Shown: positions 1 to 48,243 of the stretch, in pieces | How the letters are laid out: each line of letters starts with the position of its first letter | Position numbering within the stretch: the stretch's first letter is position 1 | NCBI GenBank assembly: GCA_009691525.1 | Contig: SICG01000007.1 | Location: forward strand, 1 to 48,243 | Origin: Candidatus Latescibacterota bacterium | Lineage (GTDB): Bacteria > Latescibacterota > UBA2968 > UBA8231 | Direction of reading: 5' to 3' | Length of the DNA stretch: 48,243 nucleotides | Notes under the pieces: generated by a model | The model's input: only the letters and a program-made list of their open reading frames with translations | What the model was told of the DNA's origin: nothing | The model's database searches: none | Program-made: the position numbers and the translations under genes

Positions 1-681
1 AGCCAGGCGGTAGAGCGGCGGAAGACAGCGACGCGCGCGTGCCAACCCTTCCAGGAGTTGGGCGGCGTACCCCGAGAACTCCTGCCCCAAGGTGAGGGGC
101 TCATCATCCTGAAGGTGAGTCCGTCCGATCATTGGAACTTGGGAGAAGGCCTCGGCTTTCGTCGCCAGGGTGCGATGTAATTCTACGAGAGCCGGGACCA
201 ACTGGCCGTGAATGTTTTCGGCAGCCGCGATATTCATCGCCGATGGAAAGGTGTCATTGGATGACTGCCCGTAGTTGACGTGATCGTTGGGATGCACCGG
301 GTGCTTTGCGCCTAGCTTCCCTCCGGCCAGTTCATTTGCCCGATTGGCGATCACCTCGTTGGCATTCATGTTGGTCTGGGTACCACTGCCCGTCTGCCAG
401 ACTGGCACCGGGAAGTGGTCGTCCCACCTCCCTGCGATCACCTCCTCTGTCGCCTGCACGATCAGGTCGGCGATTCGCTCGTCAAGCATCCCGAGGTCCT
501 TGTTGGCCAGAACCGCAGCTTTCTTGACCTTGCCCATTGCCTGGATCAGTTCCCGAGGGAAGCGATCGATACCTGCACCGACCCGGAAGTTGTCCAGGGC
601 GCGCTGGGTTTGGGCGCCATAGTAACAGTGGATTGGAACACTCACTGGCCCGACACTGTCCCATTCGATCCGTGTTTCCAT
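1..681 (-). CDS. fumC: Class II fumarate hydratase, N-terminal part (C-terminus beyond left edge)
   Basis: Manual translation of the minus strand from ATG at 681 gives [32 protein letters not shown]...[21 protein letters not shown]...[20 protein letters not shown]...[27 protein letters not shown], open to the edge. GSGTQTNMN and QSSNDTFP are class II fumarase hallmarks. Absent from the ORF track because it is truncated. Confidence 0.96.
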
Positions 682-745
682 GTTTCCCAAACTCCAACGC
701 GGGTGCGGGTAACGGGTGAGGTGAAATTGACAAAAAATTATTCAT

Positions 746-774
746 TTGACAAGGAATGAGAAAAATAGTTAAAT
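746..774 (+). promoter_or_regulatory. Putative sigma70-like promoter upstream of the long plus-strand run
   Basis: TTGACA (746-751), 17-nt spacer, TTAAAT (769-774) in an unusually AT-rich divergent intergenic; a second TTGACA lies at 727-732. Confidence 0.5.
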
Positions 775-857
775 AGAGCGGGTTTTTCAAAATTCGCAGG
801 TCCTTGTGACGAGGCAAAGAGTCACCTCAGGATTCGTTTTTGACCTCCGGGAGTGTC

Positions 858-2942
858 ATGGGCACAGCAACGGATGGAATGCCCAGAATTTTGAAGCTGG
901 CGATCCCAATTTGGATGTTGTGCCAACTGCTTCGGGGAACCCCGCTGGCTGCCGCTGCGCCGGTTTACTGGCAGGTGGGAGGCGCTGACGGAGAGTCATG
1001 GTCAGCCTGGACCGGTCTGAACGTGATGACAGACGACGCTGCGGCTCCAGGTGCTATCCAGCCCTTGGAGCTCAAACCGGACCAGAACATAGTCACCCGG
1101 TTGCCCAATTGGACCCGCTACCGGGAGCCCATCGACATGCATTACCGCGAAGGTATGCCCCGGGTCTGGCGGGGAATAGGAGATATCGCCAGGCCTGGTC
1201 ATGTGACCCTTGAGACCGAGTTCATCGACGGGGACATCAATACCTTCTCTATCTCCAGGGGCTATGTAGCCGGCGGGGGGAAGGGCGGAGTCTGGGGCGA
1301 GTTCTATACCCTGGACCTGGGGGCCCAGATCCCTGTAGATCGCTTTGTGCTGGTTCCTCCAGATGGAGTGGATCCCTATTACCAGGATCCGTACCGCCCC
1401 AACTACAAATTCAATCAGTACCAGCTGACTGCCAGTAACGACAAGGCCTTGGTGGAAAGTCAGGTGGAGACGGCCGGCGGCGTGCAGGGGGTTGAGTGCG
1501 CCTGTCCTGATTATTACCAGTCCCTGGACATCCCCCTAGCCAGTGTAAACCAGAATTTCGATCCGGTCATCAATGTCGTTTTCCCCTTGCAGTATCTGCG
1601 CTTCCTGCGCATGCGATTGATCCCGGATTCATATGGGAGTTTCAACCGCTTTGCCATCGCAGATTTTGAAGTGTACGGCCGGGGTTTTGTGCCAAAGGCG
1701 ACCTGGGAATCGGAGGTGATCGATCTGGGGGAAGTGGTCAACCTGGGGCAGGTGGTCCTGGGCATCAGCAAATGGCGCCGGGAAGGGGATCGCCTCGTGC
1801 CCGCGCCAGAGGCAGAGGTCGGGGTCGAGGTGAAGATCAAGACGGGTCTAGACGACACCCCGATAGCCTACCACAGCTACAATGACCTGGGCGAACCCGT
1901 AGAGGTGAGCCAAGCGGCATACGAGGGCATGAAGCCCAGGGTATGGCCCTGGGACCCAGCCGCCGTGGATTGGCAGGGACCTATTTCGGATGACCGACGG
2001 AATTGGAGTTTCCGGTCAGCGCCCATCCGGTCTTCGGGCGAGCACCCGCGAGTGCCGCGCGGACGGTACCTACAGGTGCAGGTGCTCATGGAGACCCAAG
2101 GTCTGTGGGAGTTTGCCCGCGTGGATTCGGTGGGGATCGAGGCGGCGCCCTTGCTGGCAGAGCGGGTGGTGGGGGAAGTCGCCGTACTCGGCGCTCTCCA
2201 GCCTCAGGGACACCTGGTGCAAGTCCAGGCAGGGGAACCTACCGAGTTCCTCTACGACATCCGGGCGGATTTTGCCGCCAAAGGGCAGGTGGGCTTCGAT
2301 GCGGTGCGCGTGTTGACGCCGGCGACAGCAGAGTTTAAGGGCTTGTGGATGGGGGAGCCTTGGGTTCCGGACACGCCGGATAGTGTGGTTGCGGAAGCCC
2401 AGGGGTTTGTGGTGTATTTGCCGCAGCGGGTGAGTCAGGCCAATGGAAAGCGCTTGCGCCTCCAATTGGAGACGGCGGTATACGGGGCTTCTGAGGAATT
2501 GGGTGCAGAGATATTCGAGCGGACAGCCCCCAGCGTATTGCAGGAGGTGGAGGCAGGTGACGTGAGTCCAGAGCTGGGGACCGATCAATTGCGAGTGGTG
2601 GCCTCGGGTGCGTCTCTCTTGACGGTATTGGGCAAGGTAGAGGCGCGTCCGCAGGTTATTACCCCGCAAGGGGATGGCATAAATGACCGGGTGCAGATCG
2701 GCTATACCCTGTTCCGGGTGCTGGTGGCTGCGCAGGTAAAGGTGGAGGTATACACCCTGGGAGGGGGCCGGGTGTGGTGCTTGCAGGCGGGAACACAGGG
2801 AGCAGGAACACATGTAGTTGAATGGGACGGGCGAGATGACCAAAGGAAATTGGTCGCGCCAGGCATGTACCTGGCACGGGTGCAGGTGGAGACGGATCAG
2901 GGAGTGTTGGCCAAGATCCTTCCCATTGCCGTGACTTATTGA
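858..2942 (+). CDS. Secreted multidomain protein, paralog 1: discoidin-like N-terminal module and C-terminal FlgD-like/gliding-motility-type Ig domain
   Basis: Signal-peptide-like N-terminus (MPRILKLAIPIWMLCQLLRGTPLAAAAP), YTLDLGAQIPVDRFVLVP discoidin-like segment, C-terminal VITPQGDGINDRVQIGYTLFRV...WDGRDDQRKLVAPGMYLARV. Start uncertain (840 TTG, 858 ATG or 879 ATG). Confidence 0.8.
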   Translation: MGTATDGMPRILKLAIPIWMLCQLLRGTPLAAAAPVYWQVGGADGESWSAWTGLNVMTDDAAAPGAIQPLELKPDQNIVTRLPNWTRYREPIDMHYREGMPRVWRGIGDIARPGHVTLETEFIDGDINTFSISRGYVAGGGKGGVWGEFYTLDLGAQIPVDRFVLVPPDGVDPYYQDPYRPNYKFNQYQLTASNDKALVESQVETAGGVQGVECACPDYYQSLDIPLASVNQNFDPVINVVFPLQYLRFLRMRLIPDSYGSFNRFAIADFEVYGRGFVPKATWESEVIDLGEVVNLGQVVLGISKWRREGDRLVPAPEAEVGVEVKIKTGLDDTPIAYHSYNDLGEPVEVSQAAYEGMKPRVWPWDPAAVDWQGPISDDRRNWSFRSAPIRSSGEHPRVPRGRYLQVQVLMETQGLWEFARVDSVGIEAAPLLAERVVGEVAVLGALQPQGHLVQVQAGEPTEFLYDIRADFAAKGQVGFDAVRVLTPATAEFKGLWMGEPWVPDTPDSVVAEAQGFVVYLPQRVSQANGKRLRLQLETAVYGASEELGAEIFERTAPSVLQEVEAGDVSPELGTDQLRVVASGASLLTVLGKVEARPQVITPQGDGINDRVQIGYTLFRVLVAAQVKVEVYTLGGGRVWCLQAGTQGAGTHVVEWDGRDDQRKLVAPGMYLARVQVETDQGVLAKILPIAVTY

Positions 2943-2982
2943 AGGGCGTGGTCTTGTCCCTCCCGTGGAGATATTGAGATCC

Positions 2983-4959
2983 ATGTCCTCTAGACCGCCG
3001 AGAGATGATAATTCACAGAAACCTCGCTCCTGGGCACTGGCCTTGGAAGCGGTTGTAGGCGCACTGCTCCTGGTAAGTCAAACCGCTCAGTCGGTGGACG
3101 GAGAGGTGAGGCAGTGGAGCATCGGAGCTGGAGGCTTGTCCTGGCAATCGCAGGTGCTTTCGGCAACGGCGATTGGTTTTGGCACTCCCGGGGCGATTCA
3201 GCTTCTGAGTTTCAAATCCGATCAGGATATTATTCCGCAGTTGCCGTGGGACGATGGCTTTCCTTCGGGCTATGTCGCAGAGCAGTCGCAGGCGCGGATC
3301 TGGGACAATATCTCTCTGAAGGAGCCAAACCTGCCCATCGTGGATGGGGTTGATACCAGCTCCACCGGAAACCGGTTCAAACGATTTGGGGTTTCCCAGC
3401 AAGGTACGAGTATTTTCTTTGACCTGGGCACCCGGTTCCCAGTGAACAAAATCGCGTTTTTCCCCCGCCAGACGGGTCAGGATGATCAGGGCCGCCCGTA
3501 CCGGGATGACTATATCCGGGGCTATGAGATCTCTGTCAATGGCGGCAAGAGCTTCAATCAGGAAGACGCGCCGATCTACTCTCTCCTGAAGCGGGAGGAG
3601 TTCACCGCCAAGGACTACACGGAAATCCTTTTCCCGCTGCAGTTCGTCCGTTATATCCGCCTGGAAATAACCTCTGCTAATCCCTTCGAAATCGCCGAAT
3701 TTCAGGTGTTTGGCACCGGCTTTGCCCCGCGCGGAATCTACCGCTCCAAGGTGGTAGACCTTGGGGAGACGGCCAACTTCAGTCGGCTCGAGTGGGAGAT
3801 CGAGATGCTCCGGCAGGTGGGCGACAGTCTGGCGGTGGTGCCGGCAGCAGACGCCGGGGTATCAGTGCGGATGCGCACCGGAGTGGACAGCACGGCCTTG
3901 GTCTACTACAAATACACCAACTTGTTCACTGGGGAGCGCACCGAGGTCTCCGAGAGCGCATACCGCAAACTGGATGAACAGTTGCAGGGGCCGGTTGGCG
4001 ATGACGTGACCAATTGGAGTTCCTGGTCCGCGCCTTTTCTCACCTCCGGGCGGCAGATTGATTTGCCAAGTCCACGCCGCTACTTCCAGTTCGAGATCGC
4101 GGCGGAGAGCCGGGCCATTTTGGATGGGGTGAGGGTCAAATCCCTGGCCGTTGAACACTCCATCCCGCCCCTGGCCCAGCAGTTGATCGGTGAGATATCA
4201 GAGCTGGACACGCCGCGACCGGTGGGCAACGTGCCCATCGTGCAGGCCGGAGTGAAATCCACCTTTGCCTGTGATGTCATCGCCGATGTAATCGGCACGG
4301 ATGTCGGGTTTGATGCACTGCAAATCTCCATGCCGGGGAACCCTCACTTTAAGGGATTCCTTCTCGGTAGCCCGCTAGCCAGTGTCACCCCCGATAGCAT
4401 CGAGGAGACCTCTGGCAGCCTGAAGGTGTTCTTCCCTTCGCATCGGGTCGAGTCTAGAGCCTCCGGTACCATGCGGGTGGTCTTCGAGACCGAGATATTC
4501 GTGCAGGGGACGTTTTTCCAGGCCGAGGCTTTTGACACCCAAGGGGCGGATCTGCCGCAGCGGGTATTGCCCGGGGATGCCAACCCCGAGGTGTCGACCA
4601 ATGCGCTGCGGGTGTTGACCTCGGAGGGGTCCACCAGGGATCTCTTGTCCACTTTCGTAGTTTCCCCACAGCTGATCACGCCCAATCAGGATGGCCTCAA
4701 CGACCAGGCAGGCATCGCCTACACCCTGGTGCAACTGGTCCGGCCCGTCAGCGTCGAGGCGATGGTCTACGATCTGGCCGGCCGGCGGGTGAGGGCTCTC
4801 TTTTCCGAGGCTGAAGGTAGCGGCTCATATACCTGGTCCTGGGATGGCCGTGACGATGACAGAAAACTGCTGCCGGTTGGGATATATCTAATCAGACTAG
4901 AGGCAAAGACCGAACGGGGAAGTTTCGTACGGACAAGGAGCATCGGGGTGGTGTATTGA
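2983..4959 (+). CDS. Secreted multidomain protein, paralog 2 (same architecture)
   Basis: Colinear with the preceding ORF: PGAIQLLSFKSDQDIIPQLPWDD, FFDLGTRFPVNKIAFFPR, LITPNQDGLNDQAGIAYTLVQL...WDGRDDDRKLLPVGIYLIRL. Alternative GTG start at 2965. Confidence 0.8.
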   Translation: MSSRPPRDDNSQKPRSWALALEAVVGALLLVSQTAQSVDGEVRQWSIGAGGLSWQSQVLSATAIGFGTPGAIQLLSFKSDQDIIPQLPWDDGFPSGYVAEQSQARIWDNISLKEPNLPIVDGVDTSSTGNRFKRFGVSQQGTSIFFDLGTRFPVNKIAFFPRQTGQDDQGRPYRDDYIRGYEISVNGGKSFNQEDAPIYSLLKREEFTAKDYTEILFPLQFVRYIRLEITSANPFEIAEFQVFGTGFAPRGIYRSKVVDLGETANFSRLEWEIEMLRQVGDSLAVVPAADAGVSVRMRTGVDSTALVYYKYTNLFTGERTEVSESAYRKLDEQLQGPVGDDVTNWSSWSAPFLTSGRQIDLPSPRRYFQFEIAAESRAILDGVRVKSLAVEHSIPPLAQQLIGEISELDTPRPVGNVPIVQAGVKSTFACDVIADVIGTDVGFDALQISMPGNPHFKGFLLGSPLASVTPDSIEETSGSLKVFFPSHRVESRASGTMRVVFETEIFVQGTFFQAEAFDTQGADLPQRVLPGDANPEVSTNALRVLTSEGSTRDLLSTFVVSPQLITPNQDGLNDQAGIAYTLVQLVRPVSVEAMVYDLAGRRVRALFSEAEGSGSYTWSWDGRDDDRKLLPVGIYLIRLEAKTERGSFVRTRSIGVVY

Positions 4960-5002
4960 AAGAGCAAAAGGGTTTTTCACCTGCCGCCGCGAAGGTTGTC
5001 CA

Positions 5003-7309
5003 GTGAAAAAGCGCCTGGAGTTCCATAGGTGGTTTCTGTTGTTTTCGCTGTTGTCAGTCACCGGCGCAAGTGGCCAAAGCGTATACAAGGTGAACCAGAA
5101 GGCCCAGTGGGAAGAGTGGAAGTTTCCAATAGGAGCCATTGAGTTGAGGGACGATGGTTCGATCAAGCCGGTGAGATTCGAGCAGCCTTTCAATGCGGCG
5201 CCTAGTGCGCCCCAGTTCAGCCATAAGCTGAAACAGGCGGGTGTGGTACAGGGAGGCGTATGGCGGGTCGGTTCGAATCCAACCAGGGCTCGCAACATCA
5301 TCGATGGCGATCCCGAGACCTTCTGGAAGCCCGACCCGGCAGACCCCTTGGACAAGTGGTGGCTCGAAATAGACTTGGGCCGGGTGGTAGCGGTCAAGGA
5401 GGTTCGCTTGCATTTCCCCGATAAGGAAGAGGCGCGTCCTCTGAGGGGGTTCAGGGTTTTTGGTGCAGATGGCAAGCTGGCCTCCGAAACTGAGGATATC
5501 TTCTCCTTCCAATTCATCGGCGGGACGACCAAGTGGAATGAGCAGACCCTATTGAGCTATCCGGTGGCGTTCGGCGAAACGACCAAAGCCGTCTTGCGCT
5601 GGGGAGAGACTCAAGCCGGTGAAGATACCTCCACGGCCTTCGCCCCGGTCCAGTACCTGCGAATCATCGTCGATGCCAAGAGCCCGGATGCGGCGCTCGC
5701 AGAGGTGGAGGTCATCAGTTTTGGCGAGAACATCGCCCCAGGCACGCTGGCACGCGGCGGGTTCATCGACGATCGGGGCAAGGGGCGCACCGCCGGCATG
5801 GTGGATGGCGATATGAATTCTTTTTGGGAGGAACTGGATGCTGCGGCGAGTGCTACGGACCGCACCCAGTGGAATTGGGATCTAGGGGCGGTGTATTGGA
5901 TAAACCGGGTAGTCTTCGCCGCCTTCCAGCTGCATACCACCTGGTACCCCCCTAGGATCTTGGCGCACCGTCTGCTGGGTTCGGATGGCAGATTGAATCC
6001 CTCAGGGGATCTCGACTTTGACTTGCTCTTCGACTTTCCCGATCCGCGGACCTGGTCCAATCCCGAGCCCCTCACCTATTTCTTTTCTCCCTATCTGAAG
6101 TTGCGCAACATGTTCATGCTCTTTCCTGCCGGCGAAAGCGGAGCAATAGCGGAGGCTTTCGTCTACCCGGTCGGCTATGTCGCCCAAGTGGACCTGACCT
6201 CGGGTTACATCGAGATCAGCAATAGACCGAAGGTGCTTCAGACCTTGAACTGGGAGGTGGATCTGCCCCCGGGCACCCAGGTGCAAGCGCAGACTCGATC
6301 GGGGAATACCCTAGTGGAACGCGCTGTCTATCGCCACAAGAACGGGACCGAGGTCAGCAAGGAGAAGTACGATGGTTTGATCAAGGCTCTCAAAGGCCCC
6401 ATAGACAAGGTTATCGAACCCGGAGACGACTGGAGTGGGTGGAGCAATGTGTACGGGTTTTCCGGGCAGGCTTTTCTCTCCCCTAGTCCGCGGCGGTATG
6501 TGCAGTTCAAGGTGTTCGTGGGGTCGGATCAACCGGAGACGGCGGCGACGCTGAAATCGCTTTCCCTGGCCTATACGGATGCCTTTCTGTCGGGTGCCGC
6601 AGGTGAGGTCTACCCCAAAGAGGCCAAGCCAGGGGTGTTGCAGACGTTCTCCTACCACCTCCACCCACAATTCGGATCTGGGGACCCTGGATTTAACCGC
6701 ATCCTGATAGAAACTCCCTCCCAGGTGGCGCCGGACAGCCTTGTAGTCAGAGTGGGCGGCGCCCTGGTCCAGCCAGCGACCGTGCGGGTTTTTCCCGATT
6801 CCTTCATCGTTGAACTGCCCCAGGTGGTGCGCCAGGATTCCGTGGAGGTTGAATTCCAGACCACGCCGCTGACCAATCCGTATCTGGTCAAAGCCTCGGT
6901 AGGCAAGACCCAGCAACCCGCGTTGTGGCAGTTGGCTGATCCAGCCGGCCGGTTCGCCACTACGGTCTTTTTGCCCCAGGCAGTGGAGGCCACTCGTTGG
7001 CTCGCTAATCTTTCATCCCAGCCGCTGGTTTTTACGCCCAACAACGATGGGATAAGGGACCAGGCAGAGATCCGCTTCTCAGTCCTAAAAGTGGTTGCGC
7101 AGCCCACCGTGCGTATTTACCGGCTAGATGGCAAGCTGGTTCAGGAATTGGCAGGACACCGCGACTCTGGCCAGTTATGGACTTACAACTGGTCTGGGAG
7201 CGACCGAAGCGGGGTACTGGTCCCTCCCGGTGTCTATGTGTGCCAGATAGGGCTTGAAACACAAGCTGGGGGAGAGACCTTGTCACGCACCATCAGTGTG
7301 GTCTATTGA
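5003..7309 (+). CDS. Secreted multidomain protein, paralog 3, two discoidin-like modules plus C-terminal FlgD-like Ig domain
   Basis: GTG start, signal peptide MKKRLEFHRWFLLFSLLSVTGASGQS; IIDGDPETFW...WWLEIDLGRVVAVKEVRLHFP and MVDGDMNSFWEE...WNWDLGAVYWINRVVF; C-terminal LVFTPNNDGIRDQAEIRFSVLKV...WSGSDRSGVLVPPGVYVCQIG. Confidence 0.82.
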   Translation: MKKRLEFHRWFLLFSLLSVTGASGQSVYKVNQKAQWEEWKFPIGAIELRDDGSIKPVRFEQPFNAAPSAPQFSHKLKQAGVVQGGVWRVGSNPTRARNIIDGDPETFWKPDPADPLDKWWLEIDLGRVVAVKEVRLHFPDKEEARPLRGFRVFGADGKLASETEDIFSFQFIGGTTKWNEQTLLSYPVAFGETTKAVLRWGETQAGEDTSTAFAPVQYLRIIVDAKSPDAALAEVEVISFGENIAPGTLARGGFIDDRGKGRTAGMVDGDMNSFWEELDAAASATDRTQWNWDLGAVYWINRVVFAAFQLHTTWYPPRILAHRLLGSDGRLNPSGDLDFDLLFDFPDPRTWSNPEPLTYFFSPYLKLRNMFMLFPAGESGAIAEAFVYPVGYVAQVDLTSGYIEISNRPKVLQTLNWEVDLPPGTQVQAQTRSGNTLVERAVYRHKNGTEVSKEKYDGLIKALKGPIDKVIEPGDDWSGWSNVYGFSGQAFLSPSPRRYVQFKVFVGSDQPETAATLKSLSLAYTDAFLSGAAGEVYPKEAKPGVLQTFSYHLHPQFGSGDPGFNRILIETPSQVAPDSLVVRVGGALVQPATVRVFPDSFIVELPQVVRQDSVEVEFQTTPLTNPYLVKASVGKTQQPALWQLADPAGRFATTVFLPQAVEATRWLANLSSQPLVFTPNNDGIRDQAEIRFSVLKVVAQPTVRIYRLDGKLVQELAGHRDSGQLWTYNWSGSDRSGVLVPPGVYVCQIGLETQAGGETLSRTISVVY

Positions 7310-7319
7310 GGAGGGATTT

Positions 7320-9968
7320 ATGCCCCTGGTGATCGGGAGAGCGGGTTTTATTTTTGCGGCAATAATAGTGAGTTGCGCCACGTTCGGAGTAGAGTCTGCC
7401 TTGGCCCAGTCGACGACCGGGTACCGCCCCGTTGAGGAGCCAGGGCTCAACGGCGTGCGTAATACTCCAGGGGCGATGGCCCCGAATCTGCGGAAGTGGT
7501 ATCTGCCCCAAAATCTCTACTACGAATATCAGTGGCGCGGGTGGGAGTACAGCAACTATGCCCGGGACACCTACCAAAAATACGTGGATATCCTGCTCGA
7601 AGGGTCGCGTTATTACGACCCCTTTGGCAATTATATCGCTCGGGGGTGGGCGATCTACGACTGGACAGAGAACAATCCGCAGCGGCAGGGCAGTGGCATA
7701 TTCAAGAGCCCCAAGTACAGCAGTTGGTTCAGCAACCTGATCATCTCCTCGGCGAAGAAGGGTCAGTTTTTCACCTCGCTGTCGATCAGCGATGCGATTC
7801 GCACCACCATGACCCCCCTCACCTTTTCCAAGCCCACCTTCAATGGCCTCCAGTGGGATTTCCTTTCAAACAAGTACGCGGTGACCTTGCTGGCCTCGCG
7901 GCTCAACGCTCCTGGACTCCCGGCACGGCAGGAGTCAGAGGCTCCCTCGCTTATCGAGAGTACCACTAGGTTGATGGGCGCTAGAGGGGTGGCGCAGGTC
8001 GGGGATTTCGCGCAGGTGGGGGCTACTTGGATTAGTGCTGCCAATACCCGCAGCGATCTCTCCCTGGGAGACAACTCCCTCAAAGGCGTGTTGACTACCC
8101 CGCAGAACACCGGCAATGTCGAGACCGTGACCCTTCGCATTTCGGACGACTCTCCGGAGACGCCGGATACCGGGGCTCTACTCTTTTTTGACAGGGTGAT
8201 CATCGACGGCGAGGTCCATCCAGAGATCCTTCCCATCATCAGGGGAGGGGTGCGGAACGGCGGCAGCCTGGAGGCCAACGGGGGTGATGTTATTGAACTG
8301 ATCTACGATATTAGAAACAGCTTCCGGCCAACTGAAAAGGTGCCGACCTTCCAGCAGATAACGAAGCTGGAATTCGAACTGATCGTAGCCAATGACTACC
8401 GCATCGACGCCACTTCCAATCGCCAGACCGATCTGCTGGGCGATCAGGTTTTCTTGCCCGTCGCCCAGGCCCGGGATGAGATTACCGACGGGTCAAATCA
8501 GCAGTTTATCCGCTTTGAATACGGCCTGCCCACATCCAATCAGGTGCTGGGCTTGGATCTGCAGGTGAGCAATCTGGCGGGATTCGATCTGCGCTCCGAG
8601 TATGTGGCGAACCGGCGCTACCGGCGTTTCCCCAATCAGAATTTTGGCAATCTCGGCGCGGCCGGCGAGCGGTCTGAGGCGGCCTACGTTACGGCCTCTT
8701 ATGTCCACTATCCCTGGTTTGGTTATGGCGAGGCCTTCACCATGGACCCAGAGTACAGTACCTCGGCGTTTATGGGGAATAGTGTAGGCGTCATCGACTA
8801 CAACAACCCACGCCAGAATCTCTTCGAGTTCGTGGATGACAACGACGACCAGGATCGTTATCCGGATTGGTCGCGGGCCGGCCAACAAGGCGGGGGAATC
8901 GGGGTTTCGAGCGGTGCGGTTGGTGAGGATCTCCAGGTCTTTCCCGGCCTAGACGAGAACAACGACTTTGTCTCGGATTTCAACCAGAACCGGAACAACC
9001 GGCCGGATTATGCCGAACCCTTTTTGCGTTACGCCGTGGATGAGCCGCAGTTCCTGTTCGGGATGGACATGAACAACAACACCATCATCGACCGTTTCGA
9101 GGATGATCGGGAACCAGACTACCCCTACGCTCGGGATCATCGGGGGTACAATTTCTACGGCGGCCTCAAACTCAGCGAGGACATCCAATTCACGGCCGGC
9201 CAACTGCGGGAAAGACAGCTCAGCAGCGACCGCAAGAGCCATTTGCGCTATGGCTTGTTGGCCGCAGAATGGAACCTTCCTGGGCTTGAACTATCCCTTT
9301 GCGAACATGCCAAGAAAGTCAAGGACGATATTCCTGAAAATCGAGTGGTATGGGTCGACCCCAGGGGCAAGACGGATTTTACCGATCCCATGGATGCCCA
9401 GGACACCTTCATCAACACCCTGTACCTCGAGGGTAAGTACTCCCGGGTCCGCAACCTGCACATCACCGGAAAATTCAAGTACGAGAGATATTTCCAGCAG
9501 GGTGAACAGGCAGATCTGAAGAGAGACCATTCCTTTGTTGGTTTGATCAACAAGGCGGACTATACGGCAGCGATAGGGAAAAATCTCATCTTCTGGCCCA
9601 AGTGGAAAAGCACCTTCCATTACGAGGTTCCCAGTGCCAAGTCGCTCGACACTGCCCGTAACCTTGAGGAGGTCTTGTTCCTGGTCACCAGGTACACCCT
9701 GATCTCTGGCACGACGTGGCTTGAGGCGGGGGTCGAGTTCAGCCGTTTCTACAACTTGAAGGAGAGCCCGACCACTCCGCAGATAGGGTTCGTGGACGAT
9801 TTTCGCAGCCTGGTTTACTCGGTCCTGTTCTCCAATACCTCAGCATACCAGGGTTACCAGCTGACGCTCAACAGTGGGCTGCAACTCGAACGCAAGAAGT
9901 TCAAGGAGGATAGCAATAAAGGATCAATGGTCTTCTTGCGGATATTTGCGGGCACTGGTACGCAATAA
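7320..9968 (+). CDS. Large exported, probably outer-membrane, protein with internal Asp/Asn-rich segments
   Basis: ATG at 7320 preceded by GAGGAGG; signal peptide MPLVIGRAGFIFAAIIVSCATFGVESALAQS; alternating aromatic strands in the C-terminal half; FVDDNDDQDRYPDW, LDENNDFVSDFNQNRNNRPDY, MDMNNNTIIDRFEDDREPDYPY. The supplied ORF start at 7254 lies inside the previous gene. Confidence 0.7.
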   Translation: MPLVIGRAGFIFAAIIVSCATFGVESALAQSTTGYRPVEEPGLNGVRNTPGAMAPNLRKWYLPQNLYYEYQWRGWEYSNYARDTYQKYVDILLEGSRYYDPFGNYIARGWAIYDWTENNPQRQGSGIFKSPKYSSWFSNLIISSAKKGQFFTSLSISDAIRTTMTPLTFSKPTFNGLQWDFLSNKYAVTLLASRLNAPGLPARQESEAPSLIESTTRLMGARGVAQVGDFAQVGATWISAANTRSDLSLGDNSLKGVLTTPQNTGNVETVTLRISDDSPETPDTGALLFFDRVIIDGEVHPEILPIIRGGVRNGGSLEANGGDVIELIYDIRNSFRPTEKVPTFQQITKLEFELIVANDYRIDATSNRQTDLLGDQVFLPVAQARDEITDGSNQQFIRFEYGLPTSNQVLGLDLQVSNLAGFDLRSEYVANRRYRRFPNQNFGNLGAAGERSEAAYVTASYVHYPWFGYGEAFTMDPEYSTSAFMGNSVGVIDYNNPRQNLFEFVDDNDDQDRYPDWSRAGQQGGGIGVSSGAVGEDLQVFPGLDENNDFVSDFNQNRNNRPDYAEPFLRYAVDEPQFLFGMDMNNNTIIDRFEDDREPDYPYARDHRGYNFYGGLKLSEDIQFTAGQLRERQLSSDRKSHLRYGLLAAEWNLPGLELSLCEHAKKVKDDIPENRVVWVDPRGKTDFTDPMDAQDTFINTLYLEGKYSRVRNLHITGKFKYERYFQQGEQADLKRDHSFVGLINKADYTAAIGKNLIFWPKWKSTFHYEVPSAKSLDTARNLEEVLFLVTRYTLISGTTWLEAGVEFSRFYNLKESPTTPQIGFVDDFRSLVYSVLFSNTSAYQGYQLTLNSGLQLERKKFKEDSNKGSMVFLRIFAGTGTQ

Positions 9969-10066
9969 ACTAGCATCACGACAGGATGCAGAAAGGAGGT
10001 GAGCGCTGCGGACAAGTGAGTAGCTCCTCTCGGTTTTTTTACCTCACCTTTCTCAGGAGTTCAGCG

Positions 10067-10999
10067 ATGCAGAGGAAACAAAGCTTTCTGTGGGGAGGCG
10101 CGCTTGTTCTTACTTTGAGCAGCGCTGCCTTGGCCCATGTGGGCATAACCGTCTACTGCCCTCAGGTGCCCGATCCCTCGGCGATGAAGATAGACGGCAA
10201 GGACAATGACTGGGGCTGGCTCGACCCGAGTTTTGTCACCACCCCCGCGGAGTGTTTCACTGCCGGGGGCGAGACCGTAGCGAAATCGGATTACGACTTT
10301 GCGTACAAGTCGGGGTGGAGCCCGCTGCCAGACAACCGCTTTTATTTTTTCTATCGCGTTCAGGACGATACCCTGATCCGGCACGAGGACGAGCCGAAGC
10401 GGGCCTGGAACGACGATTGTATCCAGATCACCTTTGACGCCGACCATTCGGGCGGGGATTTCCTGGGTGAAAACTTGGAGCAGGTGCATAACGCCACACG
10501 GTTTCATATGCGGGTCCTGCCCAAGCCAAACGAGGAGGTGGTCTTCAACAGCATGACCGAGTACATCGATATGCCCTCGCTCAGATGGACCGAGGACATG
10601 TTTGAGGGCAAGCCGACGGGCAAGGAATCCATTGAGGTTGCCTGGACCTTGCTGCCGGCCGGGGCTGCCGATTTGTCGACCAATGTCAGTTACACCTTCG
10701 AAGCAGCCTTTGCCTTCTATGATCTCTACGGCCCGACCAAGGCAGAGTCCAAGAGGCATATCTTCACTGCCGACCAGGTCACCCACGTGGGCGTGCGCCC
10801 TCTGGATGCGGATGGTTGCAATGCTGACGGGAACTGCGGGGCCAAGCACCAGTTTTATCCCCTAGGCAGCAGCACGGGACAGGATCAGAAAGGTGACCAG
10901 ATGCCAGATTATTACATGCTACCTGGAGAAGGTGGGACTGCCGTGGAGAGTGTTACCTGGGGCAGAATCAAAAGCCATTTGGACCAGGAAGTGCGTTGA
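10067..10999 (+). CDS. Exported protein with CBM9-like (carbohydrate-binding) domain
   Basis: AGGAG SD then ATG at 10067; signal peptide MQRKQSFLWGGALVLTLSSAALA; MKIDGKDNDWGW...RFYFFYRVQDDTLIR...WNDDCIQITFDADHSGGDF resembles CBM9-like/DOMON-like folds. Confidence 0.65.
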   Translation: MQRKQSFLWGGALVLTLSSAALAHVGITVYCPQVPDPSAMKIDGKDNDWGWLDPSFVTTPAECFTAGGETVAKSDYDFAYKSGWSPLPDNRFYFFYRVQDDTLIRHEDEPKRAWNDDCIQITFDADHSGGDFLGENLEQVHNATRFHMRVLPKPNEEVVFNSMTEYIDMPSLRWTEDMFEGKPTGKESIEVAWTLLPAGAADLSTNVSYTFEAAFAFYDLYGPTKAESKRHIFTADQVTHVGVRPLDADGCNADGNCGAKHQFYPLGSSTGQDQKGDQMPDYYMLPGEGGTAVESVTWGRIKSHLDQEVR

Positions 11000-11019
11000 G
11001 CGGTAGCTAGTGAGGTCAG

Positions 11020-11057
11020 AGAGGAGGGTGCAGAGAATCTGCCCCTCCTCTTTGCTT
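11020..11057 (+). terminator. Rho-independent-terminator-like hairpin
   Basis: AGAGGAGGG-T-GCAGA-GAA-TCTGC-CCCTCCTCT: 14 paired bases with one bulged T and a GAA loop, then TTTGCTT; lies just after the CBM9-like gene. Confidence 0.7.
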
Positions 11058-11085
11058 CAATCCTCGAACTGCAGGGCGGATACCA

Positions 11086-11853
11086 ATGAAAAGGCTTGTT
11101 TACACGTTGCCAGGGTTTGTGCTCCTGTTGCTTTGCAGTTGCGACACCAAGTTGGGCTATCGGCATTTCGCCGGCCCCATTGTGCCGGCTTCTGGAGCGA
11201 TAGAAGAAAAGGAGTATGTGGTCGGGGATGATCGCAGCATTACCTTTCTCAGGGACCGCCTGGAGGTTACCCTTGTGCCCTTGACTGCGGAGGTGTTGAA
11301 TCGACAATTCTCAACTGAGTCAACCACACCGAAGGGCTTCCGCCAGCCCAATCCGTATGCCATCGCGCACAATCCCTATACCTATGGCGACTGGAAACCG
11401 CCGGGAGAAGAACAGGCGCCAGAACGCTTCACCGTCTTCCTGCTGAGGGTGAAGAACTACGCCTATCCAAAAGTGAAGATAGATCCGGCCAATACCGCCA
11501 TCATCGCTCCCAACGGACGGCGCTACCAGACTCTCAGCCTTGCCGCCCTGGTCGAGTACTACTTGCCCTATGCCATCGCTTATGCAGGCAATTCCCGCGC
11601 CAAAGTCACTGCGCGGCGGGATCTGTTGCGCAAGACCCTTTACGATGCGGACTTCGTGTTCAGCGGCCAGGAAAAGGAAGGATACCTCGTTTTCCCGGCC
11701 CTCGATCGCGATACCGCCGAATTTGAGGTGCGCATCAATGAAATGACCCTTCGTTTCGACTACAAGGGTGAGCCTGTTGATACGGTCGATATTCCCTACA
11801 AGTTTCAACGCGAGGTCTATATGGCCCGCAGGCCTCGCACTAACCTGCGATAG
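11086..11853 (+). CDS. Predicted lipoprotein of unknown function
   Basis: MKRLVYTLPGFVLLLLCSCDTK with a lipobox-like cysteine; no family recognised for the mature part. Confidence 0.7.
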   Translation: MKRLVYTLPGFVLLLLCSCDTKLGYRHFAGPIVPASGAIEEKEYVVGDDRSITFLRDRLEVTLVPLTAEVLNRQFSTESTTPKGFRQPNPYAIAHNPYTYGDWKPPGEEQAPERFTVFLLRVKNYAYPKVKIDPANTAIIAPNGRRYQTLSLAALVEYYLPYAIAYAGNSRAKVTARRDLLRKTLYDADFVFSGQEKEGYLVFPALDRDTAEFEVRINEMTLRFDYKGEPVDTVDIPYKFQREVYMARRPRTNLR

Positions 11854-11856
11854 GGT

Positions 11857-13536
11857 ATGAGTTTGATGAATTGGTTAGTGGGGGTTTGGGTCGTGCTGCA
11901 AATGGCTTGCGCCACCGGGGAGCAGCCGCAGGAAGTAGTAGCCAAAGTTGGTAACCAGGAGATCCGGGGAGAGGATTTGCTCCATTTCGCAGCCGAGGTG
12001 CCGGCTCTGCTGCGGTCGGAAAAGGTGGGGGGCGAGGAACTCGAAGAATATCTGAATTCGATGATCGATATGGAGTTGATGCTCCTCGAAGCCAGCTCCA
12101 GGGGGTTGGACCAGACGCCCGAGCAATTGGAAAAGTGGGAAGGGGAGCGCAAAAGAAAACTGATCGCGGTTTTTCTCCAGAAGCACCTCCAGGATAAGAT
12201 CAACCCTTCTCAGGGGGAATTGCTGCAGCAATTCAAGGAGAGTAAGTGGGGCCGCATGTTGAAGTTGGCCCATATCCGGGTGAAGACTGAGGAGGAGGGC
12301 CGGCAGGTGAGTGCCCAGCTCACGGAGGGGCGGGTCTTCGAGGAGGTGGCCAGGGAACGCTCGATCGACCGAAACACCGCAGCAAATGCAGGTCTGATCG
12401 ATACCTATTTCGGGAGGGGCAACCTCGACGAGTTGGGCCTGCCGGTGGAGCTTGCGGAGCATATCTTTGGTTTGAAAGTCGGAGAATACGGAGGGCCCTT
12501 TCTCCTGCGAAGCGGGTACGAGGTGTTCAAGGTGGTGGATGAACGCCCGGCTCCTTCAAGCTATGCCCTCGTTTTCGCGCAAACCACCCTTCTTGAGACC
12601 CTCAACGCCCGACGGCAGCAGGTATGGCTAGAGTTGAAAGGGAAATTCGATGCCCAGCTAGACCAAGAAGGCCTCGAGTTCTTCTTGGAAAAGGTGGCTG
12701 CCGCAAAGGGAGACAGCCTGCACGTTGACGATCGGGAGGCGGAGCGCGCCTTGAGCAAGTACAGAGGGGGGCAGGTCACCGTCAGGGATTTCCTCGATGC
12801 CTACCAACAGGTCGCAGCTCCGAATCGCGTCGAGCTCGACCGCAGCGGGGTGGTGAAATTCGTGGAAAACCATCTTCTGCCGGAGGCCCTGATGTACCGG
12901 AGTGCCCTAGCGGAGGGCCTCGAACAGGACTCTACCGTTACTGCCTGGACGAAGGCCAGGAAAAAGGCGCTCCTGATCGAAGCCCTGAGAGAACGAGAAG
13001 TTGAAAGTCAGGTCGACACGGGTGAATCGGCTTTGCGCCAATATTACCAGGCCCACCAAGGGCGTTTCATGCTGCTTGCGGAGATCCATTTTGTGGAGAT
13101 CCTGACCAAGACCGAGGCAGAGGCCAAGCGTGTGATCCAGAGCATCCAGCGCGGCGAGGATATGGGACACCTGGCCGAGAAACACAGCATCAGGCCAGGA
13201 GCGGCTAAGACCAAAGGCGAATTCCGCATGCATCCCTTTGAGCGCCAGCGGTATATGGAGCTATACGATGCGGCAGACAGAGCGGAGATCGGCAAGCTAC
13301 AGGGACCGGTGCAGACGGCGGAGGGATATTCAGTGTTCAAGGTGTTGGCAAAACTGCCGGCACGGCCCGAGCCCTTTGAACAGGCTAGCACCAAGGTGAA
13401 ATACTGGCTGCGGGAAGAAGAAGAAAAACGCCTATTCGAAGCCCTGCTCGCCAGGCTGTGGGAGCAGTACCGCCCCGAGATCGTCCTGTTTAAAGACCGC
13501 CTTGCCAAGATGGTAAATGCAGAAGCTGGTACCTAA
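11857..13536 (+). CDS. Peptidylprolyl isomerase of SurA/PpiC (parvulin) type
   Basis: SurA_N-like KVGNQEIRGEDLL...; parvulin-like segments KLAHIRVKTEEEGRQVSAQLTEGRVFEEVARERSID and LLAEIHFVEILTKTEAEAKRVIQSIQRGEDMGHLAEKHSIRPGAAKTKGEF. Confidence 0.85.
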   Translation: MSLMNWLVGVWVVLQMACATGEQPQEVVAKVGNQEIRGEDLLHFAAEVPALLRSEKVGGEELEEYLNSMIDMELMLLEASSRGLDQTPEQLEKWEGERKRKLIAVFLQKHLQDKINPSQGELLQQFKESKWGRMLKLAHIRVKTEEEGRQVSAQLTEGRVFEEVARERSIDRNTAANAGLIDTYFGRGNLDELGLPVELAEHIFGLKVGEYGGPFLLRSGYEVFKVVDERPAPSSYALVFAQTTLLETLNARRQQVWLELKGKFDAQLDQEGLEFFLEKVAAAKGDSLHVDDREAERALSKYRGGQVTVRDFLDAYQQVAAPNRVELDRSGVVKFVENHLLPEALMYRSALAEGLEQDSTVTAWTKARKKALLIEALREREVESQVDTGESALRQYYQAHQGRFMLLAEIHFVEILTKTEAEAKRVIQSIQRGEDMGHLAEKHSIRPGAAKTKGEFRMHPFERQRYMELYDAADRAEIGKLQGPVQTAEGYSVFKVLAKLPARPEPFEQASTKVKYWLREEEEKRLFEALLARLWEQYRPEIVLFKDRLAKMVNAEAGT

Positions 13537-14893
13537 GGGATGGCTCCTTGCCGCAGGAGTGTTCCTGGTTCTATCTGGCTGCGGGAAGGGACGGGAAGAA
13601 AAAGAGCAGGCTGCGGCCAGGCAACTGGCCGAGGCAGGGCGATATTCCGAGGCAATCGTTGCTTGCCAGCGCCTCCTGGAAAATGATCCAGACCAGGCAG
13701 AAACCCACTTGCTCCTGGGCACCCTGCTGATGAAGCAGGGCCAGTTCAAACTGGCAGCCCAGGAATGCGAGCAGGCATGGCGCCTGGCCCCGGACAATGC
13801 TGAAGCGTGCCTGGCATTGGGGGATGTGTACGTGCGGCAGCGCCGCAACGACGAGGCTGCGGCGATCTACCGCGAGGCGATCGACCTTTCGCCGGACCAG
13901 GCAGGACCTTACCGCAAGCTCGCCATCGCCTACCTAGATCAATTCCGCTATTCCGAAGCCGTGGAAGCCTTGAAACAGGCGCTGGAGCGCGAACCAGAGC
14001 ACGCACCCACCCATTACAGTCTGGGGTTGGTCTATGAGCGCCAGGCGGAATACGATTCGGCGAAGGTCGAACTCGAACGGGCCACCGCGCTCGATACCGC
14101 CTATGCTTTGGCATATTACCACCTGGGAGATATCCATATAGGGCTTGGGCGCCCTCAGGAAGCCGAGGCCAGCCTCAGAACTGCGTTGCACTTCCGCCCA
14201 GCGTACGCAGAGCCCTACACCAGTTTGGGGCAGGTGTTCATAGAACAGGGGCTAAATGCAGAAGCGGAAGAGGCGTTCAAGCAGGCCATTGCCCTCGACC
14301 CCGTTGCCCCGGAGGCCTACCACCGCCTGGGGGGTTTGTACCTGAGGCAGGGGAAGACGGCCCTCGGCCAGCAGCTGTTGGCGGCATTTGAACGTCTCAG
14401 GGCGGTAGGCGAAGAGATCACCCGGCAGCGCTATATCCTGGCCAATTTTCCCGACGATGCTGACGCGCATTACAATTTGGGGGTCCTATACGCCCGCCAG
14501 GGCCGTTACCAGGAGGCAGCCGGGGAGTACCACCAAGCCCTAGCCATCTTCCCCGAGGACGCGAGCGCGCGCAACAATCTGGCGAATATTCTCCTCAAAG
14601 AGCAGCGGGTTGCCGAGGCAGTCCGGGAATACGAAACCCTTCTGGCCGCCAATCCGCGCTACGCCCAAGGGTACAGCAACCTGGGCACCGCATATCTAAT
14701 GATGAAGGACGTGGGGCGGGCAACCCAAGCCTTCCAAAAAGCGGTCCGCCTGGCACCCGAAAATGCGGAGGCTCACTACAACCTGGCGATGCTGTATCTC
14801 AGAGGAGGAATGCAGGCGGAAGGCGAAAGAGAGCTGGAAATCTACAAGAGTCTGACCACCACGGCACCTGACACGGCACAGAAAACCCCCTGA
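13517..14893 (+). CDS. TPR-repeat lipoprotein
   Basis: MQKLVPKGWLLAAGVFLVLSGCGKG lipobox; many TPR units, e.g. AEACLALGDVYVRQRRNDEAAAIYREAIDLSPD and AHYNLGVLYARQGRYQEAAGEYHQALAIFPED. Overlaps the previous gene by 20 nt. Confidence 0.9.
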   Translation: MQKLVPKGWLLAAGVFLVLSGCGKGREEKEQAAARQLAEAGRYSEAIVACQRLLENDPDQAETHLLLGTLLMKQGQFKLAAQECEQAWRLAPDNAEACLALGDVYVRQRRNDEAAAIYREAIDLSPDQAGPYRKLAIAYLDQFRYSEAVEALKQALEREPEHAPTHYSLGLVYERQAEYDSAKVELERATALDTAYALAYYHLGDIHIGLGRPQEAEASLRTALHFRPAYAEPYTSLGQVFIEQGLNAEAEEAFKQAIALDPVAPEAYHRLGGLYLRQGKTALGQQLLAAFERLRAVGEEITRQRYILANFPDDADAHYNLGVLYARQGRYQEAAGEYHQALAIFPEDASARNNLANILLKEQRVAEAVREYETLLAANPRYAQGYSNLGTAYLMMKDVGRATQAFQKAVRLAPENAEAHYNLAMLYLRGGMQAEGERELEIYKSLTTTAPDTAQKTP

Positions 14894-14906
14894 AGGACCT
14901 AGCGCG

Positions 14907-15740
14907 ATGATTATCGACTGCCACACCCACGCCTGGGACTACTGGCCTTACGACCCGCCGGTCCCAGATCCTACCAGCAGAGGCCAGGTCGGGCAATTGC
15001 TCTGGGAAATGGACCGCAACAAAGTGGACAAGGCGGTGCTGGTCTGCGCCCGCATCGAGCACAACCCCAACAACAACGACTACGGGTACGCCTGCGTCCA
15101 AGCGCATCCGGACCGACTGTTGATGTTCGCCGATGTGGATTGCGCGTGGAGCGAGACCTACCATACACCGGGGGCCGCTGGTCGGTTGGAAGAGGCGGCC
15201 AGGAATTACCAGCTCAAAGGATACACCCATTACCTGAAAAGCGATTACGACTGGTTTGAATCGCGGGAAGGGCTCGCCTTCTTCGAGAAGACCGCAGAAC
15301 TGGGGTTGATCTCCAGCCTGGCATTGGGCGCGGCTTGGCACCCAGCGCTGCGCGAACTGGCTCGGCGTTTCCCTTCGGTGGTGTTTCTCCTCCACCATAT
15401 GGCTGGGACCAGGGCCGCCGAAGCGCCTCCCTATCCTAGCTTGCAGGAGGTGCTCAAGTCCGCCGCAGTTCCCAATATCCACATCAAGCTCTCGGGCTTT
15501 CACTATGTCTCACAGGTATCGTGGGATTATCCCTACTCGGATACCCTGTGGATGGTACGCGCCCTCTACCAACACTACGGTCCAGAGCGGCTGTGCTGGG
15601 CCTCGGATTACCCGCCGGTGTTGGGGTCCATGACCTACCAGCAATCCCTCGAGGTTGTGCGCAAGCACTGCTCGTTTATCCCTGGCCACGACCAGGAAAT
15701 GATCTTGGGTGGCAACATGCAGCGCCTGCTAGGCCTTTAG
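14907..15740 (+). CDS. Amidohydrolase family 2 (TIM-barrel metal-dependent hydrolase)
   Basis: MIIDCHTHAWDY, VVFLLHHMAG, RLCWASDYPPVLG, NMQRLLGL motifs. Confidence 0.9.
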   Translation: MIIDCHTHAWDYWPYDPPVPDPTSRGQVGQLLWEMDRNKVDKAVLVCARIEHNPNNNDYGYACVQAHPDRLLMFADVDCAWSETYHTPGAAGRLEEAARNYQLKGYTHYLKSDYDWFESREGLAFFEKTAELGLISSLALGAAWHPALRELARRFPSVVFLLHHMAGTRAAEAPPYPSLQEVLKSAAVPNIHIKLSGFHYVSQVSWDYPYSDTLWMVRALYQHYGPERLCWASDYPPVLGSMTYQQSLEVVRKHCSFIPGHDQEMILGGNMQRLLGL

Positions 15741-15752
15741 AAAGGACGATCA

Positions 15753-16529
15753 ATGGCACGGAGTTTTCACCTCGGTTACTCCACCCTTACCTGGGGTCCG
15801 ACCCCGGATCTGGACCGGGTGCTGGGCACCATCGCTGCGGCCGGGTGGGAAGGAGTTGAGTTTATCGGCCTCTCCTTCGACTGGCTGGGGACTACCGGTC
15901 GGGTGCGGAAGCTTTTGGAGAAACACGGCCTAGCGCCGGTATGTGTGTTCGGCAGTGTGAGCTTGGGAGGAGAGGCGGAATCGACGTTGGAAAAGCAGCG
16001 ACGCATCATCGAATACGCCGCTGAGCTTGGTTGCCCGGTGTATTGTTTCCTGGGCGGCAGCCGGGTGGGCCTGCGCCTGCCCACCGAGGACGAATACCAA
16101 CAACTGGCCGAACAGTCGGAGCAACTCATCGACTTCGCCACCCCTTTGGGTTTGACCGTCGCCTACCACGCCCACCCGCGTTGCACGATCGAGAGCGAGG
16201 CCGAACAGGACCTCCTGCTCGCCCGCGCCGACCGGCTCAAAGTGTGCGTGGATGTGTCGGTGGCCGGGTTGATGGGCGAGGATGCGGTGGCCCAGTTGCG
16301 CAAGTACCGCCATCGCCTTGGTTACGTACATATGAAGGATTGCGGGCCGGGGAAGTTCTGTTTGATGGGCAAGGGCATCGCCGGTCTGGATTTTGGCAAG
16401 ATCCGTGAGACCCTCAACGAGATCGAGTACCGGGGTTGGGTGATGGGCGAGTTGTCCAGCTACGCGGATACCGCTGCAGACGAGTCGTGTCGCGACAACC
16501 GGGAATTTCTGCGCTCAGTCGGTTACTAA
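15753..16529 (+). CDS. Sugar phosphate isomerase/epimerase (xylose-isomerase-like TIM barrel)
   Basis: LGYSTLTWGPTPDLDRVLGTIAAAGWEGVEFIG; LGLTVAYHAHPRCTIESE; LKVCVDVSVAG; YVHMKDC. Confidence 0.88.
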   Translation: MARSFHLGYSTLTWGPTPDLDRVLGTIAAAGWEGVEFIGLSFDWLGTTGRVRKLLEKHGLAPVCVFGSVSLGGEAESTLEKQRRIIEYAAELGCPVYCFLGGSRVGLRLPTEDEYQQLAEQSEQLIDFATPLGLTVAYHAHPRCTIESEAEQDLLLARADRLKVCVDVSVAGLMGEDAVAQLRKYRHRLGYVHMKDCGPGKFCLMGKGIAGLDFGKIRETLNEIEYRGWVMGELSSYADTAADESCRDNREFLRSVGY

Positions 16530-16550
16530 CAGGGGTAAAGGAAAACGGCA

Positions 16551-17795
16551 ATGGAGAAGATTCCTCTTTGTGTCATCGGCTGCGGCGGCATGGGACACCG
16601 CCACATACTGGCTTACCGAGAGTTGGAGAACAGCGGCATTGGCAATATCGAGATCGTGGCGGTATGCGATCTCAATCCCAAAAATGCCGACCTGGGGGCG
16701 CGCGAAGTGGAGCGCCTCTTCGGCAAAAAACCGCTGATCTTCACCGACCTGGACAAGGCCCTGGCCTGTGCGGATATCGCCGCAGTGGACGTGGTCACCG
16801 ACCCCTCATTTCACCATAGCGTAGCGGTGCCAGCGCTGCAGGCCGGCAAACACGCCATCGTCGAGAAGCCCCTGGGCCTGACGGTGCGGGCTTGCCAGGC
16901 CATGATTGAGGCAGCGCGAAAGAACAACGTGGTCTTGGCCACTGCCGAAAATCTCCGCCGCGATCCGCCCAACCGCCTGGCGCGCAGTATCCTCGACCAC
17001 GGTCTGCTGGACACCCCCTATCTGATGATCCACAACGCTTTGGGCGGGGACGATCAGATCATCATCACCCCTTGGCGACACCTCAAACTAAAGGGTGCCA
17101 TCGGCCTGGACATGGCCGTGCATTACACCGACATCATCCAGTATTACATGGGTGAGTTCGACCAGATCTATGGCCGGGGCTTGATCGTGGAACCGGTGCG
17201 CCGCAAACCCGTGAACCACGGCCTGGACCTCGAATCGTACCGCGAGCGCTACAAGACCTTCCCCGAGACCCTCGAGGCCACGGGCGAGGATTCGGTCATT
17301 GCCCTGTACAAGATGAAATCCGGGGCCATGGTGCAAATGTCCTATGTGGCAGGCGGGCGCGGCAGCAGCACCTTTGAGCGCAGCGTACACGGCCGCAAGG
17401 CCGCAATGTGGGCGCCCGGAGACCGCAATGGCCGGCCAGTGATCTTGAAAATAGACGGCAAGGAGTTGAAGGGCGCAGAGATCCTGCCGCTCTTGCCCAA
17501 TTTCCAAATGAGCGAGATCACCCAGCGACTCTTCGCCGAGCGCCAGGTCGAGTACCAACTGCCCTTCCCGCCTGTCGACGCCAAACACATGGCCATCGAG
17601 TTCCACGACTTTGGCGAGGCCATCCTCAAAGGGGGCAAGCCCGAGGTGGACGGGTACCTGGGCATGACCGCAGTGGCCGCTATCCTAGGGGCTTACGAGT
17701 CCATTATAGCTGGCCGCGAGGTGGGTATGGACGAATTGCTGTCTGGTAAGGTGCGGGCGTACCAGGAGGAGATCGACGATGCCCTTGGTCTGTAA
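16551..17795 (+). CDS. Gfo/Idh/MocA family oxidoreductase (paralog a)
   Basis: CVIGCGGMGHRHILAY nucleotide-binding N-terminus, KHAIVEKPLGLTVRAC EKP motif; RBS AGGGGTAAAGG upstream. Confidence 0.93.
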   Translation: MEKIPLCVIGCGGMGHRHILAYRELENSGIGNIEIVAVCDLNPKNADLGAREVERLFGKKPLIFTDLDKALACADIAAVDVVTDPSFHHSVAVPALQAGKHAIVEKPLGLTVRACQAMIEAARKNNVVLATAENLRRDPPNRLARSILDHGLLDTPYLMIHNALGGDDQIIITPWRHLKLKGAIGLDMAVHYTDIIQYYMGEFDQIYGRGLIVEPVRRKPVNHGLDLESYRERYKTFPETLEATGEDSVIALYKMKSGAMVQMSYVAGGRGSSTFERSVHGRKAAMWAPGDRNGRPVILKIDGKELKGAEILPLLPNFQMSEITQRLFAERQVEYQLPFPPVDAKHMAIEFHDFGEAILKGGKPEVDGYLGMTAVAAILGAYESIIAGREVGMDELLSGKVRAYQEEIDDALGL

Positions 17796-17807
17796 GAAGA
17801 GGGCATC

Positions 17808-18872
17808 ATGAGCGCGCGACCCAGAGTACTGCTGGCCTGCAACCCCCACGTCCGCGAGCGCTACCTGGACCCGGCCGACATCGAGCGCCTGGAGCACTTT
17901 GCCGACTGGGACTGGTTTTCGTGTGAGGGCGGGGGGATCTACGACACCAACACTGACCCACAGATCGCGGCCGAGTTGGGCCGCCGCCTGGGGGAGGTGG
18001 ATGGGCTGGTTCTCTGCCATGGCTGCCCTTCCATCGACGGGGCACTCCTGGACCAGGCACCCAGGCTGCGGATCATCGGCGAGTTGGAGGGGGACCGCTT
18101 TGCCAGCCGCATCGAGGTGGAGGCGGCCTGGGCGCGGCAGATCCGCACGGTGGATACCACCAATGGTTCCTCCTATCCGGTCTCGGAGTGGGCTCTGGCC
18201 CTGATCCTCATTGCCCTGCGCAACGCCGGCGCCCACTTCCGCCGGATGATCGCCGGCCAGACCCATCATCCGCTGCACGACGATCCTGGTTTCATCCACG
18301 GGGATCTGACCGGCAAGCGGGTGGGACTGATCGGCTGCGGCCATATCGGCAGGCGGCTGATCAAGTTTCTGCGGCCCTTCGAGGTGGAGATCTGGGTCTG
18401 CGACCCTTACCTGCCCAGGGAGATGGCGGATGCGGTGGGTTTTTTGCAGACTTCGCTGGACAAGGTGATGTCCGAATGCGATGCGGTGGTCTGCCTGGCC
18501 CCTCTGACCCCGGGGACCCGCCGGATGATCGGGCAGCGCGAGCTGGACCTGATCCGGCCGGGGGCGGTGCTGGTGAATGTCTCGCGCGGGGCGATCATCG
18601 ATCCGGACGCCTTGATCGCGCGGCTGAAGCGGGGGGATATCGTCGCTGGTCTGGATGTCTTCGACCCGGAGCCGGTTCCCCCCGACAGCGAGATCCTCCA
18701 GCTGCCCAACGTTTTTCTCAGCCCGCATATCGCCGGGGTAACGGCCCAGAGTTATCCGCGCTTTTTCAAACTGATGGTCGACGAGTTGGACCGCTTCTTC
18801 CACGGTCACCAGACCTTATTCGACCTGACGCCCCGCACCCTGGCCAATCGCCGGGGCAGCGAGCCCATCTGA
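17808..18872 (+). CDS. D-isomer-specific 2-hydroxyacid dehydrogenase
   Basis: KRVGLIGCGHIGRRLIKFLRPFEVEIWVCDPY; PGAVLVNVSRGAIIDPDALIARLKRGDIVAGLDVFDPEPV; FLSPHIAGVT. Confidence 0.92.
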   Translation: MSARPRVLLACNPHVRERYLDPADIERLEHFADWDWFSCEGGGIYDTNTDPQIAAELGRRLGEVDGLVLCHGCPSIDGALLDQAPRLRIIGELEGDRFASRIEVEAAWARQIRTVDTTNGSSYPVSEWALALILIALRNAGAHFRRMIAGQTHHPLHDDPGFIHGDLTGKRVGLIGCGHIGRRLIKFLRPFEVEIWVCDPYLPREMADAVGFLQTSLDKVMSECDAVVCLAPLTPGTRRMIGQRELDLIRPGAVLVNVSRGAIIDPDALIARLKRGDIVAGLDVFDPEPVPPDSEILQLPNVFLSPHIAGVTAQSYPRFFKLMVDELDRFFHGHQTLFDLTPRTLANRRGSEPI

Positions 18873-18887
18873 AATAAGGAGTGCAGG

Positions 18888-19910
18888 TTGGATAAATTGC
18901 TTCCCACCGAACTCATCGGCAGTTATGCCCTGCCAGGCTGGCTCTGGGCCTTTTCAGAGCGACTGGAGCATCACCTCGACCTGGGAGAGACCGAGATCCG
19001 CGAGGCGTTGGAGGATGCGGTGCGCATCGCGCTCTTGGACCAACAAGAGGCGGGAATAGATATTGTCACCGACGGCGAGATGCGCCGCCGCGACTTCATC
19101 CAGAATTTTTATGGCCTTATGAGCGGACTCAACAAAATTCCGCCGGCCAGAGTCCTGGGGGCTGCCGGGTACGATCAGAATCCCCGGTACGAAGTGGTAG
19201 ACAAGGTGAAAGCCCCCGGGGGGCTGGGCATTGTCGAAGAACTCCTCTACCTCAAAAACCGCACTGACAAGCCTTTCAAGATCTGCGTGCCCGGTCCCAT
19301 CACCCTGTCCCTGCCTCTGATTATCAAGGGTGGGTACCAGGACCGCGAGGGCCTGCTGGCCGACATGATCCAGTTGGTTAACGCCGAGATGAAGGCTCTG
19401 GTCGAGGCCGGCGCCACCTACCTTCAGGTGGACGAGCCGCGCTACGCCACCTCGCACGCCGATGCCAGGCGGCTGGTGGAGGTCTTCAACCAGACGCGCG
19501 CCGGGGTGGAAGCCCAGGTGGGGTTACACATCTGCTTCGGCAACTTTAAGGGGCGGTCCCGGGACCGCCGGGACTACGCCTACATCGTTTCCAGTCTGGA
19601 AGAAGCCCGCTGTGACCAGCTCAATCTAGAATTTGCCAACCGGGAATTCGCCCAGATCGAGCTCTTGGCCCAACTCCCTCCCCACTTCCGGGTCGGGGTC
19701 GGAGTCATCGACGTCAAATCCTACTATGTCGAGACGCCCGCAGAGGTGGCCGCGCACCTGCGTCTGGCTGCCAAGTACTGTCCCCCCGAGCGGCTGGTCG
19801 TCACTCCTGACTGCGGCTTCAACCACTGCCCGCGCCACGTGGCCCTGGGCAAGATAAAGGCTATGGTGGATGGGGCAGAAATGGTGCGGCGGGAATTAAC
19901 CGGCACCTGA
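18888..19910 (+). CDS. Core-MetE-like cobalamin-independent methionine synthase family protein (340 aa, catalytic barrel only)
   Basis: TTG start with AAGGA SD; LPTELIGSYALPGWL, ITDG-like IVTDGEMRRRDF, candidate Zn ligands LHICFGN (HxC), LEFANREF (E), VTPDCGFNHC (C). Confidence 0.82.
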   Translation: MDKLLPTELIGSYALPGWLWAFSERLEHHLDLGETEIREALEDAVRIALLDQQEAGIDIVTDGEMRRRDFIQNFYGLMSGLNKIPPARVLGAAGYDQNPRYEVVDKVKAPGGLGIVEELLYLKNRTDKPFKICVPGPITLSLPLIIKGGYQDREGLLADMIQLVNAEMKALVEAGATYLQVDEPRYATSHADARRLVEVFNQTRAGVEAQVGLHICFGNFKGRSRDRRDYAYIVSSLEEARCDQLNLEFANREFAQIELLAQLPPHFRVGVGVIDVKSYYVETPAEVAAHLRLAAKYCPPERLVVTPDCGFNHCPRHVALGKIKAMVDGAEMVRRELTGT

Positions 19911-19911
19911 G

Positions 19912-21552
19912 ATGTCTCTCCCAGCGCTCTGTCTGACGCTCCTCGCGCTCGCCGCGTCGATGGTGAGAGGCGAAGAACCCCAATTTGTTGAGGTGTCCGC
20001 CAGTGCTGGCATCTCCTTTTGCCACCAAAACGGCGCCAAAGGGGATAAAGAGCCGGTCGAAACCATGGGATCAGGGGTCGCCTTTTTCGACTACAACAAC
20101 GACGGGCTGTTGGATCTGTATTTTGTCAACAGTGTCGGGCCGGCAAACCTCTACCGCAACCTCGGCCAGGGCCGTTTTGCCGAGCAGGCCAGCCAGGCCG
20201 GGGTCGCCAACTCCGGGTATGGCATGGGAGGATTTCCCGCCGACTACGACAATGACGGCGACGCGGATCTGTACATCACCTGCTACGGGACGAATATCCT
20301 CTACCGCAACGAAGGCAAGGGGCGTTTTGCCGATGTCACTGCCAGGGCAAGGGTAGGGAATCCAGGGTTGAGCACTGGGGCGGCCTTTTCCGACTACGAC
20401 CTGGACGGGGACCTGGACCTGTACGTCGCCAATTATGCCGAATATCGTCTGGAGCTGAACCAGGTCTGCACTCGCGCCAAGGGCATCCGGGTCTATTGCG
20501 GTCCCGAAGCGTACCAACCGACTCCGGATGTGTTCTACCGCAACGACGGGCAGGGCAGATTTGCGGACATTACCAGCGACGTGGGACTGCTGCCCCGTGC
20601 GGCCAAGGAGCTGGGGGCAGTATTCACCGACTACGACCAGGATGGAGACCCAGACCTCTATGTGGCCGGCGACCGGACTGGCAACCTGCTTTACCGCAAC
20701 GAGGGCAAGCGTTTTGTCGAGGTTGGACAGGTAGCCGGGGTGACCTACAACGACGCGGGCAAGGCATTGGCCGGCATGGGAGTGGCTGCCGGCGACTACA
20801 ATGGGGATGGGTGGTTCGACCTCTTTGTCACCAATTACCAGTGGGAGACCAACAGCCTTTACCAAAATCTAGGGAATGGGTTTTTCTCCTATATGACCTT
20901 CGGTGCCGGGCTGGGGTTATCCACGCTCACCTTCCTCAAGTGGGGCACTTTTTTTTGCGATTACGACAACGACGGCGACCAGGATCTCTTTGTGGCTAAC
21001 GGCCACCTAGACGACAACGTGGAAGAGTTCGACAAAGTGACTTACGCCCAGCAGAACCAGCTCTTCAGGAACGACGGCAAAGGGCGCTTCACGGACGTGA
21101 GAGATTTAACCGGACCGGGCATGCTGCTCAAACAGGTAAGCCGGGGTGCGGCGTGGGGGGATTACGACAGCGATGGCGATCAGGACTTCGCCGTGGCCAA
21201 CAACAACCAGCCCGCGGCACTGTTGCGCAATGACGGGGGCAACCAGGGCCACTGGATCGGGCTCAAGTTGGTGGGCGCCGCCGGAACGGGTCCGGGAAAG
21301 AAGCGCGACAACCGGGATGGGATTGGGGCCCGGGTGGAGGTGAGGGCCGGTGGCAGGAGGCAGGTTGACGAAGTCAGGAGCGGGTCCAGCTATCTGTCGC
21401 AGAGCGATCTGCAGCTGCATTTCGGCCTGGGGGGTTTGACCCAGGTCGATCAGGTGGAGATCCGCTGGCCAAGCGGAGACATCCAGCGTCTGGCAAACCT
21501 GCAGGCGGATCAGGTGGTGCTGGTGCGCCAGTCCGGCGTTCCTCAGCGCTGA
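19912..21552 (+). CDS. FG-GAP/VCBS repeat protein with C-terminal ASPIC/UnbV domain
   Basis: Repeats DYDNDGDADLYITCYG, DYDLDGDLDLYVANY, DYDQDGDPDLYVAGD, DYNGDGWFDLFVTNY, DYDNDGDQDLFVANG, DYDSDGDQDFAVANN; C-terminal VDEVRSGSSYLSQSDLQLHFGLGGLTQVDQVEIRWPSG. Confidence 0.93.
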   Translation: MSLPALCLTLLALAASMVRGEEPQFVEVSASAGISFCHQNGAKGDKEPVETMGSGVAFFDYNNDGLLDLYFVNSVGPANLYRNLGQGRFAEQASQAGVANSGYGMGGFPADYDNDGDADLYITCYGTNILYRNEGKGRFADVTARARVGNPGLSTGAAFSDYDLDGDLDLYVANYAEYRLELNQVCTRAKGIRVYCGPEAYQPTPDVFYRNDGQGRFADITSDVGLLPRAAKELGAVFTDYDQDGDPDLYVAGDRTGNLLYRNEGKRFVEVGQVAGVTYNDAGKALAGMGVAAGDYNGDGWFDLFVTNYQWETNSLYQNLGNGFFSYMTFGAGLGLSTLTFLKWGTFFCDYDNDGDQDLFVANGHLDDNVEEFDKVTYAQQNQLFRNDGKGRFTDVRDLTGPGMLLKQVSRGAAWGDYDSDGDQDFAVANNNQPAALLRNDGGNQGHWIGLKLVGAAGTGPGKKRDNRDGIGARVEVRAGGRRQVDEVRSGSSYLSQSDLQLHFGLGGLTQVDQVEIRWPSGDIQRLANLQADQVVLVRQSGVPQR

Positions 21553-21594
21553 TCGGTGGCAGGAGGAATAACCCCAACTAGCAGGAGGCGGACA

Positions 21595-22449
21595 ATGTGG
21601 CAGCGCTTCAAGGTAAGGGTGGAACCCTTGACCCCCGAATCCTTTGCGCCTTTCGGCCAGGTGATCGAGACCTTCGAGGAACGCAAGCCAGAGGTTCGCA
21701 AGGGCGGGTACACCCAGAACGCCTACACCGTCACTGCGGCCCTGCCCAAGGATGCAGATCCCCAGAAGGTCTCCCTCATCGGCGGGTGGCAGCGGGCGCA
21801 CTTTGCCTTTCACACTGACGCCGGCCAGTCCTTCTACCCCAGCCGCCACTGTCCCACCGTGTTCCTAGTCGCCCCGGTGCAGCCCACCATCGCCGCAGGG
21901 GACCTGCGTGCCTTCTATTCGGATGGGAGGCTCGGGGTGTGCCTGAGCCTGGAGGTATGGCACACCATGCCGATTTGTATTGCGGGGGAAGAAGTGTACC
22001 AGACCACACGGGGGGATCAGGACTACAAGGCGCATTCGGTGGAAATCGACTTTGACCTGGAGCAGGGCCTGGCCATCGATCTGGACGAAGGCAGCCTGGA
22101 TGCCTGCAGAAGGCCGCCCCTGCGCCGGCTCGGGTTCCAGATGAAGATCGTGCAGGAGCGGGTCGCCGAGTACAAACTCAACCACAGCCGCATCCCCGCA
22201 TCGGTGCTGGAGGCCCTGCGGCGCAGCGGCTGGCACAACTACACCCTGTTCATGCGGGAGGACGGGTACGTCTTTGGGTACTTTGAGAGTCCTCACGACT
22301 TCAAGACCGCCATGGAGAAGTTCACCGGCGAGATGGCGAAGGCGCCCAAGGAAAAGGACGCCGGCGGGGGGAGCATGACCGAAGCGCCTGATCCTTCCCG
22401 CCCCGACCAGTGGATCGTCGAATTGGAGGATGTTTTCTACCTGCAATAG
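21595..22449 (+). CDS. Fusion of ureidoglycolate-lyase-like (AllA) domain and L-rhamnose-mutarotase-like (RhaM/DUF718) domain
   Basis: N-terminal half FKVRVEPLTPESFAPFGQVIE...LRAFYSDGRLGVCLSLEVWHTMPI (AllA-like); C-terminal half LGFQMKIVQERVAEYKLNHSRIPASVLEALRRSGWHNYTLFMREDGYVFGYFES...LEDVFYLQ (RhaM-like). ATG at 21595 with GCAGGAGG SD. Confidence 0.82.
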   Translation: MWQRFKVRVEPLTPESFAPFGQVIETFEERKPEVRKGGYTQNAYTVTAALPKDADPQKVSLIGGWQRAHFAFHTDAGQSFYPSRHCPTVFLVAPVQPTIAAGDLRAFYSDGRLGVCLSLEVWHTMPICIAGEEVYQTTRGDQDYKAHSVEIDFDLEQGLAIDLDEGSLDACRRPPLRRLGFQMKIVQERVAEYKLNHSRIPASVLEALRRSGWHNYTLFMREDGYVFGYFESPHDFKTAMEKFTGEMAKAPKEKDAGGGSMTEAPDPSRPDQWIVELEDVFYLQ

Positions 22450-22470
22450 CCCATTTCCCGGCTGTATAAT

Positions 22471-24369
22471 TTGACACTCCGTTCGCTGGTCATCGGCCTG
22501 CTGCTCGCCTTTGCTGTAGGGGCGATAGGGCCGTACTGCACCCTCTATCTGCAAGGATCGAACGCCGGCGACGTATTCTACACCAGTCCGCTAGCCCACC
22601 TGCTCTTCTTCGCCTTAGTCGTCCTGGTTAATGCGGTCCTGAACGTGTTGCGGCAGGCCTGGGCCCTGACCCGGAGTGAGCTGGTGGCGGTCTACGTGCT
22701 CATGACGCTGGCCAACTCGACCCACACCCTGGCCTACTATTGGGTGGCGATGCTGGCCGGCCCTTTCTACTACGCGACGCCCGAGAACGGCTGGGCCGCG
22801 TTGATCCAGCCCCACATCCCCGCCTGGCTGGCACCTGCCGACCTGGCCGGCATACGGCTCTTCTTTGAAGGCGCACCTGCCAGGGGCCAGGTCCCCTGGC
22901 AGGTGTGGGTAATGCCGCTGCTTGGATGGCTGCCTCTCTTCGTGGCCCTGCACGCCGGTAGCCTTTGCCTAATGGTGATTCTTCGGCGGCAGTGGGCGGA
23001 GCGGGAGCGAATCAGCTACCCTTTGATCCAGGTGCCCCTGGCCATACTCAACGACGGGCGCGGTGGCGAGTCGCTCTTCCGCAGCGAGGTGATGTGGGCC
23101 GGCTTTGCCCTGCCCGTGATGGTGGGGTCGCTGCAGGGGCTCCATAGCTACTACTCGTTCGTCCCGGTGCTGGAACTGAGCACCTCCATCCCCCTGCTCC
23201 GCAACGCGGTCGAACTGCCATTAACCCTGAGTTTTGCCACCCTGGGTTTTTTCTTTCTGGCCAAACGGGAAGTGACCTTTGGCCTGTGGGTCTTCTTCCT
23301 GTTCAACACCGCCCAAAAGACGATTTATCACCTTTTGGGGGCAGGGGGGGCACGGGAGCCGGCGGTGAGTGTGTGGAGCTACGATCTGCCCAGCCTGGTA
23401 CACCAGAGTATGGGCGCGATGATCATGCTGGTGCTGGGTGGACTCTGGGTGGGCCGCGAACACCTGAAGCAGGTGATGCGCAAGGCCTTCACGGGTGATG
23501 CTGGGGTGGACGACCGCGACGAGGTGATCGGGTATCGCGGGGCCGTCTGCGGTTTGGTTGGGAGCGCGGTGGTCTTGGTGTTATGGCTGTGGGGTACGGG
23601 CATTCCCCTGGTCGGGGTGCTGGTTTTTATGTTTTTTGTCTTCATCGTTTTTGTGGCCCTCACCCAGGTGATTGTCGAGGGCGGCGTGGCGGTGCTTTAT
23701 CCGCCCCTGGTCGCTCCGGATGCCGCGATCTCGGCCCTGGGCACCTCGGTATTCGGCGCATCGGGGCTGGTGGGCATGGTCTTCACCCGGGTGTGGGCCA
23801 ACGACGTGCTCAACTTCGCCATGCCCCACTGCGCCAACGGCCTGAAACTGGGCGAGCAGGTGGAGGGGAAGAGGCAGTGGCTCTTCTGGGGCATGCTGGC
23901 CGGCATGCTGGCCGGCCTGGCAGGGGCCCTGTGGATGCTGCTGCATCTGGCCTATACCTACGGGGCGATCAATCTGAGACCAGCCCACTTCATCTGGCTG
24001 CCCGAGTACGTGTTCGACTACGCGGCAGCCCGGATCAGCGAGCCCACCGGACCGAGCTGGTGGGGGTGGGTTCACACCGGGATCGGTGCCCTAGTGATGG
24101 TGCTGCTCTTGCTGGCGCGCCGGCAGTGGAGTTGGTGGCCGCTGCATCCACTGGGATACCCGATCAGTTCGGTGTTCTCCTGGATGTCCTTCAACGCCTT
24201 CCTGGCCTGGCTGGTCAAAGGCATTGTCCTGCGCTATGGCGGAGTTCGGCTCTACCAGGCGGTGCGGCCCTTCTTTCTGGGGTTGATCATCGGGCAGTTC
24301 GTCGTCTTTGGGATCTTCTGGATCATCGACAGTTTCACCGGCATGGTGGGCAACAGCGTTTTGATATGA
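22471..24369 (+). CDS. Large polytopic membrane protein (DUF6785/DUF6784-like permease-like family)
   Basis: Many hydrophobic segments; SLVIGLLLAFAVGAIGPYC...ALTRSELVAVYVLMTLANS...RERISYPLIQVPLAI, typical of these large membrane proteins. TTG start assumed. Confidence 0.72.
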   Translation: MTLRSLVIGLLLAFAVGAIGPYCTLYLQGSNAGDVFYTSPLAHLLFFALVVLVNAVLNVLRQAWALTRSELVAVYVLMTLANSTHTLAYYWVAMLAGPFYYATPENGWAALIQPHIPAWLAPADLAGIRLFFEGAPARGQVPWQVWVMPLLGWLPLFVALHAGSLCLMVILRRQWAERERISYPLIQVPLAILNDGRGGESLFRSEVMWAGFALPVMVGSLQGLHSYYSFVPVLELSTSIPLLRNAVELPLTLSFATLGFFFLAKREVTFGLWVFFLFNTAQKTIYHLLGAGGAREPAVSVWSYDLPSLVHQSMGAMIMLVLGGLWVGREHLKQVMRKAFTGDAGVDDRDEVIGYRGAVCGLVGSAVVLVLWLWGTGIPLVGVLVFMFFVFIVFVALTQVIVEGGVAVLYPPLVAPDAAISALGTSVFGASGLVGMVFTRVWANDVLNFAMPHCANGLKLGEQVEGKRQWLFWGMLAGMLAGLAGALWMLLHLAYTYGAINLRPAHFIWLPEYVFDYAAARISEPTGPSWWGWVHTGIGALVMVLLLLARRQWSWWPLHPLGYPISSVFSWMSFNAFLAWLVKGIVLRYGGVRLYQAVRPFFLGLIIGQFVVFGIFWIIDSFTGMVGNSVLI

Positions 24370-24384
24370 GGAGAGGAAAAAATA

Positions 24385-25623
24385 ATGGAGAAAGTCAGGT
24401 TCGGTCTGGTGGGTTGCGGTGGCATGGGCACCCGGCACCTGCACGGATTGCGGGAGCTGGCCCAGACACCCTTTGGTAACGTCGAGCTGGTGGCGGTGTG
24501 CGACCTGCGTCCCCAGCATGCGGAGCTGGCAGCTGCCGAGGCCGAGCGCCTGCTGGGCCGCAGGCCGGCGGTCTATACCGACCTGGAGGCGATGCGCCAC
24601 GGCGAGCCCGACCTGGCGGCAGTGGACGTGGTGACCGATCCTTCGACCCACCACACTGTCGTCTGCCAGGCCCTAGAGCTGGGATTACACGTGGTGGTGG
24701 AGAAACCCATGGCCATCACCGTGCGGGCCTGCCGGCAGATGCTGGAGATGGCCAGGCGCAAAGGCCTGCTGCTCTCGGTGGCGGAGAATTTCCGACGCGA
24801 CCCCTCGGCCCGGCTGGTCCATCACTTGGTGGGGCAAGGGGCCATCGGCGCGCCCTATATGGGCCTCTTCCACTCGGTCAGCCCTGGAAACACCATCTTC
24901 ATCACCCCCTGGAGGCACCACAAGGAACGGGGTGGGGCGCTGCTCGACATGGGGGTACACTTCACCCACATGATCCGCTATCAGTTGGGTCAGATCGCCG
25001 AGGTCCACGCTTCGGCCAGGATCGTCGAGCCCGTGCGCGTGAAACCCAAACAGGCGGTCTGGTCCTACGAGTTCTACCGCGCCCAATACCAGGAGATGGT
25101 GGAGGAGGTCCAGGCCACGGCTGAGGACACCTCCCTGGCCATGTTCAGGATGGCGAGCGGCGCCACTGTGAGCTGGATGGTCGGTTTGGGGGGCCACGGT
25201 AGCTGCCACCGCGAACTCATCTTGGGCGATAGGGGAAGCATAGAAGGGTTTGGGACCCGCGGCGGCAGGGTCAGCCTGCAGCGGGTCGGCCAGGAGGAGG
25301 TGAGCCAGGAAGCACTCCTGGCGCAGACCCCCGATTTTGCCTTAGATCCCCTGACTGCCCACCTCTTTCCCACTGGGGTGACGGCTGGCGACTCGGCGGT
25401 GGATCTGAAATTGATCGCTTTCGAGTTACACGAACTGGCGGCGGCGATCTCGGACAAGGGCAGGGTGGAGGTGGACGCCGAGTGGGGGCTGAAGGACGTG
25501 GCGGCCCTGTACGCGATTTTCGAGTCGTCTGTGGCGGGACGCCCGGTGAGTATGGCGGAGGTGGAGAGCGGCGAGGTCTGCGCGTACCAGGCTGAGATCG
25601 ACGCAGCCTTGGGGATCGCCTAG
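24385..25623 (+). CDS. Gfo/Idh/MocA family oxidoreductase (paralog b)
   Basis: LVGCGGMGTRHLHGLREL, LHVVVEKPMAITVRACRQM; colinear with the ORF at 16551-17795; GGAGAGG SD. Confidence 0.93.
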   Translation: MEKVRFGLVGCGGMGTRHLHGLRELAQTPFGNVELVAVCDLRPQHAELAAAEAERLLGRRPAVYTDLEAMRHGEPDLAAVDVVTDPSTHHTVVCQALELGLHVVVEKPMAITVRACRQMLEMARRKGLLLSVAENFRRDPSARLVHHLVGQGAIGAPYMGLFHSVSPGNTIFITPWRHHKERGGALLDMGVHFTHMIRYQLGQIAEVHASARIVEPVRVKPKQAVWSYEFYRAQYQEMVEEVQATAEDTSLAMFRMASGATVSWMVGLGGHGSCHRELILGDRGSIEGFGTRGGRVSLQRVGQEEVSQEALLAQTPDFALDPLTAHLFPTGVTAGDSAVDLKLIAFELHELAAAISDKGRVEVDAEWGLKDVAALYAIFESSVAGRPVSMAEVESGEVCAYQAEIDAALGIA

Positions 25624-25628
25624 GCGGC

Positions 25629-25967
25629 TCAGGGCTTTGGCGATCTGGGGATGGTGGTCATCAGCTGGCTGTCGATCTTTTTCCAGTAGGGCGGGGCGTC
25701 GTCCCGGATGGCCTTCCATTCGGGATGGGCACGGATGTGTTTCCAGGCGGCATTGCGCTCTTCTTCGCTCTGCCAGCGGATCATCCACACCACATTGGTG
25801 GCCGTTCCCTGGGCGATCTCCGGCGGGATGGCGGTCTGATGCCAGAAACCCACCACGTCGAGCTTGAAGCGGTCGAGTAGCAGGGGGAAGGCCGTGTCGT
25901 TGGCCCACTGGAGGTACGCTTCCATCATGGCGGGGTCGATATCGTACATGCGCAGTTCGTAGATCAC
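25629..25967 (-). CDS. NIPSNAP family protein
   Basis: MIYELRMYDIDPAMMEAYLQWANDTAFPLLLDRFKLDVVGFWHQ...VVWMIRWQSEEERNAAW. Confidence 0.88.
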   Translation of the reverse strand: MIYELRMYDIDPAMMEAYLQWANDTAFPLLLDRFKLDVVGFWHQTAIPPEIAQGTATNVVWMIRWQSEEERNAAWKHIRAHPEWKAIRDDAPPYWKKIDSQLMTTIPRSPKP

Positions 25968-25980
25968 GGTGCCATCACCT

Positions 25981-27006
25981 TCAGGTCGAGCGGAAGCGGG
26001 GCATCACTTCCCGGGCAAAAAGCTCCAAGCCCGCAGCATCGGGGGCGTCCATGAACCAGAGCATGAAGTGGGCGATGTCCCGCTGCTGGTAGGCCTGCAA
26101 CTGGGCGGCGACCTGGTCCGGGGTGCCGATCAGGAAGGACTCGGTGAGCGAGGGCGGGAGCTGGTCGGTGCGGCCCTGGGCAAAGGCGGCGAGGTCCTCG
26201 GCTGGCGGGGAGGCGCTGCGGGTCAGGATCTGGCTCAGGCTGCGGCGCAGACCGGCCAGGTCCGGGGCGATGAGGATCTGGGTCTCGAAGCTCTTTTCGA
26301 TGTCCTTAAGACTGCGGCCCGCCCGCTGGCAGGCCGCCCCCAGGGCCTGGAGCCGGCGGTCCAGTTCGGGCAGGGAGACCGGGGTGGTGTTCCAGCCCTG
26401 GGCCCGGCGGGCGCACAGGTCGAGCATCAGGGGGTGGGCTTCTCCCAGCCACACCGGAGGGTGGGGTTGCTGCACGGGGCCGGGTTTGCACAGGGCCTGC
26501 TCCAGCTGGTAGTAGTGACCGCTAAAATCCAACGGTTTTGTGGCCTGCCACAGGGCGAGGGTCAGGTCCAGGGCCTCCTCCATGCGGGCGATCCGTTCTT
26601 CGGCTGCCTCATCCCAGGGCAAGCCATAGGCGCAATGTTCGCGGCGGTTGTTGCCGCAGTCGAAGAAGTGGATGAGCCGGCCCCCGGAAAGCTGGTCCAG
26701 GGTGGCGGTCATCTTGGCGGTCATCGAGGGGTTGCGCATGGGGTTGGAGTAGTGGATGATGCCCAGCCGGGCTTGCTCGGTGCAGCCGGCCAGGGCCGCC
26801 AGGGTGGTCCACCCTTCGAGGATGGCCTCGTCCTTGCCCAACATCAGGTGGTCGGCCACCCACAGCGAGTCGTACCCCAATACGTCGGCTTGCCTGGCCA
26901 TGGCCAGGGTGGTGAATGCATCCAATTGGGCGTAATTTGGGGTGCGGAAGAAAGGATTGCCGGGGACAGCGAAGATGGGAAGGCAAAAGCCGAATTTGAG
27001 GTGCAT
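25981..27006 (-). CDS. LLM class (luciferase-like) flavin-dependent oxidoreductase
   Basis: LARQADVLGYDSLWVADHL-like N-terminus, QLSGGRLIHFFDCGNNRREH, PPVWLGEAHPLMLDLCARRAQGWNTTP. Confidence 0.9.
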   Translation of the reverse strand: MHLKFGFCLPIFAVPGNPFFRTPNYAQLDAFTTLAMARQADVLGYDSLWVADHLMLGKDEAILEGWTTLAALAGCTEQARLGIIHYSNPMRNPSMTAKMTATLDQLSGGRLIHFFDCGNNRREHCAYGLPWDEAAEERIARMEEALDLTLALWQATKPLDFSGHYYQLEQALCKPGPVQQPHPPVWLGEAHPLMLDLCARRAQGWNTTPVSLPELDRRLQALGAACQRAGRSLKDIEKSFETQILIAPDLAGLRRSLSQILTRSASPPAEDLAAFAQGRTDQLPPSLTESFLIGTPDQVAAQLQAYQQRDIAHFMLWFMDAPDAAGLELFAREVMPRFRST

Positions 27007-27037
27007 TTATAGTCTCCATGTTCGGGAAGTACCGTTT

Positions 27038-27066
27038 AGGATAGTACTGCCATACCTTGGTGTCAA
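27038..27066 (-). promoter_or_regulatory. Putative sigma70-like promoter for the LLM oxidoreductase gene
   Basis: Minus strand TTGACA (27066-27061), 17-nt spacer, TATCCT (27043-27038), about 32 nt before the start codon at 27006. Confidence 0.5.
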
Positions 27067-27159
27067 CGCCCCCTACCCCTTTCCCTGCCCAGAATTTCCC
27101 ACCGTGCCCTATGCTAAGGGGAACGAGAAGATGAGTGAGATCGCTTGGGCGACCGGATC

Positions 27160-29586
27160 ATGAACCAGGCGCCCTCCAGGTCTCTATGCCTGGCCCTAGC
27201 TCTGGTGTGCGGGTCGGTGATCGGTGCGGAGATCGTTTTGACCCGGCTCTTTTCTTTTTTGCTCTACTATCACTACACCTTTCTGATCCTCTCCGGGGCG
27301 ATCTGCGGCCTGGGCATCGGTGCGGTGTTGGGGGCGCGCCTTTCCAGCAGGAAAGCGCTCTGCGCGTTGGCCTTTGGCCAGGCGCTGGGGCTCTGGCTGG
27401 CCGTGACCTTTGCCGCCTGGTTGCCGCGCGCTGGGACCCTGTGGCTGCTGGGGGTGGCAGCCCTGCCCTTTGCCGTGGCCGGTGCTTTCCTTTCCCTGGT
27501 CTTCCGCACCCATGCCGGCCACAGCCAGCGGCTCTATTTCTACGACCTGAGCGGCGCGGCCCTGGCCACCCTGGTGATTATCCCCTGCGTGCAGTGGCTG
27601 GGCGGGGTGGATGCGCTGCTGGCCTGCGGGCTCTTGGCTGCCCTGGCAGGAGGGCTGGTGGCCCCGATGCGCCGCTGGGGGGCGCTGGGGGTGGGGCTCT
27701 TTTTTCTGGCCTTCCTGGCGCAGCGCGGCCTTGGGCTGGTGCAACTCGATCTGAAAGAGCTGGGGCAGGCAGCGGACAAGCCGATGTTCAAAGCGCTCAG
27801 TTCCCTGACCGAGCCGGGGAAGATAGTGCAGACCCGTTGGAGCGCCTATGCTCGCACGGACCTGGTGGACCGCACCGGTGATACCGGGTTGAACTTCTAC
27901 ACCGATGGTGGGGCCGGCTCCTATATGTTCCGCTTTGAGGGGGATTTCCGCCGGCTCTTCTTTTTGCGCCAGGAGACGGCCTTTTTCCCCTACTACTTTG
28001 CGCCCCGCGGTCGGGCCTTGATCCTGGGACCAGGAGGAGGGGCGGACGTGCTCTACGCGCTGATGACCGGCTGGGGGCAGGTCGAGGGGGTGGAGATCAA
28101 CGCCGAGGTCGTGGGTCTGGTGCGCCAGTACGGGACGTACAACGGCCACCTCTACGAGTTCAAAAACGTGGATATCCACGTGGAGGATGGCCGCCACTTT
28201 GTCGAGCGCACTGCGGGCCCCTACGAGCTGATCGCCCTGCCCTTGGTCTATTCCTCGGCGGCAGAGCTGGCTGGGTACGCCCTGCAGGAGAACTATCTGT
28301 TCACCCAGGAAGCCTACCGGCGTTACCTGGACTTGCTCACCCCCGGCGGCCGGCTGGCCCTGGTGGTACACGACCATACGCTGATGTTGAGAGCGATCAC
28401 CACCCTGGCCGTACTCTGGCAAGAGGAGGGGCGGGGGGCAGTGGAATTGCTCAGCCATCTGGTGGTGATCAACGGCACCCGCGCCGATCCCCATACCCAG
28501 GAGGCCTTTCGCCCGCTGCTTCTGGTGCAGAAAACGCCCTATACCCAGGAGCAGTTGGGGCAGCTGTTGGCCGTGGCCAAGGAGCTGGATCTCCAGCCCT
28601 TTTTCCTGCCCGGGTACCAGGAGAGAGAGGCCATTTCCTCGCTGCGATCTGCCGGGATAGGGGCGTTTATCGCTGCCCATACTAATGACCTGAGCCCGGT
28701 CACTGACGAGCGGCCTTATTTCTACGGGGTCACCACCGGATTGGATCGCAATCTCAAATACCTGTTGTGGGGCGCCTTCGCGGCAGTGCTGGTCCTGGTG
28801 GGTGCGCCGGCATGGCGCACGCCACGGGCTTTGGGGCTGAAATTCAGGCTCTTCGCCGCCTGCCTCGGAGCTGCGTACATGTTAGTGGAGATCTACCTGT
28901 TGCAGCGCTTCTCGCTCTTGCTGGGGCAGCCCCTCCTCACCCTGGCGGTCACCCTCTTCGCGCTGCTGCTGTCCAGCGCCGCCGGCAGCCTGGCAGGGAG
29001 CAGGATAAAGGCCCTAGGCACGGGTACCGGGCTCGGCCTGGCCGCGGCACTGACCGGGGTGGTTGCGCTCGGGCTGCTCTGGCTTCAGGGGGTGGTGTTG
29101 CCCATGGCGCTTCACCTGGAGACCGGGGGCAGGATCTTCGCGGGGCTGGCCCTGATCCTACCACTGGGTTTGCTGATGGGTCTGTGTTTCCCCGCGGGAT
29201 TGCGGCTGGCTGGCGCTGCCGCTCCTGGGCAGATCTCCTGGATGTGGGGGGTCAATGGCGTCAGTGCAGTGGCTGGCTCGGCCCTGGCCGTGGTAGTGGG
29301 CATGAAATGGGGCACGGAATGGGCGCTCTATTGCGGGGCTGCCGGGTATGTGCTGGCCGGCGCGGCGATGTGGGTAGGAGGGGATAAACTCTCGCTGCCT
29401 GCCCTAGTGGAGGAGTCGCTGTCGTGGAAGAAAGCAGCAGGCTTCCTCGGCGTCGCCGCCTTGTTGTGGTACGGGGTTTTTACTTTCATCGCTGAGGCGC
29501 CCGGGAGGGCGGTGCGGGCCGGCGAAGCGCGGTCCGCACCGCCCCCAGTTGTTCCAGAAATCTGGCCAGCGGCACTCCGGAAGTGA
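27160..29586 (+). CDS. Polytopic membrane protein with central spermidine-synthase-like (SAM-binding fold) domain
   Basis: N-terminal TMs (VIGAEIVLTRLFSFLLYYHYTFLILSGAICGLGIGAVLG), FAPRGRALILGPGGGADVLYALMTGWGQVEGVEINAEVVGLV, then C-terminal TM block. Confidence 0.85.
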   Translation: MNQAPSRSLCLALALVCGSVIGAEIVLTRLFSFLLYYHYTFLILSGAICGLGIGAVLGARLSSRKALCALAFGQALGLWLAVTFAAWLPRAGTLWLLGVAALPFAVAGAFLSLVFRTHAGHSQRLYFYDLSGAALATLVIIPCVQWLGGVDALLACGLLAALAGGLVAPMRRWGALGVGLFFLAFLAQRGLGLVQLDLKELGQAADKPMFKALSSLTEPGKIVQTRWSAYARTDLVDRTGDTGLNFYTDGGAGSYMFRFEGDFRRLFFLRQETAFFPYYFAPRGRALILGPGGGADVLYALMTGWGQVEGVEINAEVVGLVRQYGTYNGHLYEFKNVDIHVEDGRHFVERTAGPYELIALPLVYSSAAELAGYALQENYLFTQEAYRRYLDLLTPGGRLALVVHDHTLMLRAITTLAVLWQEEGRGAVELLSHLVVINGTRADPHTQEAFRPLLLVQKTPYTQEQLGQLLAVAKELDLQPFFLPGYQEREAISSLRSAGIGAFIAAHTNDLSPVTDERPYFYGVTTGLDRNLKYLLWGAFAAVLVLVGAPAWRTPRALGLKFRLFAACLGAAYMLVEIYLLQRFSLLLGQPLLTLAVTLFALLLSSAAGSLAGSRIKALGTGTGLGLAAALTGVVALGLLWLQGVVLPMALHLETGGRIFAGLALILPLGLLMGLCFPAGLRLAGAAAPGQISWMWGVNGVSAVAGSALAVVVGMKWGTEWALYCGAAGYVLAGAAMWVGGDKLSLPALVEESLSWKKAAGFLGVAALLWYGVFTFIAEAPGRAVRAGEARSAPPPVVPEIWPAALRK
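29507..29544 (+). other. Very stable hairpin at the end of the SpeE-like ORF, about 100 nt before selD
   Basis: GGGCGGTGCGGGCCGGC-GAA-GCGCGGTCCGCACCGCCC: 11 perfect GC-rich pairs, then G.T and 5 more pairs with one bulged G, GAA loop. Confidence 0.7.
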
Positions 29587-29642
29587 TTGCAGGTCCGCTC
29601 GGCTGGATGAGGATATTCACAAAACCCCCATAGAGGTCGCAG

Positions 29643-30707
29643 ATGAGCGTATTCGATAAAGTGCGTCTGACCCAGCTGGCCAAACGGGCCGGTTGTGCTG
29701 CCAAACAGCCCCCCGGCTATCTGCTGCCCCTGTTGAAAAGTCTGCCGGTCATCACCGATCCCAGGGTGCTGGTGGGCAGCGCCACCGCCGACGACGCGGC
29801 GGTGTACCAACTCAGCGACGAACTGGCGCTGGTGCTGACCACGGATTTCTTCACCCCCATCGTCGACAATCCCTACGACTTTGGGGCGGTGGCAGCGGCC
29901 AACGCGCTGAGCGATGTGTACGCCATGGGCGGCAAACCGCTCACCGCCCTGAGCATCGTCGGTTTCCCGGATGCGGCGCTGCCCCCCGAGGTGTTAGTGG
30001 AGATTCTCCGGGGTGCCACCGACAAGGCAGCTGAGGCGGGCATCGCCATTGTCGGCGGCCATACCATCAAATCCGAGGAACCGATCTTCGGCCTGGCGGT
30101 GGTCGGCACCATCCATCCCGAGCGGGTGTTGTCTAATGACCGGGCTCAGCCAGGCGATCTGCTCATCCTCACCAAACCGCTGGGCCTGGGCATCATCACC
30201 ACCGCCGCCAAAAACGGGGAGGACCGGCTGGGGGCCATCGCCGAGGCGCTGAAAATCATGACCACCCTCAACCGGGCTGCCGCCGAGGTTATTTGCCAGT
30301 TTGATACCCACGCCCTGACCGATGTCACGGGTTTCGGGCTCCTGGGGCATTTGCGCAATATGGTGGCGGCCAGCAAGGTGAGTGCCTCCATCTATTTTGA
30401 GCGAGTGCCAGTGCTGGACGCTGCCCGCGTTTATGTGAAGGAGGGCGGGGCCCCAGGGGGCACCTACGCCAACCACCGTTTCCTGGCCGACTGGGTCAGC
30501 TATGCCCCGGACCTGGATCAGGACGAAGAGCTGCTGCTCTGCGATGCCCAGACCTCGGGTGGGTTGCTGGCTGCGGTGTCGGCTGCTCAGGCTGAAGGAG
30601 CGGTGAAGGCCCTGCACGAGGCGGGGGTTGCCCACGCGGCGGTGATCGGCAGTATCAGCGACGATCCGCCGGGCCGGATCTCGGTGGTGCGCCGGGGAGA
30701 TCCCTAG
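29643..30707 (+). CDS. selD: Selenide, water dikinase
   Basis: LTQLAKRAGCAAKQPPGYL (catalytic Cys region), DDAAVYQLSDELALVLTTDFFTPIVDNPYDFGAVAAANALSDVYAMGGKPLTAL, TDVTGFGLLGHL, DAQTSGGLL. Confidence 0.96.
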   Translation: MSVFDKVRLTQLAKRAGCAAKQPPGYLLPLLKSLPVITDPRVLVGSATADDAAVYQLSDELALVLTTDFFTPIVDNPYDFGAVAAANALSDVYAMGGKPLTALSIVGFPDAALPPEVLVEILRGATDKAAEAGIAIVGGHTIKSEEPIFGLAVVGTIHPERVLSNDRAQPGDLLILTKPLGLGIITTAAKNGEDRLGAIAEALKIMTTLNRAAAEVICQFDTHALTDVTGFGLLGHLRNMVAASKVSASIYFERVPVLDAARVYVKEGGAPGGTYANHRFLADWVSYAPDLDQDEELLLCDAQTSGGLLAAVSAAQAEGAVKALHEAGVAHAAVIGSISDDPPGRISVVRRGDP

Positions 30708-30717
30708 GGATTCTGCC

Positions 30718-30743
30718 GTGTCGGGGAGCGACCTGCTCCGGCC
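30718..30743 (+). repeat. REP-like 26-nt repeat, copy 1
   Basis: GTGTCGGGGAGCGACCTGCTCCGGCC; 21/26 identical to the reverse complement of 41800-41825; contains GGAGC-GACCT-GCTCC. Confidence 0.55.
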
Positions 30744-30917
30744 TTCCCCCAGGCGCGTCCTTGCTCACTTCGCTGGATTGTGTTTTCCTGGGGCGAGGTC
30801 CGCGGGGTGCCCGCTGCAGGCGTCTCTGCAGTCCCGGATCCGCGACACCATATAGATGGTGTCGCGCCCATCTCATCCCCTCCGCCCCCGCCACGCCCCA
30901 TACGTCGGGGCGTGGCG
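30725..30917. other. Six-hairpin array between selD and PhyH2 (candidate structured RNA, composite palindromic element or bidirectional terminator)
   Basis: Stems read directly: 30725-30729/30735-30739; 30747-30753/30787-30793; 30802-30806/30810-30814; 30814-30819/30826-30831; 30841-30851/30856-30866; 30889-30899/30907-30917. No recognisable protein in any frame. Confidence 0.65.
30841..30866. repeat. Covarying hairpin repeat, copy 1 (CGCGACACCAT-ATAG-ATGGTGTCGCG)
   Basis: Perfect 11-bp stem, 4-nt loop; matches copy 2 except for two compensatory pairs. Confidence 0.85.
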
Positions 30918-31032
30918 TCCCCTCGCTCCTTAAACTACGCTTCCCTACCCCACAACCCGGCGATCCTGCCCCCGGCCTCTCCCCCAGAGACTTCCTCCGG
31001 GGCACTCCTTCGGCCCTGGCCGGTTTCCGGGG

Positions 31033-31887
31033 TCATCTCCCCGCCGCTGGCTGCGGCCACAGGGCGGGAGGCAACCCTTCCTGGGTGTGGGGAGCGCGGT
31101 TGAGGGCGTTCACGGGCCAGCACTGGCCGCCCTGGAAATGGTACTCTTTTTCCAGGCCGCAGAGCCAGGTGAAGAGTTCGGCAGCGGCGATGCCATCCAT
31201 GAACTGCTCGAAAGGCGGGCGGCCGGCGCTGAGGCGAATCCACGAAAAATCGAAGGTCGGGTCAGCCAGCCAGTCGCGGCAGGGCGGTGCGGTGCGGCAG
31301 TAGTTGTATTTGAGCAGATTGCGCACCCCGGACCCGGTACTCTTGCTGCGGCGGTGCCAGATCGAGTACACGGTGAGGAAGATGGACCCGGCTGGCGCTG
31401 CGGTACGCACGGCGTGGCGGATGTGGTCGTAATGGGTCATGTAGTTGGCTTTGCTGCGCACGAAATGAGAGCCGGGGACCACCTCGGTGGGCCCCATCTC
31501 CTCGGGGGTGTCGGTGGGATAGTAGAAGACCTGTAGGTAGTCGAGGCGGCGGTGGTACACAGAGCCGCCGTCGCGGTGCCAGTTCTGGGCCGGGGCCGGG
31601 CAAGTGTTGCGGTGGTTGGCCATCATGCCCGGCAGGCGGAAGTGGGCCCCCAGCAGGGAGCGCACGGCCCCGCCGGCCAGGGGGTTTTTCAACACTGCCT
31701 CGACGAACCAGTCCTCGGCCAGGATCTGGTCCGGCTGCGGGCCGTTGCAGTGCTCCAGGAATTCCACGGTGCGCCGGTTGATCACCTCGGGCACCACGCC
31801 CGGCAGAACCAGGTACCCGTCGCGGCAGAAGTCCAGCACCTGCTGGTCGTTCAGAGTGGGGGGACAGTCGTGGGTGGCCGGCAGCAT
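31033..31887 (-). CDS. Phytanoyl-CoA dioxygenase (PhyH) family protein, copy 2
   Basis: LDFCRDGYLVLPGVVPEVINRR; HRDGGS Fe-binding HxD motif; MGPTEVVPGSHF; IWHRRSKSTGSGVRNLLKYNY. Confidence 0.93.
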   Translation of the reverse strand: MLPATHDCPPTLNDQQVLDFCRDGYLVLPGVVPEVINRRTVEFLEHCNGPQPDQILAEDWFVEAVLKNPLAGGAVRSLLGAHFRLPGMMANHRNTCPAPAQNWHRDGGSVYHRRLDYLQVFYYPTDTPEEMGPTEVVPGSHFVRSKANYMTHYDHIRHAVRTAAPAGSIFLTVYSIWHRRSKSTGSGVRNLLKYNYCRTAPPCRDWLADPTFDFSWIRLSAGRPPFEQFMDGIAAAELFTWLCGLEKEYHFQGGQCWPVNALNRAPHTQEGLPPALWPQPAAGR

Positions 31888-31891
31888 GGCA

Positions 31892-31918
31892 TTACCTCTC
31901 TAGGATAAACTCACAGCC
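31892..31918 (-). pseudogene. Nine-codon C-terminal remnant (GCEFILER-stop) of a third copy of the small protein encoded by A and B
   Basis: GGC TGT GAG TTT ATC CTA GAG AGG TAA aligns with GCEFILEKWT-stop (B) and GCEFILEKWS-stop (A); same 4-nt gap from stop to downstream PhyH start as at the A/PhyH1 junction. Confidence 0.72.
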
Positions 31919-31919
31919 C

Positions 31920-31945
31920 CGCAACGCCATATAGATGGCGTTGCG
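31920..31945. repeat. Covarying hairpin repeat, copy 2 (CGCAACGCCAT-ATAG-ATGGCGTTGCG)
   Basis: Perfect 11-bp stem, same ATAG loop as copy 1; directly abuts the GCEFILER remnant. Confidence 0.85.
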
Positions 31946-31961
31946 CGCCAGCAGAATCCTC

Positions 31962-32324
31962 TCAGGTCCATTTTTCTAGGATAAATTCGCAGCCCATCCC
32001 CACGGTCTGGTCTTCCTGCAAGAGCAGGGCCAGCTCGGGGAATTTGATCACCCGCCAACCGTTGGCCATGGCCTCCAGCACGGTCTGGTACGGCCACTGG
32101 GCGGGGTCGGGCGGCAACTCCTGCATCTTGCCCTCGGCGACCAGGGAAATCCCGATTACCTGGGAGCCCACCCCAGTGTTGCTTACTTGGAGGTAGAGCA
32201 GTTGCTGGGGGGGGCGTTTGCCTGCCATCTCCAAGGCTTGCACGAGGTCGGCTTCGGCCAGTTCGCCCCGCTGGAGTTTTTCCAGGCAGGTCTGAAGGTG
32301 CAGTCGCAGCGTATCCATACTCAT
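31962..32324 (-). CDS. Small protein of unknown family (B), PhyH-associated
   Basis: MSMDTLRLHLQTCLEKLQRGELAEADLV...NTGVGSQVIGISLVAEGKMQELPPDPAQWPYQTVLEAMANGWRVIKFPELALLLQEDQTVGMGCEFILEKWT; ATG overlaps the PhyH1 stop (ATGA). Confidence 0.8.
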   Translation of the reverse strand: MSMDTLRLHLQTCLEKLQRGELAEADLVQALEMAGKRPPQQLLYLQVSNTGVGSQVIGISLVAEGKMQELPPDPAQWPYQTVLEAMANGWRVIKFPELALLLQEDQTVGMGCEFILEKWT

Positions 32325-33160
32325 CTGGTGGCCAGGGCCGGAGGAAAGCCGTAGGGCAGGTCGTTGCGCTGGGCCGGCAGGGGCCAGCTTTGGCCGCCGG
32401 TGACCTGGTAGTTGTGGTGCTGACCGGCCAGCCAGCAGAACATCTCGGCCGTCGAATAACACTCGTGGAACTGCTCACCAAAGCCGGCGGCCGGGCCGCT
32501 GAAATTGGCGCGGGCCAGATCGAAATCCGGCTCCCTGACCCAGTCGCGGGCCGGGGCCGCGGTGCGCCAGTAGCAGTACTTGAGCATGTTGCGGATACCG
32601 CTGCCAGGGGCGGCGGTGGCCCGGTGCCAGATCCGGTACGCGGTGATGAAGATGGAGCCGGCCGGGGCCGAAGTGGAGGCGCTGCCGCGGATGCGCCCGT
32701 AGTGGGCCATGGCCCGCTGGGTGTTGGGCACCAGGTGGGAGCCGGGCACCACCTCGGTGGGGCCCATCTCCAGGGGGGTTTCCTGGGGGTAGTAGAACAC
32801 CTGAAGGTCGTTCAACTGTGGACCCCAACGCGAGCCGCCGTCCACGTGCCAGCCGCCCGTCATTTGGTGGGGGCACTGGCGGCGGTGGTTGCTCATTAGC
32901 ACCGGCAGCCCAAACCCTGGACCCAGGAGCGAGCGCACCGCTCCGGCCGCTGCGGGGTTGCAGACGACCTGGTCCTGGAACCAGTCGAAGTCGAGGATCG
33001 GGGTAGGCTCGTAATGGGTGTTGGTGTCCAGGTACTCAAAGGCGCGGCGGTTGATTTCTTCGGGGACCACTCCGGCCAGCAGCAGATAACCCTGCCGGCA
33101 GAATTCGAGCACCTGGGTGTCGGTGAGGGTGGGGGGGCAGTCGCAGGTCCGGCGGGACAT
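32321..33160 (-). CDS. Phytanoyl-CoA dioxygenase (PhyH) family protein, copy 1
   Basis: LEFCRQGYLLLAGVVPEEINRR; HVDGGS; MGPTEVVPGSHLV; IWHRATAAPGSGIRNMLKYCYWRTAAPARDW. Confidence 0.93.
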   Translation of the reverse strand: MSRRTCDCPPTLTDTQVLEFCRQGYLLLAGVVPEEINRRAFEYLDTNTHYEPTPILDFDWFQDQVVCNPAAAGAVRSLLGPGFGLPVLMSNHRRQCPHQMTGGWHVDGGSRWGPQLNDLQVFYYPQETPLEMGPTEVVPGSHLVPNTQRAMAHYGRIRGSASTSAPAGSIFITAYRIWHRATAAPGSGIRNMLKYCYWRTAAPARDWVREPDFDLARANFSGPAAGFGEQFHECYSTAEMFCWLAGQHHNYQVTGGQSWPLPAQRNDLPYGFPPALATR

Positions 33161-33164
33161 GAGG

Positions 33165-33539
33165 TCAGCTCCATTTCTCTAGAATAAATTCACACCCGAG
33201 AGTTTGAGGGATGGCTTCGTGCATCAGCAGGGCCAGGTTGGGGAAGGAGACCACCCGCCAGCCGTCGGCAATGGCGGCCAGGGCTGACTGGTAGGGCCAG
33301 TCCTTGGGATCAGCTGGCGGCTCCATCATCTTTCCCCCCTCGAACTGACTCATGCCCAACACCTGGGAGCCGGGGTTGGTGTTGCGCAACTGGAGATAGA
33401 GCAGGCTCTGGAGCTGAGGCTGGGCGCTCACGATCAGGGTGCCCAGGTGCGCCAAGTCAGTTTCGCTCAGGCGCTGCTGGCGGAAGGCTTCGAGGCAGTG
33501 TTCGGCCTGCAGTTTGCAGACCTTCCAGGTGTCGCTCAT
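33165..33539 (-). CDS. Small protein of unknown family (A), PhyH-associated
   Basis: MSDTWKVCKLQAEHCLEAFRQQRLSETDLA...NTNPGSQVLGMSQFEGGKMMEPPADPKDWPYQSALAAIADGWRVVSFPNLALLMHEAIPQTLGCEFILEKWS; ATG overlaps the upstream stop (ATGA). Confidence 0.82.
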   Translation of the reverse strand: MSDTWKVCKLQAEHCLEAFRQQRLSETDLAHLGTLIVSAQPQLQSLLYLQLRNTNPGSQVLGMSQFEGGKMMEPPADPKDWPYQSALAAIADGWRVVSFPNLALLMHEAIPQTLGCEFILEKWS

Positions 33540-34987
33540 AGAAGAGACTCTCCGGTTTCCAGGGCGCTGATCTTGGCGGCCATCGCCTCGATGAGCAGTT
33601 CCAGACAGCCCGGCGCGAGGCTGGAGGGCTCTTCCTGGTACAGCCCTTTGCCATAGCTGTCTTGGGGCAGGAGGTAGGCCACCTGGAAATCGCTGGTGAG
33701 GGGTGAGAAGAGCAAGGTGTACTGGGGAAAACGCCGGCGCAGTTCGGTCTGGATCAGGCTGTAGGGCTCGCCCCCGCTGGTGGCCCAGATCGCATCCCCT
33801 AGCCGGTGGACCGTGAACTGAAAGGGATAGGTGGGACCCTTGGGCAGCCCTTCGAGGCGGGCCAGCCAGCGCCGGGCCCGCTCGGCCAGGGCGCTGCAGT
33901 TGCGCACTTCGAGGGCATCGCCCCGGGCTTCGGCCTCCCGCTGGCGGGCTGACCATTCCTGGAGTTCCTGCTGGAAACGCTCTGGGTTCAGGCCGGGTTT
34001 GAGGGGCAGGTCCACCGAATAAATCCCCCCCGCAAAACAGGTAGTCTGCGCCTGCCGCTCCGAGGTGAAGGGCACATGGGCCCAGGCCCCTAGGGTGGCC
34101 CCGGAGATCACTGGCCCCTGGTAGGTAAAATCCGTCGCCGGGGCCCCCATGCCTTCCAGCACCGCGAGGGCTGCGTGCCCCACCTGCCGGCCATTGCGGT
34201 CGGCCACCGCCGTATCGCCGACAAAACCGTCTCGCGGTCCCTGGTCGCCGCAAGCCCCCAGGGCAAAGGTGCAGGGGACACCCGTGGATTTCTCCACGGT
34301 TTCGCGCAAGGTGCCCGGATAGTCCGGGCTGATCAGTTGGTTCTCCCAGGCCAGGCTGGTGGGGTGGCAACTGTAGTTGACCATGGTGGCCAGGAGTTGC
34401 CCGGAGGGCGCACAGAAACGGGCCACCACCACGGTCTGGTCGGGCTCTCCCTGTGGGTTGAAACCGCAGACCGGGTGGCCGGCCTCCGCATCCCAGCAGT
34501 CCCGGTTGGCAGCCATGCCGCACTGGCCGGTGGCATAGGTGACCACCGCTTCCTGCATGGCGTAGAGCGCCTGGGCACCGGCTTCCTGGACCTTGAGGCG
34601 CAACAGGCGCAGATAGGGGACAATCAGTTCCCCGCCGGACAAGGCGATCCGGTTGGCGACAAAAAAACCAGAGGAGTGGGTATGGGAGTAGGTGATGATC
34701 ACCCGCTCCAGCAGCGCTCCAGTTACCTCGGCCAGGGCCTGGCGCAACTCCTCGTGCTGGCCTACGGCCAGACCGACCAGGTCCAGGTGGGCGCGGACCA
34801 GGAGCGGGCCACAATCCAGGGGTGCCAGGAGCAGCACATCGGCCCGCAGCGGACGGTGGACGCCGGCGGCCCGGTCGTGGCGGGCCGCCCCCCACATCCG
34901 GTGGTAGATGCCCACCGGCGGGGTGATGTCCGCAGAGCCCAGGCCGAAGCGCAAACGCGAAGTGGGAGTAGGGACGTGTAAGGCCAT
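33536..34987 (-). CDS. Neutral/alkaline non-lysosomal ceramidase-like protein
   Basis: FGLGSADITPPVGI, RVIITYSHTHSSGFF, MVNYSCHPTSLAWENQLISPDYPGTLRETVE, FALGACGDQGPRDGF. Confidence 0.82.
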   Translation of the reverse strand: MALHVPTPTSRLRFGLGSADITPPVGIYHRMWGAARHDRAAGVHRPLRADVLLLAPLDCGPLLVRAHLDLVGLAVGQHEELRQALAEVTGALLERVIITYSHTHSSGFFVANRIALSGGELIVPYLRLLRLKVQEAGAQALYAMQEAVVTYATGQCGMAANRDCWDAEAGHPVCGFNPQGEPDQTVVVARFCAPSGQLLATMVNYSCHPTSLAWENQLISPDYPGTLRETVEKSTGVPCTFALGACGDQGPRDGFVGDTAVADRNGRQVGHAALAVLEGMGAPATDFTYQGPVISGATLGAWAHVPFTSERQAQTTCFAGGIYSVDLPLKPGLNPERFQQELQEWSARQREAEARGDALEVRNCSALAERARRWLARLEGLPKGPTYPFQFTVHRLGDAIWATSGGEPYSLIQTELRRRFPQYTLLFSPLTSDFQVAYLLPQDSYGKGLYQEEPSSLAPGCLELLIEAMAAKISALETGESLL

Positions 34988-34995
34988 TTTAGCGC

Positions 34996-35997
34996 TTACA
35001 GTTTGATGGTGGCGCGTTTGAGGCCGGCGTCGAGGATGGCAGCTGCGACCTCAAGGGCGTTGAGACCATCCTTGGCAGTGACCAGGGGCTGATCCCCGCG
35101 CTCGAAGCAACCCACCACGTGTTTGAGCTGCTCGACGAACATGTCTTGCTGGCGGTAGGTGTAGACCTTCTCCTTGTTCTGACCGGTTTTGAGGGTGAGG
35201 GCACCCTGCATCTGCGGATCGAAGCCCTTGGGGGCCTCGGCCGCAGTCATGCCGAACTGCAGCGCCCCTTTGGGACCGATCACGTCGTTGAGATAGGTCA
35301 CCGGCGCTCCGGCTGCCACGCCCCAGGACCAGATCAGGGTGTGCTGGTCCCCGGATTTGAAGTTGACGATGACACTGGCGGTGTCGGCGCCCACGCTGGT
35401 GCGGTCGAACTGCAGGGAGGAGGCCTGGACCGAGGCCACGGGCCCAAAGATCTGCAGCATGAAGTCGTAGTTGTGGATGGCCCCATCGATCAGCGGACCG
35501 CCGCCCTTGCGCACGTCGCGGTACCAGGGGTTGGCCGGTCTGCCTCCCGCGGCAAAGCGCCAAATCACCGGCCGGCCCACGGCATTAGACTGGATCACCC
35601 TCTTGAGGGTGCCCCACTGGGTGTCGAAGCGGCGCACAAAACCGATGGTGAAACGCACCTTTGCTTTTTCGACGGCCTCGGCCATACGCTCAGCGTCGGC
35701 CAGTTTGAGCGCCATGGGTTTTTCGCAGAAGACGTGTTTGCCGGCCTTGGCAGCGGCGATGACTGGGGCGGGGTGCTGGAAGGTGGGGGTGCAGACCCAG
35801 ACCGCGTCCACATCGCCCTGTTTGAGTAGTTTGCGGTAGTCAGTGTACGGGGTGCCGCCAAAGTCTTTGGCGAAGCTCTGGGCCGCGGATTCGACCACAT
35901 CCGAGACGGCGACGATGCGGGCGTTCTTGAGCTGTTTCATGCGGGTGGCGTGGTGGCGGGCGATACCGCCGCAGCCGACAAAACCGACCTTGAGCAT
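34996..35997 (-). CDS. Gfo/Idh/MocA family oxidoreductase (third, divergent copy)
   Basis: LKVGFVGCGGIARHHATRMKQLKNARIVAVSDV; KHVFCEKPMALKLADAERM. Confidence 0.94.
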   Translation of the reverse strand: MLKVGFVGCGGIARHHATRMKQLKNARIVAVSDVVESAAQSFAKDFGGTPYTDYRKLLKQGDVDAVWVCTPTFQHPAPVIAAAKAGKHVFCEKPMALKLADAERMAEAVEKAKVRFTIGFVRRFDTQWGTLKRVIQSNAVGRPVIWRFAAGGRPANPWYRDVRKGGGPLIDGAIHNYDFMLQIFGPVASVQASSLQFDRTSVGADTASVIVNFKSGDQHTLIWSWGVAAGAPVTYLNDVIGPKGALQFGMTAAEAPKGFDPQMQGALTLKTGQNKEKVYTYRQQDMFVEQLKHVVGCFERGDQPLVTAKDGLNALEVAAAILDAGLKRATIKL

Positions 35998-36122
35998 GGC
36001 GGACCTTTCTGAGATGAGGGAGCGCTGCTTCAGAATGTAGCCCGGTGGACAGGACGCATCAAGGCGCGGTTGCGCCGGCTGGCGATTAACCCCATCTTGA
36101 AAACCTCCTCACCGAGGTTCCC

Positions 36123-36899
36123 ATGTCGATCCTGGCCGGCAAACTGCTCACTCCGCTGATCTCGCCCCTGGGCCTCAGCCTGCTCCTGTGGCTGGCTGGC
36201 CTATTGCTCTCCTGGCGGGGGTGGCGGGCATGGGGCCGGGGCTTTCGGGTGGCGGGTTGCCTGCTGCTGATCGTCCTGGGCAGTCCCCTGGTGGGTGAGC
36301 ACCTGCTGTACGCCCTCGAATCAGAGTATCCGCTCACCCTGGTCGCTGACAGTCCGAGCGCCGAAGCCATCGTTGTCCTGGGTGGAGTCACCCAACCGCC
36401 CATCACGCCGCGCCTGAGCATCGAGGTGAATGAGGGCTTCGATCGGCTCTTGCACGGGATGCGGCTGTGGCGGGCCGGCAAAGCCCCGCTCCTGGTGTTC
36501 AGCGGAGGCACGATCCCTTATCTGACCGGGTCACAGATGACGGAGGCAGCGAACCTTTGTAGCTTGGCGCTGGAGTACGGGGTGGACCGGCAGGCCACCC
36601 TGCTGGAAGAGGTCTCGCGCAACACCTACGAGAACGCCGTCTTCACCTCTGAGTTGTTGCGCGAGCGAGGCCTGCACCGCATCCTGCTGGTGACCTCGGC
36701 CTCCCACATGCCCCGGTCAGTGGCGGTTTTCCGCAAGCAGGGGTTGGAAGTCATTCCCTCACCCACGGATGTGCAGGTGGTGCCCAGACCCTTCACCCCC
36801 TTGCAGTTGTTACCTGGCATGGAAGCCCTGGCCTACTCGACCACCGCAATCAAGGAGTGGGTGGGGATGTGGACCTACTGGTTGCGGGGGTGGATCTAG
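36123..36899 (+). CDS. YdcF/ElyC-like DUF218 membrane protein
   Basis: Two N-terminal TMs; [13 protein letters not shown]...[14 protein letters not shown]...[50 protein letters not shown]. Confidence 0.88.
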
Positions 36900-37375
36900 G
36901 TCTGGTCGAAGAGTTCAGGTTCTTCCCCCCGCGAGAAGGCCTGGGCAATTTCGTCGCAGCGTTCGTTGCCTTCCTCGCCGGCATGCCCCCGGGTGTAATT
37001 CCAGCGCACCCCGCGGTGGTTGAGGCGGTCCAACTCCTGCCATAGATCCTGGTTGAGCACCGGTTTCTTACTGGCGGTCAGCCAGCCCTTGCGTTTCCAG
37101 CCGTGGATCCATTCGGTGATGCCCTTGAGCAGGTACTCGCTGTCGGTGATCAGGGAGACCGGGAGGTCGCCGGCAGCTCTGAGCGCCTCGATGGCCGCTT
37201 GCAGCTCCATGCGGTTGTTAGTGGTGGCGGGTACTGCCCCGCCCAGTTCGCGGACCCGGCCGTCGGAGTAGCGAAGGCGCACGGCCCAGCCGCCGGGGCC
37301 GGGGTTGCCAGAGCAGGCACCATCGCTGTGAATGACGAGGGAGGGTGAAGATGCTGCTGCAGAGGAGGTTTGCAC
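36896..37375 (-). CDS. rnhA: Ribonuclease HI
   Basis: [27 protein letters not shown]...[15 protein letters not shown]...[23 protein letters not shown]...[20 protein letters not shown]. Confidence 0.96.
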
Positions 37376-37489
37376 GGGCGCTTATCTGCCTGGTTGAAGG
37401 GGTGGGGATTTCCCAGAAATATCGTTAGTCCCTACATTAGTACCCTGCTCTTTTGCTGTCAAACCAACCGCATGTAATCCGAGGAAGCT

Positions 37490-38896
37490 ATGGCTGGGCC
37501 AGAGACATACGAAGTGGTCGTCATCGGCGGGGGGCCGGGAGGGTATACCGCCGCCATCCGCGCTGCCCAATTGGGCCTGCGCGCCGCCCTCGTAGAAAAA
37601 GAAGAGAAGCTGGGCGGCATCTGCCTCAACTGGGGCTGCATCCCCACCAAGGCCCTGCTCAAGCAGGCGGAGCTGTACCGGCTTTTCCAGCGCGCCGGGG
37701 AGTTCGGTTTTACAGTGGGCCAGGTCGGTTTCGACTGGAAGAAGGTGATTCAGCGCAGCCGGCAAGTGTCAGAGCGGCTGAGCAAAGGTGTCGATTATCT
37801 AATGAAAAAGAACAAGGTGGAAGTGGTTCGCGGCCGAGGGTGCCTGGCGCCCGGGCCCAAGGTGGAGGTGCGCGACACCAAGGGGACCGTGGTCAACACC
37901 TTGACGGCCCGGCATGTCATCGTGGCTACTGGCAGCCGGCCGCAGACTTTGCCAGGGGTGCAACTGGATGGCAACCAGATTATCACCAGCCGCGAAGCCA
38001 TGGTCCTGGACCAACTGCCTAAGTCTCTGGCCATCATCGGAGCCGGGGCCATCGGGGTGGAATTCGCCTATTTCTTCAACGCCTTCGGCACCCAGGTGAC
38101 CTTGCTCGAAGCCCTACCCCAGATCCTGCCCAGGGAGGACGAGGAGGTGGCCGGCATCCTGACCAAGAGCCTGGCCAAACAGGGGGTGCAGATCGCCACC
38201 GGGGTCCAGGTCAGTTCGGTAAAGGCCGGGGCCAAGGGCATGGAGGTGTTGTACCGGGGCAAAGAAGGAGAAGTTGTGCTCAAAGCTGAGAAAGTGTTGA
38301 TGGCCGTGGGGGTGGTGGGCAACATCGAGGATCTGGGGCTGGAGGCCCTGGGGGTGAAGACGGTCAAAGGCGCGGTGGCAGTGAATGAGCGTCTGGAGAC
38401 CAGCGCCAAGGGGATCAGCGCTATCGGGGATGTGGTCGGAGCGCCCCAACTGGCGCACGTGGCCGCTGCCGAGGCCGTGGCGGCAGTGGAGTTCATTGCC
38501 GGCCACCAGCGTGCCCCCATCGACCGGAGCAGTATTCCCTTCTGCACCTACTGCCAGCCCCAGGTGGCCAGCATGGGCCTGAGCGAAGCCCAGGCCAAAA
38601 AAGCCGGCCATCAGGTGAAGGTGGGGCGTTTCCCCTTCAGCGCCAGCGGCAAGGCCCTGGCCTCCGGGGAGAGTGAAGGTTTGGTGAAGCTGGTCTTCGA
38701 CGCCAAATTCGGGGAGTTGCTGGGCGCCTCGATCATCGGTGCCGAAGCCACGGAACTGATTGCCGAACTGGGCTTGGCCAAGCACCTTGAGGCCACCTAC
38801 GAGGAACTGATCCATACCATACACGCCCATCCCACCCTCTCCGAAGGGGTGATGGAGGCGGCGGGTGAGGCCTTTGGTCTGGCGCTGAATCTGTGA
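37490..38896 (+). CDS. lpdA: Dihydrolipoyl dehydrogenase
   Basis: VVVIGGGPGGYTAAIRAAQLGLRAALVEKEEKLGGICLNWGCIPTKALL; AIIGAGAIGVEFAYFF; C-terminal HAHPTLSEGVMEAA. Confidence 0.95.
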   Translation: MAGPETYEVVVIGGGPGGYTAAIRAAQLGLRAALVEKEEKLGGICLNWGCIPTKALLKQAELYRLFQRAGEFGFTVGQVGFDWKKVIQRSRQVSERLSKGVDYLMKKNKVEVVRGRGCLAPGPKVEVRDTKGTVVNTLTARHVIVATGSRPQTLPGVQLDGNQIITSREAMVLDQLPKSLAIIGAGAIGVEFAYFFNAFGTQVTLLEALPQILPREDEEVAGILTKSLAKQGVQIATGVQVSSVKAGAKGMEVLYRGKEGEVVLKAEKVLMAVGVVGNIEDLGLEALGVKTVKGAVAVNERLETSAKGISAIGDVVGAPQLAHVAAAEAVAAVEFIAGHQRAPIDRSSIPFCTYCQPQVASMGLSEAQAKKAGHQVKVGRFPFSASGKALASGESEGLVKLVFDAKFGELLGASIIGAEATELIAELGLAKHLEATYEELIHTIHAHPTLSEGVMEAAGEAFGLALNL

Positions 38897-38899
38897 GCC

Positions 38900-39463
38900 A
38901 TGGACCATATCGAGTACTACCTCAGCGAACTCAAGACCGCCCTCGACACCCTCGACCGGGCGGCGGTGCAGCAGGCCAGGCAATGGGTGGGGCAGACCCG
39001 CAGCGAGGGCCGGCAGCTCTTTTTGTGCGGCAACGGCGGCAGCGCTGCCACCGCCAGCCACCTGGCCAACGACCTGGGCAAAGGGGCCAGCTACGGCAGG
39101 CCTCAAGCCAGCCGTTTCCGGGTGGTGGCCCTCACCGACAACGTGCCTTGGATGACGGCCCTGGCCAACGACGTGGGGTATGAAGCCATCTTCGCCGAGC
39201 AGTTGCGCAACCTCGGCCAGGCAGGCGACCTGCTCATCGCCATCAGCGGGTCTGGCAACAGCCCCAATGTGCTCAACGCCGTGCAGGTGGCCCGGGACCA
39301 GGGCATGAGGACCATTGGCTGGTGCGGCTTCGGGGGCGGCAAGTTGGCAACTGCGGTGGACCTGCCAGTGGTAGTTGCCAGTCACCACATGGGAAGGGTG
39401 GAGGATGTACACGCAATTATGATGCATCTGGTCTGTTATTATTTCATGGAGCGAGAGTCATGA
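38900..39463 (+). CDS. SIS-domain isomerase, sedoheptulose-7-phosphate isomerase (GmhA)-like
   Basis: LFLCGNGGSAATASHLANDLGKG; LTDNVPWMTALANDVGYEAIFAEQLRNLG; LLIAISGSGNSPNVLNAV. Confidence 0.88.
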   Translation: MDHIEYYLSELKTALDTLDRAAVQQARQWVGQTRSEGRQLFLCGNGGSAATASHLANDLGKGASYGRPQASRFRVVALTDNVPWMTALANDVGYEAIFAEQLRNLGQAGDLLIAISGSGNSPNVLNAVQVARDQGMRTIGWCGFGGGKLATAVDLPVVVASHHMGRVEDVHAIMMHLVCYYFMERES

Positions 39464-40680
39464 GCCCGGTGGACTGCAACATCAAACGCCCTACCCCGCC
39501 TTCCATCATCCAGGTCCTGCCCGCCGAACCGCTGCTGCTGATGGGCGCCGGACCGGTGCCGGTGCCGGCTGAAGTGGCCCGGGCCGGCAGCATGGTCATC
39601 AACCACCTGGGCGATACCATGAACTTGGTGGTGGACGGGGTCAAGGAGATGGCCCGGTACGTCTTCCAGACCTGCGATGACAAGATCTACGGCATCTCCG
39701 GGCCTTCCTCGGCAGCTATGGAGATGGCGATGGGAAATCTGTTGTGGCCGGGCCGGAAGGTCCTGGTGCTAAAGATGGGCACCTTCAGCAACCGCTTTGC
39801 CGAGATGGCCGCCGGGGTGGGCGCCCAGGTCGAGGTGCTGGAAGCTGCGGACGGGCAGCCGGTGCCGGCAGAGCTGGTGGAAAAAAAGCTGGCTCAGGGC
39901 CAGTACGACGTAGTCACCACCGTCCAGGGGGAGACCTCCTGCGGGGTGTGGACCCGCGATCTGCCCACCATTGCCTGTCTGGCCCACCAGGCCGGGGCCC
40001 TGATGGTGGTAGACGCGGTGTGTACCCTGAGCACCATGCCCCTGAAGAAGGACGAGTGGGGCATCGACGTGGTCTTCACCGGCAGCCAGAAGGGACTTTC
40101 TTCGCTGCCCGGCGTGGCCTTGATCGCTTTCTCTGACGCCGCTTGGGAGCTGTTACAGCGCCATCCCGGCCCCAAGCCCCACTGGTGCCTGGACGTCACC
40201 CGGGCGCAGAACTTCTGGGGCAACCACACCTATCACTACACCGCCCCGGTCACTGGCCTGCTGGCCTTGTACGAAGCCCTGCGTCTGATCTGTGAGGAAA
40301 AACTGGAGCACCGTTTTGCCCGCCACCGGCATAGTTCCCTCGCGCTCCAGGCCGGCATCGCCGGCATGGGTCTCAACCTGTCCATCGCCCTTGAGCACCG
40401 GCTCAATTCAGTGCTGGCTATCGATATCCCGACCGGAGCCGATGGGGCGAGGGCGCGCCGTTATATGGCTGAGTGTTTCAAGGTGCAGATCTCCGAGTCC
40501 TACGGCCGCAACATTGTGCGCATCGGCCAGATGGGCGAGCAGTGCCGGTCGCCCAACCTGTTCCGCACCCTGCACGCCCTGGGAGTGGCATTTACCCACG
40601 AAGGAATCAAACTTGATCTGAGCCGCGGCATGGCGGAGTTGGAAGAGTATCTCATCCAGCACGCTGCCGGAGTTCTCTAA
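39460..40680 (+). CDS. Class V PLP aminotransferase (alanine/serine/ureidoglycine-glyoxylate aminotransferase family)
   Basis: LLMGAGPVPVPAEV; YGISGPSSAAMEMAMGNLL; VDAVCTLSTMPLKKDEWGIDVVFTGSQKGLSSLPGVALI. ATGA overlap with the upstream stop. Confidence 0.88.
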   Translation: MSPVDCNIKRPTPPSIIQVLPAEPLLLMGAGPVPVPAEVARAGSMVINHLGDTMNLVVDGVKEMARYVFQTCDDKIYGISGPSSAAMEMAMGNLLWPGRKVLVLKMGTFSNRFAEMAAGVGAQVEVLEAADGQPVPAELVEKKLAQGQYDVVTTVQGETSCGVWTRDLPTIACLAHQAGALMVVDAVCTLSTMPLKKDEWGIDVVFTGSQKGLSSLPGVALIAFSDAAWELLQRHPGPKPHWCLDVTRAQNFWGNHTYHYTAPVTGLLALYEALRLICEEKLEHRFARHRHSSLALQAGIAGMGLNLSIALEHRLNSVLAIDIPTGADGARARRYMAECFKVQISESYGRNIVRIGQMGEQCRSPNLFRTLHALGVAFTHEGIKLDLSRGMAELEEYLIQHAAGVL

Positions 40681-40693
40681 AGGAGATCACGAT

Positions 40694-41794
40694 ATGAGCC
40701 TCAATTTTCCGACCTACGAATCCATCGGTGTGCGGCCCCTGATCAACTGCAGGGGGACTTACACCATCATCAGCGGCTCGGTGATCCTGCCGGAGGTGCG
40801 CCAGGCCATGGTGGAGGCCTCCAAGCGCTACGTACACATGGATGAACTGATGGAGGCGGTGGGCAAACGCCTGGGCCAGCTGATGGGCGCCGAATTCGGC
40901 ATTGTCACCAATGGTTGCGCTGCGGCCCTGTGCCATGTGACTGCCGCCTGTATCGCCGGCAAGGAGATCGAGAAGATGCGGCGGTTGCCCGACACCACCG
41001 GCATGAAAAACGAGGTGATCACCCAGCCCTCTCACCGGCATATCTACGACCACGCCATTCGTATGGCCGGGGCCAAGATGGTGGAGGTGAAGTCAGTGGC
41101 CGAATTGGAGGCCGCAGTGGGGGAACAAACCGCGATGATCGCCGTTTTTGGCGACGCGGTGGAGCGGGGGGAAGTGCCCCTGGCCGACCTGGTCCGGGTG
41201 GGCAAGAAACACGGCATTCCGGTGCTGGTCGACGCCGCCGCCGAACGCCCCGATGTTCCAAATGTGTATCTGCAGGCCGGTGTCGATGCGGTGGCGTACA
41301 GCGGGGGCAAGTGTTTGCGCGGCCCCCAGGCAGCGGGGATGCTCTTGGGTCGGCGGGAGTTGCTCTGGACCGCGTTTATGAACAGCGCCCCGCACCATGC
41401 CTTGGGCCGGCCGATGAAGGCGGGCAAAGAGGAGATTATGGGGCTGCTGGCCGCGGTGGAGATGTGGGGCAAACGCGACCATAAGGCGGAATGGCAGGAG
41501 TGGGAGCGGCGCCTGCAGGTCATCGCCGGGGCGGTGGTCCCCTTCAAGGAGGTAAGCACCAGCATCCACCAGCCTGGCCGTTCCAACGTGGCGCCGGTGT
41601 TGTTCCTGCACTGGGATGCCGTGGCCCTGGGCCTGACCCCCGAGGAGGTGCAGAAACAACTCACCGAGGGCGAGCCGCGCATCGAGGTCTTCACCCACAA
41701 GGACGGGGTGAACTTCAATCCCTACATGATGGAGCCGGGGGAGGAACCCAAGGTGGTGCAGCGGCTGGGGGAGATTCTCGGGAAGAAGGGGTAG
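40694..41794 (+). CDS. SelA-like PLP-dependent enzyme (DgaE/aminotransferase-like)
   Basis: SIGVRPLINCRGTYTIISGSVILPEVRQAM; VDAVAYSGGKCLRGPQAAGMLLGRREL (candidate PLP lysine). 366 aa, shorter than bona fide SelA. Confidence 0.83.
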   Translation: MSLNFPTYESIGVRPLINCRGTYTIISGSVILPEVRQAMVEASKRYVHMDELMEAVGKRLGQLMGAEFGIVTNGCAAALCHVTAACIAGKEIEKMRRLPDTTGMKNEVITQPSHRHIYDHAIRMAGAKMVEVKSVAELEAAVGEQTAMIAVFGDAVERGEVPLADLVRVGKKHGIPVLVDAAAERPDVPNVYLQAGVDAVAYSGGKCLRGPQAAGMLLGRRELLWTAFMNSAPHHALGRPMKAGKEEIMGLLAAVEMWGKRDHKAEWQEWERRLQVIAGAVVPFKEVSTSIHQPGRSNVAPVLFLHWDAVALGLTPEEVQKQLTEGEPRIEVFTHKDGVNFNPYMMEPGEEPKVVQRLGEILGKKG

Positions 41795-41799
41795 TCCGA

Positions 41800-41825
41800 G
41801 GCTGCGGCGGGTCGCTCCCCGACGC
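41800..41825 (-). repeat. REP-like 26-nt repeat, copy 2
   Basis: Minus strand GCGTCGGGGAGCGACCCGCCGCAGCC; lies between convergent genes. Confidence 0.55.
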
Positions 41826-41833
41826 ATAACAAG

Positions 41834-42433
41834 TTACTCTATCTGCGTAGCCAAGTACGCGGCGATGGCCCCGTCGTAGTGGGAGGTGAGGCGGTAGACC
41901 TCCAGGGCCAGGCGGCGGCCAAAGGCCGGGTCGATGTGGCCCTGGTCGGCGTTGAGGCGGGTGATGGCTTCCGGGTACTGGGAGGGCGAGCTGAGCACGT
42001 ACACGCTTTCGTGATTCTTGGCCGCCGAGCGCAGCATGGCCGGTCCGCCGATGTCGATGTTCTCGACGGCATCCTCGAAGGTGCAGCCGGGCTTGGCGAT
42101 GGTCTGCTCAAAGGGGTAGAGGTTGACGCAGACAATGTCGATGGGCGAGATCTGGTGCTCTTGGAGGGTTGCAAGGTGTTCGGGCCGGTCGCGCCGGGCC
42201 AAGAGGCCGCCGTGGATACACGGGTGCAGGGTCTTGACCCGGCCGTCGAGCATCTCGGGAAAACCGGTCACCTCCGCCACGTCAGTGACCGCGACACCAA
42301 ACTGGCGGATGGCCTTGGCCGTGCCGCCGGTGCTGATAAAGTCGATGCCCAGTGCTGCCAGGGCTCGCACCAGATCCTCTAAGCCGCTGCGGTCGTAGGT
42401 ACTGATGAGGGCGCGCCGCGCTCTGACTGCCAT
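41834..42433 (-). CDS. purH: Stand-alone IMP cyclohydrolase domain (PurH N-terminal, MGS-like domain)
   Basis: [37 protein letters not shown]...[28 protein letters not shown]...[10 protein letters not shown]...[30 protein letters not shown]; ends after [16 protein letters not shown]. Confidence 0.9.
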
Positions 42434-42615
42434 TTCCCTGCTCCTCGTCTAAGTGATCCATCCCCCCGTTTCAATTCTAAATCATCCCCGGAACTAGGGC
42501 AACAGACGGGTCTTCGTCCTTCCCCCTTGATCCACTTCCCCTGGTATTATAAGCTATACCCTGCGCGAGGACTCCCGCCGCAGACCACCCTGGCAACGAA
42601 TAAGGGGCAGCGAAG

Positions 42616-43599
42616 ATGAAGGTTCTCTTTGTGGGCGGCACCGGCTTCATCAGCACTGCGGTCAGCCGCGTGGCGCTCGAACAGGGCATGGAGTTGTTCC
42701 ATCTCAACCGGGGGCAGCGGCAGTCACCTCCTCCTGGGGTGCGCCATCTCAAGGCCGACGCGCACCAGCCCGATCAGGTGCGCGCCGTGCTGGGGGATCT
42801 GCATTTCGACGCGGTGGTGGACTGGATCGCCTTCACCCCAGCGGATATCGAGCGCGACCTGGATCTTTTCCGGGGGCGGACGGATCAGTTTGTCTGCATC
42901 AGTTCGGCCTCGGCATACCAGAAGCCTCCCGCCTGGCCCATCATCACCGAATCCACGCCGCTCTACAACCCGCACTGGGAGTATTCGCGCAACAAAATCG
43001 CCTGCGAGGAACGGCTGCTCCGGGCGTACCGCGAGGAGGACTTTCCCGCTACCATCGTGCGGCCCTCCCTGACCTATGACCCCAATTTCCCTATCGCCAT
43101 TGGCGGCTGGGGTTGTTATACCCTGGCCGACCGCTTGCTGAAGGGCCGGCCCATCATCGTCCACGGCGACGGTTCCTCCCTATGGGTGGTGACCCATGCC
43201 GAGGACTTCGCCCGGGGCTTCCTCGGGCTCTTGGGGCATGGGCAGACCGTGGGCCAGGCCTTCCACATCACCTCCGACGAGGTGCTGACCTGGAACCAGA
43301 TCTACCAGACCATCGCCCAGGCCCTGGGGGTGGAGGCGAACATCGTGCATATCGCCTCCGACTTCATTGCCCAGGTTTCGCCGGGCATGTACGGCTCGCT
43401 GCTGGGGGACAAGACCTGGAGCGCGGTGTTCGACAACAGCAAGATCAAAGCCTTCGTACCCGGCTTCCAAGCCCGCATCCCTTTCCGCGAGGGGGTGCGT
43501 CGCACCCTGGCGTGGTTCGATGCTGACCCGGCGCGCAAACGCATCGACGCGGCGGTGAATGCGGAAATGGATCGCATCCTGGCGGCATACGAAAACTGA
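42616..43599 (+). CDS. NAD-dependent epimerase/dehydratase (extended SDR)
   Basis: MKVLFVGGTGFISTAVSRVALEQGMELFHLNRG; YSRNKIACEE; ATIVRPSLTYDPN. Confidence 0.92.
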   Translation: MKVLFVGGTGFISTAVSRVALEQGMELFHLNRGQRQSPPPGVRHLKADAHQPDQVRAVLGDLHFDAVVDWIAFTPADIERDLDLFRGRTDQFVCISSASAYQKPPAWPIITESTPLYNPHWEYSRNKIACEERLLRAYREEDFPATIVRPSLTYDPNFPIAIGGWGCYTLADRLLKGRPIIVHGDGSSLWVVTHAEDFARGFLGLLGHGQTVGQAFHITSDEVLTWNQIYQTIAQALGVEANIVHIASDFIAQVSPGMYGSLLGDKTWSAVFDNSKIKAFVPGFQARIPFREGVRRTLAWFDADPARKRIDAAVNAEMDRILAAYEN

Positions 43600-43629
43600 A
43601 AACCCCACCAATCCATAACCCCCGCAGGA

Positions 43630-44625
43630 GTGGCGATGGCGTACGAGGCAGAAGAGACCCGCTACAGTTCCATGCATTACAACCGCTGCGGTCGCAGCGG
43701 TCTGCGCTTGCCGGCCATCTCCCTCGGCCTGTGGCACAACTTTGGGGGAGTGGACTCCGGCAAAACCAGCCGGGCGATGGTGCTGGGGGCTTTTGACCTG
43801 GGCATCACCCACTTCGATCTGGCCAACAATTACGGCCCGCCGGCCGGTTCAGCCGAAGAGAGTTTCGGTCACATCCTCAGCCAGGATCTCAAATCCTACC
43901 GCGACCAATTGGTAGTCTCCACCAAGGCGGGGTATTACATGTGGCCCGGGCCTTACGGCGAGTGGGGTTCCCGCAAATACCTGGTCTCGAGCCTCGACCA
44001 GAGCCTCAGACGCCTGGGCTTGGACTATGTCGACATCTTCTACCACCACCGCCCCGATCCGGAGACGCCGCTGGAGGAAACCATGGGCGCCCTGGACCAC
44101 ATCGTGCGCAACGGCAAGGCCCTCTACGCCGGGGTGTCGAACTACGGCCCTGAGCAATTGCAACAGGCGGCTGCCATCCTCAAAAGTCTGGGCACACCCT
44201 GTCTGATCCACCAGCCGGCGTACAACATGTTCAATCGCCGGCCAGAGGAAGGACTGATACAGGCGCTGACCACCGAAAACATCGGCTGCATCTCCTTTTC
44301 CCCCTTGGCCCAGGGCCTGCTCACCGACAAGTACCTGGGGGGCATCCCAGAGGGTTCGCGGGCGACCAAGCCGCATGGAGCGCTCAAGCCGGCGCAGATC
44401 ACCGAGGAAAGGCTGGCCAAGGTAAGGGCCCTCAACCAGCTGGCCCTGGCCCGGGGGCAAACCCTGGCGCAACTGGCGCTGGTCTGGGTGCTGCGCCATC
44501 CGATTATGACCTCGGCCCTCATCGGGGCCAGCAAAGTGGCGCAGTTAGAGGATGCGGTGGGCGCGGTCAACAACCTCAGCCTGAGCGCCGAGGAGTTGCA
44601 GGCCATCGAAGGCATTCTGCAATGA
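43630..44625 (+). CDS. Aldo/keto reductase (YghZ-like)
   Basis: MHYNRCGRSGLRLPAISLGLWHNFGG...FDLANNYGPPAGSAEESFGHIL...STKAGYYMWPGPYGEWGSRKYLVSSLDQSLRRLGLDYVDIFYHHRPD. Confidence 0.94.
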   Translation: MAMAYEAEETRYSSMHYNRCGRSGLRLPAISLGLWHNFGGVDSGKTSRAMVLGAFDLGITHFDLANNYGPPAGSAEESFGHILSQDLKSYRDQLVVSTKAGYYMWPGPYGEWGSRKYLVSSLDQSLRRLGLDYVDIFYHHRPDPETPLEETMGALDHIVRNGKALYAGVSNYGPEQLQQAAAILKSLGTPCLIHQPAYNMFNRRPEEGLIQALTTENIGCISFSPLAQGLLTDKYLGGIPEGSRATKPHGALKPAQITEERLAKVRALNQLALARGQTLAQLALVWVLRHPIMTSALIGASKVAQLEDAVGAVNNLSLSAEELQAIEGILQ

Positions 44626-44641
44626 GGACCCTAAAAGCAAA

Positions 44642-45997
44642 ATGACGACAGGTCTGCTGATGGGCCTGGAAGACCAGCCCTCGATCGACGCCGGCGCCAT
44701 CCTGATAGTCCGCACCCTGAGGGAGCGGGGCTACCAGGCCCTGCTGGCCGGGGGCTGTGTGCGGGATCTACTGCTGGGGCGGACTCCCAAGGACTGGGAC
44801 GTGGCCACCGATGCAGACCCGGCGGCAGTGCAGCAGCTTTTTGCCCGGAGCGAAGCGGTGGGGGGCCATTTCGGGGTGGTGCTGGTACACTTGGAAGGCC
44901 GCCAGTACGAGGTGGCCCGCTTCCGCCAGGACGGGGTGTACCGAGATGGTCGGCATCCCGAGACGGTGGTCTTTGCCAGCGCCGAGCAGGATGCCCAGCG
45001 GCGCGACTTCACCATCAACGGCATGTTCTTCGACCCCTTGGCCGGGCAGCTGATCGATTATGTGGGGGGCAGGGAGGATCTGGATCGGCAGCTTATCCGC
45101 GCCATCGGCCAGCCGCAGGAGCGTTTTTCCGAGGACCAGTTGCGGCTGCTGAGGGCGGTGCGTTTTGCCGCCCGCCTCGGCTTTGCCATCGAGGCTCAGA
45201 CCCTGGAAGCCATCGCCGAGTTGGCGCCGCTCATCCACCGGGTCAGCGCCGAAAGGGTGCGCGACGAGTTGACCCTGATGCTGACCGAGGGGCAGGCGGC
45301 GCGCGCCATGCAGCTCTTGTTGGAGACGGGGCTGCTCCGACAGATCCTGCCCGAGGTAGTGGCCATGGGCGGGGTGGCCCAGCCACCCGAGTTCCACCCC
45401 GAGGGGGATGTGTGGACTCATGTGTGTTTGATGCTAGACAAGATGGCAGGGCCCACACCCACCCTGGCCTGGGGGGTGCTGCTGCACGATATCGGCAAAC
45501 CGCCCACCTATCGAGAAGCGGACCGCATTCGTTTCGACGCCCACGACGCGGTGGGGGCCCAGATGGCCGACCAGATCTGCCAGCGTCTGCGCATGTCCAA
45601 GGCTCAGACCGAACAGATCGACGAGTTGGTGGGACAGCACATGCGCATCCGCCACGCGGCCGAAATGCGGCCCAGCAAGTTGAAGCGCCTGCTGCGCGAG
45701 CCCTATTTTCCAGAGTTGCTGGAATTACATCGCATCGACTGCCTCTGCAGCCACGGCTCGCTGGATATCTACGATTTCTGCCAGGCACAGTCGCAAGCCA
45801 GCGCTTCGGAGGGGCTGCGGCCGGCGCGCCTGCTCAAGGGCGACGACCTGATCGGCATGGGGTTCAGGCCCGGCCCCCTCTTCAAGGAGATCCTGGCTGC
45901 TCTGGAGGACGAGCAGTTGGAGGGCAGGGTCACGGACCGGAAAGAGGCAGAGTGTTTCGTGCGGGAGCGTTTCGGGCCGGCGGAGAGCCGTCAATAA
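44642..45997 (+). CDS. cca: CCA tRNA nucleotidyltransferase / poly(A) polymerase family with HD domain
   Basis: ALLAGGCVRDLLLGRTPKDWDVATDADP; RRDFTINGMFFDPL; RLLRAVRFAARLGFAIE; LLHDIGKPPTY. Confidence 0.92.
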   Translation: MTTGLLMGLEDQPSIDAGAILIVRTLRERGYQALLAGGCVRDLLLGRTPKDWDVATDADPAAVQQLFARSEAVGGHFGVVLVHLEGRQYEVARFRQDGVYRDGRHPETVVFASAEQDAQRRDFTINGMFFDPLAGQLIDYVGGREDLDRQLIRAIGQPQERFSEDQLRLLRAVRFAARLGFAIEAQTLEAIAELAPLIHRVSAERVRDELTLMLTEGQAARAMQLLLETGLLRQILPEVVAMGGVAQPPEFHPEGDVWTHVCLMLDKMAGPTPTLAWGVLLHDIGKPPTYREADRIRFDAHDAVGAQMADQICQRLRMSKAQTEQIDELVGQHMRIRHAAEMRPSKLKRLLREPYFPELLELHRIDCLCSHGSLDIYDFCQAQSQASASEGLRPARLLKGDDLIGMGFRPGPLFKEILAALEDEQLEGRVTDRKEAECFVRERFGPAESRQ

Positions 45998-45998
45998 C

Positions 45999-47882
45999 TC
46001 AGCTCAGGCCCGCCCCCAGCACCTCGAGCACTGGCTGGTGCGCGCCTGGGGACATCAAATACAGACCTGCCCAACCCTCTTTCCTGATCCAGCGGATCTG
46101 CTCCACTGCCAGCTCAGCGCCGGCCCGGGCCTGATCCTCGGCCTGGGTGTAGGCCCCCAGGCGCTGGAACACGGTTTCGGGCACCACCACCCCGGGCACC
46201 TGCCCCAGTCGGCGGGCCTGGTCCAGGCTGCTCAACACCATTACCCCGACGAGAAAGGCGGCCTGGCCGCGGAAAGGATCCAGCGCACTTAGGGGGTCGG
46301 TGCGGAAAGCCGGCTGGGTCATGATGTAGTCGGCGCCGGCGTCCAGCTTTCGGCGTAGTTTCTCCAATTCCCGGTCCTGGTCCAGGGCTTCGGGCTCGAA
46401 CCCCGAGCCGATGGTGAAATGGGTGCGCGGGTCCGGGTGCCGGCCCAGGGGCTCGCCGCCGAAATCCACCCCGGCGTTGAGGCATCCGTGGGCGTAACGG
46501 ATCATCGCGGCCGAATCGCAGTCGAAGACCGCGGTCGAACGCGGGTAAGAGGGGGACATCTTGGGCGGGTCCCCAGTGACAAAAAGCACGTTGTGAATCC
46601 GGCGGGCGTAGTAGCCGATCAGCCGGCTCTGCATGGCCATCAGATTGAGGTCGCGGGTGGTGAAGTGGGGGATGAGTTCGAGATGATCCCCCTCGGTCCA
46701 GCCCAAGCGCTCGCGCAGCACACCGATAAAATCCCCCGGCGGCATGAGCGGGATGCCGCGCGAACCGTCGGTGATGTCCAGGGCGTCGGCCAGGCCCGAG
46801 GCCGCCAGTTGGCCGACAAAATCCACCTTGCCCTGCAGGGTCTTGGGCGCGGTCCCTCGGGAGGGCAGGAGTTCCACACTGACGGCGAATCCCCCTTCCT
46901 TGATCTTGCGCGAGAAAGCCCCGTTGCGGCTTTTTTCTCCGGCCCCCACCGGGGCCTGCGCCGGGGCGGAAATCTGGAAGGTGTCCCGCTGCGCGGTGTT
47001 GCGGGCCTGCAGGTAGTTGCGCATCTCTGCCAGGTGCAGCGGGTGTACCTCGCAACACCCGCCTACCAGCGCTACGCCCCGCTCAGCCAGCGTGCGGGCA
47101 AACCTGCCCATGAACTCGGGGTTGACGCGGGTCATGTAGCGGTGGCCGATGCGCTGGAAACCCCCGGCATTGGGCATGGCCGAAAGCAGCACCCGGCCTT
47201 CGCGCACGGCGGGCAGGGATTCGACCGCGTCGAGGAAGGCGGTGATCTCCCAGGGGGCGCAGCAGTTGGTTCCCACCAATTGCACGCCCCGTTCAGCGGC
47301 GGCCTGCACCAGGGCGGCCGGGTCGCTCAACGCGGTGCCGACCATCTCCACGGCAATGGGTGGGGGCTGGGGCAGGGATTGGATGAGGTCGACCAGGGCC
47401 AGCAACTGGGGCAGAGAGGTGAAGGTCTCCAGCAACAGCGCGTCCACACCGACTAAGGCGTCCAGGGCAGGGCGGTAGTGCTGGGTAAGCGCTCCGGTGG
47501 AGGCCAACTCATCGCTGGGTGGGCCCAGAGAACCGAGCACGAAGAAGGGACCCGGGTCCTGAATGCTTGCCTGGTACAGCTCGATGGCGCGCCGGGCCAG
47601 GCGCACCCCGGTGCGGTTTATTTCGGCACACCGCCCCCCTTCACCGAGGGGGCCCAGGTAGGAAAGGCCGCCGGCAAAGGTGTTGGTGGTCAGGCAGCGG
47701 GCCCCGGCCTGCAGGTAGGCGTTGTGGACCTGGAGGATGAGCTCGGGGTGGTCGAGGTTGAGGGCCTCGTACACATGGTTGCGCTCCGAGAGGCGGCCGG
47801 TGCGCTCGAAGAGATAGGAACCCATGGCCCCGTCAGCCAGGAGGGTTCCCTGGCGCAGGGTTTCGAGAAAGGTGCTGTTCAC
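45999..47882 (-). CDS. Bifunctional homocysteine S-methyltransferase / methylenetetrahydrofolate reductase
   Basis: LLADGAMGSYLF, VQLVGTNCC, VALVGGCCEVHP (methyltransferase half); AVSVELLPSRGTAPKTL, IPHFTTRDLN, NVLFVTGDPP, ADYIMTQPAF (MTHFR half). GTG start at 47882. Confidence 0.93.
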   Translation of the reverse strand: MNSTFLETLRQGTLLADGAMGSYLFERTGRLSERNHVYEALNLDHPELILQVHNAYLQAGARCLTTNTFAGGLSYLGPLGEGGRCAEINRTGVRLARRAIELYQASIQDPGPFFVLGSLGPPSDELASTGALTQHYRPALDALVGVDALLLETFTSLPQLLALVDLIQSLPQPPPIAVEMVGTALSDPAALVQAAAERGVQLVGTNCCAPWEITAFLDAVESLPAVREGRVLLSAMPNAGGFQRIGHRYMTRVNPEFMGRFARTLAERGVALVGGCCEVHPLHLAEMRNYLQARNTAQRDTFQISAPAQAPVGAGEKSRNGAFSRKIKEGGFAVSVELLPSRGTAPKTLQGKVDFVGQLAASGLADALDITDGSRGIPLMPPGDFIGVLRERLGWTEGDHLELIPHFTTRDLNLMAMQSRLIGYYARRIHNVLFVTGDPPKMSPSYPRSTAVFDCDSAAMIRYAHGCLNAGVDFGGEPLGRHPDPRTHFTIGSGFEPEALDQDRELEKLRRKLDAGADYIMTQPAFRTDPLSALDPFRGQAAFLVGVMVLSSLDQARRLGQVPGVVVPETVFQRLGAYTQAEDQARAGAELAVEQIRWIRKEGWAGLYLMSPGAHQPVLEVLGAGLS

Positions 47883-48094
47883 GGCGCGGCCTTTTCGCCG
47901 AAGTGGTCGGCAAAGATGAAGAAGTCCTCGAAATCGATGGTGCTGTTGGCCGCCAGATCGAAAAGCGGGCTCCAGTCAGGAGAGGAGCTTGTTTCCCCGA
48001 AATGATCGGCGAAGAGAAAGAAATCCGCAAACGCTACACTCAGGTCGCCGTCGAAATCCCCGGTAAGAACCTCGACAACCGGGTTTACATGCAA
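47879..48094 (-). pseudogene. Orphan C-terminal fragment with two dockerin/EF-hand-like repeats
   Basis: GDFDGDLSVAFADFFLFADHFGE...SPLFDLAANSTIDFEDFFIFADHFGEKAAP; the same frame continues upstream as SDSCDFFTLHVNPVVEV to an in-frame TAG inside the adjacent hairpin. Stop overlaps the next start (GTGA). Confidence 0.6.
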
Positions 48095-48098
48095 AGTA

Positions 48099-48180
48099 AA
48101 GAAATCGCATGAATCGGACTATCCCCGGCCAAAGGCCAGGGCTTTACGCCCGATTCATGGCTTCGCCACCGCGATTTCTT
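48099..48180 (-). mobile_element. 82-nt three-stem hairpin, candidate insertion-element end
   Basis: AAGAAATCGC/GCGATTTCTT (10 bp), ATGAATCGG/CCGATTCAT (9 bp), CCCTGGCC-TTT-GGCCGGGG (8 bp with one G.U on the minus strand). An IS200/IS605-type end is inference. Confidence 0.45.
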
Positions 48181-48241
48181 AGGGCACTGCCCCAAACAAA
48201 TCAAGTTGCTGCGGACTTTTCTCTTCTTGGCGATGATACTG
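48179..48241 (-). CDS. C-terminal 20 codons of an ORF entering from the right edge (transposase-like tail, speculative)
   Basis: Frame open from the edge: QYHRQEEKSPQQLDLFGAVP-stop; the stop overlaps the first bases of the 82-nt hairpin. Confidence 0.3.
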   Translation of the reverse strand, partial: QYHRQEEKSPQQLDLFGAVP

Positions 48242-48243
48242 GA

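Follow-up and report, generated by a model that had tools for sequence, protein, structure and literature searches.

The hairpin-rich interval between selD and PhyH

What kind of sequence occupies the hairpin-bearing non-coding stretch between the convergent genes selD and PhyH of a Latescibacterota genome? The window, i.e. the whole stretch of 48,243 nucleotides that was analysed, is contig 102 of a draft genome of 4.02 Mb, a MAG with a completeness of 84%. The selD gene (29643-30707), recognised by its AIRS domains (Pfam), converges here with a PhyH gene (31033-31887). All six consecutive hairpins reported in the initial annotation are legible in the sequence, and the segment 30708-30930 folds more stably than each of 200 dinucleotide shuffles on both strands (plus strand: -111.8 against -91.4 ± 4.9, z -4.2; minus strand: z -3.0). 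Most of this signal comes from two 11-bp hairpins located at 30841-30866 (loop ATAG) and 30889-30917 (loop ATACGTC), while the three hairpins of 5-6 bp are individually unremarkable. The first hairpin, GGAGC/GCTCC, lacks covariation as a local fold among 55 relatives, and a better pairing partner for this sequence lies at the far end of the element described below. Two modules, the first and the fifth, do recur elsewhere in the window, as had been noticed: the ATAG hairpin at 31920-31945 and the first module at 41809-41823 on the minus strand.

The two open reading frames examined across the interval have no Pfam family match, in line with the earlier statement that no protein is recognisable. 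A tRNA/tmRNA search returned nothing, the Rfam 15 search yielded no match either at the gathering threshold or at E<=1, a terminator composed of a GC stem and a T-tract is absent from both strands, and a sigma-70 consensus scan found no promoter-like site.

Several features of the neighbouring genes can be added. The SelD proteins of sister genera (L151, L152, L153, L154) have an in-frame TGA where the window SelD has Cys (AGCAAK); this suggests that the position is a selenocysteine in the sister genera, with Cys in the genus of the window. The region 31033-34987 carries tandem paralogues, namely two PhyH-like genes (31033-31887; 32321-33160) together with small proteins whose C-terminus is GCEFILEKW, at 31962-32462 and near 33165, one of which was searched and has no Pfam match.

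Filled and empty sites

The unit had originally been outlined as about 200 bp (30718-30920). The run of hairpins in that outline stands but its right end does not: the true unit is 330 bp long, lies at 30718-31047 (plus strand) and reaches into the end of the PhyH gene. Its extent is given by the orthologous junction, which lacks the element in three species of the genus (L147, L148, L150). At 89% identity, the L147 alignment continues on both sides of the site, and the break is exact, with TTCTGCC[30718-31047]TGGCTGC in the window against TTCAGCC^TGGTTGC in L147. The right arm of the element supplies the stop codon TGA of the PhyH reading frame (31033-31035, minus strand), and the C-terminus reads WPQPAAGR* in the window and WPQPG* in the L147 ortholog.

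Two other copies of the own genome (L039 and L035) are each missing in four of four relatives, and at a third site, in G038 (L177), an apparent remnant of the right arm is present. The clean junction is that of selD/PhyH in one relative, L147; the other empty sites are gapped or hold remnants. No target-site duplication is found between the window and L147, and the ends of 98 compared copies show neither direct repeats nor flank identity. In the best of these alignments the insertion is precise and leaves no target-site duplication, and the element probably entered selD/PhyH recently in the window lineage.

The gene context of 53 copies, determined with a crude ORF caller, comprises 17 convergent, 10 divergent, 10 same-strand and 16 opposite arrangements, and the copies lie close to gene ends (median distance 21-26 nt). 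A bidirectional terminator or a stabiliser of mRNA 3' ends between convergent genes would agree with this proximity, with the position of the element at selD/PhyH and with convergence as the commonest single context. It is nevertheless extremely improbable, as a T-tract terminator is lacking on either strand, the relatives with the same convergent genes do without the element, and 36 of the 53 copies lie outside convergent contexts. The absence of a hairpin followed by a T-tract also upholds the earlier preference for other readings over a simple terminator.

The outer type I family

The ends of the 330-bp unit belong to an outer inverted-repeat element, called type I, which usually measures about 146 bp and exists in dozens of copies in the own genome. 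Its left arm (30718-30753, plus strand) reads GTGTCGGGGAGCGACCTGCTCCGGCCTTCCCCCAGG, with the family consensus GCGTCGGGGAGYGACCCRCTCCGGCCTTTCCC, and the right arm (31020-31047, plus strand), inverted relative to the left one, ends in GGGGTCATCTCCCCGCCGC. The compact form, GCGTCGGGGAGYGACCCRCTCCGGCCTTTCCC...GGGAAAGGCCTYCGGGGTCATCTCCCCGCCGC, was recognised in excised own-genome copies, whose ends are inverted repeats. Like a MITE, the element is short, non-coding and bounded by terminal inverted repeats.

Copy numbers in the own genome are lower bounds obtained from searches. With up to 2 mismatches, the right-arm pattern has 103 matches against 10 for the reversed-pattern control; a 325-bp stretch has at least 50 partial matches, and at least 56 type I end pairs are spaced 103-327 bp apart. 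Among the sampled loci, 105 end pairs are spaced 126-399 bp, and the pairing between arms extends for some 30 bp in compact copies. A further type I size class in the own genome has its ends about 125 bp apart (e.g. C8:21987-22112, C114:18399-18525, C141:24232-24356). At L016, L017, L020 and L099, type I copies lie within another inverted repeat, TAGTGG..CACAGG..TTCTGCC / GGCAAAATCCTTGTGG..CCACTA, which is perhaps a fourth family.

Each of the five genomes examined from the genus carries the outer family, which was not found in any of the 42 other genomes of the class. Within the genus, the core of the TACGT hairpin described below reaches 13-116 copies per genome; outside it there is a single match, in one genome. 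The named carriers of the outer family are Latescibacterota / Handelsmanbacteria MAGs. Loci of the CAMAVQ series, L044 among them, from a MAG filed under the name Gemmatimonas phototrophica MaH-09apr19-249, also carry the genus-restricted element; the organism name on that record looks wrong, and CAMAVQ010000056.1 appears to correspond to G039:C56, from the same genus as the window. No published description of the element family appeared among the papers listed by literature searches on Latescibacter, Handelsmanbacteria, double-hairpin and palindrome-associated elements, REPIN and bacterial MITEs.

Nested type II element and double-hairpin cassette

The type I arms enclose a second palindromic element, type II, at about 30787-31018 (plus strand). 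Its inner inverted repeat joins roughly 30804-30829 with 30985-31008 (GGGTGCCC...GTCTCTG / CAGAGAC...GGGGCAC). Type II occurs elsewhere without type I arms (L013, L044, L056, L096); at L010 it is enclosed by type I arms and has no hairpin cassette, which is likewise missing from the type II copies L012, L013 and others.

The cassette is made of the two 11-bp hairpins. Its first half, CGCGACACCAT-ATAG-ATGGTGTCGCG (30841-30866, plus strand), has a core with 28 exact matches in the own genome against 0 for the reversed-pattern control, and its stems vary in matched pairs. The second half, CGCCACGCCCC-ATACGTC-GGGGCGTGGCG (30889-30917, plus strand), belongs to a TACGT-loop family, whose core has 41 own-genome matches against 0 for the control. 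The hairpin pair behaves as a unit: 15 of 17 neighbouring own-genome pairs are spaced 60-63 nt, centre to centre, whereas two pairs, that of the window among them, lie closer together, at about 49. Perfect hairpins with a stem of at least 9 number 184 across 870 kb of loci, and the two loop families dominate them (loops ACGTA 62, AACGTAT 13, ATAG/CTAT 22); a simple-shuffle control has 6 in 156 kb. These counts do not give a genome-wide density, because most loci were picked for carrying the element.

A solitary hairpin of the ATAG family is located between two PhyH genes (31920-31945, plus strand) and occupies the same position in L147, L148 and L150, with a differing stem or loop in each. In L150 the stem changes are matched, CGCAACGCCAT/ATGGCGTTGCG in the window being replaced by CGCCGGGCCAT/ATGGCCCGGCG. 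On the minus strand, 31920-31945 falls within a short open frame ending in RILLARNAIYMALRGCEFILER*, and by eye this frame is open in the relatives too.

From their separate occurrences it can be inferred that type I, type II and the double hairpin are distinct mobile families which insert into one another, and such mutual insertion would account for the run of hairpins at selD/PhyH.

Arm covariation: DNA or RNA?

Pairing of the arms was evaluated in 55 compact copies, the 3' halves being reassigned among copies in 2000 shuffles. Watson-Crick cells numbered 1243 against 1146 ± 5.5 (maximum 1164), and two-sided changes 56 against 8.2 ± 2.8 (maximum 18), figures that do not translate into a strict probability because the copies share descent. 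The 13 own copies alone behave similarly, with 9 two-sided changes against 1.5.

Strong covariation together with low folding energy is what a multiplied structured ncRNA family would display, its conserved fold acting as an RNA (sRNA or 3' UTR stabiliser). On its own strand, an RNA would be expected to retain G-U states. No G-U excess is found on the plus strand in the arm or hairpin stems: one-sided states in the arms are 12 G-T against 32 A-C (57 and 76 in shuffles), and in the hairpin stems, where 659 of 679 cells are Watson-Crick, 4 G-T against 5 A-C, that is, without wobble bias. The A-C excess in the arms, equivalent to G-U on the minus strand, weakly fits a minus-strand RNA, as does the consensus folding energy, which is lower on the minus than on the plus strand; shuffled copies, however, reproduce a nearly equal strand difference in MFE (-15.7 vs -18.8 kcal/mol), which is mostly compositional. 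Two variants of the RNA reading, a minus-strand RNA and selection on RNA that avoids G-U, keep a small probability. Against a structured RNA family stand the mixed gene orientation, the missing Rfam match and promoter-like site, and the empty site in relatives. The structured ncRNA put forward in the initial annotation is accordingly not supported and is very unlikely. Taken together, the covariation without G-U excess, the mixed orientation, and the lack of both a terminator and an Rfam match point to pairing at the DNA level rather than to a structured RNA.

Search for a mobilising enzyme

No transposase-bearing copy is present among the end pairs listed in the own genome or in 870 kb of loci, all from draft assemblies. 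An apparent end pairing of 1901 bp at L021 proved to be a miscall, the copy actually measuring 194 bp. A classical MITE, descended by deletion from a DDE insertion sequence whose terminal inverted repeats it shares, would explain the size, the inverted ends, the dispersal and the nested insertions. This origin is rather unlikely in view of the missing target-site duplication across the 98 copies and the absence of a long same-ended copy among those checked; moreover, copy-specific arm covariation would be unexpected if the arms needed only to fit a transposase.

The second candidate is a Y1 (HUH) transposase of the RAYT type acting on a REP/REPIN-like element, to which inverted pairs of short palindromes, intergenic and in high copy without target duplication, would correspond. 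The own genome does contain six Y1 matches (L141-L146), but all are situated at contig ends and are fragments of apparently one ordinary IS200-like element; they read as a multi-copy element that breaks the assembly. The end hairpins of this element do not match the mobile palindrome. In G038 and G039, both rich in the element, no Y1 gene was detected (drafts; genomes 84-97% complete), and around the Y1 genes of G036/G037 element modules are nearby at only 1 of 11 loci. IS200/Y1 was rejected as the mobiliser on the grounds of the differing end hairpins and the two carrier genomes without a detectable Y1 gene, and mobilisation by a RAYT has accordingly little probability.

Relationship to known palindromic elements

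Prokaryotic MITEs, exemplified by QMITE2 of Coxiella, resemble the present element in being short, non-coding, dispersed and intergenic, with inverted ends and the ability to fold into one long stem (PMC10969869). The filled and empty orthologous sites add the mobility expected of a MITE. The element differs from this group in (i) a GC-rich instead of AT-rich composition; (ii) the absence of target-site duplication; (iii) the lack of any parent insertion sequence among the sequences searched; (iv) copy-specific arm covariation and the nesting of three families.

REP, BIME and REPIN sequences with their RAYT are likewise intergenic palindromic repeats of high copy, arranged in composite mosaics and inverted doublets (PMC2817692). 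The modules described here are longer and nested, and no head of the GTAG/GTGG type was recognised by eye in the type I arms or the hairpin modules of the copies that were aligned. A RAYT (Y1) gene flanked by two repeats was not found in the genomes (84-97% complete). Strict REP/BIME membership fails because a transposase-bearing copy was not found and Y1 was not detected in two element-rich genomes. Of the initial proposal of a composite palindromic, BIME-like element, the composite part holds, given the nested dispersed modules and the orthologous site empty in three relatives, while BIME is appropriate by analogy only.

PATEs of haloarchaea are non-autonomous IS200-IS605 derivatives with palindromic ends, no target duplication and no coding capacity. 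The last three features are shared by the element, whereas the end hairpins of the own-genome IS200 differ from it and no matching transposase was found (for the term PATE in haloarchaea, see PMC3119063). The mitochondrial double-hairpin and repetitive hairpin-forming elements are also short, GC-rich hairpins, single or paired, that spread intergenically (PMC2800124). In the sponge elements of that group the stems are conserved and the loops variable; here, in contrast, the loops are conserved and the stems vary in matched pairs, the carrier is a bacterial chromosome, and additional inverted-repeat families surround the hairpins.

Interpretation and proposed mechanism

The sequence at 30718-31047 is most probably a non-autonomous nested palindromic mobile DNA element, inserted between selD and PhyH in the lineage of the window. 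It is dispersed in many copies, limited to one genus among the genomes searched, missing from orthologous sites, equipped with paired covarying arms and devoid of recognised coding capacity. The set of elements is best classed as a variant of mobile palindromic repeats, rather than as BIME or ncRNA, and can be described as MITE-like mobile palindromes that would be moved in trans by some enzyme or by a replication-linked process. The element might move as folded single-stranded or cruciform DNA, with an enzyme acting in trans, of host or element origin, which would recognise the hairpin shape and the conserved loops; replication-linked template switching would be an alternative route. The arms could stay complementary through mutual templating (arm-to-arm correction), or through mobility confined to well-paired copies. 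A broader class of bacterial selfish hairpins, spreading by single-stranded or replication-linked copying without a dedicated transposase, with arms that rewrite each other, matched stem drift, fixed loops and mutual invasion, is a speculative and rather doubtful extension.

Copy-specific covariation, usually taken as proof of a functional RNA, is found here in a mobile element. Mobility, the lack of a consistent orientation and the lack of G-U excess make the family a natural test of the copying and correction of DNA palindromes, and, owing to recent insertions between species of the genus and to a number of hairpin cores that ranges from 13 to 116 among the genomes, the mechanism is accessible to comparative study.

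Follow-up and report, generated by a model that had tools for sequence, protein, structure and literature searches.

A genus-restricted family of mosaic palindromic repeats in Latescibacterota whose hairpin arms are probably matched mainly by concerted replacement

Compensatory base changes are usually taken as the best proof that a structure is under selection. How far this argument carries is the question raised by two short hairpins in a window of 48,243 nt from Candidatus Latescibacterota bacterium (contig SICG01000007.1). Copy 1, CGCGACACCATATAGATGGTGTCGCG (CGCGACACCAT-ATAG-ATGGTGTCGCG, 30841-30866), and copy 2, CGCAACGCCATATAGATGGCGTTGCG (CGCAACGCCAT-ATAG-ATGGCGTTGCG, 31920-31945), each form a perfect 11-bp stem with an ATAG loop, and the four positions at which they differ make up two compensated pairs, as the original prediction had described. 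That prediction further regarded them as a two-copy repeat flanking the gene PhyH2. One copy does lie on each side of this gene, but the two are no matched pair: copy 1 is part of a 330-bp element that looks mobile and lies where the 3′ ends of selD and PhyH2 face each other, and copy 2 stands alone upstream of PhyH2, outside any TIR-bounded element. The class to which both belong is called H1 below and its sister class H2. The features of the locus are as follows.

29643..30707, plus strand: selD-like AIRS-fold gene (PF00586/PF02769), context upstream of the element
30718..31047, 330 bp: TIR-bounded mosaic element with H1 copy 1 and an H2 hairpin, starting 11 bp past the selD stop codon
30718..30752, plus strand: left TIR, GTGTCGGGGAGCGACC...GGCCTTCCCCC, consensus GCGtCGGGGAGcGACCCactccGGCCTTTCCC
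30841..30866, no strand assigned: H1 hairpin copy 1, 11-bp perfect stem, ATAG loop, stem allele CGCGACA
30889..30917, no strand assigned: H2 sister hairpin, CGCCACGCCCC-ATACGTC-GGGGCGTGGCG, sharing its outer stem framework with H1
31022..31047, minus strand: right TIR (GCGGCGGGGAGATGACCCC on this strand), which supplies the PhyH2 stop codon
31033..31887, minus strand: PhyH2, phytanoyl-CoA dioxygenase family gene (PF05721) between both hairpins, context outside the repeat
31920..31945, no strand assigned: H1 hairpin copy 2, stand-alone, 11-bp perfect stem, ATAG loop, stem allele CGCAACG

The repeat is far from limited to two copies. The 4.02-Mb assembly contains 28 copies of its 12-nt core CCATATAGATGG (CCAT-ATAG-ATGG) and none of a reversed-pattern control, an abundance far beyond chance. 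We compared five genomes of one genus, the source genome (G000) and four congeners (G001-G004); the congeners hold 6, 4, 24 and 24 cores (24 in G004), and other relatives remain at background level. Of 65 phylum genomes, the core extended by stem positions matched 5, all belonging to this genus, and none of the 60 others; core matches outside the genus have no extended stem around them. Clear copies were also found in public records, including Latescibacterota and Handelsmanbacteria assemblies, and the matches labelled ‘Gemmatimonas phototrophica’ MaH-09apr19-249 probably belong to this genus too, filed under a different name. In a few further public records (e.g. L114, L118), the core is surrounded by longer stems of unrelated sequence, which we take as chance.

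The five genomes contain 84 distinct H1 core matches, 82 of which form four or more of the seven outer pairs of the stem; the commonest stems (CGCAACA, 19; CGCAGCA, 17; CGCAACG, 14; CGCGACA, 7) are all perfect. Many copies, covarying stems and a conserved ATAG loop thus define a family, as had been anticipated from the two hairpins, and the earlier impression that it matches no described one was borne out: Rfam 15 gave no match above the gathering score for the window and four element loci, and our literature search found no publication describing the H1/H2 repeat.

Perfect hairpins with a stem of at least 10 bp number 105 in about 1.1 Mb of G000, a sample of stretches picked partly for holding H1 or H2 copies, whereas a first-order Markov control has 12. 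Among the 105, two families stand out, H1 with 20 and H2 with 33. The H2 core, CCCC-ATACGTT-GGGG, is more abundant than that of H1 and equally restricted to the genus. Both classes have the outer stem CGCNNCRCC in common and vary at the same stem positions, and nearly all loops on this framework, in stretches partly picked for H1/H2 content, are of the H1 or H2 class. Copies range from a few to more than 100 per genome. H1 and H2 therefore constitute a genus-specific, previously undescribed family of intergenic short palindromic repeats, a new abundant family in a phylum for which we found no such repeats described.

Larger members are mosaics in which hairpins lie ~60 bp apart; others stand alone without TIRs. 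Aligned copies end sharply in imperfect TIRs about 30 bp long, GCGgCGGGGAGatGACCCC...GGCCTTTCCC and GCGtCGGGGAGcGACCCactccGGCCTTTCCC, the former also written GCGNCGGGGAG...GGCCTTTCCC. Elements with both ends span 128-273 bp, and the window element 330 bp. Folding of whole elements is strong (z = −6.1 as RNA, −6.8 as DNA), and both hairpins form in their single-strand folds. In G004 and G001, the orthologous junction of selD and PhyH lacks the window element. A second element has no counterpart at the orthologous locus of G002, G003 and G004, and G001 keeps a remnant of its end there; a third locus has an element at one and the same position in G003 and G002, in both cases minus the H1-H2 block; and at a fourth (L179 versus L214), G003 and G004 carry the entire element in opposite orientations with respect to the flanks on either side, which is what recombination between TIRs would produce. 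For the stand-alone hairpin at L294, no congener aligned beyond the gene end.

As a side observation, PhyH2 takes its final codons and its stop (...PAAGR*; 31033-31047) from the right TIR of the element. Beyond this point the sequence differs in G004 and G001, which lack the element, so the PhyH2 C-terminus was probably altered by the insertion.

Sampled copies in G000 are intergenic, with a bias to gene 3′ ends. The stretches of this genome contain 67 H1/H2 hairpins, and not one falls within a predicted gene, the calls coming from a simple codon-usage predictor, a cruder version of which called some copies genic, mostly through over-long starts. Of the 41 gaps they occupy, 14 are convergent, an enrichment over the 34 among all 281 gaps (odds ratio 5.7, p = 4e-5), and 3 are divergent, a depletion against the 77 among all 281 (odds ratio 0.18, p = 0.001).

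The covariation itself is real. Across 29 distinct H1 hairpins, a set including two orthologous variants, 94.0% of cells are paired versus 87.2% after shuffling, and both sides differ in 25 cells versus 8.0 in shuffles; none of 500 shuffles reached this count, a proportion that is not a true probability since copies share ancestry and the shuffle control overstates their independence. The changes fall mainly at pairs 4, 5 and 7 and take the form of a few block alleles in which both arms change together, whereas changes in the outer three pairs mostly disrupt pairing.

How such blocks behave is best seen in a fixed slot, gggaagtccgcgtgg-[hairpin]-ggggaagggtcttgggg, whose flanks are near-identical up to the hairpin edge. 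It holds five hairpin alleles (H1f-AACG seven times, H1f-AGCA four times, H1f-GACA once, H1r-AACG, whose loop is inverted, twice and H2-AACG twice), plus an H2 variant; H2 is thus able to fill a slot otherwise held by H1. In five contexts the loop is found either way round with respect to the flanks, at ratios of 17:1, 13:2, 4:2, 3:1 and 2:1. Template switching in replication is known to produce several compensatory changes at once together with inverted loops (PMC8794818), and arm homogenisation with spacer inversion (PMC8604942). Block stem alleles, inverted loops and five alleles in one slot are the marks that template switching or an exchange of hairpins leaves. Because block replacement and loop inversion can arise in this way without selection, compensation does not by itself prove selection here, and the original claim that independent substitutions give direct evidence for it is undercut. 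The resemblance to template-switch hairpin evolution has its bounds: that is a mutational process, whereas H1/H2 is a repeat family, and switching within one hairpin cannot yield the exchange of H1 and H2 loops seen in this family, so that replacement of H1 by H2 also requires exchange between elements.

From the block alleles, the inverted loops and the template-switch precedent we infer concerted replacement as the main cause. H1 and H2 are thus probably interchangeable hairpin modules of a genus-restricted, non-coding, BIME/MITE-like mosaic palindromic repeat whose arms are matched mainly by such replacement. The arms would be kept matching chiefly by template switching between them during replication and by the transfer of complete hairpins from one dispersed element to another, through copying or recombination. 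Perfect hairpins at the 3′ ends of genes would in addition be tolerated or mildly selected for. The elements themselves would spread as non-autonomous DNA via some enzyme; as neither a target-site duplication nor an autonomous partner was found, it is from presence and absence between congeners that we infer transposition. At gene ends, elements may be transcribed and act as putative 3′ mRNA hairpins. Against concerted replacement, conservation of the loop almost equals that of the stem, which mutation bias alone does not predict, and hairpin 2 keeps its pairing at a single site.

The latter case bears on the alternative that H1 and H2 are a selected functional structure, either a hairpin in the mRNA (3′-UTR or intercistronic) or a palindromic DNA site bound by protein, with compensation reflecting selection for pairing. 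Hairpin 2 is kept at one site in G000, G001, G002 and G004, the flanks in the three congeners being 79-91% identical to those of G000. In G002 it reads CGCCGGGCCAT-ATGG-ATGGCCCGGCG with three fully compensated pairs, and G001 has a CTAG loop. G004 shows two compensated pairs and one A-G mismatch, at the pair that is C-G in G002; this resembles the intermediate expected when a pair changes in two ordinary steps, in keeping with selection at that site. The significant covariation, the conserved loop and the strong bias to gene 3′ ends also speak for a selected structure. It has to contend, however, with block stem alleles and loop inversions in unchanged flanks and with presence and absence between congeners. 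No U-tract follows the hairpins, hence they are not intrinsic terminators (neither H1 hairpin is among the predicted ones), and Rfam gave no match. On balance we consider selection as the principal explanation unlikely. With more than 200 copies in five congeners, many of them in fixed flank slots, selection and template switching can be separated quantitatively, which makes the family a natural test of how far compensatory changes prove selection when loop inversion and block replacement, which template switching alone can make, accompany them.

The elements might instead be ordinary MITEs of a DDE transposon, in which only the TIRs matter and the hairpins are passive. Like MITEs and other small mobile bacterial repeats (PMC2229807), they are short and non-coding, with TIRs, sharp ends, internal palindromes and insertion presence/absence between relatives. 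What sets them apart is that the hairpins inside them are exchanged and flipped as whole units; nor was a parent transposon found in the 1.1 Mb of G000. Among 35 elements with both ends, direct repeats of at least 4 nt stay at the shuffled level and 3-nt repeats number 9 versus 4.7 expected, so no target-site duplication stands clearly above chance; those 1.1 Mb contain no autonomous element with strict TIRs, and hairpins also occur alone, without TIRs. An account in which the hairpins are mere passengers is accordingly improbable.

A bolder proposal makes the hairpin itself the mobile or exchangeable unit, with an enzyme or ssDNA pathway swapping and inverting cassettes in fixed slots without RAYT, GTAG tag or target duplication. 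We regard this as improbable; if true, hairpin-cassette exchange would be a system not described before.

BIMEs and REPs of E. coli and Pseudomonas (PMC2817692, PMC3116915) are the closest in appearance: they too are short, dispersed intergenic palindromes in tens to more than 100 copies, form pairs at fixed spacing, lie after genes, are avoided between divergent genes and often have differing neighbour stems. H1/H2 likewise are dispersed, many-copy intergenic palindromes. Neighbouring hairpins ~60 bp apart in G000-G004 share the same stem in 4 of 60 pairs versus 11.4 expected and differ in 56, the pairs not being independent of each other; this echoes the heterodimer preference reported for REPs (PMC3733652). 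Unlike BIMEs and REPs, H1/H2 show no GTAG tag or RAYT linkage, have two loop classes on one stem, are nested in TIR-bounded elements and belong to another phylum. GTAG lies within 12 nt of the foot in 2 of 84 H1 and 6 of 81 H2 copies. The RAYT-type transposase that the original prediction proposed to look for showed no linkage in these draft assemblies, as neither H1 nor H2 lies less than about 1.5 kb from any Y1_Tnp gene examined, and the hairpins at those inspected are of other kinds. In G002 (L234, 1804), an 18-bp perfect hairpin (acgcgcgatagtggagag-TAT) near a broken Y1_Tnp gene is unrelated to H1/H2. It is very improbable that a RAYT (Y1_Tnp HUH) transposase recognising the hairpin moves H1/H2 as REP/REPIN-type repeats: the dispersed palindromes, their pairs with differing stems, the lack of target duplication and Y1_Tnp genes in three of the five congeners would fit, but no such gene was found in G001 or G004 (draft assemblies, in which absence is not absolute), yet G004 has 24 H1 core matches, and the genes present elsewhere, like the GTAG tag, are not associated with the hairpins.

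CGTC-tagged palindromic repeats (PMC3733652) are likewise small hairpins without a dedicated transposase, and several of their families prefer heterodimers. They have CGTC at one foot, an 8-9-bp stem starting with A-T residues and a CCA tail, whereas H1/H2 stems are 11-12 bp, start with C-G and have no CCA tail. CGTC lies within 12 nt of the foot in 42 of 81 H2 copies and in 4 of 84 H1 copies; the latter figure, together with stems and flanks, rules out membership.

The surroundings of hairpin 2 offer a few further observations. The PhyH-family genes at 31033-31887 and 32321-33160, of which the second falls just short of the Pfam threshold, alternate with a small gene (ORF 31962-32462) that has no Pfam match, which suggests a tandem duplication of the gene pair. 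The end of the small gene encodes GCEFILEKW-stop, and a remnant of this gene end lies in the window between hairpin 2 and PhyH2 (compare 31920-32010). In G004 (L202; 2779, 2853, 2927), the gene end and the hairpin together make up a 74-bp unit in three tandem copies, the boundary of which is the hairpin edge.
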